Made by a program: the position numbers and the translations under genes
NCBI GenBank assembly: GCA_013388755.1
Contig: JACAEQ010000092.1
Location: 1 to 49,030, forward strand
DNA: 49,030 bases
Source of the DNA: Chloroflexota bacterium
Lineage (GTDB): Bacteria > Chloroflexota > Chloroflexia > Chloroflexales > Roseiflexaceae
Direction: 5' to 3'
The notes under the pieces: generated by a model
What the model saw: only the letters and a program-made list of their open reading frames with translations
Told to the model about the DNA's origin: nothing
The model's database searches: none
Shown here: positions 1-49,030 of the stretch, piece by piece
Layout: the number at the start of each line of letters is the position of its first letter
Position numbering within the stretch: position 1 is the stretch's first letter

Positions 1-26
1 CCCCCGCCGGGGTAGGGAGTCCGACT

Positions 27-47
27 CCTCCCCCCGCCGGGGGGAGG
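27..47. terminator. Strong GC hairpin downstream of the sortase gene
   Basis: A perfect 9-bp inverted repeat (27-35 and 39-47) with a 3-base loop. It lies beyond the 3' end of the leftward glycan operon. No T-run follows on the minus strand, so an intrinsic-terminator role is only possible; it may simply be a GC-rich palindromic repeat. Confidence 0.4.
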
Positions 48-110
48 TCGGGTGGGGGGCTGTGCGGTGCATAACGCCCTATTTGAAAGGTATTGAGGCT
101 AGAAGAGCTG

Positions 111-142
111 TTACGCGGGTCGTCTGCAAGACGACCGCGTAC
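111..142. terminator. Hairpin just after the sortase stop codon
   Basis: An inverted repeat with arms at about 112-126 and 130-142, a very short loop and one bulged base, lying 10-40 bases past the sortase stop on the minus strand. The right-arm sequence AAGACGACCGCGTA recurs at 17971-17984. It may end the operon transcript, be a dispersed palindromic repeat, or both. No clear T-tract follows. Confidence 0.4.
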
Positions 143-152
143 CTCGGATCAA

Positions 153-851
153 TTACGGCATCGTCGCGACATATTCGGCGACGACGATCAGCCGCCGTTC
201 ATTCGTTTGCTGTTCAGGAATCCAGGGGCCGCTGCAGGTAATCAGCGTCGCAATCGGCGTGCCGGTGGGAGCCATCGCCGTGACATCGTCCGGGGTAGTT
301 TCATAGCTCAACAGCACACGGTAGTGGTGGAGACCGGCCTGTGTCCGCACCAGCACGTCGTCGCCCTGGCGGAGTTCGTGGAGGCGTGTGAACGTAGCAT
401 ACTGGCCGCCAAGATGCCCAAACAACACCATGTTGCCCGGCATACCGGGGAAGGCGCTGCCGAAGAGCCAGCCAACGCCGCGAAACGCCGGCAGATGATC
501 GACATCCGCCAGCGTGACCGGCCAATCGACATCGATACGCGGAATCATCAACCGCTCAGGAGGAAGCAGCACCGGCGCGGGTGCCGGCGTTGCCGCGACC
601 GTCGTCAGCGATACTGCGGCATCCGGTATTGCCGGCGTAATCATCGGGACGGTCGCGGCCGGCGCCGCTGGAGTGACACCCGGCTGTTCCAGCGGCAAGC
701 GCCGGCCATCGGCCAGCACAAGCACGCGTTCAGTGGAGGGATCCGCCTGTTCTTGCCGGCTGAGGACGCCGATCCACACCGTGTATGTAACCGCCGCGAT
801 CAGCGCCGCCAGGCCGGCAACAATACCGGTCCATTGCAGTCGTCGCTTCAT
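153..851 (-). CDS. Sortase family transpeptidase
   Basis: A 232-residue membrane-anchored sortase. Sortases cleave a sorting motif on exported proteins and transfer the cleaved end to an amine acceptor at the cell surface. One transmembrane segment (about residues 9-30) precedes a Pro/Ala-rich linker (about 55-97) and the sortase beta-barrel (about 100-228). The catalytic triad is visible: His146 in FGHLGG, Cys206 in TLITC and Arg219/220 in ERRLIVVAEY. Length and layout fit the short class D/E/F-type enzymes. It is the last gene of the leftward glycan operon, 12 bases after a small secreted protein whose tail carries LPNTAG, a plausible partner. No good Shine-Dalgarno is seen at this ATG, so the exact start is less certain than the family. 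Confidence 0.88.
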   Translation of the reverse strand: MKRRLQWTGIVAGLAALIAAVTYTVWIGVLSRQEQADPSTERVLVLADGRRLPLEQPGVTPAAPAATVPMITPAIPDAAVSLTTVAATPAPAPVLLPPERLMIPRIDVDWPVTLADVDHLPAFRGVGWLFGSAFPGMPGNMVLFGHLGGQYATFTRLHELRQGDDVLVRTQAGLHHYRVLLSYETTPDDVTAMAPTGTPIATLITCSGPWIPEQQTNERRLIVVAEYVATMP

Positions 852-863
852 CGAACAGGCCGA

Positions 864-1418
864 TCATTTCGCCCGAAAGCCTTTACCATATCCAGGAGGG
901 CCGGCTGTATTCGGCAATGCGGTGATCGGTTGTACGCCGCGCCCGGCATTTGTCACCACGAGCAGCGGCGCGCTTCCCGCGCCCGGCGCTTTATACGCGC
1001 CCTTGACCGCCAATGGCACGCCGGCAACCATCATCAACCCGTTCCATCCCGGCGCAATCGTCACGCTACGCGCCGGGAGTTGATCGAGGGTGAGAGCCGA
1101 ACAGTTGAACGCGGTCAACTCGACAGTCACGCTCCCATCGGATGACCAGCGCTCAATCGCTGTTCCATATGCCTTACCGGGCTTACCGTCGAAGATACCG
1201 TTGAATGTCCAACTTGCAAGTCCACTACCGTCGGTGGAGCGTTTGACAACATACGTACCGGTCAGGCGATGCCCCAACCCATCTACATCCACCTGAACCG
1301 TTACCGTCTCGCCTCCCGGCAGCGCTGCCGGCGGATTCGACCGGGCGTGCGCCGCGGTGCCGCCCAGCAGCATCAGAGCGAGCAGAATGACACTGACACG
1401 AACGATTGCCATTTTCAT
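864..1418 (-). CDS. Small secreted protein with C-terminal LPNTAG motif, possible sortase substrate
   Basis: A 184-residue protein of unknown fold. The ATG at 1418 is chosen because GGAGGG lies 5 bases upstream and the ATGA at 1415-1418 overlaps the stop of the upstream TPR gene; a longer reading to 1448 adds ten unlikely residues. The N-terminus (MKMAIVRVSVILLALMLLGG, then TAAHA) is a typical signal peptide. The mature part is beta-rich by appearance. The tail reads ITALPNTAG followed by PPGYGKGFRAK. LPNTAG resembles an LPxTG sorting motif and the end is basic, but there is no hydrophobic membrane segment, so a classical sorting signal is incomplete. The sortase gene follows 12 bases downstream. 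Export is clear; anchoring by the sortase is inference. Confidence 0.7.
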   Translation of the reverse strand: MKMAIVRVSVILLALMLLGGTAAHARSNPPAALPGGETVTVQVDVDGLGHRLTGTYVVKRSTDGSGLASWTFNGIFDGKPGKAYGTAIERWSSDGSVTVELTAFNCSALTLDQLPARSVTIAPGWNGLMMVAGVPLAVKGAYKAPGAGSAPLLVVTNAGRGVQPITALPNTAGPPGYGKGFRAK

Positions 1419-2443
1419 GCATCCCTCCGAAACATACCTTTCCAGCACGCGCCGCCGCGCCGGTTCTCTCGTAAACGCGTCGCCGCGGCACTACTCGCCG
1501 GATGCTGCTCACCGAGACGTTCGCGGTAGAGCGCGGCGGCGCGCTCAAGGCAGTATTGTGCACTCTCATGATCGCCAAGCCCGGCCAGCACCCGGCTGAG
1601 CACATCAAGGCTCTGCGCCGTCGCCAGGTGCTCGCGGCCCAGCCGGTCCTCGCGTATCGCCAGCGCCTGTGAGAGACACACCCGCGCACTACGCAGGTCG
1701 CCCAGCGCGGCAAGGGTCAGGCCGAGATTATGCAGGCTCTGGGCCGTTGCCGGATCGCGCGGGCCAAGCGTCGCTTCACGCATGGTCAAGGACTCTTGAA
1801 AGTGGGTGCGCGCCTCGGCATACTGCCCCTGGTCGAACCAGAGCGCGCCCAGGCGCGTGTGAGTGCGCGCGGTCGCAGGATGCACACCGTGCAATTCCGA
1901 TTGCCGGCGCAGAGCGCGTTGCAGATGCATCAGCGCCGCAGGATAGCGGCGTTCGGCGCGCAACACGTCGCCCATACCACTCAACGCCCAGGCGATGGCG
2001 TCGTTATCGCCCGTTACGCTGGTGCGGTGAGCGGCGAGCACGAGTTCATACTGCTGGCGTGCCCGGGCGAGGTCGCCTTCAGCATGCCAGACATCCCCGA
2101 GGCGGCAACGCAACGCGGTCATCACGGGGTTCGTCTCACCCAGTTGCATGGCACACGCCCCAGCAACACGCATAAGCAACGCGGCAACGGTCGCAGCATC
2201 GGCACGCGCCGGGCCGGCGCCAACCGAGCGCAGACAGCTGATTGCCAGCATCTCCGCCGCCGCTGGCGAGCTGGCTGCCTGCGCCAGTGCCTCGTCGATC
2301 ACGGTACACGCGCCGGCATCGTCGCCACGGATGAGCAATGCGCCGCCGAGCGCCATCAATGGGCCGATCTCACCATCGTCGCCGGCAGTGCGCGCCGGCA
2401 CCAGGCTCAAGGGTTGTCGATTGATTGCACAATCAGTCATCAT
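1415..2443 (-). CDS. Tetratricopeptide repeat protein
   Basis: A 342-residue TPR protein of the kinesin-light-chain-like type. Repeats run from about residue 95 to 330, with recurring blocks such as HxxTARTHTRLGALWFDQGQY, PATAQSLHNLGLTLAALGD and LATAQSLDVLSRVLAGLGD, each followed by an A/L-rich second helix. TPRs are protein-protein scaffolds, and no catalytic domain, signal peptide or membrane segment is seen. The start overlaps the stop of the dehydratase by ATGA (2440-2443), and its own stop overlaps the next start by ATGA (1415-1418), so it is translationally coupled on both sides. A role in organising the glycan machinery is suggested only by position. Confidence 0.85.
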   Translation of the reverse strand: MMTDCAINRQPLSLVPARTAGDDGEIGPLMALGGALLIRGDDAGACTVIDEALAQAASSPAAAEMLAISCLRSVGAGPARADAATVAALLMRVAGACAMQLGETNPVMTALRCRLGDVWHAEGDLARARQQYELVLAAHRTSVTGDNDAIAWALSGMGDVLRAERRYPAALMHLQRALRRQSELHGVHPATARTHTRLGALWFDQGQYAEARTHFQESLTMREATLGPRDPATAQSLHNLGLTLAALGDLRSARVCLSQALAIREDRLGREHLATAQSLDVLSRVLAGLGDHESAQYCLERAAALYRERLGEQHPASSAAATRLRENRRGGACWKGMFRRDA

Positions 2444-4392
2444 GGCCCTCTCTCAACCAGCACATGCGCCGGCCGCGGCACACGCACCAGCACCGCCTGT
2501 GCAGTCTCGTTCTGCACAGGTGTTGCCGCCGTCGCCGGCACGGGGCGATAGTCAGGCAGGAGTTCCTGGAGATATTGCCGTACCGCTACGGCATCATTCG
2601 CCGCCGCCGCTTCCTCGAGCGTCGCAACCTGTGAGCGCAGGGCGTCCGGCAGGCTATCGCCGGCACGCGCGGCAATGAAGAGCTTGCTGTGCGCCGTCGG
2701 GCGGTAACACTCACCATCGGCAAACAACTCCTCAAACAACTTCTCGCCTGGCCGGATTCCAGTGAAGCAAATGTCAATATCGCGCCCGACCTCCAGACCC
2801 GACAGGCGGATCATGTCGCGCGCCAGGTCCACCACCTTGACGGGCTCTCCCATATCGAGCATGTAGACCTCGCCGATTCGCCCCAGGATTGATGCCTGCA
2901 ATACGAGTTGCACAGCTTCAGGAATGGTCATAAAGTAGCGGCGCATTTCCGGGTGGGTAACGGTGACCGGGCCGCCTGCCGCGATCTGGCGCTTGAACGT
3001 CAGCACAACACTGCCACGACTGCCGAGCACGTTCCCGAAGCGCACTGCGACATACGGCCGCCCGCTGACCCGCGCCGCATCGAGCACCAGCATCTCGGCG
3101 ACACGTTTGGTGGCGCCCATCACACTGGTCGGGTTGACAGCTTTGTCTGATGAAATCATGACGAAGCGATCCACACCGGTTTCGAGCGCGACATCGAGCA
3201 GGTTGCGTGTACCGACGACATTGGTGCTGATCGCCTCCACCGGATGTTCTTCCATCAATGGCACATGTTTGTGCGCGGCAGCGTGGAACACCAGTTCAGG
3301 GCAATAGGTACCGAAGATCCAGCGCAGGCGCTCCAGTGAGCGAATATCCGCAATCACCGGAACGATACGTGTCGCCAGCCCGAGCTGCGCGTCAGCCAGC
3401 CGCTGCAGTTCGTTGCAAATCTCAAACACACTGTTTTCACCATGGCCGAGCACGATCAGGTGCGACGGCCCGCAGCGCAACAACTGGCGGCACAATTCAC
3501 TGCCGATTGAACCGCCGCCACCCGTCACCAGCACTCTACGACCACCGACCAGCGCGCGCACCGTGGCGGTATCCGTCTGCACCGGAGCGCGGCGCAGGAG
3601 ATCTTCAATCTGAATGGTGCGCAACTGATTGACGCTGATAGCGCCATTGATCAATTCATGCATCCCCGGCATGGTGCGCACCGACACACCCGCCTGATCA
3701 CAGATATGCACGATCTCGCGCACGGCCTTACCGGGCGCCCCCGGCATGGCAATGATGACCTGCCGCACATGATGTTTTGCCGCCAGAGCCGGGATGGCAT
3801 GGCGGTCACCCAGGACCTCGACACCATGCAGGCGAAGTCCATGCTTACCGGTGTCATCGTCCAGCAAACCGACGACCTCCATGCCAAGCTCGGGGTGATG
3901 CTGAATCTCACGTACGATCATCGAGCCGGCATCACCCGCACCCATCACCAGCACCGGCGCCGGCCGATCGGTGGATCGCCTGCGCCGTTCCCGCGCCGCG
4001 CCGATGCGTACCAGCAGCCGAGGCAGGCTGACCAGCGCCACGGCAAGCGGCAGCACAATAAATGGAATGGATCGCGGCACACCCGGCGTCAACGGCACGA
4101 CCACGCTGAACAGCGCGTTTGCGATCCCAACCAGCGCCATTGCGCCGGCAGTCGCGCCGGAGAGTAACTGCATCTCTTCGAACGACGCATACCGCCAGTA
4201 CCGGTGGTAGACGCACACCTGGTTGAACACCAGCGGGATCGCAACCATCGCCAGCAGACTGAACTGGACATATGCCGGCCAGTAGCTGCCGAGGCTGAAT
4301 GACTCCAGCCGCATGACAAAACCAAGGTACACAGCCAGCGGAATGAAGACAAGGTCGAATGCCAGAAAATGCCGGTTACGAAGGTGCTGCAT
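2440..4392 (-). CDS. Membrane UDP-N-acetylhexosamine 4,6-dehydratase (PglF/WbpM/CapD type)
   Basis: A 650-residue protein of the long FlaA1/WbpM/PglF family, which removes water from UDP-GlcNAc to give the 4-keto-6-deoxy sugar. About four transmembrane helices fill residues 10-130. A first Rossmann motif (VLVMGAGDAGS, 147-157) marks the CoA-binding-like domain, and a second (VLVTGGGGSIGSE, 287-299) begins the catalytic SDR domain. The active site reads SSDKAVNPTSVMGATK, with Met425 and Lys429 in the MxxxK arrangement that replaces the usual YxxxK, as in WbpM and PglF. It follows the PglE-like aminotransferase, from which it is separated by a MITE-like insertion, and precedes the TPR gene with a 4-base overlap. 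With PglE-, PglD- and PglC-like neighbours it predicts a bacillosamine-type sugar. Confidence 0.9.
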   Translation of the reverse strand: MQHLRNRHFLAFDLVFIPLAVYLGFVMRLESFSLGSYWPAYVQFSLLAMVAIPLVFNQVCVYHRYWRYASFEEMQLLSGATAGAMALVGIANALFSVVVPLTPGVPRSIPFIVLPLAVALVSLPRLLVRIGAARERRRRSTDRPAPVLVMGAGDAGSMIVREIQHHPELGMEVVGLLDDDTGKHGLRLHGVEVLGDRHAIPALAAKHHVRQVIIAMPGAPGKAVREIVHICDQAGVSVRTMPGMHELINGAISVNQLRTIQIEDLLRRAPVQTDTATVRALVGGRRVLVTGGGGSIGSELCRQLLRCGPSHLIVLGHGENSVFEICNELQRLADAQLGLATRIVPVIADIRSLERLRWIFGTYCPELVFHAAAHKHVPLMEEHPVEAISTNVVGTRNLLDVALETGVDRFVMISSDKAVNPTSVMGATKRVAEMLVLDAARVSGRPYVAVRFGNVLGSRGSVVLTFKRQIAAGGPVTVTHPEMRRYFMTIPEAVQLVLQASILGRIGEVYMLDMGEPVKVVDLARDMIRLSGLEVGRDIDICFTGIRPGEKLFEELFADGECYRPTAHSKLFIAARAGDSLPDALRSQVATLEEAAAANDAVAVRQYLQELLPDYRPVPATAATPVQNETAQAVLVRVPRPAHVLVERGP

Positions 4393-4406
4393 CGTCGTGC
4401 CTTTAA

Positions 4407-4564
4407 GAGCCTATCCGAAAACCAGATGGTCCATGTCATTGCGAGCGCGCGCGAAGCAAGCTCCTCTCGGGCCACTCGATGGCTTCAGCCACGCTGCGCT
4501 CGCTGCACGCGGTCGCTGGCGCTCCTCGCCATGACCGCATGCCCATGGGTTTTCGGATAGGTAC
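4407..4564. mobile_element. 158-bp MITE-like element, copy 1
   Basis: Terminal inverted repeats match exactly over 14 bp (4410-4423 CCTATCCGAAAACC and 4548-4561). Allowing for drift they extend to a GAG end, and the element is flanked by a 3-bp direct repeat TAA (4404-4406 and 4565-4567). The interior is itself foldback-like and encodes nothing. A second copy of exactly the same length lies at 27938-28095, and a related element with the same ends at 24668-24914. Ends of GAGCCTATCCGAAAA type with a 3-bp TNA target resemble the IS1031 group of the IS5 family, so a non-autonomous derivative is likely. It separates two glycan genes that would otherwise be about 10 bases apart. Confidence 0.8.
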
Positions 4565-5778
4565 TAATCACTGGCGGGGGATGCCATCACACTGTGCTTC
4601 ACAGCCTCGTGGAGCGCGCTGCATACCGTGTCGACCTGCTCCTCGGTCATCACCCCCGAAAAGGGCAGGGCGAGTGATACCGCGCCAAGGTGCTCGGTTA
4701 CGGGGAAATCACCATCACGGTAACCAAAACGCTGGCGATAGAACGGCTGCAGGTGGATCGGCGTGAAATAGGGGCGGCTCGGAACGCCGCGCTCAGCCAG
4801 CAGACGAACAACCAGGTCACGCCGCGCCGGCGGCAGAACGCGCACCACATAGACGAACCACGACATGCGGGTCGTACTCGCGGCGCTACGCGGCGTCTCG
4901 ACGAATTCGGCACCGGCCAGGCGCTCCTCATACCATGCCGCGACGCGGGCGCGCTTCTCCAGGAGTTCATCAAGCCGGTTCAACTGCGCCAGTCCAAGCG
5001 CGGCGCTCAGTTCGTCAAGCCGGTAGTTGTACCCCAGGCGCGTGTGATTGAGCCAGCCATCAAAGACATCACGACCCTGGTTGCGCAGACTGCGAAACAA
5101 CCCCGCCCAGGACTCGCGGCTGGTCACGATCATGCCGCCCTCACCGGTTGTCACCTGTTTGTTCGGGTAAAAGGCGAAGACAGCAGCATCGCCGAGGGAT
5201 CCTGCCGGGCGACCCTTGTATGCGGCACCGATCGCCTCACACGCATCCTCGATCACCGTCAGATCCTGGCTGCGCGCAACCTCAATCAGCGGATCCATAT
5301 CAGCGGGCTGACCAAAGGCATGCACCGGCAGAAGGGCGCGTAGACGCCCTTCAGGGCGGCGTATGCCGCGGAGTGACGGCGGCAGCCAGTGATCGGCCGC
5401 TGTCCCGCCCTGAGCCAGATCTGTAGCGGCGGCAGCGGCGAGATTCGGATCGAGATTGCCCGTCGCCGGGTCGACGTCGACGAATACGGGGACGCCCTGT
5501 TCGTACAGGATGCAGTTCGCAGAGGCGATAAATGAGAATGGCGTGGTCATCACCATATCGCCCGCGCCAACCTCAGCGGCAATCATGCACAGATGCAGCC
5601 CGCTGGTGCCTGAGTTGACGCCGATGCCATGGGTGACGCCGGCCACCGCCGCTGCTGCCTGCTCAAACGCATTGAGCCGTGGGCCGATGCTCAGCACCGG
5701 CGTGCGGAGCACCTCATTCACCGCGGCGATCTCCGCCGCAGTGATATCGGGAGAAGACATTGGAACATGGATCGCCAT
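4564..5778 (-). CDS. DegT/DnrJ/EryC1/StrS aminotransferase, PglE-like
   Basis: A 404-residue PLP-dependent sugar aminotransferase. This family transfers an amino group, usually from glutamate, to the 4-keto group made by the dehydratase. Motifs include VNSGTSGLHLCM near the N-terminus, DACEAIGAAYKG (PLP ring-binding Asp region), FAFYPNKQVTTGEGGMIVTS with the PLP lysine in PNK, and a family-typical C-terminus ending in LALPFSGVMTEEQVD. The ATG at 5778 has AAAGGAG 8 bases upstream. The stop codon TAG spans the end of the MITE-like element; removing the element together with one copy of the TAA repeat would leave TAA in the same place. The adjacent membrane dehydratase is its natural substrate supplier. 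Confidence 0.9.
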   Translation of the reverse strand: MAIHVPMSSPDITAAEIAAVNEVLRTPVLSIGPRLNAFEQAAAAVAGVTHGIGVNSGTSGLHLCMIAAEVGAGDMVMTTPFSFIASANCILYEQGVPVFVDVDPATGNLDPNLAAAAATDLAQGGTAADHWLPPSLRGIRRPEGRLRALLPVHAFGQPADMDPLIEVARSQDLTVIEDACEAIGAAYKGRPAGSLGDAAVFAFYPNKQVTTGEGGMIVTSRESWAGLFRSLRNQGRDVFDGWLNHTRLGYNYRLDELSAALGLAQLNRLDELLEKRARVAAWYEERLAGAEFVETPRSAASTTRMSWFVYVVRVLPPARRDLVVRLLAERGVPSRPYFTPIHLQPFYRQRFGYRDGDFPVTEHLGAVSLALPFSGVMTEEQVDTVCSALHEAVKHSVMASPASD

Positions 5779-5979
5779 GCGAATCGCTCCTTTCGCAACG
5801 GCGGGTGCCGTTTCTGTAGCGACTGTAGCATCATGCGCTCCAGTGCGCGTCTGCCTGCCGGCTATGCTGGAATATGCCGCATGGCGGATTTGGCGGTTGG
5901 AGGTCAGGGGTTAGATTCAGCGATTCCGTTGATTCCCATGTTCGGCCGTCCCTTTGATACATCATGAATCCGACACATC

Positions 5980-6069
5980 ATGCGCTACCAGATCACCTTC
6001 TCGCCCGACGCGGCTGGCGATTTTGACTACTTTGCGGCGTATGAACCACAGCGAAGAAAGCAAAGGTGA
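5980..6069 (+). pseudogene. Truncated RelE/ParE-like toxin fragment
   Basis: A 29-codon frame starting MRYQITFSPDAAGDFDYF and ending after PQRRKQR. The opening resembles the first strand and helix of RelE/ParE-type toxins of type II toxin-antitoxin systems (pattern Y-x-I-x-F-S/T-P-x-A). Intact toxins have about 80-100 residues, and everything after the second helix is missing. It reads on the plus strand inside a minus-strand operon. No convincing antitoxin precedes it. The identification rests on a short stretch. Confidence 0.4.
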
Positions 6070-6135
6070 ATGGGGAATAGTCCGTAACCGAGTAAGCGCA
6101 CAAGGTAGAGTGTGGCTTAACATCGCTTGCTGGTA

Positions 6136-6170
6136 AATCGTCACCAACGTACCTGGTTCCGGTGACGATT
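6136..6170. repeat. Inverted repeat in the spacer
   Basis: Perfect 10-bp arms (AATCGTCACC / GGTGACGATT) around a 15-base loop. No T-run follows on either strand, so a structural or protein-binding role is as likely as termination. Confidence 0.4.
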
Positions 6171-6337
6171 CGCTGGCGGGGGAGTCCCGCGAGCGGGATG
6201 GTTGGATGCACCTGACTCGCCTGGATCGGGTCGATTTTCAAGGATGGTGGCGTACGAAAGCTCAACTGCCTGGGAACAGCTATCACAATCTGTCGCGGCA
6301 GATGACGCTTACCGTCGATTGTCTCCCCCTCACCCCC

Positions 6338-6973
6338 TCACCCTCTCACCCCATACACCGTCCGGTAGTAAACAAGCTTGACCAACTCCCCCGAGGCATA
6401 GCGCCACGTAAACACCGCGCAACGAAATTGGTCCGCGCAGGTGAAGAGAAACGGCGCTGCGCTGACCGTAATACGCATCTCCGGAATAACCGTGTGGAAT
6501 GTCTGCGCCGAACGCCGTGTATGGTATGGATCGGTAACGACCACCAGCGACGTCCATCCCTGCCGCGCCGCCAGGTCATGCAGCAACACCGCTTCATCAT
6601 AGGTGCTTTGCGCGTTGTCGACTACCAGCGCGGCGGAAGGGGAAAGGCCGCGGGCAAGCGCTTCCTGTAGCGAACGATATGCCGACGAGGCTTCAGCCGG
6701 CCGTCCGGGAGGCGCCCCACCGGCAAATACAATCACCGGTGCGATGCCACGCCGATAGAGCGCGAGCGCCTGGATCGTGCGGTTCGGCGGGTGCCCCTCG
6801 CCGCCCAGCACCACAATCGCGTCTGCCGGCGTCAGGGTATCATTGACGACTAACCAGGGGGCGGCAAGGAGCGGGATCAGGATAGGCAGAACGATCAGAT
6901 AGCCCGGTCCAATCACCTTCCAGCCAGGATGACGCAAAAGGCGAAAGTGATGCTTGTCGTGCGGGTGTGACAT
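6338..6973 (-). CDS. YdcF/DUF218 family membrane protein
   Basis: A protein of about 211 residues with an N-terminal membrane helix (about residues 18-40, rich in I, L, P and A) and a DUF218 Rossmann-like domain. Family motifs are PADAIVVLGGE, STYDEAVLLHDLAA and SLVVVTDPYHTRRS. DUF218 proteins such as SanA and ElyC affect envelope and polysaccharide assembly, but their reaction is not well defined. The ATG at 6973 lies 26 bases after the acetyltransferase stop; only a weak AGG is upstream, and a longer frame reaching 7093 would run into the acetyltransferase coding region, so the shorter start is preferred. Next downstream after a 560-base gap is the aminotransferase. Confidence 0.8.
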   Translation of the reverse strand: MSHPHDKHHFRLLRHPGWKVIGPGYLIVLPILIPLLAAPWLVVNDTLTPADAIVVLGGEGHPPNRTIQALALYRRGIAPVIVFAGGAPPGRPAEASSAYRSLQEALARGLSPSAALVVDNAQSTYDEAVLLHDLAARQGWTSLVVVTDPYHTRRSAQTFHTVIPEMRITVSAAPFLFTCADQFRCAVFTWRYASGELVKLVYYRTVYGVRG

Positions 6974-6999
6974 GAGGAGGCAAACCTGCTTTGCACGTT

Positions 7000-7635
7000 T
7001 CAGTGCCGCAGCGGTCGCGCCGGAACCCCCGCCACGACGGCGCCGTTGGCGACCGCGTCGGCAACCAACGCGCCGCCGCCGACAATGCTCCACGCACCGA
7101 CTGTGCGTTGCGGCAAGACTGTCGCGCCAATACCCACCAGCGCGCCGTCGCCGACGATCACATCGCCGCCAAGAACCGCGCCCGGCGCAATGTGTGCATG
7201 CGCGCCGATGCGGTTGTGATGCTCGATGATACAGCCGGTATTCAGAATCGCGTTTGCGCCAATGATCGCTCCGGTATTCACGACAACCCGCGCCCCGATC
7301 ACCGTTCCGACCGCAACGATCGCGTCAGGAGCGACGATTGCCGAGGGGTGGCAGGCGACGACAAACCGCTCGCCGCAATCAAGCAACCGTTCATATACCC
7401 TGCGCCGTGTTCGATTATTGCCGATGGCAATTACCAGCGCATCATGCTCGACCGCGTTGATCGATGCAAGGGGACCAATAACCGGCAGGCCGAGCCGTAT
7501 TTCGCCAGAGAGACGTGGATCATCGTCCAGATACCCAACCGGTTCAATGTCTGCCCCGGCATCGCGCATTCGCAATACCGTATCGGCAACGACCTGCGCA
7601 TGCCCTCCCGCGCCGATGATCAGTAAGCGCTTCAC
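7000..7635 (-). CDS. PglD/NeuD-like sugar O/N-acetyltransferase
   Basis: A 211-residue left-handed beta-helix acetyltransferase. The GTG start at 7635 is chosen because it gives the canonical opening VKRLLIIGAGGHAQVVADT, has AAAGG about 9 bases upstream, and forms a GTGA overlap with the stop of the upstream transferase. An N-terminal Rossmann-like domain (1-80) binds the UDP-sugar. The hexapeptide-repeat domain (about 90-205) shows AIVAPDAIVAVGTVIGARVVVNTGAIIG-type repeats and a catalytic-type His-His in CIIEHHNRIG. PglD acetylates the 4-amino sugar made by PglE, completing UDP-diacetylbacillosamine. NeuD O-acetyltransferases share the fold, so substrate assignment depends on the neighbours. 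Confidence 0.87.
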   Translation of the reverse strand: MKRLLIIGAGGHAQVVADTVLRMRDAGADIEPVGYLDDDPRLSGEIRLGLPVIGPLASINAVEHDALVIAIGNNRTRRRVYERLLDCGERFVVACHPSAIVAPDAIVAVGTVIGARVVVNTGAIIGANAILNTGCIIEHHNRIGAHAHIAPGAVLGGDVIVGDGALVGIGATVLPQRTVGAWSIVGGGALVADAVANGAVVAGVPARPLRH

Positions 7636-8342
7636 TGCAAAAACCTTTCGGGTCTGCCAGAAACAGCTGGCGCAACCGGGTGCAATCCGACAGGCGATGT
7701 CTCCCCTTTCGCAGCAACAGGTATGGGGGACCCGGAAGACGTGACGCCGCAAAACTCAGTCATCGTCGCGCTACCCTGCTGGCTGATACCCTCGCGTCGC
7801 ACGACGCGCCATACTGTCAGCACCAGGATGCGGAGATCGAGCCAGAACGATTGGTGATCGACATACCAGACATCAAGCGCGAACTTCTCATCCCAGCTAA
7901 TGGCATTGCGTCCATTGACCTGGGCCCAGCCGGTAATGCCGGGGCGAACGTCATGGCGACGCATCTGTTCGGGCGTATAGCGGTCGAGATATTCCATCAA
8001 CAATGGGCGTGGCCCGACCAGGCTCATCTCGCCGCGCAGCACATTGATCAGCTCCGGCAACTCGTCGAGACTGCTGCTGCGCAGAAAACGCCCGAACGGC
8101 GTCAACCGCTGGTCATCCGGCAACAGCCCGCCCGCCTCGTCGCGCGCATCCGTCATGGTGCGGAACTTCAGCATCGTAAATGGCCTGCCGTACAACCCGG
8201 GACGCTGCTGGCGGAAGAATACGGGCGCGCCGAGACGCAACCGCACCAGCGCCGCGACGAGCAGCAGCAGCGGCACAAGGATAAACAACGCGACACCGCC
8301 AGCCAGAAGATCGAAGAGACGTTTGAGATGATCGTGATACAT
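7632..8342 (-). CDS. PglC-like initiating phosphosugar transferase
   Basis: A 236-residue monotopic bacterial sugar transferase. The family moves a phosphosugar from its UDP carrier to undecaprenyl phosphate at the inner membrane, the first step of glycan assembly. A re-entrant hydrophobic helix (about 12-32) is followed by MLKFRTMTDARDE, the catalytic Asp-Glu in SSSLDELPELINVLRGEMSLVGPRP, and RPGITGWAQVNGRNAISWDEKFALDVWYVDH. It is the small PglC form without the extra N-terminal helices of WbaP-type enzymes. The last 30 or so residues after TEFCG are an unconserved tail. The stop overlaps the PglD-like start by GTGA, which supports bacillosamine phosphate as substrate. Confidence 0.9.
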   Translation of the reverse strand: MYHDHLKRLFDLLAGGVALFILVPLLLLVAALVRLRLGAPVFFRQQRPGLYGRPFTMLKFRTMTDARDEAGGLLPDDQRLTPFGRFLRSSSLDELPELINVLRGEMSLVGPRPLLMEYLDRYTPEQMRRHDVRPGITGWAQVNGRNAISWDEKFALDVWYVDHQSFWLDLRILVLTVWRVVRREGISQQGSATMTEFCGVTSSGSPIPVAAKGETSPVGLHPVAPAVSGRPERFLQ

Positions 8343-8350
8343 AGGACATC

Positions 8351-9508
8351 TCAGGCCGACAATATTGTTTGATAGATATCGGCAATCTGGGCAGCCGTGA
8401 CGCGAACGTCGAATAGTTCGCGCACACGTCTGCTGCCGTGTTCCGCCATTACCCGGGCCCGAACCGGATCGTGTATTGCGGCGGTAATTGCCGCCGCCAG
8501 GCGCGGTGGATCACGCGGCGGCACCAGCCACCCGCTTACCCCGTCTACGACGACATCCGGAAAGCCGCCCACATTTGTCGCGACGGTCGGAACGCCCAGT
8601 AACAATGACTCTGCCGCACCGCCTACATTTTCGGAATGTGATGGATGCGCGACGACGTCGAGATCGGGATAGAGATCAGGCACATCATTTCGCGTACCAA
8701 GAAACACGGCGCGCTCGCCAAGGCGCTCATGCCCATATGCGCGGACGCGCCGCTCGTAGTCGTGTGCGCCATTCCAGGCTCCCCCGACAAATACCGCCTG
8801 CAGATCCAGCCCGGAATCGATGACAATCCGGAGTGCATCAATCAGATCTTCATGTCCCTTCAGGCCGCGCTTCTGACCGAGAACCCATTTCGGCCCATAC
8901 ATATAGGCCACCATGCCCACAATCGGCCGCCCAGGTACAATACCAGGTTCGGTGCGTAACTTTCCGCCTCTGCCTCGTACAAAATCTTCAACATCGGTAC
9001 CATAATATGAGAGGAACACATGCTTTCGCGCAACGCCCATCGCCTGGTAGGCAGCGCACGTCCAGCGGCACGAACCGATCCAATAATCGGCTGGTCCTGC
9101 AACTGCAAGTTCGGCACGCCGAAAGAAGGGGCTTTCGAGGTGCAGTGGTCCGGGCACCTGGAAGATACGCGGGATTCGCCCGGCACGACCGAGTGCCAGG
9201 CGCATCGTCAGCGTTGTGCCGACGAAATGGCTATGAATGAGATCCGGCTGAACGGTATGCACCAGATGCCGTAATCCGGCGATGATACCAGGAGCACGCC
9301 ACGGCGTCTGTACCGGGAAATCGAATCGCGCCAGATGAACATGAACGCCAGCCGCTTTGTAGTGAGCCACCAGCGGCCCCTCAGGCAGGGCAACATGCAC
9401 CTCAACTCCCAGACGCACCAATTCACGTACCTGGCGCAATGCCCATGTCGCGCCAACCGAGGTCTTCAGCAAATGCAGTACGCGTATCGGACGGCCTGAC
9501 ACGCTCAT
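8351..9508 (-). CDS. Glycosyltransferase family 4 (GT-B)
   Basis: A 385-residue GT-B enzyme of the glycosyltransferase 4 type, acting at the cytoplasmic face on the lipid-linked glycan. The N-terminal acceptor domain opens IRVLHLLKTSVGATWALRQVREL. The C-terminal donor domain carries the family signature in HPSHSENVGGAAESLLLGVPTVATNVGGFPDVV, with the two acidic residues of the EX7E-type motif and the GGxPE/D loop. The ATG at 9508 has GGAGGG 5 bases upstream and overlaps the previous stop by ATGA. Sugar donor and linkage cannot be read from the sequence. Confidence 0.88.
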   Translation of the reverse strand: MSVSGRPIRVLHLLKTSVGATWALRQVRELVRLGVEVHVALPEGPLVAHYKAAGVHVHLARFDFPVQTPWRAPGIIAGLRHLVHTVQPDLIHSHFVGTTLTMRLALGRAGRIPRIFQVPGPLHLESPFFRRAELAVAGPADYWIGSCRWTCAAYQAMGVARKHVFLSYYGTDVEDFVRGRGGKLRTEPGIVPGRPIVGMVAYMYGPKWVLGQKRGLKGHEDLIDALRIVIDSGLDLQAVFVGGAWNGAHDYERRVRAYGHERLGERAVFLGTRNDVPDLYPDLDVVAHPSHSENVGGAAESLLLGVPTVATNVGGFPDVVVDGVSGWLVPPRDPPRLAAAITAAIHDPVRARVMAEHGSRRVRELFDVRVTAAQIADIYQTILSA

Positions 9509-10749
9509 GACGCCCTCCGTTCATGGGTGGACGCCATACCGGATGGATGCGCGATGCCTGACACTGTCTGCAACGCGAACCAGCGTTCCGTCTGGTCACG
9601 CAGAGTACGATAAAACGCCAGTCGCCGTTCATGCAGGAGATCATCGGCATAATCACGCGCAGTGGCAAGATTGCGCACCGACATCGCCGCCATACGGTCC
9701 GGGTCATTCGCCACGGCCTGGATAGCAGAGGCAAGCACCGCGGCATCACCGGGCGGTACCAGATCTTCAGGTGGAAGTAATTCCGGTATTCCGCCGGCTG
9801 TCGAGCCGATACATGGCAGACCACGCGCCATTGCTTCGATCATGGCACGTGGCAAACCCTCGGTTCGCGACGGTAGAACGAACAGATCCGCTGCATCGAG
9901 CCGGGAACGAACCGCCGCGCCCGCCGGCAGCATGCCATGCCACGCCACCCGGTGGGCGATTCCCAGGCGCTCAGCCTGCTGCTCAAGCACTGCCCGATAC
10001 TTGCCGTCGCCCACCATATCAAGGTGGAGATCGAGTCCTCTGCCGACACACATTGCCATGGCGTCGAGCAAGACATCAGGGGCTTTGTAGAGTTGATCCA
10101 GCGTGCCCACGTGGATGAGGCGCAACGGTGTGGCCATGTCTCTCACACGCGGAGTCGCTGTGAACGCGTCAAGCGGTAGTTCTACATCGGAATATGACGT
10201 TTTGAATCCATCCATACGTGGCGGGTAGCGCCGTTGAAGCGCCATACTGGTTACGTACGATGCAGCGCAGGCGCCGGCGCACTGGTGGCGCAGCAGGTGT
10301 GCAAACCAGTGGCGAAACAACGGTCGTAACGGGTGCCTGACCGCGCCGGGCGCAAACACATCCCAGGGGTCGCCGACGACCTCGACGCCGTACGGTCGCT
10401 TGCCGGCGACATTCAGGAGACAGGCGGCAATCTGCGACGGTATACGCAGGACAAGCGCATTGCCAGGACGTAGTGCGGCGGCCAGGACGCGCCGGAGTTC
10501 GCCTGCGTGCAACACGTATTCTGCCGGCCCGACATAGTAGGGCAACGCCACCACTGCCAGCGCTGGCCCATCCACCCGAGCATACTCAGGCGGTGTCATT
10601 GTGACATCACGCACCCGTGCCAGCACGCTCACACGCTCGAAAACCTCGAGATAGCGCGTCCAGAAACGATACGCAAATGCCGCCGGCGTCCAGATTGCAC
10701 CATCTGGCGTGCGCAGAAAGCGTTGCTCGAGAGAAACGGCAAGCTCCAT
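9505..10749 (-). CDS. Glycosyltransferase family 4 (GT-B)
   Basis: About 414 residues. The ATG at 10749 is favoured over the longer frame to 10785, because it starts 1 base past the polymerase stop with an AGGT just upstream, while the longer version would overlap the polymerase. The donor-site signature is clear: LFVLPSRTEGLPRAMIEAMARGLPCIGSTAGGIPELL, with EX7E and GGIPE. The N-terminal domain is less conserved, as usual for acceptor binding. It is coupled by ATGA to the next glycosyltransferase. It probably adds one sugar of the repeat unit; specificity is unknown. Confidence 0.87.
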   Translation of the reverse strand: MELAVSLEQRFLRTPDGAIWTPAAFAYRFWTRYLEVFERVSVLARVRDVTMTPPEYARVDGPALAVVALPYYVGPAEYVLHAGELRRVLAAALRPGNALVLRIPSQIAACLLNVAGKRPYGVEVVGDPWDVFAPGAVRHPLRPLFRHWFAHLLRHQCAGACAASYVTSMALQRRYPPRMDGFKTSYSDVELPLDAFTATPRVRDMATPLRLIHVGTLDQLYKAPDVLLDAMAMCVGRGLDLHLDMVGDGKYRAVLEQQAERLGIAHRVAWHGMLPAGAAVRSRLDAADLFVLPSRTEGLPRAMIEAMARGLPCIGSTAGGIPELLPPEDLVPPGDAAVLASAIQAVANDPDRMAAMSVRNLATARDYADDLLHERRLAFYRTLRDQTERWFALQTVSGIAHPSGMASTHERRAS

Positions 10750-10750
10750 A

Positions 10751-12160
10751 CTACCTGGCCTTTCGCAACAACCATGCGCCGACAAGGATCATCATTATCA
10801 CCAGTGCACCCGTCAGAACCTGGAACGGGACCGGTGTAAACGAGTTTCGAATCTGCAGTAGTAATGGCACGAATACCACGCCGACCACAGCCTGCGCTTC
10901 CGGTGTTGCGGGTACGTGATCGAGCCAGCCAACGGTCAGCCCCACAAGAAACATGGCCAGCACAACAACGATTGCACCACCATTGCGATACGCCTCGGCC
11001 ACTGGCGAGAAACCGATAAAGCCGATGCGGTACTGAACCAGGATGTTTGAGAGTCGCTCGTCGTAACTTGCATCCACCCGCTGTGAGGCCAGATCTGGGA
11101 TCACACGGTAGAGTGCGCGCTCAAATGGCGCCCAGTAGCCGGCCCCATACAGGAACACATCGCCCGACTCGTGCCAGCGAACAACTTCTGCGACCGGGCG
11201 GAGTGATCCGCCCATTTCGACCAGCGCATCGACCGGGGTCACCCGAATTTCGTCAGGGTCGAACCCGCGCAGGCCCGCCTGGCGTACTTCACGTACAAAC
11301 GCAATAACGAACAAGAGGGTAATGACCAGGATGACAAGCGTGCGTCCTGAGAGCGGGATGCGGCGGCGCGCCTCAATCACCAGCGCCGCAGCGGTTGGAA
11401 ACAATACCTCACCGCGCAGTCCCAGCGGCAGAGCAAAAAGCGTCCACACAACGAACAACCCGATGCCGAGTCGACGCCATGCGCCGGGCGGCGATGCCGC
11501 CAGCAACGTCATACCGAGTCCAATCCCGTAATACACAAGCGAGAGTGGCGCATCCGCCGTCGCCGCCAGAAACGCTACATATGAGCCAAACAACAAGTCG
11601 GCACCGCGCGACCCGATGGCATAGAAGAACCAGGCGGTGATACAGCCTGCGATGAGGAATAACCCGACCATAAGCAACAGCCGCGATATCTCCGGATCGT
11701 TGCTGGAAACTGAAGCCTCGGCGGGGGACGTATCGGGTACCACCACAATACCCAGGAAACAGGCGACAAGGCCCATGAGTGAAAGCACCAGCGCCTCACG
11801 CGCAGCCGGTGCATATAACCACTGCGACAGGGCCTGCTCCATGTCGAATGAATAGGACAGGCCGAGGCCAACTGCTGGCGCAACGCCGAAGTGAAAGACG
11901 CTATAGACCGCCAGATACACCGATGAAGCCGACCAGACGCCGCGTAGTGACGTGCGAAACACTGCGGCGAGCGCCACAGCGACTCCTGCCAGTGTTACAA
12001 GACAGAGCAGCGGCAGATCGAGATCGCGGAGGAAGCCGGTAGAAAGCCAGAGGACAACGAGAACGACGCCGGCAATAGCCGCGGACAATAAGTGTGTCGG
12101 ACGGGTGGCACGTGCTGTGACCGGCGCGACAAGTTGAGGCGGTTCGACGGTCTTCAGCAT
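10751..12160 (-). CDS. Wzy-like O-antigen/EPS polymerase (multi-pass membrane)
   Basis: A 469-residue polytopic membrane protein with about 11-12 predicted hydrophobic helices spread from residue 26 to the end and a large extracytoplasmic loop around residues 300-360 (REVRQAGLRGFDPDEIRVTP through YWAPFERALYRVIP). This layout is typical of Wzy-like repeat-unit polymerases, which have little sequence conservation. The ATG at 12160 has GGAG 7 bases upstream and overlaps the preceding glycosyltransferase end by a few bases. Position between glycosyltransferases and near a Wzx-like flippase and a Wzz-kinase supports the role. An O-antigen ligase is the main alternative. Confidence 0.75.
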   Translation of the reverse strand: MLKTVEPPQLVAPVTARATRPTHLLSAAIAGVVLVVLWLSTGFLRDLDLPLLCLVTLAGVAVALAAVFRTSLRGVWSASSVYLAVYSVFHFGVAPAVGLGLSYSFDMEQALSQWLYAPAAREALVLSLMGLVACFLGIVVVPDTSPAEASVSSNDPEISRLLLMVGLFLIAGCITAWFFYAIGSRGADLLFGSYVAFLAATADAPLSLVYYGIGLGMTLLAASPPGAWRRLGIGLFVVWTLFALPLGLRGEVLFPTAAALVIEARRRIPLSGRTLVILVITLLFVIAFVREVRQAGLRGFDPDEIRVTPVDALVEMGGSLRPVAEVVRWHESGDVFLYGAGYWAPFERALYRVIPDLASQRVDASYDERLSNILVQYRIGFIGFSPVAEAYRNGGAIVVVLAMFLVGLTVGWLDHVPATPEAQAVVGVVFVPLLLQIRNSFTPVPFQVLTGALVIMMILVGAWLLRKAR

Positions 12161-13278
12161 GGCCGCACTCCGCTCCAGATTTCACGATGGGCGTCAATAC
12201 ATCGGTCGAGCGTAAATATGCTTGCAGCAAACTGCCTCATGCGCTGTTCACGTATGGCCTGGTCGCGCCCCTTGCGCGCCAGTGTGGCCGCGGTATTCGC
12301 CCAGGCAACATTTGAGGCACCAAGATCGAGCGCCGTCAGCGCCGGTAGAAATGCTTCAATCTCGCATATCACCGGGATAGCGCTTGCCAGCACCGGCGTG
12401 CCGGCGGCGCAGGCTTCCAGTACAGCACCCGGCAACCCTTCCCAGAGTGACGGGAAGATCATAGTATCCGCCGCTTTCAGCAACCGTGGTATGTCGTGCC
12501 GTTCGCCGGCAAAGACGATCCGTCCAGCAAGCTTCAACTCGTCAACGCGACGACGCACTGCCGCTTCAATCGTGTTGCCGCCACGTCCGGCCAGTAATAA
12601 CCGCGCACCGGGATCATGTGCGGCAATCGCCGCAAAGACCTCGACCAGGCGATCATGGTTTTTCGGCGTATCGAATCGCCCGACATGGATGTAGAGCGTG
12701 CATTCAGCCGGAAGACCAAACTCGCTGCATACCCCTGCCCGATCCGGTGACCCTTCAAAGCGAACTGGATCCAATCCGTTATAGATGACACGACAGCGTG
12801 GATCGCAACGCCAGTTCCGGCCCCAGGCCGCGACCATGGCACTCTCGCTTACTGCCGGGATGGACGTCGCATAGCGGTCGATCCAGCGGCGCAACACCCA
12901 GCGTTGTACACGACGACTCACCCCGCTGCCACGACCATCCGATGAGCTACGAAAATGTGCGATACGTACCGGCACGCCACACGCTGCTGCCAGGCGCAAT
13001 AACGCACCCGACGCATAATGAACATGAGCATGGACGGCATCGTAGCGCTTCTTGCGCAGCAGGGCGCAGAACTGCAGGGGGAAACGCGGCCCGAGCCGGA
13101 GATAATGGACCTCGCCACCCATCGCGCGAATATCGCCGTCAAGATCGCCTGGCAGACCTGAGAGCACGCAGAAATCCAGGCGAAACTCGTGCGCTTCCAG
13201 CGCGCGCATGACCTCAAGCGTTCGCAGCTCGGCGCCGCCACGCTGCATGCGGCCAAAGATGTGTAGAATGGCAGGCAT
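12154..13278 (-). CDS. Glycosyltransferase family 4 (GT-B)
   Basis: About 374 residues. The ATG at 13278 follows AAGGGG closely and gives MPAILHIFGRMQRGGAELRTLEVM, the usual N-terminal GGAE(L/R) motif of glycosyltransferase-4 enzymes; a GTG 15 bases upstream is less likely. The donor domain shows TLYIHVGRFDTPKNHDRLVEVF and MIFPSLWEGLPGAVLEACAAGTPVLASAIPVICE with both acidic residues of the EX7E motif. It is the first glycosyltransferase transcribed after the flippase. Confidence 0.88.
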   Translation of the reverse strand: MPAILHIFGRMQRGGAELRTLEVMRALEAHEFRLDFCVLSGLPGDLDGDIRAMGGEVHYLRLGPRFPLQFCALLRKKRYDAVHAHVHYASGALLRLAAACGVPVRIAHFRSSSDGRGSGVSRRVQRWVLRRWIDRYATSIPAVSESAMVAAWGRNWRCDPRCRVIYNGLDPVRFEGSPDRAGVCSEFGLPAECTLYIHVGRFDTPKNHDRLVEVFAAIAAHDPGARLLLAGRGGNTIEAAVRRRVDELKLAGRIVFAGERHDIPRLLKAADTMIFPSLWEGLPGAVLEACAAGTPVLASAIPVICEIEAFLPALTALDLGASNVAWANTAATLARKGRDQAIREQRMRQFAASIFTLDRCIDAHREIWSGVRPC

Positions 13279-13311
13279 GCCCCTTATTACCACCCGAACT
13301 TCATTTTTTCC

Positions 13312-13461
13312 TTAACTGGTTTTGAATATATAGATGGCTTTATTGCGCCCAGGTTGAACGCCTATCGACCGTGCATAAGCCACCGGATCACAGCGCATCA
13401 TCCAGAGATAGCCTGGCTTCCGCAGTGCTTGAAAAAGGCTCAATGTTTCCTCCAACAGCAT
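13312..13461 (-). pseudogene. 49-codon fragment, possible gene remnant
   Basis: A short frame between the flippase stop and the next glycosyltransferase. It contains KPGYLWMMRCDPVAYARSIG and GVQPGRNKAIYIFKTS, which reads like the C-terminal end of a real protein, but no family is recognised. Base composition is more AT-rich than the neighbours. It could be a very small intact gene, since an ATG lies at 13461, or what is left of a gene deleted from the operon. Confidence 0.35.
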
Positions 13462-13469
13462 GGAAAAGG

Positions 13470-14759
13470 TTAGCGAGCCTTCGGCTCTACCCGACGGATA
13501 TAACCAACCGTCGCCGCATACGCCGCTGCTTCGAATAGATTCGCACCCAGTAATGCCCATGCCACGCCGACCAGACCATATGGCCCGATCAGCACCATGG
13601 AGCCACCAGCTACGATCAAGCAACTCACAATCTGCACAGGTAATTGCACCGCGAAACGGCGCATCGCATTGATTGCCGTGCCAAGAAACACATAGGCGAA
13701 CTGCAACCCGTAGGCCATCATCATCCAGACCAGGACATCAGCCCGCTCGGCATACTCAGGGCGATACAGCAATGTGAGAAGTTGGGGTCCTGCCACCAGC
13801 GTCACCGCCACACCTGCTGCGCCCAGCGCAGCCCCCATGCCGATAAGGCGCAATAACAGACCATCGAATGCCTGCCAGGCCCCTGCGGCGTAATGCTTTG
13901 CCAGCCGCGGACTTGCCGACTGGCCCAGCGCCGTCACGACAGTACCGCCAACCAGGGCTACGGCGCCGACGGCGGCGAACATACCCAGTTCACGTTCGTC
14001 GAATCGATGCTCGATAACATAACGTGGAATGTTGACCATCAACGATCCAAGCGTTATCGCCAGACCGGGCGCTATGCCACGCAGCGCAAGCCGGCCAAGC
14101 CGGTGCCAGTCCCAGATTGGTGTCAGTGCCGACCATCTGCCACCCAGCAGAACCACGCTGCGCGCGTCATATGCAAACGTTATAGACGCCGATGCAAAAG
14201 CCATCCCTGCCATTGACCAGACGGTGCTTTGCGTAACCATGAGGCATACGGTGAAGACCAACAACTGCAAGCCACCTTGCAGAATCTGGGAAATGGCAAT
14301 CCGATCCATTCGCTCACGCTGTTGCAGCAACCCGTAAATGATGTCACTCAGGTTGTCAAAGGCTCTGGTCAGGCCAATCAGCGCTATGACCACAATCAGT
14401 TCAGTACGATAGTCGCCGATGACGGCAAGCGTTCCAATGGCCGCCAGCGCCGCCAGGGTCGTCACCAGGCGCAACGCAAAGTAGTGGCCGAATACATAGT
14501 CATGACGGACATCAGTCGCTTGAAGCGCACGAAGCTTCATGCTGGCAAACAGCATCACCGGCGCGGTAATCGCCAGTCCCAGCGCATACTGCCCAACGGC
14601 TTCGGGTGATGCGAGTTTGGCCAGCAGTACCAGCACGCCCCATTGCGCCGCGGCATACACAATATTGCCCGCCAGGGTCCACGCGAAGTTCGCTCGCAAC
14701 GATAGCGCGTGTAGCGCGGCAGGCTGGTGCTCCGTCAGTGGCCTGGCAGGGTTGCTCAC
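13470..14759 (-). CDS. Wzx-like lipid-linked oligosaccharide flippase
   Basis: A 429-residue integral membrane protein of the polysaccharide-biosynthesis (MATE/MVF) superfamily, with about 12 hydrophobic segments. It begins after a soluble leader with NFAWTLAGNIVYAAAQWGVLVLLAKLASPEAVGQYALGLAI, the usual first two helices of Wzx proteins. Such proteins move the undecaprenyl-linked repeat unit across the membrane for Wzy polymerisation. The GTG start at 14759 has GAGG 6 bases upstream and lies 12 bases after the BY-kinase stop. The family call is firm; the substrate is inferred from the locus. Confidence 0.85.
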   Translation of the reverse strand: MSNPARPLTEHQPAALHALSLRANFAWTLAGNIVYAAAQWGVLVLLAKLASPEAVGQYALGLAITAPVMLFASMKLRALQATDVRHDYVFGHYFALRLVTTLAALAAIGTLAVIGDYRTELIVVIALIGLTRAFDNLSDIIYGLLQQRERMDRIAISQILQGGLQLLVFTVCLMVTQSTVWSMAGMAFASASITFAYDARSVVLLGGRWSALTPIWDWHRLGRLALRGIAPGLAITLGSLMVNIPRYVIEHRFDERELGMFAAVGAVALVGGTVVTALGQSASPRLAKHYAAGAWQAFDGLLLRLIGMGAALGAAGVAVTLVAGPQLLTLLYRPEYAERADVLVWMMMAYGLQFAYVFLGTAINAMRRFAVQLPVQIVSCLIVAGGSMVLIGPYGLVGVAWALLGANLFEAAAYAATVGYIRRVEPKAR

Positions 14760-14771
14760 GGCGTCCTCGAT

Positions 14772-16523
14772 CTACTTCGAATGCACCCCATTCCGCCGTT
14801 CATCCATCCCTGTCGCCACTGTCGCCTCAATGACCACGGCGTCCGTAGGCCGCGCCACGGCATAGCCGCCGCTGATTGGTTCGGTGGTGTCGACCGCGCC
14901 GGGCGCATGGCTCCGCCGGCGATGCCTCCGGCCAAACAGCTTGCCCAGCGGCCCACGCTTGCTCCGGCGTTTCTCGCCGCCGTAGTAGTAGTAGTAATGG
15001 TCGTACCCGCCCTGCTCTTTCGTTACCCGGTTCAATACCACCCCCTGCGGCTCGACGCCTGCCTGCAGCAACTGGTCGCACGCCCGGCGCAACTGGCTGG
15101 TACGCGTCGCGCCCGCCAGAACCACCAGCAATGTCGCGTCACATACATGCGCCAGCGGCGTGGCGTCGGCGACGGCCAGTAACGGCGGGCTGTCAAACAC
15201 GACCACGTCGGCCATGCTCTTTAACTCGGTGATTAACCCCGCCATCTTTGCCGAACTGACCATGACCGCCGGATCGGATGGTACCGGCCCACTCGGCAGC
15301 AACAACAGATTCTCCATACTGGTGGGGATCATGTGGTTGTAGAGGCTATCGGAAGGATCGCGCACCAGCGCCGTCGTCACGCCGCGCAGGTTCGCATGGC
15401 GGAAGAAGCGGTGCAACGATGGACGGCGCAGGTCGGTGTCGACCAGAATGACCCGTTTACCGGAGCGGGCTATCGCCAGCGCCAGGTTTGCCGCGGTGGT
15501 GCTCTTCCCTTCACCCGGCCCACTGCTTGTTACAAGCAATGTATGCAGCGGCTTCTCAAACCGCGCGATCTCCAGCTTCACCCGCAACATCTGGTATGCT
15601 TCGGACACCAGTGAGAAGGGGTCTTTCAGCATCACCAGCTTTTCCGAAGGTTCGACGCCGTCGATCCGCCCGATTGCCGCCAGTGTGCCGACATGAGTCG
15701 CCGCCGCGACATCGTCGCTCGAACTGACCCGGTCGCTGAGGTATTCAATCAAGAGCGCCAGCCCGATCGCCAGCAACAGGCCGGCAATCGCCGCAAGTGC
15801 CGTGTTCAGGGCAATCCGCGGCCGTACCGGCTGTTCGGCCGGCGTGGCCGACTCGACCACGTTAACGCTGTTGGTCATTTGCGCTTCGGCCAGGCGTACT
15901 TCTTCCAGGCTGCGCAGCACGGTCGCATAACTGCTGCGATACTCCACCAGCGCCGCCTCCAGGCGCGCCCGCCGCGCCGGGTCGTCAATGCCGCGCAACG
16001 CGTCCAGCCCGGCCTGGGTTGCGTCAATGTCGGTCTGGAGCTTGGCGATTTCTTCTTCCAGACTGCGTTTCGATTCGGCGAACCGTTCCGATTGCAGCTC
16101 GCGATTCTGCTCGGCGAATACCGCGACGATCCGGTTGGCGATGTCGGCGGCCCGCTGCGGGTCGGTGTCTTCGACACTGACGACGATCAGTTGCGTATCA
16201 CGAACCGGAGCGACCCGGATGCGGTCCTGCAGCCGATCGGGTGTCTCTACCAGTTGTAGCGCGCTGATGACCTCGGCGAGCACGGGTCGCTTCAGCATCA
16301 ACTGGGCATAGGTGCGCGCCAGGCGCTCGCTGCTCAGGATCGAGTTGTAGTCGGTTGTCATGCTGCCGGTCGAGGCCTGGTTGATCAGCAGGGTGGTCGA
16401 CGCCGCGTAAATCGGGGTCATCTGGCGGCTGACGAGGTAGGCCGCACCGCCGGCCAGCAGCGTGATCAGAAGGATCAACCAGACCCAGCGCCACAGCAGG
16501 GTGATATAGCGTTGCAACGGCAT
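14772..16523 (-). CDS. Wzz chain-length determinant fused to BY-type tyrosine kinase
   Basis: A 583-residue polysaccharide co-polymerase/tyrosine autokinase controlling chain length and export. Two transmembrane helices (about 13-31 and 238-260) bracket a Wzz extracytoplasmic domain with a coiled-coil (about 140-215). The cytoplasmic kinase has Walker A GPGEGKST (335-342), Walker A' VDTDLRRP (361-368) and Walker B VVFDSPP (441-447). A tyrosine cluster YDHYYYYY (507-514) follows. It is then extended by a basic stretch and about 45 more residues, so the cluster is not at the extreme C-terminus as in many homologues. It is the first gene of the leftward operon. Its ATG has only a weak Shine-Dalgarno. 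Confidence 0.9.
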   Translation of the reverse strand: MPLQRYITLLWRWVWLILLITLLAGGAAYLVSRQMTPIYAASTTLLINQASTGSMTTDYNSILSSERLARTYAQLMLKRPVLAEVISALQLVETPDRLQDRIRVAPVRDTQLIVVSVEDTDPQRAADIANRIVAVFAEQNRELQSERFAESKRSLEEEIAKLQTDIDATQAGLDALRGIDDPARRARLEAALVEYRSSYATVLRSLEEVRLAEAQMTNSVNVVESATPAEQPVRPRIALNTALAAIAGLLLAIGLALLIEYLSDRVSSSDDVAAATHVGTLAAIGRIDGVEPSEKLVMLKDPFSLVSEAYQMLRVKLEIARFEKPLHTLLVTSSGPGEGKSTTAANLALAIARSGKRVILVDTDLRRPSLHRFFRHANLRGVTTALVRDPSDSLYNHMIPTSMENLLLLPSGPVPSDPAVMVSSAKMAGLITELKSMADVVVFDSPPLLAVADATPLAHVCDATLLVVLAGATRTSQLRRACDQLLQAGVEPQGVVLNRVTKEQGGYDHYYYYYGGEKRRSKRGPLGKLFGRRHRRRSHAPGAVDTTEPISGGYAVARPTDAVVIEATVATGMDERRNGVHSK

Positions 16524-16738
16524 GTGATACTCGTTTCTTGTCGTACGTCAGGCGGATTCGCTCCGCTCGCACTGACTGTAGCATTCGTCGCGCCTCGCAG
16601 CGTCTGCCCGGTGGGCAATTGCTTCTATGCCATGTGGCGTATCTTCATGCGTAATATGGTTGATACTCGTTACGGCCGGCATCCTGGTTCTCGGCGGAGC
16701 GGCGTGTTCGGCTTCAGTCATACGCGCTCGCCGTCGCC

Positions 16739-16800
16739 CTGAAGGGCTCGGCTCGCAGGCGCGCAGGCCGGCTTCGCCTGTGGGTAGCCGAGGGCTTCAG
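16739..16800. repeat. Long imperfect inverted repeat
   Basis: Arms CTGAAGGGCTCGGCT (16739-16753) and AGCCGAGGGCTTCAG (16786-16800) pair with two mismatches. A smaller inner inverted repeat (CAGGC / GCCTG) lies between them. It resembles a dispersed intergenic palindrome rather than a gene-specific site. Confidence 0.5.
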
Positions 16801-16953
16801 CCCGACGGCGTGTGCGTTCGGTATGCTGGATGTAACCCTTAAAGATCATCAACCCGACGGCGTGTGATCGGCAACGGACCAAATTCATATGATGACAGGC
16901 ACATCGATCTATGCACGATGGGGGCAACGGAGGCCTGGGGGAAGCCCGGTAAA

Positions 16954-16972
16954 GGCGAACCTTGTGTTCGCC
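16954..16972 (-). terminator. Small hairpin after the truncated response regulator
   Basis: Perfect 7-bp arms GGCGAAC / GTTCGCC with a 5-base loop. On the minus strand it is followed by TTTACC. A weak terminator for the leftward regulator gene is possible. Confidence 0.35.
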
Positions 16973-17098
16973 GTCGGCGGCGGGATGCGCTCTGGGAAGT
17001 GGAATACGTGTCGCCCCGCCGCCGGGCGCGCCGGATCATGCAGGCGAGACGCCCGCGCTCCCAGGAGAAGGGCGAACAGTTACCGAACTGGCGCCGAA

Positions 17099-17539
17099 TC
17101 ACGGCATGATCAATGTCTGAAGCGTTCGCATGGCAAATGCCATGTCGAAGAGGGTTTCGCCGGCGAGGATACGGCGTATCGAACACGCGAGGTCGTGAGC
17201 AGGTATCGTGGTTAGCAGATACCCGGTTACGCCAATGCGCAGCGCCTCCAGCAGGTAGGCAGGCTCGTCAATCGCCGAAACAATCACCACTGGAGTATCG
17301 GGTAGATCGCGTATAGCCTGCCGGGCCACGGCCAGACCGGTCATCTGTTCCAGAGAAATGTCGAGGAGAATCAGGCCAGGATGCATCCGGCGTATCTGCT
17401 CCAATGCAATCCGTCCATCTGCCGTCTCGGCGATGAGTTTCGTTTCCGGCATCTGCGCCAGCACCTCCCGCAAGAAGGCGCACCCATCAGCAGTAGCGGC
17501 AATCAGTGTACGCACAGGTTGTGCTCCATCCATCCCCAT
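17099..17539 (-). pseudogene. Degenerate, truncated NarL-type response regulator (receiver only)
   Basis: A 146-residue receiver domain. The phosphoacceptor Asp60 is kept (LILLDISLEQMTGLAVARQ), but the acidic pair that binds magnesium is lost (VRTLIAATADG instead of VLIVDDHE) and the conserved Lys after GYLL is Thr110. The end, RRILAGETLFDMAFAMRTLQ, aligns with the region just before the DNA-binding domain in the intact regulator at 18068-18745; the LuxR helix-turn-helix is absent and the frame stops at once. It is either a decayed paralogue or a non-phosphorylated single-domain receiver. No helix-turn-helix remnant was found in the following DNA. Confidence 0.65.
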
Positions 17540-18003
17540 AGATCGCTCATGTCTCGACGGCCTGGCCGGCGCCGCTTACGCTCGAGGCCATCATGTGTCG
17601 CGTGTGAATGCTCCGGTGCCGTATGCTCTGCAAGTCATCATCCTGTTGTAACCCATCGTATCGTAGATGCCTGTCGCGCGCGTCTGCTATGCGGCTATGT
17701 GCCACGTATGTCGAGCGGCATATTCGAGAACCGTTTCATACAACCAGTGAGACGGCGTTGTCCCTGCAGGGTGGTCTGGAGGGCCGTTCGGCAAGCTCAC
17801 GCCATCACGGCACGCCCGCCAGACTCCAGCATCCGGCGGCAGGACGGCAGTCCGTAAGGACGCAGCGTACTGCGTCCACCGCGTGCTGCGTTCACCGCAA
17901 TGTACCGCTCTGCCGAAGCGTTGCCCTGAGCCTGCCGAAGGCTAAAACGCCAGGTTACGCGGCGCCTGACAAGACGACCGCGTAACTCCTTTTATAACGA
18001 AAC
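17540..18003. other. Repeat-bearing spacer between the two regulators
   Basis: 464 bases without a supported gene. The part from 17767 to about 17850 is related to 39175-39230 (17767-17783 matches 39175-39191 at 15 of 17 bases, and both share AGCATCCGGCGGC). The part at 17954-17986 is an inverted repeat sharing AAGACGACCGCGTA with the hairpin near position 130. It appears to be an accumulation site for dispersed intergenic repeats. Confidence 0.55.
17767..17850. repeat. Dispersed intergenic repeat, copy 1
   Basis: Related to 39175-39230. Shared blocks are CAGGGTGGtCTGgAGGG and, after a spacer of different length, AGCATCCGGCGGC (17828-17840 here, 39212-39224 there). The copies are diverged and non-coding. 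Confidence 0.55.
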
Positions 18004-18036
18004 GGCGGAGGAACGCGCATCCTGCGCTCCTCCGCC
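18004..18036 (-). terminator. Terminator-like hairpin after the NarL-type regulator
   Basis: Outer arms GGCGGAGGA / TCCTCCGCC pair perfectly, with an inner GCGCA/TGCGC stem. It lies 30 bases beyond the stop of the minus-strand regulator gene, and on that strand it is followed by GTTTCGTTAT. It is a good candidate for the end of the two-component operon. Confidence 0.65.
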
Positions 18037-18067
18037 GCCCTATCGTCGCGCCGCTGGCGCCGCGAAC

Positions 18068-18745
18068 CTATGCCTTGACCAGACCTAATTCAAGCGCGCG
18101 CACCGCTGCCTGCGTCCGGTCAGATACGCCGAGTTTGGCGATGATATGCTCGACATGAACCTTAACCGTTCCTGCGCTGATCACAAGCTCCCGCGCGATC
18201 TCGCGGTTGGTCTTCCCCTGCATCAATAAGCGCAGCACATCACGTTCGCGCGCTGTCAGCGACTCGACCGGCGGCGCATGCTCTTCAGCGCCGGCATTCG
18301 CCAGCCGCCGTAATGTATGCAATACCAGGTCGGCATTCAGAAAGGCTTCGCCGCGCAATACCTGGCGCACCGCGCCAACAATCTCGCGCCGGCTTGCGTC
18401 TTTCAGAAGATATCCGGCAACACCCGCGCGCAACGCTTCCATGAGAAGATCCGGCTTCGATTGCACGGTAATCACGATAATGCTGATATCCGGCCGCAAC
18501 GCCTTGATCCGGCGCGTCGCCTCAATCCCGTCAATCACCGGCATCTGCAGATCCATCATCACCAGGTCCACCGGCTGGCACGCAACGAAATCGAGCGCTG
18601 CAGCCCCATCACCGGCCTCGCCAATCAGCTCAATACCCGGCTCGCGCATGAGCACTGCAGCCAGCCCGGCGCGCGCCAGTTCATGGTCGTCAACAATGAG
18701 TACACGCGCCGGCATCGGCGCAGCCCGCACAGGCTGGCATGTCAT
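18068..18745 (-). CDS. NarL/FixJ-family response regulator
   Basis: A 225-residue DNA-binding response regulator. The receiver domain has the acidic pair Asp19-Asp20 in VLIVDDHELARAGL, phosphoacceptor Asp65 in MMDLQMPVIDG, and Lys115 in GYLLKDASRREI. The C-terminal LuxR-type helix-turn-helix (about 160-225) reads LTARERDVLRLLMQGKTNREI and then SAGTVKVHVEHIIAKLGVSDRTQA. The ATG at 18745 has AAGG 9 bases upstream; an internal ATG at 18715 lacks a Shine-Dalgarno. It overlaps the end of the kinase gene by about 56 bases, so the two are co-expressed partners. Target genes are unknown; the glycan operon and protease operon lie on either side. Confidence 0.92.
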   Translation of the reverse strand: MTCQPVRAAPMPARVLIVDDHELARAGLAAVLMREPGIELIGEAGDGAAALDFVACQPVDLVMMDLQMPVIDGIEATRRIKALRPDISIIVITVQSKPDLLMEALRAGVAGYLLKDASRREIVGAVRQVLRGEAFLNADLVLHTLRRLANAGAEEHAPPVESLTARERDVLRLLMQGKTNREIARELVISAGTVKVHVEHIIAKLGVSDRTQAAVRALELGLVKA

Positions 18746-19556
18746 GGTGTTTGACCTTGCTCTGCTGCCACGTGATCGGTATAGTGATCCTGATGCATGT
18801 CCCTGCTCCCGGTTGACTCTGGATCGTCATTGTTCCTTCCAGCAGCGCGACCCGCTCGCGCATGCCGGCAATACCGGCACATCCAGCGCGAATCGCCGCG
18901 CCATCGAATCCGCAACCTTCGTCGGCAATCTCGAGCCACATCGTTGCGTCATCGCGCGCCATGGTCACCTGGACGCGGCACCGCCCGGCATGTTTGCGTA
19001 TGTTGTGCAATGCCTCCTGCACCAGACGAAAAAGCGCCAGTTCAACGTCGGCGGGTAACGGGCCGAGATCGACGAACTTCGCCGTTATGTCCCAACCGTC
19101 GTTATGTAAGGCCGTAACCTCAGGCTGGATGGCTTCGACCAGCGTTCGCCCCTCGAGCGCCTCAGGCGGCGAACCGGCCATGACCCGGCGAACTTCTACC
19201 GAGGCGCGCCGTGTGAGATCCATGGCTCGCTCAAGCGCCACACGCGACTGGAGGCTGCGGGGACGATAGACACCCGTGAGCGCCTGGAGTTGCAGGTGCG
19301 CGGCGCTCGTGAGTTGCGCCAGGCCATCGTGCAACTCGCGGGCAATCCGGTGGCGCTCCGCAGTGCGCGCTTCGTACAGCTCACTGCGCAACAGTCGGAC
19401 TTCGGCCTCGCGCTCGGCGAGTAACGTCAGCAACATGTCAAGTTCGGCCTGCAACCAGCTGGCCGAGGCATCACCTGTATGCGGATGTGCCCCGCCTGCC
19501 GACCACGCCAGCCCGGTTTCTCTCTTGTCTGCAAAGGATCTGTTGCTGTAGGTCAT
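18690..19556 (-). CDS. Soluble sensor histidine kinase, HisKA_3 (NarL-partner) type
   Basis: About 288 residues from the ATG at 19556. No membrane segment or recognisable sensor domain is present. A coiled-coil (about 35-65) leads into the H-box ERHRIARELHDGLAQ with the phosphoacceptor His76. The HATPase domain shows ALFRLVQEALHNIRKHA (N-box), LEIADEGCGFDG (G1) and GIAGMRERVALLEGTMTIQS (G2). A Cys-rich tail (MPACAGCADAGACTHC) ends the protein and is unusual for the family; it might bind metal or sense redox, or may only reflect the overlap with the next gene. It would phosphorylate the regulator encoded directly downstream. Confidence 0.88.
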   Translation of the reverse strand: MTYSNRSFADKRETGLAWSAGGAHPHTGDASASWLQAELDMLLTLLAEREAEVRLLRSELYEARTAERHRIARELHDGLAQLTSAAHLQLQALTGVYRPRSLQSRVALERAMDLTRRASVEVRRVMAGSPPEALEGRTLVEAIQPEVTALHNDGWDITAKFVDLGPLPADVELALFRLVQEALHNIRKHAGRCRVQVTMARDDATMWLEIADEGCGFDGAAIRAGCAGIAGMRERVALLEGTMTIQSQPGAGTCIRITIPITWQQSKVKHHDMPACAGCADAGACTHC

Positions 19557-19916
19557 AGACAATGTTCTGCTTGAATGCAACGACCTGCCTGACAGCCCAG
19601 ATCATAGTCGAAGGCGCCTGATCGTATGTTTGCAATACTTTGTCCAATTGTTGTCGAAAACACGTCATGTATAACAATACATAGTAGATAGAGTATCTTA
19701 CTATGCCATACCGCAGTAATGTCATCAAATTGTAAGAAACAGGATAATCCCGTGGAAGCGATACTCTTCCATCTTTGTGGATGGAAGCACCACGCTGCTC
19801 CACCTGCCCTGAGTGCAGCTGAAGGAGGTCAGGGCGACACCCGGAAACGCGCCACTGCATGAGCCATGTTCTTGTGCGGCGGCACGGCTCACGACTCGCA
19901 CGAGCAGAGCAGGCGA
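19557..19916. other. AT-rich intergenic region before the kinase gene
   Basis: 360 bases, with a markedly AT-rich stretch at about 19620-19760, unlike the surrounding GC-rich genes. It probably contains the promoter of the kinase/regulator operon, but no single -35/-10 pair stands out. A 7-bp inverted repeat (TTCCATC / GATGGAA, 19767-19786, 6-base loop) may end the protease operon transcript or be a binding site. Confidence 0.55.
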
Positions 19917-20438
19917 TTACTCGCCAGTTTCGTTCAGCAAGGTGGAGAGGAAAGTAATCAACGGCTGCAGCGTGTCGGGGATCGCGCCGGTGAAAACGGT
20001 GACGGCATATCGTCGCCGTCCGGGGCGCGCAACAATCTCGTAGGCATACCCATCCGGGCTCTGGCGGCCTGTTTCGCCGTGCAGCCGGCGCACCCCGCTC
20101 TGGTGGAGCAGCATCAGAAGCGTTGCCATGGCGTCATCGCCGAGCTGCCGCACCTCGTCGCTGCGCACCGGCCACCGGTCAACCACGCCGCGCGCGACTC
20201 GCACCCGGCCATCACGCAGCACCACCACAGCCACCGACGTGAAGCGCAGGCCGCCGCTACGTTGCATGCCAACCAGGCCGCCACGCGGCAGACGCGGCAT
20301 GCCTGCACGCAGCTCCCGGTGACCGAGGCTGCGCCCGAAGTGTGTGTCGCGCGGGCCGGCGCCGAGCGAACCAAGCACGATGTCGTCCTGTGGCTCCGCA
20401 CCTGCAGCAGGCTGATCGTCTGAGGTATCGTTCATCAC
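19917..20438 (-). CDS. Emfourin-like putative inhibitor of M4 protease
   Basis: A 173-residue protein without signal peptide or membrane helix. After a low-complexity leader (1-55), residues 56-170 form a small alpha/beta domain: GMQRSGGLRFTSVAVVVL near its start and DGYAYEIVARPGRRRYAVTV followed by DTLQPLITFLSTLL at its end. This outline (RSGG opening, D-G/F-x-Y strand, terminal LxPLIxxL helix) resembles emfourin, a cytoplasmic inhibitor encoded next to protealysin-type M4 proteases. It is the last gene of the operon that begins with an M4 protease, which supports the idea. The match is by pattern only. Confidence 0.5.
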   Translation of the reverse strand: MMNDTSDDQPAAGAEPQDDIVLGSLGAGPRDTHFGRSLGHRELRAGMPRLPRGGLVGMQRSGGLRFTSVAVVVLRDGRVRVARGVVDRWPVRSDEVRQLGDDAMATLLMLLHQSGVRRLHGETGRQSPDGYAYEIVARPGRRRYAVTVFTGAIPDTLQPLITFLSTLLNETGE

Positions 20439-20457
20439 TCGCGTATCGCAGCTATAC

Positions 20458-21063
20458 TCAACCGAACCGTACCGTCGCCAGCATCAGTTCGAACCGCCGT
20501 GCGGCACGCTCGAACTCCTGTTCGGGTGCCGCCAGAGACAGGAAGTAGCTCCGCTCGGGCATGACCACGATATACTCACGGGCAACCACCACCACTGGTA
20601 ATGACGCGCGGCGTGGCGTATCAATTGGCTGCACCACATAGGCATATTCAACACGCGCGCCTTTCACTCCCGCAATCGTCACTTCGCTGCTGTTCAAGAA
20701 ATGGTAGCCGGTCAATTCGGCGTGGAGTTGCACGCGCCGGTCAACCAGTTCCTGCAAGGTCGGCGGGTCCTGCGGGTCCAGATCGCGGCTTTCCACCGTG
20801 AACGTGGTTTTGAATGCCGAGCCGGTCTGCGGGTCCTCAACGTTCAGGATGACATCCTGCAGCGACTCGACATCAACCCACGTGGCGGGCAGCGCAATAC
20901 TGAACGGAACATCAGCCGCCTGAAACGCTCGCGTACGCCCGGTTACCTGCACGAACAGCAGGAAACCAAGCGCCAGCGCCACCAGCACCACCAGCGCAAC
21001 GCCAATGTCTTTCGGCAACAGCCGGAAGCGATAGATCGTCTCCCCTTCCGGCATCCGCATCAT
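20458..21063 (-). CDS. Membrane-anchored PsbP-like protein of unknown function
   Basis: About 201 residues. The ATG at 21063 has GAGG 6-8 bases upstream and follows the PrsW-like stop by 29 bases; the longer frame to 21285 would run through that gene. One membrane helix (about 18-38, VALVVLVALALGFLLFVQV) anchors an extracytoplasmic alpha/beta domain starting VPFSIALPATWVDV and ending FLSLAAPEQEFERAARRFELMLATV. This pattern is like PsbP/DUF1795-type domains, which have varied, mostly non-enzymatic roles. It lies between a membrane protease and an emfourin-like protein in the protease operon. Confidence 0.65.
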   Translation of the reverse strand: MMRMPEGETIYRFRLLPKDIGVALVVLVALALGFLLFVQVTGRTRAFQAADVPFSIALPATWVDVESLQDVILNVEDPQTGSAFKTTFTVESRDLDPQDPPTLQELVDRRVQLHAELTGYHFLNSSEVTIAGVKGARVEYAYVVQPIDTPRRASLPVVVVAREYIVVMPERSYFLSLAAPEQEFERAARRFELMLATVRFG

Positions 21064-21092
21064 CTCACGCCTCACTTCCGCACGTCCCACCG

Positions 21093-22007
21093 TCAACGTT
21101 GCACGTTCAACGCCCGCCGCATCAATGCCAGCAATACGACAAAGCACCCGAGCGCAACCGTAAGACCAAGCCCCAGCGACCGCCAGGGATCGACGGTCAG
21201 GCCGCTGGCGCTCACCTCGCTGATCAGCCAGCTGAACAGGCCATTCGCCGCCGCAGCAAGGGCGACGCCAAGCGGAACCCACCACAGCGGGCGATGGGTG
21301 AACCGCGCCTCGGCAAGAAAATAGCCCATCAGGCCGCCAAACGACGCCTGCGCCAGCGCCGTCGTCACCGTGCGTATCACGCCCGGCGCCAGCGCCACCC
21401 CCTGATTATCGAATACATAATGCACATTCTGCAGGGTCGCCAGTCCGAGGCCGGCCACGGTGCCGTATACCATGCCGTCCATCCGTTCGTCAAACTCCGG
21501 CGTGGCATACACGACGGCGCGCACGGCCGCATACGCAATCCCCTGCCAGGTGAACCCGACAATCAGAACCGATGCCAGCAATGAGGTGAGTGTGTCGGCG
21601 GCGGCCCACAGCGGCGTCTGAAACCACTGGTAGATCACCCGCATCCCGAGCACTTCGCCCAGCAGCAGGGCAACAATGAACACGGCGGCGATACGGGTCT
21701 TCGGCTCAGGTTCCAGCCGGTCCTGGCGATAGAAGAAGCCGAGCCACAGCGCAGACGGTGCCAGCGCGAGGAAGGCGCCGGCCAGCAGTAGCGGCGCACC
21801 TTCCAGCGGGCCGAGGAATCCGGCGAGCCAGGCGAGCAGGGAAGCGAAGGCGGCCATGCCCGCAATCTGGACCACACCTGCGCGCCAGAAGCCAGGATGC
21901 GGCTTATTCACCACTGCAAAATGGCGATCACAATAGACGCGCCCACCCAGTACATGGTACGGCGACCCGGCCGGCGCGTCACAGATGCAGCAACGTGGTT
22001 CTGACAT
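21093..22007 (-). CDS. PrsW-family intramembrane protease with N-terminal Cys/His motif
   Basis: About 304 residues from the ATG at 22007, 4 bases after the M4 protease stop. Residues 5-30 hold a Cys-x2-Cys...Cys-x2-His pattern (CCICDAP ... YCDRHF) that looks like a small zinc-binding module. About eight hydrophobic helices follow. PrsW-family signature residues lie in FDERMDGMVYGTVAGLGLATLQNVHYVF and in the later helix ALAQASFGGLMGYFLAEA. PrsW cleaves anti-sigma factors in Bacillus; related proteins occur widely with unknown targets. Joint expression with a secreted protease suggests a role in processing or signalling at the membrane. Confidence 0.8.
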   Translation of the reverse strand: MSEPRCCICDAPAGSPYHVLGGRVYCDRHFAVVNKPHPGFWRAGVVQIAGMAAFASLLAWLAGFLGPLEGAPLLLAGAFLALAPSALWLGFFYRQDRLEPEPKTRIAAVFIVALLLGEVLGMRVIYQWFQTPLWAAADTLTSLLASVLIVGFTWQGIAYAAVRAVVYATPEFDERMDGMVYGTVAGLGLATLQNVHYVFDNQGVALAPGVIRTVTTALAQASFGGLMGYFLAEARFTHRPLWWVPLGVALAAAANGLFSWLISEVSASGLTVDPWRSLGLGLTVALGCFVVLLALMRRALNVQR

Positions 22008-22011
22008 AGAC

Positions 22012-24621
22012 TCAGCGGCTTCTCCGCAGATCGGCGTCGGCGCGGAACGGATTCTCGGCGTTGCGCGGCACATTCAACGCATTATCGGCGACGATGGGCC
22101 GGTAGCCGCGCGCGATGACGATCACGCTGTACACCTGGCCGCGTGGAACGGCCACCTCCGTCTGGTAGACGCCGCGTGTATCGCTCACGCCAATCGTCAA
22201 CACCTCACGGCTCGTCAGGTTATCATCAGCGGCGGCCTGTGTCGCCGTCACCCCCGATTTCAGAATGAATAACTGCGCGCCGCTCACGCCACGCCCGGTA
22301 TCGGCATCCGCCAGCACCCCCTGCACAAAGACAGTATCGCCGGAGGCTGCGGGAGCCTGTGGCGCAGCGCCGGTTGTACAGGCCAGCAGCGAGACATCAT
22401 CAACCCACAGACTGCTGACATTGCCGGGCGGATTGCTCGACAGGAACGTGAGCCGCACGCGCTTGCCGGCCAGTTCCGTCACCTCGAACTGCGCCTGGCG
22501 CCAGGCGTCATCGCCCTGCGAGGAGGCGAGCTCCTCGACCGCGCCAAGGATGTCGCCGCTGGTATTGGCGAAGAGTACGACGAAGCTGGCATCATCGGCG
22601 AATGCCCCGAGCACGCCGCGCCGTTCTTCGTGCAGCAGCCTGTAATAACTCAGCCGCACCGATGTCGCATTGTCCGGAATGCGCACATCCTGGTAGATGT
22701 ACTGTACGGCTTCGGTGTCAATACCGCCGAGCCAGGCGCTGCGCGCGCCGGTGTACGGCAACTCCGGGTCAATGATCGCCGTCTCGCCCAGCGTGACCTC
22801 GACCCACCCCTGGCCCGACTCAAATCCGCCATCAACCACCAGTTCAGTACAACCAGCCGGCGTCTGTTGCGCCGGTGCCTCGCCGGGGCCGGACGGCAAC
22901 GCCGGGCCAGACTCCTGTGGCGCCGGGCCGACATCCGTGCCGGCGGACGTGATACCGACCTGGGCAAACGCATCGCGTACGGCTGCCGCTTCGGCGCCAC
23001 CGTAGAGATCCTGCGCCGCGCGAATCGTTGCCCGCGCCGCGTCGGCGAAATCGCTGTCGGGCGTCAGGTATTGCACCATCGTGCGGTAATAGATCCGTTC
23101 CATCTTTTCCAGCCCGAGGGCCTGCGCCACCAGAAACGCGGCACGGTTTGGAATACCACTGTTGACATGCACACCGCCATTATCCGATCGGCGCGTCAGC
23201 GGCAACTTCGCATAGTCGCGCATGTGCCCCGGCTGGCCCACGCCGTCGAGCGGCCGGCGCGGATTGTACCGCCCACCCAGCGTCGGGTCCTGCAAATCAC
23301 GCAGGTACGGCACCGGGAAGGGCGGCGACTTCACAATCTGCTCACCCATCGTCCAGTTACCGCGGTCAATCAGCGCACCGAAGACATCGGCGTATGACTC
23401 GTTCAGCGCCCCCGACTGGCCCTCATAAATCAGTTGCGACGTTTGATCAATGACGCCATGGGTCAGTTCGTGGCCGACGACGTCGAGGCCATACACCAGC
23501 GGGCGGAACAGGCTGCCGCCGTCGCCATAGATCATCTGCTGCGCCTCACTCACCCAGGCGGCATTCTCCGCATCGGCCGGATCGCTGCCATAATTGACCG
23601 TTGATACGATCGGCATGCCGCGACCGTCAATGCTATCGCGCTGGTGGGTATTGAAGTAGTAATCATACACAACACCGGCGGCGTCGTGGGCCGCCTGTGC
23701 GATGGCGTTGCGGCTGCTGCGTTCACCTTCTTCAATCACCAGCTGGCCGGGGATGCGCGTGGTATTGCGCGCACTATAGGTGCGTCGCACCCTGGCGTGA
23801 CCGATGCTATCAAACGCATGCACGACCGCCGGCCGGCGGGCATTGATGAAGTAATACCACTGGCCAGGCGGCGCATGGGTCAGGATCACGACGCGCCAGG
23901 CCAGGGTCGCTTTTCCACGCGCGTCAACATGCACCACGAGGCGGGTGCGATCCGGCAGGGGTTCCGTCACGACGCGCGCCTGTTCCTCCGGTTCAAGCTG
24001 CACCTCGCGGAGATCGCGCAGGGCCACGGCGACCGCGCGCCCGGCGGTGAGCACCGGTTCTGTAGGCACGCCGGCGATCGCCGCAAGCTGCCCATTGACA
24101 GCGACGATCCGTTCCGCCTCATCAAGATGAACCACGAGTTGCCGGCCGGCGACCGGGATGCCGTGGTACACCTGATCGAAGCGCACGTGGGAGAAGCCGC
24201 GCTCCGCATCGGGTTCGACCCGCAGCAGGCGCAGATCGTCGGCCACGGCGCGCAGCCCGAAGAGCGCGCGATTCTCGTCAAGGAAGCCACGCGCGATTGC
24301 GACGGGGTTGCCGCGCTCGGCGGCGCCCGGCGTGTAGGGCAGGCGCTGCGCCGCGTCACTCATGGTGAGGTACTCGGGCAGACCGCTGCGCGCATCCCAG
24401 TACGCCTCGATCGAGCCGGCAGCGCGCGCTTGCAGCGCTTCGAAAGCCTGGCGCGGCGTCGGTTCGGCAGAGTGCAGCAGCCTGCCGGCGGCGCTTGCAC
24501 CCTGTACCACCGACACGCGCCACTCAGGCGCGCCGGCAGGCGCCGGCAGGCTGGATGCGAGCAGGATCGCCGCAAGCAGCAGGATCGGAACCAGGCGATA
24601 GCGTTCCAGCATTCGCGGCAT
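22012..24621 (-). CDS. Secreted M4 (thermolysin-family) metalloprotease with C-terminal beta domains
   Basis: An 869-residue exported zinc protease. A signal peptide (1-30) precedes an FTP/PepSY propeptide (about 50-260). The catalytic domain has His384-Glu385-x2-His388 (HELTH), the third ligand Glu408 in GALNESYADVFGAL and catalytic His485 in DNGGVHVNSGI. After a Pro/Gly linker (about 585-620), a jelly-roll-like module begins CTELVVDGGFESGQGW, and a second beta domain starting near GDTVFVQGVLADADTGRGV resembles carboxypeptidase-regulatory/Ig-like folds, probably for substrate or surface binding. A MITE-like element ends only 46 bases upstream of the start, so the promoter may be altered or supplied by it. 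It heads the operon with the PrsW-like and emfourin-like genes. Confidence 0.92.
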   Translation of the reverse strand: MPRMLERYRLVPILLLAAILLASSLPAPAGAPEWRVSVVQGASAAGRLLHSAEPTPRQAFEALQARAAGSIEAYWDARSGLPEYLTMSDAAQRLPYTPGAAERGNPVAIARGFLDENRALFGLRAVADDLRLLRVEPDAERGFSHVRFDQVYHGIPVAGRQLVVHLDEAERIVAVNGQLAAIAGVPTEPVLTAGRAVAVALRDLREVQLEPEEQARVVTEPLPDRTRLVVHVDARGKATLAWRVVILTHAPPGQWYYFINARRPAVVHAFDSIGHARVRRTYSARNTTRIPGQLVIEEGERSSRNAIAQAAHDAAGVVYDYYFNTHQRDSIDGRGMPIVSTVNYGSDPADAENAAWVSEAQQMIYGDGGSLFRPLVYGLDVVGHELTHGVIDQTSQLIYEGQSGALNESYADVFGALIDRGNWTMGEQIVKSPPFPVPYLRDLQDPTLGGRYNPRRPLDGVGQPGHMRDYAKLPLTRRSDNGGVHVNSGIPNRAAFLVAQALGLEKMERIYYRTMVQYLTPDSDFADAARATIRAAQDLYGGAEAAAVRDAFAQVGITSAGTDVGPAPQESGPALPSGPGEAPAQQTPAGCTELVVDGGFESGQGWVEVTLGETAIIDPELPYTGARSAWLGGIDTEAVQYIYQDVRIPDNATSVRLSYYRLLHEERRGVLGAFADDASFVVLFANTSGDILGAVEELASSQGDDAWRQAQFEVTELAGKRVRLTFLSSNPPGNVSSLWVDDVSLLACTTGAAPQAPAASGDTVFVQGVLADADTGRGVSGAQLFILKSGVTATQAAADDNLTSREVLTIGVSDTRGVYQTEVAVPRGQVYSVIVIARGYRPIVADNALNVPRNAENPFRADADLRRSR

Positions 24622-24667
24622 AGGTCATCGCCAGGATCAATGCCGACGGCAGCGCGCCGGGTGCGTA

Positions 24668-24914
24668 GCGTCTATCCGAAAACGACACACTTCTTCATCT
24701 CCGCCGGGGAAGGAGTCGGACGATCGTGTCCATTGGGGCGCTCCCCGCCAGATACGACACCGGACTCCCGCCTTCAGCGGGGGCGGGGTGGGGATGACGG
24801 GCTTCTTCGCAACGTATGAGCGCTCTACCGCTCTGAAGACCTCTCCACTCATGCCGCTTGATTACGGCGCGTCGCGCGCACTGCCATCCAGCCATCCATT
24901 CTTCGGATAGGATC
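24668..24914. mobile_element. 247-bp MITE-like element related by its ends
   Basis: The ends TCTATCCGAA (24671-24680) and TTCGGATAGGATC (24902-24914) match the inverted ends of the 158-bp elements at 4407 and 27938. A near-identical 3-bp flank is seen (GTA on the left, TTA on the right). The interior differs: it is GC-rich with gggg/cccc palindromic blocks and encodes no protein. It lies between the GH13 and M4 protease genes. Confidence 0.6.
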
Positions 24915-25014
24915 TTATTCAGCGCCGCCAGTATACCACCAGTCAGACACGTTGGGCTCAGATATATGCCCTGCACCGTGGCCCTGATATGTTCACACCG
25001 GGCGTCTGGCAGGG

Positions 25015-26481
25015 CTACAATGTCAGCACATGCATACCCCAGGGCGCGAGATCGACGAACAGACCCGGATCCTGCATTTCGGCGCCGTCGCGCTCATAGA
25101 TCGCACCACTCACCACATCTTCCAGACGCCACACATGACCGCCAAGATCATCCCAGGGAACGCGAACCCGTGCCTGGGCCGGCACAGCCGAGTAATTGAC
25201 GACGATCAGGCACCGCCCTGCAGGACCGCGCCAGCACCAGGCGAGCACATAGCGGTAGCTGGCATTGTCGGGCCAGCCACGACACTCGCACAGCCGCCAT
25301 TGCCCGTCGCGGCCAGCGACGTGTGCTGCAAGCGCCAGCACGCGATAATAGAAGTCGCGTAATCCGGCGACAGACGGCTCTACCGGTCGCCGGGCAAGAA
25401 ACACGGGCAGGCGGATGCGCCAGCCATCGAATTGCCCTTCATGCACCAGCCGCATTCCCGGTACGGTCAACGCGATCACTGCCGCAGCGCGCGAACGCGC
25501 GATACCGAACACCGCCGCAGCGCGCGGTTCATCATGGTTCTCAATAAAGTGTACCAGGCGCGCCTGCCAGGCAGGTTCATCCAGGTGCAGCGCCACCGCT
25601 TCGACCTCGACGCTTGCCAGCCGGTCATACAGCCGCTTATCGTAACAATAGTCGAACCCTTGCTGCAACAGGTCCCATTCCATGTCCCAGTACGCCTCGG
25701 CAATAAAGAGCATATCGGGTGATGTCTCGCGCACCGACGCAATCACATGCGGCCAGAACTCTTGTGGCGGCGGCGGGCCGGCGCGGCTACCCCAGGTCCG
25801 CAAGAAAATGTCGTTCATCAGCAACATCGCCATATCGCAGCGTACACCGTCGCACTGGGCAGCAATCGCGCGCAACGTGTCAATCACGGCATCACGCATA
25901 CCCGGATGAAACGCATTGAGTTGCGCCACGTCCGGCCATGGCGCGAAGTATGGATCACGCCCCCGGGCAATGATCCGCGTACTGGCGATGAAGAATGCCT
26001 CAGGATCGCGCGCCAGGTCGCCAGCGTCACCGCAAATAAAGAACTCCGGGCGCTCGGTGATCCAGGGATGGTCGGGCGCAACATGGTTCGGCACGAAATC
26101 GAGTACCAGGCGCACTCCCCGGCGACGCAACTCGGCGCGCGCGACCGCCAGCCCTTCCGGCCCGCCCAGGCGTCCATCCACCACATAACGCCTGACGCAG
26201 AATGGCGAGCCGGCGACATCAGCGGCACTGAAGTCTGGCAATGCGCGGCGAAACGCGTCCAGCAGGCCCTGGTTCGACAGCGCCACCGCGATACCTGCCG
26301 GGCTGCGCTCCCAGACACCCATGAGCCAGATGGCGTCAACCCCTGGCGCAGCCACCTCATCCCAGGCGGCAGGCGGCACGTCGGCGAGCGTGACCGGCCG
26401 GTTGTATGCCGCGCTCAACGCATTCAGCCATGCCCAGGTATTGATTTCATACACCACTGGATGGTGCGGCCACGCGACCAT
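25015..26481 (-). CDS. GH13 (alpha-amylase superfamily) glycoside hydrolase
   Basis: About 489 residues. The ATG at 26481 has AGGAGGT 5 bases upstream. A TIM-barrel enzyme with all three catalytic acids: nucleophile Asp216 in DGVRCDMAML, acid/base Glu262 in MLFIAEAYWDMEWD and Asp317 in FIENHDEPRA. Region I is LDFVPNH (about 127-133). No signal peptide is present, so it acts in the cytoplasm. Short loops and a C-terminal beta domain (about 400-489) are typical; trehalose-synthase-like or maltosyl-type activities are possible but the substrate cannot be read. It ends a three-gene operon with a methyltransferase 16 bases upstream. Confidence 0.9.
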   Translation of the reverse strand: MVAWPHHPVVYEINTWAWLNALSAAYNRPVTLADVPPAAWDEVAAPGVDAIWLMGVWERSPAGIAVALSNQGLLDAFRRALPDFSAADVAGSPFCVRRYVVDGRLGGPEGLAVARAELRRRGVRLVLDFVPNHVAPDHPWITERPEFFICGDAGDLARDPEAFFIASTRIIARGRDPYFAPWPDVAQLNAFHPGMRDAVIDTLRAIAAQCDGVRCDMAMLLMNDIFLRTWGSRAGPPPPQEFWPHVIASVRETSPDMLFIAEAYWDMEWDLLQQGFDYCYDKRLYDRLASVEVEAVALHLDEPAWQARLVHFIENHDEPRAAAVFGIARSRAAAVIALTVPGMRLVHEGQFDGWRIRLPVFLARRPVEPSVAGLRDFYYRVLALAAHVAGRDGQWRLCECRGWPDNASYRYVLAWCWRGPAGRCLIVVNYSAVPAQARVRVPWDDLGGHVWRLEDVVSGAIYERDGAEMQDPGLFVDLAPWGMHVLTL

Positions 26482-26497
26482 GAGTACCTCCTGGTAA

Positions 26498-27379
26498 TCA
26501 CCATCGTTCGAACACCAGCAACCGGTAATGTACCAGCCCGCGCGCCAGGCATTCCTGCAATGCCAGGCTACCATGCAGGCTATGCAAGAAAGGGTGTGCC
26601 CGGCCTGCGATGTCCGTCACCTGGCGGATCATGGCATTCAACGGCGAAGGAAGCGTATGGAGGCGCAGACAGCCGGTCAGGTCACGATCCGTGCGCAGCG
26701 CCAGTCCTGCCTGGCCGGCGATCGCCGTGGCCTGCGCCGTTGTCTGCAGGCCGGCGACGCGCCAGCCCGCGCGAAACGCCTCCAGCCAGCGCCGCTCATC
26801 CGCATGCGCCGGTTCGCGCGCGATGAAGTCATCGCAGACGATCAGGCGACCGCCGGGCGCCAGGATGGTTGCAGCTTCAGCATAGCATCGTTGCGGGTCG
26901 GGCGAGTGAGCGAATGCCTCAACCGCCAGGGCGACCGTAAAGCGCGCGGCGAAGGGCAGAGCATGGAAATCCCCCTCAACGACGATCGCGCGCCATCGTT
27001 GCACCGCCCTGCGCGCCTGACGCGCCTGGTGCGCGCTGATCGTCACACCGGCCAGTGTCGCCTGCGGCAACGCATGCGCCAGGTAGGCCAGGCTACCACC
27101 AACACCACACCCCAGGTCGAGCACATGCAGGCCATGCCGGGTGGCGCCAGTGTCAACTGGAACTTCGCGCACGATCAGGGCATTGACCTGCTCCAGTGCG
27201 CCATCAAGGCTCGTCACGCCCGCATCCCAGACCGCGCGGCGGATGGCGCGCGCCCGGGCACCCGGGCCCAGCGCACGGAACAGGCGCGTATTGCGGTCAT
27301 AGTAGCGCCGCACCGCGCCGACCGCCTCGGTGAGGGGCGTGGCTCCTGTTGCCTGCGTTGCGCGCACCATGAAAGGCAT
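26498..27379 (-). CDS. Class I SAM-dependent methyltransferase
   Basis: About 293 residues from the ATG at 27379, which has AGGA about 6 bases upstream; the longer frame reaching 27469 would overlap the gene before. The SAM-binding motif is VLDLGCGVGGSLAYLA, followed by GVTISAHQARQA and an acidic/DFHALPFA loop typical of sarcosine/UbiE-like methyltransferases. The N-terminus (AVGAVRRYYDRNTRLFRALG) resembles those of small-molecule methyltransferases acting on isoprenoids or sterols. The substrate is unknown. Co-transcription with a GH13 enzyme suggests, weakly, a sugar-containing product. Confidence 0.85.
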   Translation of the reverse strand: MPFMVRATQATGATPLTEAVGAVRRYYDRNTRLFRALGPGARARAIRRAVWDAGVTSLDGALEQVNALIVREVPVDTGATRHGLHVLDLGCGVGGSLAYLAHALPQATLAGVTISAHQARQARRAVQRWRAIVVEGDFHALPFAARFTVALAVEAFAHSPDPQRCYAEAATILAPGGRLIVCDDFIAREPAHADERRWLEAFRAGWRVAGLQTTAQATAIAGQAGLALRTDRDLTGCLRLHTLPSPLNAMIRQVTDIAGRAHPFLHSLHGSLALQECLARGLVHYRLLVFERW

Positions 27380-27413
27380 GATGATCCTGTACAGAAGAAT
27401 GATGTGGAGGTAT

Positions 27414-27794
27414 CTAGCGATGATCACCCGGCTCATCCGGCGTTGCGCCACCCTCCAGGCGCCGGGCACGTGATTCGATCACGGCCACATCCTGCGCCAG
27501 ATCGCGTTCGATCGCACGCAACACCCGAACGGCGCGCTGCTGCCGGTGACGCACGACAAAGAGCGTCGGTCGCGCCGGCGGATGCTCGCGCGCGGCCCAG
27601 CGCCACCACAGGAGCGCGGCGATACCCACCAGACACGCGCCGGCGAGTACCACGGCCAGCCACAACGCGCCAATGCTCCAGAGCAAGGCGACCAGGGCAA
27701 TCACGGCCGGCGCCAGCAACCAGCGCGGCAGCAACAGTGCAAGGCGGCGTAAGCGAAGGCTCTTGATGGCAACGTATGGCGGCATGCAATGCAT
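27414..27794 (-). CDS. Small two-helix membrane protein
   Basis: 126 residues with two adjacent membrane helices (about 22-43 and 45-65, very rich in A, L, V and W) and a charged cytoplasmic-type C-terminal tail (QRAVRVLRAIERDLAQDVAVIESRARRLEGG) likely to form a helix. No family is recognised. It is the first gene of the methyltransferase/GH13 operon, with a 34-base gap to the methyltransferase. The start at 27794 could instead be the Met four codons in. Confidence 0.6.
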   Translation of the reverse strand: MHCMPPYVAIKSLRLRRLALLLPRWLLAPAVIALVALLWSIGALWLAVVLAGACLVGIAALLWWRWAAREHPPARPTLFVVRHRQQRAVRVLRAIERDLAQDVAVIESRARRLEGGATPDEPGDHR

Positions 27795-27937
27795 GATCCC
27801 TGGCGGCGCAGGTCTGTCGCCGACATAGTATACGCCATCCTGGCGTCCCGGTGATAATGTTCACATGGACCGAACATGTACTTCCCGGTGGTTTGCGAGA
27901 GACACGTTTCAGTTATGTTACAATATGGCCCCTTTTC

Positions 27938-28095
27938 GTGCCTATCCAAATAACGGATGGTTGGATGTCATTGCGAGCGAAGCGAAGCAATCGAGCGGCC
28001 CGATAAGAGATTGCTTCAGCCACGCTCCGCTCGCTGCAGGCTGTCGCTCACGCTCCTCGTAATAGCAGGAGGCGGAGCGTTTTTCGGACAGGCTC
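27938..28095. mobile_element. 158-bp MITE-like element, copy 2
   Basis: Same length and orientation as the element at 4407-4564, with shared internal blocks (ATGTCATTGCGAGCG, GCTTCAGCCACGCT, CGCTCGCTGCA, CGCTCCTCG). The right end TTTTCGGACAGGCTC is well kept; the left end GTGCCTATCCAAAT has drifted. The 3-bp flanks are TTC and TTA, a near-match. It lies in the spacer upstream of the serine hydrolase gene. Confidence 0.75.
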
Positions 28096-28127
28096 TTACT
28101 CTCGCGGCGTCCTGAACGGAGAGACTG

Positions 28128-29120
28128 GTGCTACCGCGCAACCATGCTGTTGACAGCTTGCTGCAGCCATTCGACGGTGCCGTTCCAGGCATCAGCGTGT
28201 TGTTGCTGGTTGACGGCGATGCACGCTTTGCCAGAGCGACCGGCCTGGCTGATATAGAGCGCCATGCCGCCGTCACGATGGCAACCAACTTTCGCCTGGC
28301 ATCGGTCACAAAGCAATTCACAGCCACGGCTACGCTTCTGCTTGTCGCACGGGGAGTGCTGGCGCTTGATGCGCCGCTTGCGCGCTTCTTCGATCGAGCG
28401 CCCGCCTGCTGGCGCCAGGTAACGATACACCACCTGTTGACCCATACGTCGGGATTGCTGGATTATGAGGCGTTGATCCCTGCCGGAACGACCACATCGC
28501 TGCGTGATCGCGATGTGCTCGAATTGCTCCGCGACCACAATGAGCTCTATGCCGGGCCGGGCACGGCATTTCGCTACAGCAACACCGGGTATTGCCTGCT
28601 GGCGCTCGTCGTCGAGCAGGTGGCAGCATCGCCATTTGCCACGTTTCTGCGCGAACAGATCTTTGCGCCGCTGGGCATGCATGGCACGGTCGCCTATGAA
28701 GCCGGGATCAGCAACGTTCCGCGCCGGGCATATGGCTATTCGCGCCAGCAGGATGGGTTCGTGCGCACCGACCAGAGCCTCACCAGTTCAACGCTGGGCG
28801 ATGGTGGAGTCTACAGCTCGGCGCTTGAACTTGAACGCTGGGATGCTGCCCTTGCCGGCGATCCACTGCTGCCGGAACCGCTATGCGCCACCATGTTCGC
28901 GCCGCACGCCGCGACGCCGGCCGGCGATGCCTACGGCTATGGCTGGTTCGTGGGCTCGTTCAAGGGGCAACGGGCAGCGTACCATCCCGGCGAAACCATC
29001 GGCTTCCGTACCGCCATTGTGCGCCTGTTCGACCGACGTTGCACCGCCATTGTTCTGGCAAATCGCAGTGATGCCGAGCCACTGGCAATCGCGCATGCGC
29101 TGCTGGCAGCGGTGGTGTAG
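28128..29120 (+). CDS. Serine beta-lactamase-like hydrolase (class C/esterase family)
   Basis: A 330-residue penicillin-binding-protein-like hydrolase. The family acts through an active-site serine on esters, peptides or beta-lactams. The SxxK motif is in FRLASVTKQFTATA, the YxN motif in FRYSNTGYCLLALV, and a C-terminal HPGETIGFRT takes the place of the KTG box. HHLLTHTSGLLDY is the family-typical block. No signal peptide is obvious, so a cytoplasmic esterase or peptidase is likelier than a true beta-lactamase. The GTG at 28128 has GGAG 6 bases upstream. The C45-type acyltransferase follows 12 bases downstream. Confidence 0.87.
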   Translation: MLPRNHAVDSLLQPFDGAVPGISVLLLVDGDARFARATGLADIERHAAVTMATNFRLASVTKQFTATATLLLVARGVLALDAPLARFFDRAPACWRQVTIHHLLTHTSGLLDYEALIPAGTTTSLRDRDVLELLRDHNELYAGPGTAFRYSNTGYCLLALVVEQVAASPFATFLREQIFAPLGMHGTVAYEAGISNVPRRAYGYSRQQDGFVRTDQSLTSSTLGDGGVYSSALELERWDAALAGDPLLPEPLCATMFAPHAATPAGDAYGYGWFVGSFKGQRAAYHPGETIGFRTAIVRLFDRRCTAIVLANRSDAEPLAIAHALLAAVV

Positions 29121-29132
29121 CGACTGTAGATT

Positions 29133-30185
29133 GTGAAACGAACCATGATCACTCCGACAACACCTATCCCTCTGATCCGCGTCTCCGGCAGCCATCACGA
29201 CACCGGGCGCCAGATCGGGGCCGCCTGCCGCGATATGTTGCAACACGCCGTTTCTCGGGCACGTGAGTGTCCGCCTGCCGGGCTGACGTGGGACGACATG
29301 CGCCGCGCTGCCCGGCCATACCTCGCAGCGACCAGACAGGCGCTGCCGTGGGTGGTTGAAGAACTGGAGGGGGGCGCCGAAGGGTCCGGGATTGACCTGC
29401 TCGACCTGGCGGTACTGGCCACGGAGGAGATCTGGCGTCACCCCCTGCCTGCCGAGCGTTGTTCGGATTTTGCCGCCGGCCCGCCAGCCACTGCCGACGG
29501 CGGCATCTGGCTGGCCCACAACAATGATCTTTCCCCCGCGAGCGCCGGGCAGATTGTTGCCGTCGAGTGGCGCGTGGCCGACCAACCCGCGCTCTTCACG
29601 ATCGGTGTGGGCGGGTTGTTCATCAGCGTTGGATACAACGACGCTGGCCTGAGCCTGACCGGCAATGAGGTCAGCCCCAACGACGACACGATCGGCGTTC
29701 CGCGCCTGCTCATTGTGCGCGACATCCTGGCACAACGTACCGCCGCGGCCGCCATTCGCGCTGCGACCCGCCCTGACCGCGCGTCGTCATACAACAACCT
29801 GATCGCCCATGTTGACGGCACGATCGTCAACGTGGAAGGTGCCGCCACCGACTATGCGCTGCTGTTTACCGAAAACGGCTGGACCGTGCATACCAATCAT
29901 TATGTCGCGCCCACGATGATGCAGTATGAACGCGACCCATCAGACATCGGCGGCTCACTGGCGCGCTACCGGCGCGCGCGGGAGTTGATGGAGACGCGCG
30001 ATGGCCCGGTGACACCTGCGATGCTGCGGCGCTTCCTGGCCGACCAGCAAGCAGGACCAGCCTGCCTCTGCCGGAGCGACGGCGAGACACAGACCGTCTT
30101 CTGGTGCATTATTGGCTTGAGCCGTGGCGAGATCACATTCGGGCGCGATCCGCGGGAGACGGCCGAGCAGCGATTCGCCTTCTGA
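29133..30185 (+). CDS. C45-family autoproteolytic acyltransferase/hydrolase
   Basis: A 350-residue Ntn-type enzyme of the acyl-CoA:6-aminopenicillanate acyltransferase family. Members self-cleave before a cysteine that becomes the N-terminal nucleophile; here this is most likely the Cys in AERCSDFAAG at about residue 111. The downstream LAHNNDLSP resembles the conserved N-x-D motif. The C-terminal half ends TVFWCIIGLSRGEITFG. The start may be GTG at 29133 or ATG at 29145. It is probably co-transcribed with the serine hydrolase just upstream, and converges on the sortase gene. The substrate is unknown; peptide amides are typical of bacterial members. Confidence 0.82.
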   Translation: MKRTMITPTTPIPLIRVSGSHHDTGRQIGAACRDMLQHAVSRARECPPAGLTWDDMRRAARPYLAATRQALPWVVEELEGGAEGSGIDLLDLAVLATEEIWRHPLPAERCSDFAAGPPATADGGIWLAHNNDLSPASAGQIVAVEWRVADQPALFTIGVGGLFISVGYNDAGLSLTGNEVSPNDDTIGVPRLLIVRDILAQRTAAAAIRAATRPDRASSYNNLIAHVDGTIVNVEGAATDYALLFTENGWTVHTNHYVAPTMMQYERDPSDIGGSLARYRRARELMETRDGPVTPAMLRRFLADQQAGPACLCRSDGETQTVFWCIIGLSRGEITFGRDPRETAEQRFAF

Positions 30186-30208
30186 CACGGAGCACGATCG
30201 CTCTGCGT

Positions 30209-31339
30209 TCAACGTGCCGGCTCGGCAATCGTAATCAACCGGTGGCTCATATCGATCACCTCGCGGCCGGCAATCACTTTGTCACCAATACACGACACGA
30301 GCGTAAGGCGTTCGCTCCCTTGCGGCAGTACCCACTCCACCTCATCGGGGCGCGCCCACACCTGGCGCGTCACCACATAGTCGCTGGCCACGCCCGCCGT
30401 ATCGTACAGCGTCAGGCGATCACCAGGACGCAACTCCTTCAGGCGCGCAAAGGGTGCCGGGATGCGCGGCGCATAACTGAAACGCAAGACGTGCCCCCAG
30501 AGCACGATGTTATCACCCTGCCCCGGCAGTGCGCTGCGGTTGTACCAGCCGACATCATGATCCGGCACGACCGGCATACCCTGGGCATCGAGACCAACCG
30601 CAACGATCCGCGCATCAATGCCGGCTGCGCGGGCGACGATCCGCGCCGGCGAGCCAGCGGCGACGGCCAGCGCAGCGACCGGCGCTTCCGGCGCACGCGC
30701 AGCAGGGCCATACTCGCGTCCCAGCAGGCCAAGCAACACATCCGCCGGCGGCGCATTCTCGGGATGCACCTCGAAGCGCCCGCGCTCGAACCATTGCACC
30801 AGGTAGGTGTTGCCATCCGCCAGGCGTTCCAGGCGCGGCTCGGTAAGCGGCACACCAAAGAGCGCCAGGCTCTCGGCCTCACTCACGCCAGGCAATCCAT
30901 CGAGTTGCAGGCCGGCAGAGCGCCAGGCGGCGAGGATCGCGCCGCAGGCGGTGATCCCGGTCTGAGAGAACAGCCGGCACGCACCGGACGTGGCGGTATT
31001 CACCGGCGTGCCGGCATTGCTGCCACGCGCAAGGAGATCGGCGCCGAGACGACCAAGTTGCACATCGTACGGGCGGCGATTGGCCGGATGCAGTTCCAGG
31101 CGTGCGCGCTCGAACCACTGCACCTGGAGCGCGCGCCCTTCGATCGTCTCGGTCTGGAGCGGTGTGATTGGATACCCGAAGACGCGCAAGCCACCATTCT
31201 GTTCCCAGAACTCACGGAGGCGCCCGCTGATGCAGTAGCCGGTTTCGGCAAAGCAACGCTGCGATGTCTGTGCGTTGATGTCCCGGGCGGGAAGCAGGCT
31301 GATGAAACACATGATGATCAACAGACGAACGAATATCAT
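30209..31339 (-). CDS. Sortase with two N-terminal tandem repeat modules
   Basis: About 376 residues from the ATG at 31339. A signal or anchor helix (1-23) is followed by two repeat modules (about 29-105 and 121-210). Each begins with a C-x-F/L-F-x-x-T-G pattern and carries VQWFERxRxExHPxN, a wall- or saccharide-binding-type repeat seen in Chloroflexota secreted proteins. The sortase domain has His283 in LWGHVLRF, Cys350 in LTLVSCIGDK and Arg367 in SHRLITIAEP. Its fused modules set it apart from the short sortase at 153-851. No LPxTG-type protein is encoded next to it. It converges on the C45 gene with a 23-base gap. Confidence 0.85.
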   Translation of the reverse strand: MIFVRLLIIMCFISLLPARDINAQTSQRCFAETGYCISGRLREFWEQNGGLRVFGYPITPLQTETIEGRALQVQWFERARLELHPANRRPYDVQLGRLGADLLARGSNAGTPVNTATSGACRLFSQTGITACGAILAAWRSAGLQLDGLPGVSEAESLALFGVPLTEPRLERLADGNTYLVQWFERGRFEVHPENAPPADVLLGLLGREYGPAARAPEAPVAALAVAAGSPARIVARAAGIDARIVAVGLDAQGMPVVPDHDVGWYNRSALPGQGDNIVLWGHVLRFSYAPRIPAPFARLKELRPGDRLTLYDTAGVASDYVVTRQVWARPDEVEWVLPQGSERLTLVSCIGDKVIAGREVIDMSHRLITIAEPAR

Positions 31340-31393
31340 CACCGCGCACACCCCCCTGTCAGAAATTGAGAATCGTAGTTCCCAATGCTGCAT

Positions 31394-32578
31394 TCACAAT
31401 TCAACATTCGCTCTTCTCAGTTCAACCCGCGCTTCGGCGACATCCACCAGGCGCGCCGGGCCGGCCACTCGCCCACGGATCGCCTCCAGGCCGAGATCGA
31501 GCCCGGCAATCGCTGCGACGACCGCATCTTCGTAATCGCGGTGGGTGATGAACACGGCAGTCGGGCCGGTATCGGTCGAACAATAGACCGGCACGCCAGC
31601 GGCGCGCAGATCGTTGCACATACGGAACAGCGCGATATTCTCCGGTTCCCATCCTACCAGCTTGTTCTCACGACTACCCGACATGGTGATGCCGTGCAGT
31701 CGCATGCTGTCGAGTTCGGCCCACTGGCCCAGGGTACGCCAGTCACCGGCGCAGGCAGCGTCAATGCATGTGAGCGTCTCATCGCGGCGGCCTGTCATCC
31801 AGCAGCGGAAGAGCGCGCTTTCCGGCGCATCCAGGTGCGCCTGTTCCGTCTTCAGCCCTACTCGCGAGTCGATTGGCGTCGTAATCAGACGAACCTCGTC
31901 AAGCTGGCCGGCGGTATCGAGACGCACGGCGAAACTTTCTTCGTGGCGGATTCCGGGATACGACAACCAGACCGAGCAACCGCCAGCAGCGCTGCGGCAA
32001 CCCGAGCCAGCCAGCAGACGTGCCATGCAACTGACCAGACGGCGGTTGGCGGCCACGTCGTCGCCATACAACGCAGCAGTTGCCGCCAGCGCCAGCGCCG
32101 CCGAAGCCGACGCGCTCGATCCGAGCCCTTTGCCAATGCGCGCGCCACGCACCACATTCTTCGATACGACCCGCGCATGCACGGTTGCCCCCGAAGCGGC
32201 GCGTACCGCGTCGAGGCTCTGGCGCACCCGTTCGAGCTCGCGACCGAGCGCCGGCTGCCCGCCAATCGTCGCAACATCAGCCGGCAGCGAAGGATCAAAC
32301 TCGACCAGGGTCAGCGTATAGCCGGCGTCGTTGCAGAGCGAGACACTGGGAAGATACGCAATACGCTGGTTCCAGTCACTCATGCCGTGATACTTCAGCA
32401 CCCCCTGCATCGGGTACGCCAGCGCAGCAGCCGCACCACGCGGGCGCGCGGCACCGGTCAGGTCGGGATACTCCTCCCAGGAGAGGCCGTGAGCGCGCAA
32501 TGCTGTGCGGAGATCAGCATCAGCAGCCGCCATGGTGCCGGCCAGACCGGCAAAGGGAGCGGGAATCATCGTTACCAT
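31394..32578 (-). CDS. (Di)phosphomevalonate decarboxylase family protein
   Basis: A 394-residue GHMP-superfamily enzyme. Family marks are VLKYHGMSDWNQRIAYLPSVSL (matching KYWGKRDxxLxLPxxxSL), the ATP loop GLGSSASASAALALA, the SGCRSAAGGCSVW block (matching SACRSxxGGFVxW) and YCSTDTGPTAVFIT containing the catalytic Asp (TFDAGPNA in classical enzymes). The reaction is ATP-dependent decarboxylation giving isopentenyl phosphate or diphosphate. Roseiflexus has a characterised mevalonate 5-phosphate decarboxylase of an alternative mevalonate route, and the drift of the classical motifs here fits that type. No other mevalonate-pathway gene is in the window. The ATG at 32578 has AGAGGA 8 bases upstream. 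Confidence 0.78.
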   Translation of the reverse strand: MVTMIPAPFAGLAGTMAAADADLRTALRAHGLSWEEYPDLTGAARPRGAAAALAYPMQGVLKYHGMSDWNQRIAYLPSVSLCNDAGYTLTLVEFDPSLPADVATIGGQPALGRELERVRQSLDAVRAASGATVHARVVSKNVVRGARIGKGLGSSASASAALALAATAALYGDDVAANRRLVSCMARLLAGSGCRSAAGGCSVWLSYPGIRHEESFAVRLDTAGQLDEVRLITTPIDSRVGLKTEQAHLDAPESALFRCWMTGRRDETLTCIDAACAGDWRTLGQWAELDSMRLHGITMSGSRENKLVGWEPENIALFRMCNDLRAAGVPVYCSTDTGPTAVFITHRDYEDAVVAAIAGLDLGLEAIRGRVAGPARLVDVAEARVELRRANVEL

Positions 32579-32669
32579 ACGTCATCCTCTGCTATGATAC
32601 GATATTACTATAGCATGCCATCGAGATCGTACGGGCGATGCATGTGCTTCGCCCCGACAGGAGCGCCAC

Positions 32670-33569
32670 ATGGAACTTGGAATCACCGGGCTTGGCCGGA
32701 TGGGCGCCAATATGGCGCGTCGCTGGTTACGCAGCGGATACCGCGTCATCGCGCATAATCGCAGCCGGGGACCGATCGACGAACTCGCCGCCGCCGGCGC
32801 CACGCCAGCCTACACATTCGAAGAACTCGTCGCCGCGCTCGCGCCGCCGCGCGCGATCTGGATCATGCTGCCGGCTGGCGACGTGACCGAGCGCGCCATC
32901 GAAACCCTTGCCGGTCTCTTGAGCCCCGGCGACACGATCATTGACGCCGGCAACACCATGTACAAAGATGACATACGGCGCGCCGCAGCCCTCAAAGCGC
33001 ACGGCATTCAGTATGTCGATCAGGGAACATCCGGCGGGATCTGGGGCCTGGAGCTTGGCTATTGCCTGATGGTCGGCGGTGAACCTGACGTCGTCGCACG
33101 GCTCGAACCGGCGTTCCGCGCGCTCGCGCCGGAGAACGGTTACCTGCACTGCGGGCCAGTCGGTAGCGGCCACTTCGTCAAAATGGTGCACAACGGCGTC
33201 GAGTATGGCATGATGCAGGCCTATGCCGAAGGCTTCGACATTATGCGCAGCAAAACGGAATTTAACCTGGACATGCACAAAATCGCGGCGGTCTGGAACC
33301 ATGGCAGCGTGGTGCGCTCATGGTTGCTGGAACTGGCAGAAGAGGCATTCCGCCAGGATCCTGGCCTGGAGAGCATCAAGGGGTATGTTGAAGACAGTGG
33401 CGAGGGGCGCTGGACGATCCAGAGCGCGATTGAACTTGACGTACCGGCACCGGTGATCACCCTCTCGCTCTTCGAGCGTTTTCACTCACGGCAGCCCGAA
33501 TCGTTCGCGGCAAAAGTGCTTGCCGCGCTCCGCAAAGGATTCGGCGGGCATGCAGTCAAACAAGCCTGA
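32670..33569 (+). CDS. gnd: 6-phosphogluconate dehydrogenase, short decarboxylating form
   Basis: A 299-residue short-form 6-phosphogluconate dehydrogenase, which converts 6-phosphogluconate to ribulose 5-phosphate and CO2. The NAD(P) fold starts MELGITGLGRMGANMARRW. Substrate and catalytic residues lie in DQGTSGGIWGLELGYCLMVGGE and in VGSGHFVKMVHNGVEYGMMQA, with the catalytic Lys in KMVHNG. The 300-residue form, lacking the long C-terminal domain of the 470-residue enzymes, is usually NAD-preferring. The ATG has AGGAG 6 bases upstream. It is divergent from the decarboxylase gene and is followed by a strong bidirectional terminator. Confidence 0.92.
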   Translation: MELGITGLGRMGANMARRWLRSGYRVIAHNRSRGPIDELAAAGATPAYTFEELVAALAPPRAIWIMLPAGDVTERAIETLAGLLSPGDTIIDAGNTMYKDDIRRAAALKAHGIQYVDQGTSGGIWGLELGYCLMVGGEPDVVARLEPAFRALAPENGYLHCGPVGSGHFVKMVHNGVEYGMMQAYAEGFDIMRSKTEFNLDMHKIAAVWNHGSVVRSWLLELAEEAFRQDPGLESIKGYVEDSGEGRWTIQSAIELDVPAPVITLSLFERFHSRQPESFAAKVLAALRKGFGGHAVKQA

Positions 33570-33584
33570 ATGGCCGGTGCAAAC

Positions 33585-33622
33585 AAGAACACGCAGAGGA
33601 ACGTATTCCTCCGCGTGTTCTT
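33585..33622. terminator. Bidirectional intrinsic terminator between gnd and the S1 gene
   Basis: A long near-perfect hairpin: arms AAGAACACGC-A-GAGGAA and TTCCTC-C-GCGTGTTCTT with a 4-base loop. It has A-rich and T-rich outer ends on both strands, and sits between two convergent genes. Confidence 0.85.
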
Positions 33623-33652
33623 CGTCCAGGGCCCAGGTTGAACGTTCAACCA

Positions 33653-34828
33653 TTACCCTTCGCTCATTGCACCATCGCCATCTGCCACCGGCCCATCGGC
33701 CTTGCCATTCTCATCGGCATTGATTCGGCGCAGGCTGAGGCCCATACGCTGGCGCTGCTTATCGAGGCTGATAACCTTGGCAGTGATGATCTGGCCAGGC
33801 TGGAGTAGATCACGCGGCTGCGCCTGCGGGTCGGCATCGAGCTCACTGGCGTGGATCAGGCCCTCGACAGCTTCTTCGATCTGGACGAAGGCGCCGAACG
33901 GCGCAACATTCGTGACCGGGCCGCTGACCAGCTGGCCAAGGGCATAGCGCTGGTCAATCGTATCCCACGGGTTCGGCTGCAGGCGGCGCAGGCTGAGGCC
34001 AATCCGTTCGCGTTCGGCGTCAATTTCGACCACCATGACCTTGACTTCCTGGCCGGGTGACAGCACCTCGCGCGGATGGTTCACCCGCTGCCAGGAAAGC
34101 TCGGAGATATGGGCCAGGCCATCAGCACCGCCCAGATCGATAAACGCGCCAAAGTTGGTCAACTGATTGACGCGCCCGGTAAGAATATCGCCGGGCTGCA
34201 ACTCGGTGAGCAGCCGGTGTTTCTGCGCCTTGCGCCACTCCTGGGTCGCGCTGCGCTCAGACAGCACCAGCCGGTTGCGATCACGGTCAACCTCGATCAC
34301 CTTCAACGGGATCGTCTGGCCGACCATGCGCTGCAACGCCTGCTGGCGTTCCTCCGCGGCGGTACGCCCGTGGAGCTGGGCCACCTGTGACGCGGGGACA
34401 AACCCACGGATGCGATTGAACTGCACCAGCAGGCCACCCTTGTTGTAGCCAATCACCTGGCCCTGAACAATCCCGCCTTCAGCGCTCAACCGTGCGGCTT
34501 CTTCCCAGTCGCGTGCAACCTGCACCATGGTCAGCGACAGGATCAACTCACCCTGGCGATTCTCAGGATCCTGCACATAGACTTGCAGCGTATCGCCCAC
34601 TTTCAGGTTCGTCGCCATCCCCTCGCCAGCCGCACGCACGTCGGCCTGAGGAATGATACCTTCGCGCTTGGTGCCGATCGAGACCAGAATACCGCTGTCT
34701 TCCACTTTCATGACCACGCCCTCACGCACTTCGCCACGTTGTGGCCGCGCGTAGTCGTAGTCGTCGAGCATCTGCGTCCAGTCGAAATCCTCGATTTCCT
34801 GGGCGACACTGCCGGGTACTGCGCTCAT
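33653..34828 (-). CDS. rpsA: Ribosomal protein S1-type RNA-binding protein (four S1 domains)
   Basis: A 391-residue protein with four S1 OB-fold domains (about 33-105, 118-188, 205-275 and 292-360), each with the G-x-V-x-x-I/F-G-A-F/x-V-x-I/L pattern, for example [29 protein letters not shown] and [28 protein letters not shown]. The protein binds mRNA and helps the ribosome start translation. The number and length match the shorter S1 proteins of Gram-positive-like lineages. A Glu/Asp-rich N-terminal leader precedes the first domain. The ATG at 34828 has GGAGGT 7 bases upstream. A consensus promoter lies about 260 bases upstream. Confidence 0.88.
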
Positions 34829-35094
34829 GCAGTGACCTCCGAACGGATACTATTGACCGCTGCCCGCCTGTCTGCAACGGTACCAGTAACGATGCCTTCG
34901 TCAAGGCGAGGGCGTTCCCGGACACACCACGACCCAACCGCGCGCGTGTTACGCGCAGGCTGGCGCCGTTGTTCGGCGTGACCCGGGGCGGCGCCCACGA
35001 AGGCTCCGCGCCGGCTTGCTCCTGGTTGCTCGGCTACTGAAGGTCGAGGTATGGGAGGTGAGCCTGTGCGGATCGTATGCTTTACCGGACGCGC

Positions 35095-35123
35095 AGTATA
35101 CACGGTGACGCCATGCCTGTCAA
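35095..35123 (-). promoter_or_regulatory. Sigma-70-type promoter of the S1 gene
   Basis: On the minus strand, TTGACA (complement of 35118-35123) and TATACT (complement of 35095-35100) are separated by exactly 17 bases. Confidence 0.75.
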
Positions 35124-35125
35124 GT

Positions 35126-35154
35126 TTGCGCACCGCGCCTGATTGCCCTATACT
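35126..35154 (+). promoter_or_regulatory. Sigma-70-type promoter of the phosphomutase-like/NAD kinase genes
   Basis: TTGCGC (35126-35131) and TATACT (35149-35154) with a 17-base spacer, about 38 bases upstream of the GTG start at 35192. It is back to back with the S1 promoter, only 2 bases separating the two -35 boxes, so polymerase binding may be mutually exclusive. Confidence 0.65.
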
Positions 35155-35191
35155 CTGCCTGCACATGGTTATCCATTGACGGGCGGAGGAT

Positions 35192-36130
35192 GTGAGCGTC
35201 ATTTTTGTCTTTGTCGACGGTGTGGGCCTGGCGCCATGGGGGCACGACAATCCGCTGTCGGACGCGCCCACGCCTGCGCTGCACGCGCTGCTCGGCGGCG
35301 CGCTGACCTCCGAGCGGACCGGCGTCTCGACCGCGACGTTGCTCCGCCCGCTCGACGCGACGCTGGGTGTTGCCGGATTACCCCAGAGTGGCACAGGCCA
35401 GACGGCGCTGCTCGCCGGGATCAATGCCGCCGCGCTCCACGGGCGCCATCAACCGCACGTTCCTCCGGTAGCCCTGCGGTCCACCCTCGCCGCGCGCAAT
35501 CTCTTCAGTCGCGTGATTGCGGCAGGCGGGCGCGCGACCTTCGCGAATGCGTTCGGCACCCCTTACTGGGAAGCGCTGGCCACGCGCCGGGTGCGCCGCT
35601 CCGCCAGTGTCATCGCCGCTGAAGGCGCCGGGATGCGCTTCCGCGATGAGGACGATCTGCGCGCCGGCCTCGCGGTCACATGGGATATTACCGGCGAAAC
35701 CATGCGCATCCGCGAAGGGAGTGTCAGCACGGTCGAGGCGCGCGAGGCCGGCGCGCGCCTGGCCCGCCTTGCCACCGATCATGATCTCGTATTCTTCGAA
35801 ACGTTCCTGACCGACCTTGCCGGGCATGGCCGGCTCAACGGCGCTGCTGCGACCAGGAGCGCACCGATGCCGATCGTCACGCAGATCCATGCGGCAATGG
35901 CGCGCATTGACGGGCTGATCGGCGGCGTGCTCGACGCGATGCGCCCGGGTGATACGCTGGTCATAACCAGCGACCATGGCAACATCGAGAGTCTGGCGGC
36001 ACCGACGCATACACGTAACCCGGTGCCGTTACTGGTCACCGGTCCGGGTGTTCCGCACTTCACGCGTCTTACCAGCATCGAACAGGTCGCCGATGCCATC
36101 GTCGCCCTGGCGCAGGAGCAGCAGGTGTGA
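35192..36130 (+). CDS. Phosphoglycerate mutase/alkaline phosphatase-like metalloenzyme
   Basis: A 312-residue member of the alkaline-phosphatase superfamily. Metal ligands are seen at FVDGVGLAPWG near the N-terminus and in ITSDHGNIES and THTRNPVPLLVTGPG near the C-terminus. The nucleophile region is LPQSGTGQTALLAGINAAALHGRH, similar to cofactor-independent phosphoglycerate mutase. It is only about 60% of the length of the full mutase, so it is more likely a related phosphatase or mutase of unknown substrate. The GTG start has GGAGG a few bases upstream; the stop overlaps the NAD kinase start by GTGA, indicating coupled translation. Confidence 0.75.
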   Translation: MSVIFVFVDGVGLAPWGHDNPLSDAPTPALHALLGGALTSERTGVSTATLLRPLDATLGVAGLPQSGTGQTALLAGINAAALHGRHQPHVPPVALRSTLAARNLFSRVIAAGGRATFANAFGTPYWEALATRRVRRSASVIAAEGAGMRFRDEDDLRAGLAVTWDITGETMRIREGSVSTVEAREAGARLARLATDHDLVFFETFLTDLAGHGRLNGAAATRSAPMPIVTQIHAAMARIDGLIGGVLDAMRPGDTLVITSDHGNIESLAAPTHTRNPVPLLVTGPGVPHFTRLTSIEQVADAIVALAQEQQV

Positions 36131-36963
36131 ATCCAATCAAGCGTGTGGCGATCCTGTTCAATCCCTACTCCGACGAGTCATTGCGCGTCTCTGCAGACGT
36201 GGGCGACTGGCTCACCGCGCGCAAGATCCAGGTCTGGCGCGGCGTCTCGCACGAAGGCCGGGCCCAGCACGCCGTTGATCATACCGACCTGGTGCTGGCG
36301 CTCGGTGGCGATGGCACCGTATTGCGCGCCGCACGTCTGGCGATCCCGTGCGATGTGCCGGTCCTCCCGGTGGCGCTCGGGCGGCTCAATTTTATGGCGG
36401 AACTGGAACCCTCCACACTGTATCAGGGGCTTGAAGCATTGCTGGCTGGACAGTTCTGGCTCGATGCACGGTCGCTCGTCGAAGCGACGGTCAGGCGTGC
36501 CGACGGCATTACCGTCTCGCCCATCCTCGCGCTGAACGAAATCATCCTGGCGCGCGGCGATATTAACCGTACCGTGATTGTTGATGTCGAAATCTACGAT
36601 GCTCACCTGACAACCTACCATGCCGACGGGGTTATTGTCGCCAGCGCGACCGGCTCGACCGCCTACGCGCTGGCGTCCGGCGGGCCGATCGTTGACCCGC
36701 GCTCGACGGCGCTGGTGCTGGTGCCGATCGCGGCGCATCTGACGAATGTCCCGTCGCTGGTATTGCACGAAGACGCGGTCGTGACCCTCACGTTGCAGAG
36801 CCGGCACCCGGCCGGGTTCTCCGCCGATGGGCACGACCATATTGCGCTGCATGGGGGCGACCGGGTGATCGTGCGGCGTTCGCAACGCCACTGCACCTTT
36901 GCCCGCGTCTACCCGCAGAGTACGTTCTACGCCCGCATGATGCAACGACTACGCCGTGAGTAA
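36127..36963 (+). CDS. nadK: NAD kinase
   Basis: A 278-residue ATP-NAD kinase making NADP. The family signature GGDGT is in LVLALGGDGTVLRAARLA, the NE pair in ILALNEIILARGD, and the NAD site in YHADGVIVASATGSTAYALASGGPIVDP. Length and domain order match NadK. The GTG start overlaps the previous stop by 4 bases. The following aldo/keto reductase, which would use NADPH, starts 25 bases downstream. Confidence 0.93.
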   Translation: MNPIKRVAILFNPYSDESLRVSADVGDWLTARKIQVWRGVSHEGRAQHAVDHTDLVLALGGDGTVLRAARLAIPCDVPVLPVALGRLNFMAELEPSTLYQGLEALLAGQFWLDARSLVEATVRRADGITVSPILALNEIILARGDINRTVIVDVEIYDAHLTTYHADGVIVASATGSTAYALASGGPIVDPRSTALVLVPIAAHLTNVPSLVLHEDAVVTLTLQSRHPAGFSADGHDHIALHGGDRVIVRRSQRHCTFARVYPQSTFYARMMQRLRRE

Positions 36964-36988
36964 TTCATCGTTTACAGTAGGGGGACAT

Positions 36989-37921
36989 ATGGACTATCGC
37001 CAGCTCGGGCCTTCCGGTGTGCGTGTTTCGGTGATCGGGCTCGGCACGAATCAGTTCGGCGGCAAAGTAGATCAGCAGGGGGTGCATGAGATCATTGCCG
37101 GCGCAGAGGATCTGGGGATCAATTTCATTGATACCGCCGATGTGTACACTGGCGGCCGGTCGGAAGAGACGCTCGGCGTGGCGTTAAAGGGCCGCCGCAA
37201 TCGCTGGGTCGTGGCCACGAAAGTGTTCCACCCGACCGGTTCCGGCCCCAATGACCGCGGCGCCTCGCGGTACCATATCATGCAGGGCGTCGAAACGAGC
37301 CTGGCGCGCCTGCAGACGGATCATATCGACCTGTACCAGATCCACCGCTGGGATGAGACGACACCGATCGAGGAGACGTTGCGCGCCCTCGATGACCTGG
37401 TGCGCGCTGGCAAGGTACGCTATATCGGCGCGTCGAATTTCGCGGCCTGGCAACTGGCGCGCGCGAATGTTCTGGCGGAACTGCGCGGCTGGACGGCATT
37501 TGTGACGATCCAGAACCATTATCACATGCTCGAACGCGAACTGGAGCGCGAAGTGTTACCCTACTGCCAGGCGTCCGGCGTCGGCATTCTCCCCTACTTC
37601 CCGCTTGCCGGCGGCTTTCTCACTGGTAAGTACCGCCGTGGCGAACCACCACCCGCCGGGTCGCGCGGCGAGTCGAGCAGCTATGTGCAACAGTACCTGA
37701 CCGAGGCGAACTTTGCGCGCGTTGAGGCGCTGACGAACTGGGCCATCGCCCGCGGCCACACGATGGTTGAACTGGCGCATGCCTGGCTGCTGGCCCGGCC
37801 GCAGGTCAGTTCCGTGATCTCCGGCTGCACCTCGCTGGCGCAGGTTCAGGCCAACGCGCGCGCCGCCGATTGGGTACTGTCCGCCGAGGAACACGCCGAA
37901 GTGAATGCCGTGCTGAGTTAA
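36989..37921 (+). CDS. Aldo/keto reductase
   Basis: About 310 residues from the ATG at 36989, which has AGGGGG 5 bases upstream; the frame extends to 36956 but that would overlap the NAD kinase. A TIM-barrel NADPH oxidoreductase with the tetrad Asp and Tyr (IDTADVYTGGRSEE), Lys (VVATKVFH) and His (DLYQIHRWD). The NADP pocket is seen in VISGCTSLAQVQANARA. It is closest to the AKR11/12-like YghZ/IolS group acting on small aldehydes or sugars; the substrate is unknown. Confidence 0.9.
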   Translation: MDYRQLGPSGVRVSVIGLGTNQFGGKVDQQGVHEIIAGAEDLGINFIDTADVYTGGRSEETLGVALKGRRNRWVVATKVFHPTGSGPNDRGASRYHIMQGVETSLARLQTDHIDLYQIHRWDETTPIEETLRALDDLVRAGKVRYIGASNFAAWQLARANVLAELRGWTAFVTIQNHYHMLERELEREVLPYCQASGVGILPYFPLAGGFLTGKYRRGEPPPAGSRGESSSYVQQYLTEANFARVEALTNWAIARGHTMVELAHAWLLARPQVSSVISGCTSLAQVQANARAADWVLSAEEHAEVNAVLS

Positions 37922-38014
37922 GGGAAGGTACTGGAGCTCAACATGCCCGACACAATCCTCGTGTCCTTCTGCCCCACGCCGCTCGCCTGAGCGATATTCG
38001 TAGCGGGGAATAGC

Positions 38015-38560
38015 ATGCAACTCATCATGCTCGCCGGCCTTCCCGGCACCGGAAAAAGCACAATCGCCCGCGAACTTGCGCGGGCGATCCCCGCCGTGGT
38101 GCTGGACAAAGACAGAATCCGCGCGGCGCTGTTTCCCGCAGAGCGCATGACCTATACCACCGCCCAGGACGACTTCTGTCTGGATGTCATGCTGCGGACG
38201 GCAACCGAGCTTTTGCGCCAGAAGCCTGAGGAGCCGGTCATTCTCGACGGGCGCACCTTCTCGCGTTCGTACCAGGTGCACCTGGTCAAACAGCACGCCG
38301 CGCAGCTAGGGGCGTCGCTGCTGATCATCGAGTGCGTCTGCAGTGACGCCACGGCTCGTGAGCGACTCTCACGGGATGCGGCTGCTGGTGACCACCCGGC
38401 CGCCAATCGCAACTATGAACTGTATCTGGCGATCAAGGAGCGTTTCGAGCCAATCCGCGAACCCCGGCTGGTCGTCAATACCGATCAGCCGTTTCCCCTG
38501 GTTGTCGCACAGTGCCTTGCGGCGACTCGACTCGCCGGTAGCGCTCCGCACTCTGGATAG
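38015..38560 (+). CDS. P-loop kinase of the AAA_33/zeta-toxin-like group
   Basis: A 181-residue small kinase. Walker A is GLPGTGKST (residues 8-16), followed by VVLDKDRIRAALFP and a DGRTFSRSYQVHLVKQHA block with a lid-type CVCSDATARERLSRD region carrying the arginine pair. Relatives include gluconate kinase, chloramphenicol phosphotransferase and polynucleotide kinases. No antitoxin-like gene is beside it, so a small-molecule kinase is preferred over a zeta toxin. The ATG has GGGGA 6 bases upstream. Confidence 0.8.
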   Translation: MQLIMLAGLPGTGKSTIARELARAIPAVVLDKDRIRAALFPAERMTYTTAQDDFCLDVMLRTATELLRQKPEEPVILDGRTFSRSYQVHLVKQHAAQLGASLLIIECVCSDATARERLSRDAAAGDHPAANRNYELYLAIKERFEPIREPRLVVNTDQPFPLVVAQCLAATRLAGSAPHSG

Positions 38561-38653
38561 GTGAAGGTAACCGCCCACCGTCGAAGGCCGGGGGAGGCCC
38601 CGGTGACGCCGCCCCGCCGGGGCGGCTCAGTATCGGTACAACTCGCAGCGCGA

Positions 38654-39115
38654 TCAGGCGCCGGACTCAACGCTCCAGCCACGCCGGGTACGCGGGCTGA
38701 AGGTAACAACATACACCTGTCCCGGCTGCAATTGCTCATATACCTCTTTCACCACAAGGACCGAACCGAAATCATCGAACTCCGCATAGTAATTCTTTGG
38801 CGCACGCGCCGATTCGTAGGTACGCTTCAGGCGCAAGGCGCGCACCTGCGCTACCCCATCACCCAGATCCTGCCAGCTCCGGAATGCAATAATGCCGAGG
38901 GCAACAACCACGGCAAGCACAACCAGGCCACCCAGCGCAACGAAAGCGATCAGCAGGCCGGAGTTGCCGCCGCCCGCCGCCAGGAGACAGGCAAAAATGA
39001 GGCTGGAAACAACGAGGATGGCAACCGCCAGCGCGACCATCATCATGGCACGCATTCTGAGACCATTCTGCTGTTCGACAGTGAGCGGACGGGTCCGTAC
39101 TGATTGCTGGTGCAT
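38654..39115 (-). CDS. Hypothetical two-helix membrane protein
   Basis: About 153 residues from the ATG at 39115, which has AGG 7 bases upstream. Two long hydrophobic helices (about 25-47 and 53-75) separate a short basic N-terminus from a soluble C-terminal domain containing NYYAEFDDFGSVLVVKEVYEQLQPGQVYVVTFSPRTRRGW. The end resembles short SH3-like or NfeD-like beta folds, but no family is certain. It stands alone between convergent and divergent neighbours. Confidence 0.6.
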   Translation of the reverse strand: MHQQSVRTRPLTVEQQNGLRMRAMMMVALAVAILVVSSLIFACLLAAGGGNSGLLIAFVALGGLVVLAVVVALGIIAFRSWQDLGDGVAQVRALRLKRTYESARAPKNYYAEFDDFGSVLVVKEVYEQLQPGQVYVVTFSPRTRRGWSVESGA

Positions 39116-39440
39116 ACTGATACCTGTCCATGATGTGTCTATTCGAATAACACGATTACGCGGTGGCATACCAGCAGGGTGGCCTGAAGGGTAGCACGCC
39201 CTCCAGGGTCAAGCATCCGGCGGCGGGAAGGCGGTCGCACCGCGGAAAAGAACGCCGTCCCGCCGGCGGACGGGCCCTGGCATGCGCCCGGCTGGCCGAT
39301 GGCGCGCGTGACCGCGTCACTCCAGTTATGTGAGATGTGGCGATTCTAGCGCAGAGTTGAAGAACTGAAAAGCCCTGCGCCCGATCGGTATCAGCGGATG
39401 CGTTACAAAGCCGAGCAGCCTGGCAGACCCGTCGCAATGC
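39116..39440. other. Repeat-bearing spacer
   Basis: 325 bases. The part from 39175 to about 39230 is the second copy of the repeat at 17767-17850, and 39230-39330 is palindromic, GC-rich DNA. Nothing coding is supported here; the C-terminal remnant begins at 39441. Confidence 0.5.
39175..39230. repeat. Dispersed intergenic repeat, copy 2
   Basis: Matches copy 1 at 17767-17850: CAGGGTGGcCTGaAGGG (39175-39191) and AGCATCCGGCGGC (39212-39224), with a shorter stretch between the blocks. Confidence 0.55.
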
Positions 39441-39596
39441 TCATTGAAGAGGTGGTAAACTATTAGTGGAAAACAGCCCGATGCCGCCGCGTACGAACCC
39501 GCCGGGCGCATCAACCGGGTAGGTATCCTCAACCTCGCGCCGGCCGATATTGCCGTTGAGAAAATGGTCGAATAGCGTGCCGAGGGAGTGCCACGA
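39441..39596 (-). pseudogene. C-terminal gene remnant upstream of the rhamnosidase
   Basis: A 51-codon open stretch with real-protein character (HSLGTLFDHFLNGNIGRREV, then EDTYPVDAPGGFVRGGIGLF) and a normal stop, but with an in-frame stop immediately before it and no start codon. The family is not recognised. The 5' part would lie where the rhamnosidase gene now begins, on the opposite strand, so the gene was probably cut by a rearrangement that brought the rhamnosidase in. Confidence 0.5.
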
Positions 39597-39598
39597 TC

Positions 39599-41977
39599 AT
39601 GCGCCAACTTCTCGACCATGATCCATTCCAGCATCTTGCGCTCAACGACTACTGGTATAGCCGCGGTCGCTGGCCTTGCTCCTGGATCAGCGTCCCCGCC
39701 GCACCTGTTCCGCCTTTTGTTTCCGCATATCGCTGCCACTTTACCATCGAGCGCTCTGCTGTCATACGGGTTCATGTCAGTGCGGATGAGCGCTATGAAC
39801 TGTTCCTCGACGGCGCGCGGATTGGACGCGGTCCCGAACGTGGCGAGCCGCGTCACTGGCGGTTCGAGACGTATGATCTCGCACTCGACACCGGCGAGCA
39901 TCTGCTGGCGGCGCGCGTCTGGTCGCTGGGCGACCACGCCCCTGGCGCGCAGATGTCGGTCGCGCCGGGTTTTCTGCTCGCGCCGCAGGATGACGATCTG
40001 ATCCCGCTGCTTGGCACCGGTTCGGCTCCCTGGGAAGCGCTCCTCCTCGATGGGTATACCTTTGAGCCGATTGCCTGGCCGGGCGAGTATGTCTATTTCG
40101 CTGTTGGAGCGCAGTTTGCCGTTGATGGCACGCGCTTTCCCTGGGGATTTGAACGGGGCGACGGCGCTGGCTGGCAGCCGGCCATCACAACCGCGCCGGC
40201 GGTAAGTATCGCAAGCCCGGAATATACGCCGATTCGTTTGCTGACCCCGGCGCAACTCCCGGCCGCAATCGACCGGCCGGTGCACGATTTGCGGGTGCGG
40301 TTCGCCGGAGCGGCGACCGATGGGCCAGTTCGCACCGCCGATGAATCGAGCGGCGCGCGCGAGCAATGGGAGACGCTGCTGAACGCCAGTACACCGCTCA
40401 CACTGCCGGCTCATAACCGGCAGCGTGTTCTGATCGATCTTGGCGTCTATACCTGCGCCTATGCGGAGCTTGTGATTTCAGGCGGGGCTGGCGGCGCAAT
40501 TCAGTTGCGCTGGGCCGAGTCACTCTATGAAGCACCCGAAGGCCATGTCAAAGGCCGGCGCGACGCGGTGGAGGGTAAATACTTCCGGGGCATCGGTGAT
40601 AGCTGGCTGCCGGATGGTGGCGCGGCGCGGCGTTTCGCCACGCTCTGGTGGCGCTGTGGCCGCTTTCTGGAGCTGGTGGTGCAAACCGGCGCCGAAGCGC
40701 TCACCCTTGAACGCCTGGAATTAACCGAAACCGGCTATCCGCTGCCGGGTAAGATGCGTTTTGCCGCAAGCGACGATCGCCTGGCCGATGTGGCGCGTAT
40801 CGCCATCCGCTCGCTACAGATGTGCGCCCACGAGACCTATATGGACTGCCCCTATTGGGAGCAGTTGATGTATGTTGGCGACACCCGGTTACAGGCGCTG
40901 GCAACCTATGTGCTGACCCGGGATGATCGGTTGCCGCGCGCGGCATTGCGCCATTTCGACGATTCGCGCTTGCCGTCGGGTCTGACCCAATCACGGTATC
41001 CAAGCCGAGTCACCCAGATCATCCCTCCCTTCGCGCTCTGTTGGGTCGGGATGGTTCACGACTATGCGCTCTGGCGTGATGACGCCGCACTGGTGCGCGA
41101 TCTGCTGCCGGGAGTGCGCGCCGTCATCGACGGGTTTGCCCGCTTCTTCAATCCCGCTGGCTTGATCGAAGCCCCGGCGGGCTGGAACTTTATGGATTGG
41201 GCGCCGGAGTGGCATTCCGGTGTGCCGCCCGCCGGCGAACGCGGCGTCAGCGGGTCGATCAACTGGTTATATGTGGGGATGCTCGAACGGGCGGCGCAGC
41301 TTGAGGAATGGTTTGGCGAGCCGGAATTCGGCGCGCGCCAGCGCCGCCTCGCTCGCGCGTTGGCCGCGCGTCTGGATGCGACCTTCTGGGATGTAGGACG
41401 CGCGCTATACGCCGATGACCTGGCGCATGGGCATTTTTCGGAACATACCCAGTGCCTGGCTGTGCTCAGCGGTCATTTGCGCGCCGAACGGACGCCGGCA
41501 CTTGCCGATCGCCTGGTTCACGATGGGCGCTTGACGCGCGCCACCATCTATTTTTCGCACTACTTGTTCGAGACCTACACGCAGCTTGGCCGGATTGATG
41601 CGCTCTATGAGCGGCTGGCGCTCTGGTTTGATCTGTCGGCGCGAGGATTCACCACCACACCGGAAATGCCCGAGCCGACCCGTTCGGATTGTCATGCCTG
41701 GGGCGCGCACCCGCTCTATCATATGTTTGCGTCTTTGCTTGGCATCCGGCCGGCAGCGCCCGGTTTCGCCGGGGTAACCATTGCGCCGCAACCAGGCCCG
41801 CTCAGCTGGATGCGCGGTGAGTTACCGCATCCACGCGGCCAGATCACCATAGACCTGACTATCGAAGGCGAGTGGTTGCGCGGCATGATAACTTTGCCGC
41901 CGGGGGTCACCGGCACGCTCATCTGGCAGGGGGCGCGCCAGACACTAAAAGCCGGCGCACAGTCGATTATGCTCTAG
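39599..41977 (+). CDS. Alpha-L-rhamnosidase (GH78-like)
   Basis: A 792-residue glycoside hydrolase releasing terminal L-rhamnose. N-terminal beta domains (about 1-370) contain ERYELFLDGARIGRGPE and the sugar-binding-like GGAIQLRWAESLY. The (alpha/alpha)6 catalytic barrel begins about residue 390 and contains CAHETYMDCPYWEQLMYVGDTRLQALA, the family signature with catalytic-type acids, and FMDWAPEW. The C-terminal beta domain ends with GIRPAAPGFAGVTIAPQPG. No signal peptide is seen, so it is probably cytoplasmic and acts on imported oligosaccharides. GAGGGAG lies 10 bases before the ATG. Truncated gene ends flank it on the opposite strand on both sides, suggesting acquisition as a cassette. Confidence 0.88.
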   Translation: MRQLLDHDPFQHLALNDYWYSRGRWPCSWISVPAAPVPPFVSAYRCHFTIERSAVIRVHVSADERYELFLDGARIGRGPERGEPRHWRFETYDLALDTGEHLLAARVWSLGDHAPGAQMSVAPGFLLAPQDDDLIPLLGTGSAPWEALLLDGYTFEPIAWPGEYVYFAVGAQFAVDGTRFPWGFERGDGAGWQPAITTAPAVSIASPEYTPIRLLTPAQLPAAIDRPVHDLRVRFAGAATDGPVRTADESSGAREQWETLLNASTPLTLPAHNRQRVLIDLGVYTCAYAELVISGGAGGAIQLRWAESLYEAPEGHVKGRRDAVEGKYFRGIGDSWLPDGGAARRFATLWWRCGRFLELVVQTGAEALTLERLELTETGYPLPGKMRFAASDDRLADVARIAIRSLQMCAHETYMDCPYWEQLMYVGDTRLQALATYVLTRDDRLPRAALRHFDDSRLPSGLTQSRYPSRVTQIIPPFALCWVGMVHDYALWRDDAALVRDLLPGVRAVIDGFARFFNPAGLIEAPAGWNFMDWAPEWHSGVPPAGERGVSGSINWLYVGMLERAAQLEEWFGEPEFGARQRRLARALAARLDATFWDVGRALYADDLAHGHFSEHTQCLAVLSGHLRAERTPALADRLVHDGRLTRATIYFSHYLFETYTQLGRIDALYERLALWFDLSARGFTTTPEMPEPTRSDCHAWGAHPLYHMFASLLGIRPAAPGFAGVTIAPQPGPLSWMRGELPHPRGQITIDLTIEGEWLRGMITLPPGVTGTLIWQGARQTLKAGAQSIML

Positions 41978-41991
41978 AGCGTGGTAAAGCA

Positions 41992-42144
41992 TCAGTGGAT
42001 CTGGAGTTGCCCCCAGCGTTGCATAGCACGCGGCGGCAGGCTCAAATCCTGGCCGCCGATGGTGGTTCCCACGCCATCGACCCGCCATTCACAGGTATGG
42101 ACGCCGAGCGGCTGCCGTTTTGCAGCGATTGTGCGAATCTCCTG
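41992..42144 (-). pseudogene. C-terminal gene remnant downstream of the rhamnosidase
   Basis: A 50-codon stretch (IRTIAAKRQPLGVHTCEWRV, then GGQDLSLPPRAMQRWGQLQI) ending in a normal stop; it is preceded by an in-frame TAG and has no start. It lies 19 bases beyond the aminotransferase stop on the same strand, and looks like the surviving end of the next gene of that operon. No family is recognised. Confidence 0.45.
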
Positions 42145-42163
42145 CTAACGTATCGCCCGGTGG

Positions 42164-43483
42164 CTATGCTGGATGGGCAAGCCGGACATCTTCCAGGGCG
42201 CCTTCAATCGCTTCGAGCGCCAGGGCAAGCGCCGCACGATCATGGACGCCGGAGAAGCCATGATGTGCGGCGAGGTGGAAGTATGCACCTCTACGAATGC
42301 AGCCGGCCACAAAGGTTGCGAGCATGGCGCGATTCTGGCGCGCGGCGCTCCGATAGTTGGTGACCGGCTCCTCCAGGCCGAAGTATAACCCGAAACGCGG
42401 CCCGATGTATTGGAGCCGCAGCCGTACGCCGGATTCTGCGATCACCCGCTCGAAATTGCTGTAGAAGAACTCGCACTGCTCTGCCAGACGGGGATAAAAC
42501 GATGGTTGGGCGTAGGTATCAATCGCTGCCTGTGCCGCCAGGACGGCGGTGAGATGGGCCAGGTAGGTGCCGCTCAACTCGCTTGTACCTTCGGGCCGCA
42601 GGTGGCGCATAACCGTACACCTGCCAACCAGCGCGCTGATCGGCAGGCCGGCACCAAGTGCCTTACCGAGCACTGCGAGATCCGGCGTAATGCCGGACCA
42701 GCCCTGGCCGCCGGCAAGGTGCATACGGAAGGCCGTCAGTACTTCGTCGAACAGCAACACGGCGCCGTAACGGTCGCAGAGGCTGCGGCACAGCACCAGA
42801 AAACCCGGTTCAGGCAGAATACATCCCGAATCATAGTTCACCGGTTCAAGCACCAGTGCAGCGATCTGCTCACCGTGGGCGGCAAACGCTGCTTCGAGTG
42901 CAGGCGGATCGTTAAACGGCACCACCAGGATGGTTTCGGTGAGCGCGGCGGGCATGCCGGCGGATTCTGGATAGGTGCGGGGATGGGCAGGCAATCCGGC
43001 GGCCTCAAGGGGTGGCGCCCACGAGTAATTGAGAACATCGGCGTACCCGTGGAAATGCCCTTCGAATTTGATCAGCAGCTCACGCCCGGTTGCGGTTCGT
43101 GCCAGCCGTAGCGCATGCATCATCGCTTCTGTGCCGGATCCGGCGAAGCGTACCTGCTCAGCGCAGGGGATGATCTCAGTCAGGCGGGCCGCCAGATCAA
43201 TCTGGTGCTCGGTTTCGTATGAACAGATGATGCCCAGATCAAGAGCTTGCTGCACGGCGCCCACAATCGCCGGATGGTTGTGCCCCAGCAGTGATGCGCC
43301 GTGTGAGATGCACATGTCGACATAGCGGTTCCCCTGCAGATCTTCCACATATGCCCCATCGCCGCGCCGGATGTAGAAGGGCCGCCCGATGGCTGCATTC
43401 ATGCGCGCGGTTGCCGATACGCCGCCCGGAAGTACTTGCCGGGCATGGGTGTACAACGCCTCCGGATCGCTGTATGCGCTCAT
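42164..43483 (-). CDS. Class-III aminotransferase (glutamate-1-semialdehyde mutase-like)
   Basis: A 439-residue PLP enzyme of the HemL-like subgroup. Marks are LPGGVSATARMN, GHNHPAIVGAVQQAL, the PLP phosphate loop RFAGSGTEAMMHALRLAR, FDEVLTAFRM with the PLP-ring Asp, and the Schiff-base Lys in DLAVLGKALGAGLPISA. It lacks the conserved N-terminus of true HemL, and sits behind an oxidoreductase and a sugar-acid-type dehydratase, so a transaminase in catabolism or in making an amino compound is more likely than tetrapyrrole synthesis. The ATG has AAAGG about 9 bases upstream. A remnant of a further gene follows. Confidence 0.85.
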   Translation of the reverse strand: MSAYSDPEALYTHARQVLPGGVSATARMNAAIGRPFYIRRGDGAYVEDLQGNRYVDMCISHGASLLGHNHPAIVGAVQQALDLGIICSYETEHQIDLAARLTEIIPCAEQVRFAGSGTEAMMHALRLARTATGRELLIKFEGHFHGYADVLNYSWAPPLEAAGLPAHPRTYPESAGMPAALTETILVVPFNDPPALEAAFAAHGEQIAALVLEPVNYDSGCILPEPGFLVLCRSLCDRYGAVLLFDEVLTAFRMHLAGGQGWSGITPDLAVLGKALGAGLPISALVGRCTVMRHLRPEGTSELSGTYLAHLTAVLAAQAAIDTYAQPSFYPRLAEQCEFFYSNFERVIAESGVRLRLQYIGPRFGLYFGLEEPVTNYRSAARQNRAMLATFVAGCIRRGAYFHLAAHHGFSGVHDRAALALALEAIEGALEDVRLAHPA

Positions 43484-43498
43484 AGCTGGTTACCTTTG

Positions 43499-44593
43499 TT
43501 AGCGGTACTGCGGAACATCGATCCAGACGCCACCCTGCATAGCCGATTCGTGAGCGCAGATGCCGGGCGCCGTAAACTCTACCGCACGAATGACATCAAT
43601 CGGCGGTGTGATCCCGCGATCGAGTGATTCAATAAAATCGTTGACCATGTAATATTCAGAAGTGCCGTGGCCGCCGGCGCGCGCCTCTGGCGGTAAACCG
43701 GTGTCGACCGGATCGCAGATACGCGGTTGTGCTCCAGGATGTATCGGCATTTCATTCGCCACATACAGCAACCCCTCGGACGCTCCCCAACCGCCGTTGC
43801 GTCCGTTTTCGATGAATCCGTGTGTTCCCTGCAGTGAATACCAGATCAGTTCGGGATGGCGGGGCGCCACCTGGCTGCGCAGAATCTTGATCACCGCTCC
43901 TTTGTGTGTCTGAAACAGACCAACCTCCATATCCAGAAAGCCGATCCCTTTATCCGGATGCAGCGACTGCCCGCTGTGCAGGCCGGTTGCCCTGACGATC
44001 CGATCATCCATGAGGGTCAGCAACGGCCCCAGGCAATGTGCACAATAGAGGATGGGCGGGCGCGTGTAGCGCCAGTGCCGTGTGCCGGTAACCGGATCAA
44101 TCAGCAGTCTGGTAATCTCGTGCAGGTAGGCAGCTTCGGCATAGACGATCCGCCCGAGCTTGCCGGTAGCGATGATCTCGCGCCAGGATCGAATATAGTG
44201 AAAATAGCAGTAATTCTCGGCCATCATATAGCTGCGCCCGGTGCGCCGCACCGTCTGTACCAGCCTGTCGCAATCTTCCAGGGTGTAGGCCGCGGTCTGT
44301 TCACACAACACATGCTTCCCATGTTCGAGGGCGGCAATTGCCTGGGCGGCGTGGAAATCGATCGGCGTTGCGATCACAATCACGTCAATATCTGCCGCAA
44401 CAAACTCCTGAAAATCGGTGTAGAGCGACTGATCGGCAAGCTTAAAACGGCTTCCGAGCTCGGCCAGAACGGTGGAATCCAGATCGCACAATGCTGCAAT
44501 TCGGACCCGCGGATGCGCTGCCAGTGTGCTAACAAGTCCCTGGCCGCGATGTAGACCGACGATTCCAATGCGCCATGGTTGTGTCTGCGTCAT
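43499..44593 (-). CDS. Gfo/Idh/MocA-family oxidoreductase
   Basis: About 364 residues from the ATG at 44593, with GGAG 7 bases upstream. An N-terminal NAD(P) fold (WRIGIVGLHRGQGLVSTLAA) and the family EHGKHVLCEQTAAYTLED motif, where Glu-Gln replaces the usual Glu-Lys-Pro; the missing Lys suggests altered chemistry or a different reaction geometry. The C-terminal half is the alpha/beta substrate domain. Such enzymes oxidise sugars, inositols or sugar acids. It lies 15 bases upstream of the aminotransferase and 77 bases after the dehydratase, all under the same divergent promoter region. Confidence 0.83.
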   Translation of the reverse strand: MTQTQPWRIGIVGLHRGQGLVSTLAAHPRVRIAALCDLDSTVLAELGSRFKLADQSLYTDFQEFVAADIDVIVIATPIDFHAAQAIAALEHGKHVLCEQTAAYTLEDCDRLVQTVRRTGRSYMMAENYCYFHYIRSWREIIATGKLGRIVYAEAAYLHEITRLLIDPVTGTRHWRYTRPPILYCAHCLGPLLTLMDDRIVRATGLHSGQSLHPDKGIGFLDMEVGLFQTHKGAVIKILRSQVAPRHPELIWYSLQGTHGFIENGRNGGWGASEGLLYVANEMPIHPGAQPRICDPVDTGLPPEARAGGHGTSEYYMVNDFIESLDRGITPPIDVIRAVEFTAPGICAHESAMQGGVWIDVPQYR

Positions 44594-44670
44594 GATGCAC
44601 TCCCGACTCAAACATAGCCGATAGACCGGTACCCGTCCGCTATGAGCGAAGTGGAAGGGATAGCCAGAGA

Positions 44671-46395
44671 TCATGATCGTCCGACAATCGGTGGTACGAA
44701 TGCCAGATCCTCATCATCTCGCGGGCGCAGAAAGTCGAAATCGCAGCCTTCATCGGCCTGCAAGACATGTTCCTGATAGAAGCGCGGGTAGCCGCGCCGG
44801 TGCAACGAAACCGGCGAACGCCAGTGGGCGCGGCGGCGCTGGAGCTCAGACTCGGAGACGTGTAGCGTCAGACGGCGCGCGGTCACATCCAGCTCGATCT
44901 GATCGCCGTCCTGCACCAGTGCCAGTGGCCCGCCGGTCGCCGCTTCGGGCGCAACATGCAGTACGATTGTACCGAAGCTGGTGCCGCTCATACGAGCATC
45001 GCTGATTCGCAGCATATCGCGTACGCCGCGCATCAGCAGCTTCTTCGGGATCGGAATCGAACCCCATTCCGGCATGCCAGGCAAGCCGATCGGCCCGGCA
45101 TTACGCAGCACAAGCACGGAGTGTTCGGTGACGGGCAACTCCGGATCATCAATTCGCTCCAGCATATCGGTGTAGCTCTCAAAGACGAGCGCTGGCCCGC
45201 GCTTGTGCAGCAACTCCGGCGTCGCCGTACTTGTGCGCAGCACTGCCCCACGCGGCGCAAGGCTCCCCCTCAGAATCGTCAGCGCACCGGCCTGGTGTAG
45301 CGGATCGTCGAACGGCCTGATCATTTCCGGATCGTTATGGGTTTGACGGCCTAACTGTGCCCTGATCGGATGCCCGCCGACAGTCAGCGCTTCCAGATGT
45401 AACAGGTGGCGCAGTTCGGAGAGGAGAGCTGGTAGACCGCCAGCGGCATCGAACTCGTGCATCAGACGCGTGCCATTTGGTTGAAGGTTCAGCAACATCG
45501 GTGTTTCGCGCGCCACACGATCAAAATCGTCCAGATCCAGCGGTACGCGTAACCGCCCGGCAATCGCCAGCAGATGGATGATCGCATTGGTCGAACCGCC
45601 AATCGCCGCATAGACCCGCAGTGCATTCTCAAAAGCAGCGCGTGTCATGATCTGTGCCGGGCGCAGATCTTCCTGCACCAGTTCTACCGCGCGCCGGCCG
45701 CTACGTTCGGCTACAGCCAGGCGGCGTACATCGGCCGAGGGAATCGTGGCGCTGCCGGGCAACATCATGCCAAGCGCCTCAGAGAGCACCGTCATCGTTG
45801 ATGCGGTGCCCATCGTGTTGCAGGTGCCAATTCCACACGAATAGCAGGCTTCGAGCGCCTGCCAATCGTCTTCGCTTAACTCGCCGGTGCGGTATTGATC
45901 CAGGTACTGCCACAACGCCGTACCTGAACCGATCTGCCGACCACGCCAGCGCCCGGGATGCTTCGGCCCGGCACAGACCTGGATAGCCGGCAGGTTTGCA
46001 CTCGCTGCACCCATCAATTGCGCCGGGGTCGTCTTATCGCAGCCACATAACAACACGACGCCATCCAGCGGGTATGAACGTAATGTCTCCTCGATCTCCA
46101 TTGCCATCAGGTTGCGGTAGAGCATGGTTGTGGGTTTCATCAGCTCTTCGCCGAGTGAAATCGTGTTGAACTCCAGCGGCACGCCACCGGCTGCAATCAC
46201 CCCGCGCTTCACCGCATCGGCGATCTCACGCAACCCCAGGTTGCAATTGTTCAGCTCGCTCCACGAATTGGCAATACCGATCACCGGCTTGCCGCTGAAA
46301 AACTCGCGCGTCCATCCGAGCGTTCGCAGAACCGAGCGGCTCTGCGGCCCTAACTCGTCACGCCCTTCGAACCACTCTGCACTGCGGAGTTTCAT
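44671..46395 (-). CDS. IlvD/EDD-family dehydratase, probably sugar-acid type
   Basis: About 574 residues from the ATG at 46395. An Fe-S dehydratase: cluster cysteines are in LLCGCDKTTPAQLMGA and CYSCGIGTCNTMGTASTMTVLSEA, with GGSTNAIIHLLAIAG and the C-terminal LRISDARMSGTSFGTIVLHV block. The family holds dihydroxy-acid dehydratase (IlvD), 6-phosphogluconate dehydratase and several pentonate/hexonate dehydratases. The GntR-regulated setting with a Gfo/Idh enzyme and the nearby rhamnosidase favour a sugar-acid substrate over branched-chain amino acid synthesis. An AAAGG precedes the chosen ATG; the long frame upstream of it covers the promoter and is not translated. Confidence 0.85.
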   Translation of the reverse strand: MKLRSAEWFEGRDELGPQSRSVLRTLGWTREFFSGKPVIGIANSWSELNNCNLGLREIADAVKRGVIAAGGVPLEFNTISLGEELMKPTTMLYRNLMAMEIEETLRSYPLDGVVLLCGCDKTTPAQLMGAASANLPAIQVCAGPKHPGRWRGRQIGSGTALWQYLDQYRTGELSEDDWQALEACYSCGIGTCNTMGTASTMTVLSEALGMMLPGSATIPSADVRRLAVAERSGRRAVELVQEDLRPAQIMTRAAFENALRVYAAIGGSTNAIIHLLAIAGRLRVPLDLDDFDRVARETPMLLNLQPNGTRLMHEFDAAGGLPALLSELRHLLHLEALTVGGHPIRAQLGRQTHNDPEMIRPFDDPLHQAGALTILRGSLAPRGAVLRTSTATPELLHKRGPALVFESYTDMLERIDDPELPVTEHSVLVLRNAGPIGLPGMPEWGSIPIPKKLLMRGVRDMLRISDARMSGTSFGTIVLHVAPEAATGGPLALVQDGDQIELDVTARRLTLHVSESELQRRRAHWRSPVSLHRRGYPRFYQEHVLQADEGCDFDFLRPRDDEDLAFVPPIVGRS

Positions 46396-46495
46396 AACGG
46401 AGGCCTTTCCAACATGATGGTGACGGCAGATGCGTGATAGGCCGGAATTGCGATGCTCATACTGCTGGTGGCACTGTATGTCTCTCAGTATGAGT

Positions 46496-46511
46496 ATACT
46501 GTATACAGTAT
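46496..46511. promoter_or_regulatory. GntR-type operator, perfect 16-bp palindrome
   Basis: ATACTGTATACAGTAT is a perfect palindrome centred on TGTATACA. It lies downstream of the leftward promoter, within the leader of the dehydratase operon, where bound repressor would block elongation. Confidence 0.7.
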
Positions 46512-46542
46512 CGTATCGCATGACGCCCTTGTTGTGAAGTTC

Positions 46543-46550
46543 TGTATACA
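46543..46550. promoter_or_regulatory. GntR-type operator half or core site
   Basis: The core TGTATACA lies about 14-20 bases downstream of the expected leftward transcription start, again in a blocking position. Confidence 0.55.
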
Positions 46551-46570
46551 AAAATCGTAGTACTTTGCCC

Positions 46571-46598
46571 ATTATAACCCGTGGAGATCCCCTGTCAA
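46571..46598 (-). promoter_or_regulatory. Consensus sigma-70 promoter of the dehydratase operon
   Basis: On the minus strand, TTGACA (complement of 46593-46598) and TATAAT (complement of 46571-46576) are both perfect consensus, separated by 16 bases. Such a strong promoter normally needs repression, consistent with the operators beside it. Confidence 0.8.
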
Positions 46599-46622
46599 GC
46601 GTGTTCTCGTCCGAAATGGTGC

Positions 46623-46650
46623 TTGACAGCGAGCGAAAAGCATGTATACT
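46623..46650 (+). promoter_or_regulatory. Sigma-70 promoter of the GntR gene
   Basis: TTGACA (46623-46628), 16-base spacer and TATACT (46645-46650). The -10 box lies inside the operator at 46643-46658, implying autorepression. Confidence 0.78.
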
Positions 46651-46658
46651 CGTATACA
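46643..46658. promoter_or_regulatory. GntR-type operator over the -10 box
   Basis: TGTATAC-TC-GTATACA: two 7-bp arms around two central bases. It overlaps the -10 box and start region of the GntR promoter. Confidence 0.7.
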
Positions 46659-46683
46659 ATCCCTACTGAATAGAACATAAGAT

Positions 46684-46691
46684 TGTATACA
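46684..46691. promoter_or_regulatory. GntR-type operator core, proximal to the GntR gene
   Basis: TGTATACA in the 5' leader of the GntR gene, 28 bases before the start codon. Confidence 0.5.
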
Positions 46692-46718
46692 GAGTGGACG
46701 GAAGTCCTACGAGGAACG

Positions 46719-47402
46719 ATGATTCAAACTGCACTGCTCGCGCCATTGAATGTTGATCGGGCGCCACGGTACCGTGAGGCGGCCTATACCGCGATCAAGT
46801 CTGCGATTCTGGATGGTCGGTTTGCACCGAACCAATCGTTAGTCGAGGAACAGATCGCGGCGATGTTGCAGATCAGCCGTACGCCGGTACGTGAGGCGCT
46901 TGCAATTCTGGAACATGAAGGTCTCATCGCTCCACGCCAGGGACGCGGGTTGTATGTGGCAACCCTGACCCGCGATGAATTTGTTGCGATGTTCGTCGCC
47001 AATGAAACGGTCGAACCCTATCTTGTACGGCGGGCAGCCTTGCAGGCGAGTCTCGAACAGCTGGAGGCGCTGAATCAGGCAATCCGGCGGGCGCAGGAGG
47101 CGGTCACAGCGATCGATATGGTTGGTTTTTTACGCGCCTCGCGCGATTTCCACCGCCTGCTTGGCGAGGCATCCGGCAACGCACCGCTCACACGGTTTGT
47201 CGTGCAAAACGAGGAACGAACCGATATCTATCTGATCGGTTCCGGCCAGCGGATCGAACCGGCAAATATGGAAGCTTCAATCCATGAGCATGGCGCGATT
47301 CTGGACGCATTGATACAGCGCGACCCTGAATCAGCCGCGCGGCTGGCGATCTATCACGCACAATCGCTGCGCCAGCGCTTTGCAGAGCTTTTCAGAAGCT
47401 AG
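46719..47402 (+). CDS. GntR-family repressor, FCD (FadR-like) subfamily
   Basis: About 227 residues from the ATG at 46719, with GAGGAA 3-5 bases upstream. The winged helix-turn-helix (about 18-80) reads YREAAYTAIKSAILDGRF and then QISRTPVREALAILEHEGLI, the family signature. The C-terminal all-helical FCD ligand domain (about 95-225) has DFHRLLGEASGNAPL and SIHEHGAILDALIQRD with the His residues that usually bind a metal and a carboxylate ligand. FCD regulators commonly sense sugar acids, which fits the IlvD/EDD-type dehydratase next door. It probably binds the TGTATACA sites in front of it. Confidence 0.92.
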   Translation: MIQTALLAPLNVDRAPRYREAAYTAIKSAILDGRFAPNQSLVEEQIAAMLQISRTPVREALAILEHEGLIAPRQGRGLYVATLTRDEFVAMFVANETVEPYLVRRAALQASLEQLEALNQAIRRAQEAVTAIDMVGFLRASRDFHRLLGEASGNAPLTRFVVQNEERTDIYLIGSGQRIEPANMEASIHEHGAILDALIQRDPESAARLAIYHAQSLRQRFAELFRS

Positions 47403-47507
47403 CATTGTCAGTTATCTCAGGTTACGGATACGCTGGCGCCGCATGGACCACCGACGACGCTCCGAGGAGTGAATACTGGAAACGAAAAACGCAGATCGGA
47501 GTTTGCC

Positions 47508-48797
47508 ATGCGGATCGTACCGCACCACATCGAACTAACCGGGCGAGCGGCGCGGGTCATTCCGGGGGGCGTGAACTCATCCAACCGGCGCATGCCATGG
47601 CCGCTGGCGGTTGTGGCGGCTCAAGGCGCCTATTTCACCGATGCCGATGGGCAGGCATACCTTGATTATCACGCTGCATTCGGGCCACTGATCCTGGGTC
47701 ACAACCATCCGCAGGTGAACGCGGCGGTACGAGCGGTGACCGAACGGCTCGATATTATCGGTGCAGGTGTGACCGATATCGAAGTCGAGCTGGCCGAAAC
47801 AATCGCCCGGCATGTACCTTCGGCAGAACGTGTATTGCTCACGAATTCCGGCTCTGAAGCCACCTATGCGGCGCTACGGCTGGCGCGCGCCGTCACCGGA
47901 CGTAACACGATCATCAAGTTTCAGGGCGCCTATCACGGCTGGCACGATGCCGTGGCAATGAACGTGATCACCCCGGCAGAAAAGATCGGCAGCAAAGACC
48001 CGCTCTCTCTCGGGATGCTGCCGGAAGTGATCGACCACACGCTGGTTTTGCCGTTCAACGATATTGAGCCGGTGCGCGAAACAATCGAACAGCGCGGGCA
48101 CGAAATCGCGGCGATCATGGTTGAGGTTATTCCGCATAACATCGGGTGTGTGTTACCGCGCCACGAGTTCCTGCTGGGGCTGCGCGAATTGTGCGATCAG
48201 CACGAGATTGTCTTGATCTTCGACGAAGTCATTACTGGCTTTCGTCATGCACTCGGCGGCTACCAATCGCTCTGTGGCGTGACACCCGATCTGAGCACCT
48301 TCGCCAAGGCTATCGCCAACGGCTACCCACTGGCCGCCCTGGTTGGACGAGCACGCTTCATGGATCGCTTCGGGCCGGGCGGCGGCGTCTTTTTTGCCGG
48401 CACCTACAACGGCCACCCGGTCGGCGTGGCGGCGGCACTGGCAACGATTGCCGCCCTGGAGGATGGTAGCGTCCACCAGCATTGTTTCGCGCTGGCTGAA
48501 CGCGCAGCCAACGGCATGCTTGAGATTGCTCGAGAACTTGGCATCCCGATGACCGTCGCGCGCTTCGGGTCGGTGTTTGTACCGTACTTTATGGAAGGGC
48601 CGATTGAACGCTACGAAGATCTGCTCGTCAACGACACTGCTCGCGATCTTCGCTTCCGGCGCGCAATGTGCGAACACGGCATCTTTATGTTGCCGGTGGC
48701 GCTCAAGCGCAATCATGTGAGCGCCGCGCATACCGAGGCCGATATTGATCGAACGCTCGACACGGCCCGTGCGGTGTTACGCGGGTTGAAGAACTAA
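47508..48797 (+). CDS. Class-III aminotransferase (glutamate-1-semialdehyde mutase-like), second copy
   Basis: About 430 residues from the ATG at 47508 (GGAG 7 bases upstream); the longer GTG start at 47469 is poorly spaced. Family marks are VIPGGVNSSNRR, LGHNHPQVNAAVRA, LLTNSGSEATYAALRLAR, IFDEVITGFRHALGG and the PLP Lys in LSTFAKAIANGYPLAALVG. It is a clear paralogue-type relative of the enzyme at 42164-43483, though not close. Following the GntR gene with a gap of about 105 bases, it likely belongs to the same regulated catabolic set. Confidence 0.87.
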   Translation: MRIVPHHIELTGRAARVIPGGVNSSNRRMPWPLAVVAAQGAYFTDADGQAYLDYHAAFGPLILGHNHPQVNAAVRAVTERLDIIGAGVTDIEVELAETIARHVPSAERVLLTNSGSEATYAALRLARAVTGRNTIIKFQGAYHGWHDAVAMNVITPAEKIGSKDPLSLGMLPEVIDHTLVLPFNDIEPVRETIEQRGHEIAAIMVEVIPHNIGCVLPRHEFLLGLRELCDQHEIVLIFDEVITGFRHALGGYQSLCGVTPDLSTFAKAIANGYPLAALVGRARFMDRFGPGGGVFFAGTYNGHPVGVAAALATIAALEDGSVHQHCFALAERAANGMLEIARELGIPMTVARFGSVFVPYFMEGPIERYEDLLVNDTARDLRFRRAMCEHGIFMLPVALKRNHVSAAHTEADIDRTLDTARAVLRGLKN

Positions 48798-48940
48798 GAA
48801 CCAGAGAATGAAGAACCAACCGCATTGATTCCATGACTTCTCATACCCAGTCGGGTGCAACCAGACAAGCCTGGCATGCGCTCGAAACCGCCAGGCACGC
48901 CACGTGCTGGTTTGGGACGTTGGATGCAATGTGGTATCAG

Positions 48941-49001
48941 TTCTGGGTTCTCGGTTCTTCAGTGCTCAGTTCTTGAAGGTGTTCTCAGTTCTTGGTTCTT
49001 G
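48941..49001. repeat. Degenerate tandem repeat of the GTTCTCAGTTCTTG type
   Basis: Four or five imperfect units of GTTCTcaGTTCTTg lie between the aminotransferase and the next start. An opposite-sense relative (GAAGAACTAAGAACC) lies just at the aminotransferase stop (48788-48818). No gene is present from 48798 to about 49016. Confidence 0.5.
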
Positions 49002-49016
49002 AAAAGGTACATCCCA

Positions 49017-49030
49017 ATGGCCGATCCGGG
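49017..49030 (+). CDS. Start of a gene running off the window
   Basis: An ATG followed by GCC GAT CCG, with AAAAGG 9 bases upstream, sits at the window edge. Only four codons (M-A-D-P) are visible, so nothing can be said about function. Confidence 0.4.

Follow-up and report, generated by a model that had tools for sequence, protein, structure and literature searches.

The locus analysed here raises the question of what a PrsW-like membrane protein, a PsbP-like protein and a putative protease inhibitor do beside the gene of a secreted M4 protease. It lies in a stretch of Chloroflexota DNA of 49,030 nucleotides (the window; assembly GCA_013388755.1, contig JACAEQ010000092.1), and the initial annotation read it as a complete make-restrain-process-release unit for this protease. 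The features concerned are the following.

24621-22012, minus strand: M4 protease gene, 869 aa (ORF listing)
22015..22350, minus strand: C-terminal CarboxypepD_reg-like tail of the M4 protein (phmmer domain matches, alignment and Pfam)
22007-21093, minus strand: PrsW-like gene; the ORF opens at 22073
about 21063-20458, minus strand: PsbP-like gene; the ORF opens at 21285
20438-19917, minus strand: emfourin-like gene, 173 aa; GTG start, in-frame ATG at 20435
20291-19926, minus strand: emfourin core (residues ~50-171), the conserved part of the 173-aa protein

A conserved four-gene cassette

The four ORFs and their coordinates are borne out. All are on the minus strand, in the 5' to 3' order M4, PrsW-like, PsbP-like and emfourin-like, with intergenic gaps of 4, 29, and 19 nt, and the start codon of the emfourin-like gene overlaps the stop codon of the PsbP-like gene by 4 nt in 28 of 34 relatives. 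A promoter and terminator scan of the locus found no minus-strand promoter, and its signals are little above chance. The two-component system adjoining the cassette was rejected as part of the unit, since this neighbour is not conserved there.

When 158 genomes of the class were searched with the 173-aa protein, relatives were found in 28, most of which repeat the four-gene order. This order recurs in more than 20 genomes of the class, with 50-70% identity for the M4, PrsW-like and PsbP-like proteins, and in about 40 Chloroflexota loci, and the operon is therefore more than a chance arrangement. Scanning genomes with the PrsW-like alignment yielded 79 named loci, almost all of them in Chloroflexota. 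Forty of the loci are of the M4 type (4 of these 40 were typed by their remaining cassette genes, the contig being cut or the M4 gene lying elsewhere). Several loci are short MAG contigs, L147, L182, L183, and L199 are probably mis-binned, judging by name, and the PrsW-like tree has long branches for L189 and L199. The cassette is not described in the literature on PrsW in Chloroflexi that we searched.

An exported M4 protease with an emfourin-family partner

The M4 protein comprises a signal peptide, seen as a hydrophobic N-terminal sequence, an FTP propeptide (residues 128-179), the catalytic domains (residues 279-557), a middle region, and the C-terminal tail. The Pfam matches to FTP (1.5e-17), Peptidase_M4 (7.1e-26), and Peptidase_M4_C (5.4e-41) are far above cut-off, and the zinc-binding and catalytic motifs HELTH, NESYADV, and DNGGVHVN are intact in this protein, as are the motifs in all orthologues. 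The PLN propeptide (PF16485), which the same profile finds in the L210 control, is absent from the window protein. Judged by these domains, the enzyme is a Sec-exported thermolysin-type protease, and a protealysin-like M4 was rejected on its signal sequence, its FTP propeptide and the missing PLN propeptide.

The assignment of the last gene to the emfourin family, as a protein without signal peptide, is supported by several sequence comparisons. The sole Pfam match of the 173-aa protein is Emfourin (PF20242; E 1e-4), which at 23.1 bits just misses the cut-off of 27; the same profile matches 28 of 33 orthologues, with a best value of 8.9e-10. Aligned by hhalign against an emfourin profile made from a fragment of the solved emfourin 6zyg ("Protealysin-associated protein") and other emfourins of the class, the family gives a probability of 98.9 and an E of 2.7e-17 over residues 50-171. 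Within the family, G62, G63, F66, and D129 are invariant and Y133 nearly so, and G62, G63, D129, and Y133 have counterparts in 6zyg and in the class emfourins. Both the first-hairpin GG pair and the Asp that precedes the conserved Tyr are invariant in the cassette and canonical emfourin groups alike. An Asp of emfourin reportedly binds the zinc of the enzyme, which is not to imply that it corresponds to D129.

In the AlphaFold model of the 173-aa protein, the core (residues ~50-170) has pLDDT values mostly >90, and the N-terminal extension is of low confidence, with a conserved LG motif that is unseen in canonical emfourins. Structure prediction had been put forward as a check on the assignment. 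It did not yield a fold unrelated to emfourin; among the matches listed in the fold search, the top one is Mago nashi (Z 11.1), the inhibitors sermetstatin (Z 4.3) and SSTI (Z about 4) match weakly, and 6zyg is not present. Neither the protein nor its family profile retrieved anything relevant in sequence searches of the PDB, and 6zyg was reached only via a canonical emfourin of the class.

Among M4-type cassettes with sufficient sequence downstream, the emfourin gene is present in 35 of 36, versus 0 of 35 other cassettes, in statistics that ignore shared ancestry. Since the M4-type members of the PrsW-like tree essentially form a single clade, this co-occurrence amounts to about one evolutionary event. 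The link between emfourin and M4 is supported separately by further M4 genes in the class that lie next to an emfourin gene, among them a protealysin-like pair with a PLN propeptide (L210); for several of the class's emfourin genes, however, the nearest few kb contain no M4 gene. On the grounds of its distribution among the cassettes, the emfourin-family protein likely inhibits the M4 protease.

A putative PrsW-like pseudoprotease and its PsbP-like partner

The PrsW-like protein is a polytopic membrane protein with an N-terminal Cys-rich (zinc-ribbon-like) motif. It matches Pfam PrsW-protease (PF13367) at 1.6e-14 and 54.4 bits, over the cut-off of 23.5, and scores 83 bits with the NCBIfam PrsW equivalog, under the cut-off of 225. 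True PrsW proteins carry EExxK in TM3, His in TM5, and HxxxD in TM6 (PMC4602095). Nine paralogues served as controls for these residues, namely that of the window's own genome, which retains EEAFKG, EY, GH, and HALNN, and eight others (seven from cassette-bearing genomes), which retain EESLKG or EETLKG, EN, GH or SH, and HALHN. At the same sites, the window protein has WQ in place of EE, QN in place of EN, Q in place of the TM5 His, and AAAAN in TM6.

In the alignment, no member of the M4-type clade has the EE pair, and both the Glu of EN and HALHN have likewise disappeared from this clade; L122 and L134 retain one Glu and the Lys, and only L192 retains the TM5 His. The non-M4 clade shows partial retention (QEFLK, a few EEFLK, some TM5 His), with the Glu of EN and HALHN gone. 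Because the catalytic residues are lost while PrsW paralogues of these genomes retain them, we conclude from the alignments that the cassette protein is a conserved putative pseudoprotease. The active PrsW-family protease of the initial annotation is rejected on this loss, which leaves the steps of processing and release without support; the making of the protease stands, and its restraint probably does.

The other membrane protein appears to be anchored and PsbP/DcrB-like, in support of what had been proposed. It has one N-terminal TM helix and an extracytoplasmic domain, and among 26 members of its family Pfam finds PsbP in 13 (best 1.6e-6) and DcrB in 8. The window member matches DcrB only (0.0021, below cut-off), and a PDB search gave one weak match to PsbP. 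In nine cases, eight named loci and G406, the PrsW-like and PsbP-like proteins are encoded by a single ORF, and these fusions indicate that the two very probably act as one complex.

A C-terminal tail shared by different kinds of cargo

In the non-M4 loci, the PsbP-like gene is followed by a gene for a trypsin-like protease or for a protein in which no protease domain is recognised, the latter in Ardenticatenia, some Anaerolineae, and also G406. All that is common to the M4 and other cargos is the last ~110 residues (phmmer matches to M4 residues ~750-866, and alignment), and Pfam CarboxypepD_reg matches 20 of 28 cargo tails. Among 400 genomes of the phylum, the 22 with a strong PrsW-like match (E < 1e-60) all carry the tail as well. 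Four further genomes show a tail match only, which in two of them adjoins a weaker PrsW-like gene, and G225 and G335 have weak tail matches with no cassette found nearby. In G406, two cassettes lie in tandem and each includes one tail, and in ZM16-3 (G034) a tailed M4 protein is encoded at a place unlinked to the cassette. Along with the restriction of common sequence to the tail and the co-occurrence in 22 of 22 genomes, these two arrangements speak for a link between the tail and the membrane pair. The window's own genome has a single convincing copy, on which ground we rejected the idea of the tail as a signal carried by many cargos per genome.

The M4 operon is real, but M4 is only one of the cargos of the PrsW-like/PsbP-like pair, which is also found with trypsin-like and apparently non-protease cargo. 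We found no report of a pair with these three kinds of cargo in the literature searched. The recurrence of this pair beside various secreted proteins with a common tail suggests that a dedicated system handles tailed cargo.

Proposed role and alternative explanations

The conserved operon, the emfourin homology, the loss of PrsW residues, the fusions, the shared tail, and the presence of emfourin only with M4 are the observations on which we build a model, to which we give an even chance. In this model, a dead PrsW-like/PsbP-like membrane complex would handle tailed cargo, and emfourin would be a cytoplasmic guard for the M4 cargo. The M4 protein would be made from the operon alongside three accessory proteins and exported by Sec. 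The PrsW-like protein, a putative catalytically dead intramembrane-protease scaffold, would form one membrane complex with the PsbP-like protein, and this complex would recognise the C-terminal tail of the cargo at the outer face of the membrane, where the cargo would undergo retention, folding, or presentation. The emfourin-family protein would stay in the cytoplasm and block M4 that folds or leaks inside, and would be needed only with M4 cargo. The known emfourin inhibits thermolysin as well as protealysin, and its deletion harms the producing cell (PMC9505478), which speaks for this part. Tail binding, the fate of the cargo, and the inhibition of this M4 are the parts that we infer.

Some observations run against this model. 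Sec substrates normally remain unfolded in the cytoplasm, where an inhibitor may therefore seem redundant, and L124 has an M4 cassette without emfourin. CarboxypepD_reg-like domains are common, and the tail could have an adhesion or spacer role.

An active intramembrane protease in the PrsW-like protein, which would process and release M4 while emfourin restrains it, is highly improbable, given the residues lost throughout the M4-type clade (with the TM5 His in L192 only) and kept by the paralogues, and given that M4 enzymes mature through autoprocessing. Such an activity would fit the Pfam match over cut-off, the conserved operon, the QEFLK or EEFLK of some non-M4 members, and the proposed role of PrsW in exporting and processing fused toxins (PMC3482391). 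We also regard it as rather unlikely that the pair, instead of handling cargo, serves to protect the cell envelope against the secreted protease or to sense this enzyme, with the tail being recognised in order to restrain the enzyme. The pair always occurs with a secreted, often proteolytic, tailed protein and pseudoproteases often serve as regulators, both of which agree with this explanation; the cargo of Ardenticatenia and G406, however, has no recognised protease domain, and there would therefore be nothing to restrain.

Two further explanations concern the tail and the emfourin-family protein. If the tail were an ordinary adhesion or spacer domain, the pair would act elsewhere and the genes would be together by operon inheritance only. 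The wide occurrence of CarboxypepD_reg-like domains and the weak matches in G225 and G335 make this worth keeping in mind, but three kinds of cargo retain the same C-terminal tail, the unlinked M4 of G034 retains it too, and G406 has one tail per PrsW-like gene, so we consider it unlikely. The emfourin-family protein might instead have lost inhibition and act on M4 or the PsbP-like protein as a chaperone or regulator, which would suit an M4 that is exported, unlike protealysin, an N-terminal extension with its own LG motif, a start codon coupled to the PsbP-like gene and not to M4, and a fold search in which the listed matches are headed by Mago nashi and not by an inhibitor. A loss of inhibition is made improbable by the GG and Asp that are invariant in both emfourin groups, by the emfourin genes beside M4 genes of other kinds, and by the finding that emfourin inhibits thermolysin (PMC9505478).

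Comparison with known systems

The cassette shares some features with known systems and departs from them in others. Like the protealysin-emfourin (pln-m4in) operon of Serratia proteamaculans (PMC9505478; PDB 6zyg), it pairs M4 and emfourin genes with the GG and Asp conserved, but its M4 has a signal peptide and an FTP propeptide and no PLN propeptide, its emfourin has an N-terminal extension, and two membrane-protein genes intervene. A canonical protealysin-type pair exists separately within the class (L210). With the PrsW site-1 protease of the SigW/RsiW system of B. subtilis (PMC4602095), the PrsW-like protein shares the Pfam membrane fold family, in an alignment that includes the D..EPEP and DG..YG regions. 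It differs in its catalytic residues, which the M4-type clade has lost and the other members keep only in part, in its Cys-rich N-terminus and PsbP-like partner, and in having no adjoining anti-sigma factor gene.

A PrsW-family membrane protein is also tied to secreted cargo in the proposed PrsW-dependent export of polymorphic toxins (PMC3482391). There, PrsW is fused N-terminally to the toxin and is thought to cut it, whereas the cassette protein is separate from the cargo, has a degenerate catalytic site, and is associated with a tail at the cargo's C-terminus. The PsbP-like protein resembles PsbP/DcrB/LpqN-type proteins in its weak Pfam PsbP and DcrB matches and in having a TM anchor and one extracytoplasmic domain, but its gene accompanies, or is fused with, that of the PrsW-like protein, and it has no link to photosystem II.

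In the literature searched, PrsW and pseudoprotease are never joined. For dead intramembrane proteases, the animal iRhoms are the obvious comparison. We tentatively suggest, at somewhat less than even confidence, that a dead intramembrane protease and a PsbP-like protein may here form a dedicated membrane receptor of the tail for interchangeable cargo of M4, trypsin-like or non-enzymatic kind, to which emfourin would be added as a cytoplasmic inhibitor only for M4. The cassette places an emfourin-family gene in an operon with an exported thermolysin-type protease and not an intracellular protealysin. It also indicates a conserved group of PrsW-family putative pseudoproteases whose partner, the PsbP-like protein, and cargo mark, the C-terminal tail, can be read from genomes, so that what dead intramembrane proteases do in bacteria becomes directly testable.

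Variation in the cassette

The PrsW-like protein carries at its N-terminus a Cys-rich, zinc-ribbon-like motif (CCxC...CxxH), which is kept across the M4-type clade and in many other members, and which the intact PrsW paralogues lack. At nine loci, the PrsW-like and PsbP-like proteins are fused into a single protein. One of these, L265 (contig G406:C20), holds two cassettes in tandem, one with a tailed, trypsin-like cargo and the other with a tailed 279-aa cargo lacking a protease motif. A histidine kinase and a LuxR-type response regulator lie downstream of the operon, an adjacency not kept in relatives.

21900-22007, minus strand: zinc-ribbon-like motif
18068-19580, minus strand: histidine kinase and LuxR-type response regulator
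L165:6974-8374; L179:7001-8530; L265:6607-8130; also L184, L194, L195, L196, L197, L198: PrsW-PsbP fusions

Emfourin-family proteins

Residues 1-49 of the emfourin-family protein (gene 19917-20438) form an N-terminal extension, also present in its orthologues, which is disordered in the predicted model and includes a conserved Leu-Gly motif (L22 94%, G23 88% in these orthologues). Emfourin is missing from L124 (at 8480-9100), a locus in which M4, PrsW-like, and PsbP-like genes are all present; the usual overlapping ATG is kept, but the reading frame stops within a few codons.

In many further members of the emfourin family from this class, the N-terminus is a lipoprotein signal (IAGC, LAAC, VTGC, and similar), and several adjoin very large M4 proteases (1,500-1,800 aa).

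L213:3071-3547; also L211, L212, L215, L217, L218, L219, L220, L221, L223, L226: emfourin-family proteins with lipoprotein signal

Given their N-terminal signal, these proteins should be exported. The described partner of emfourin is an intracellular protease.
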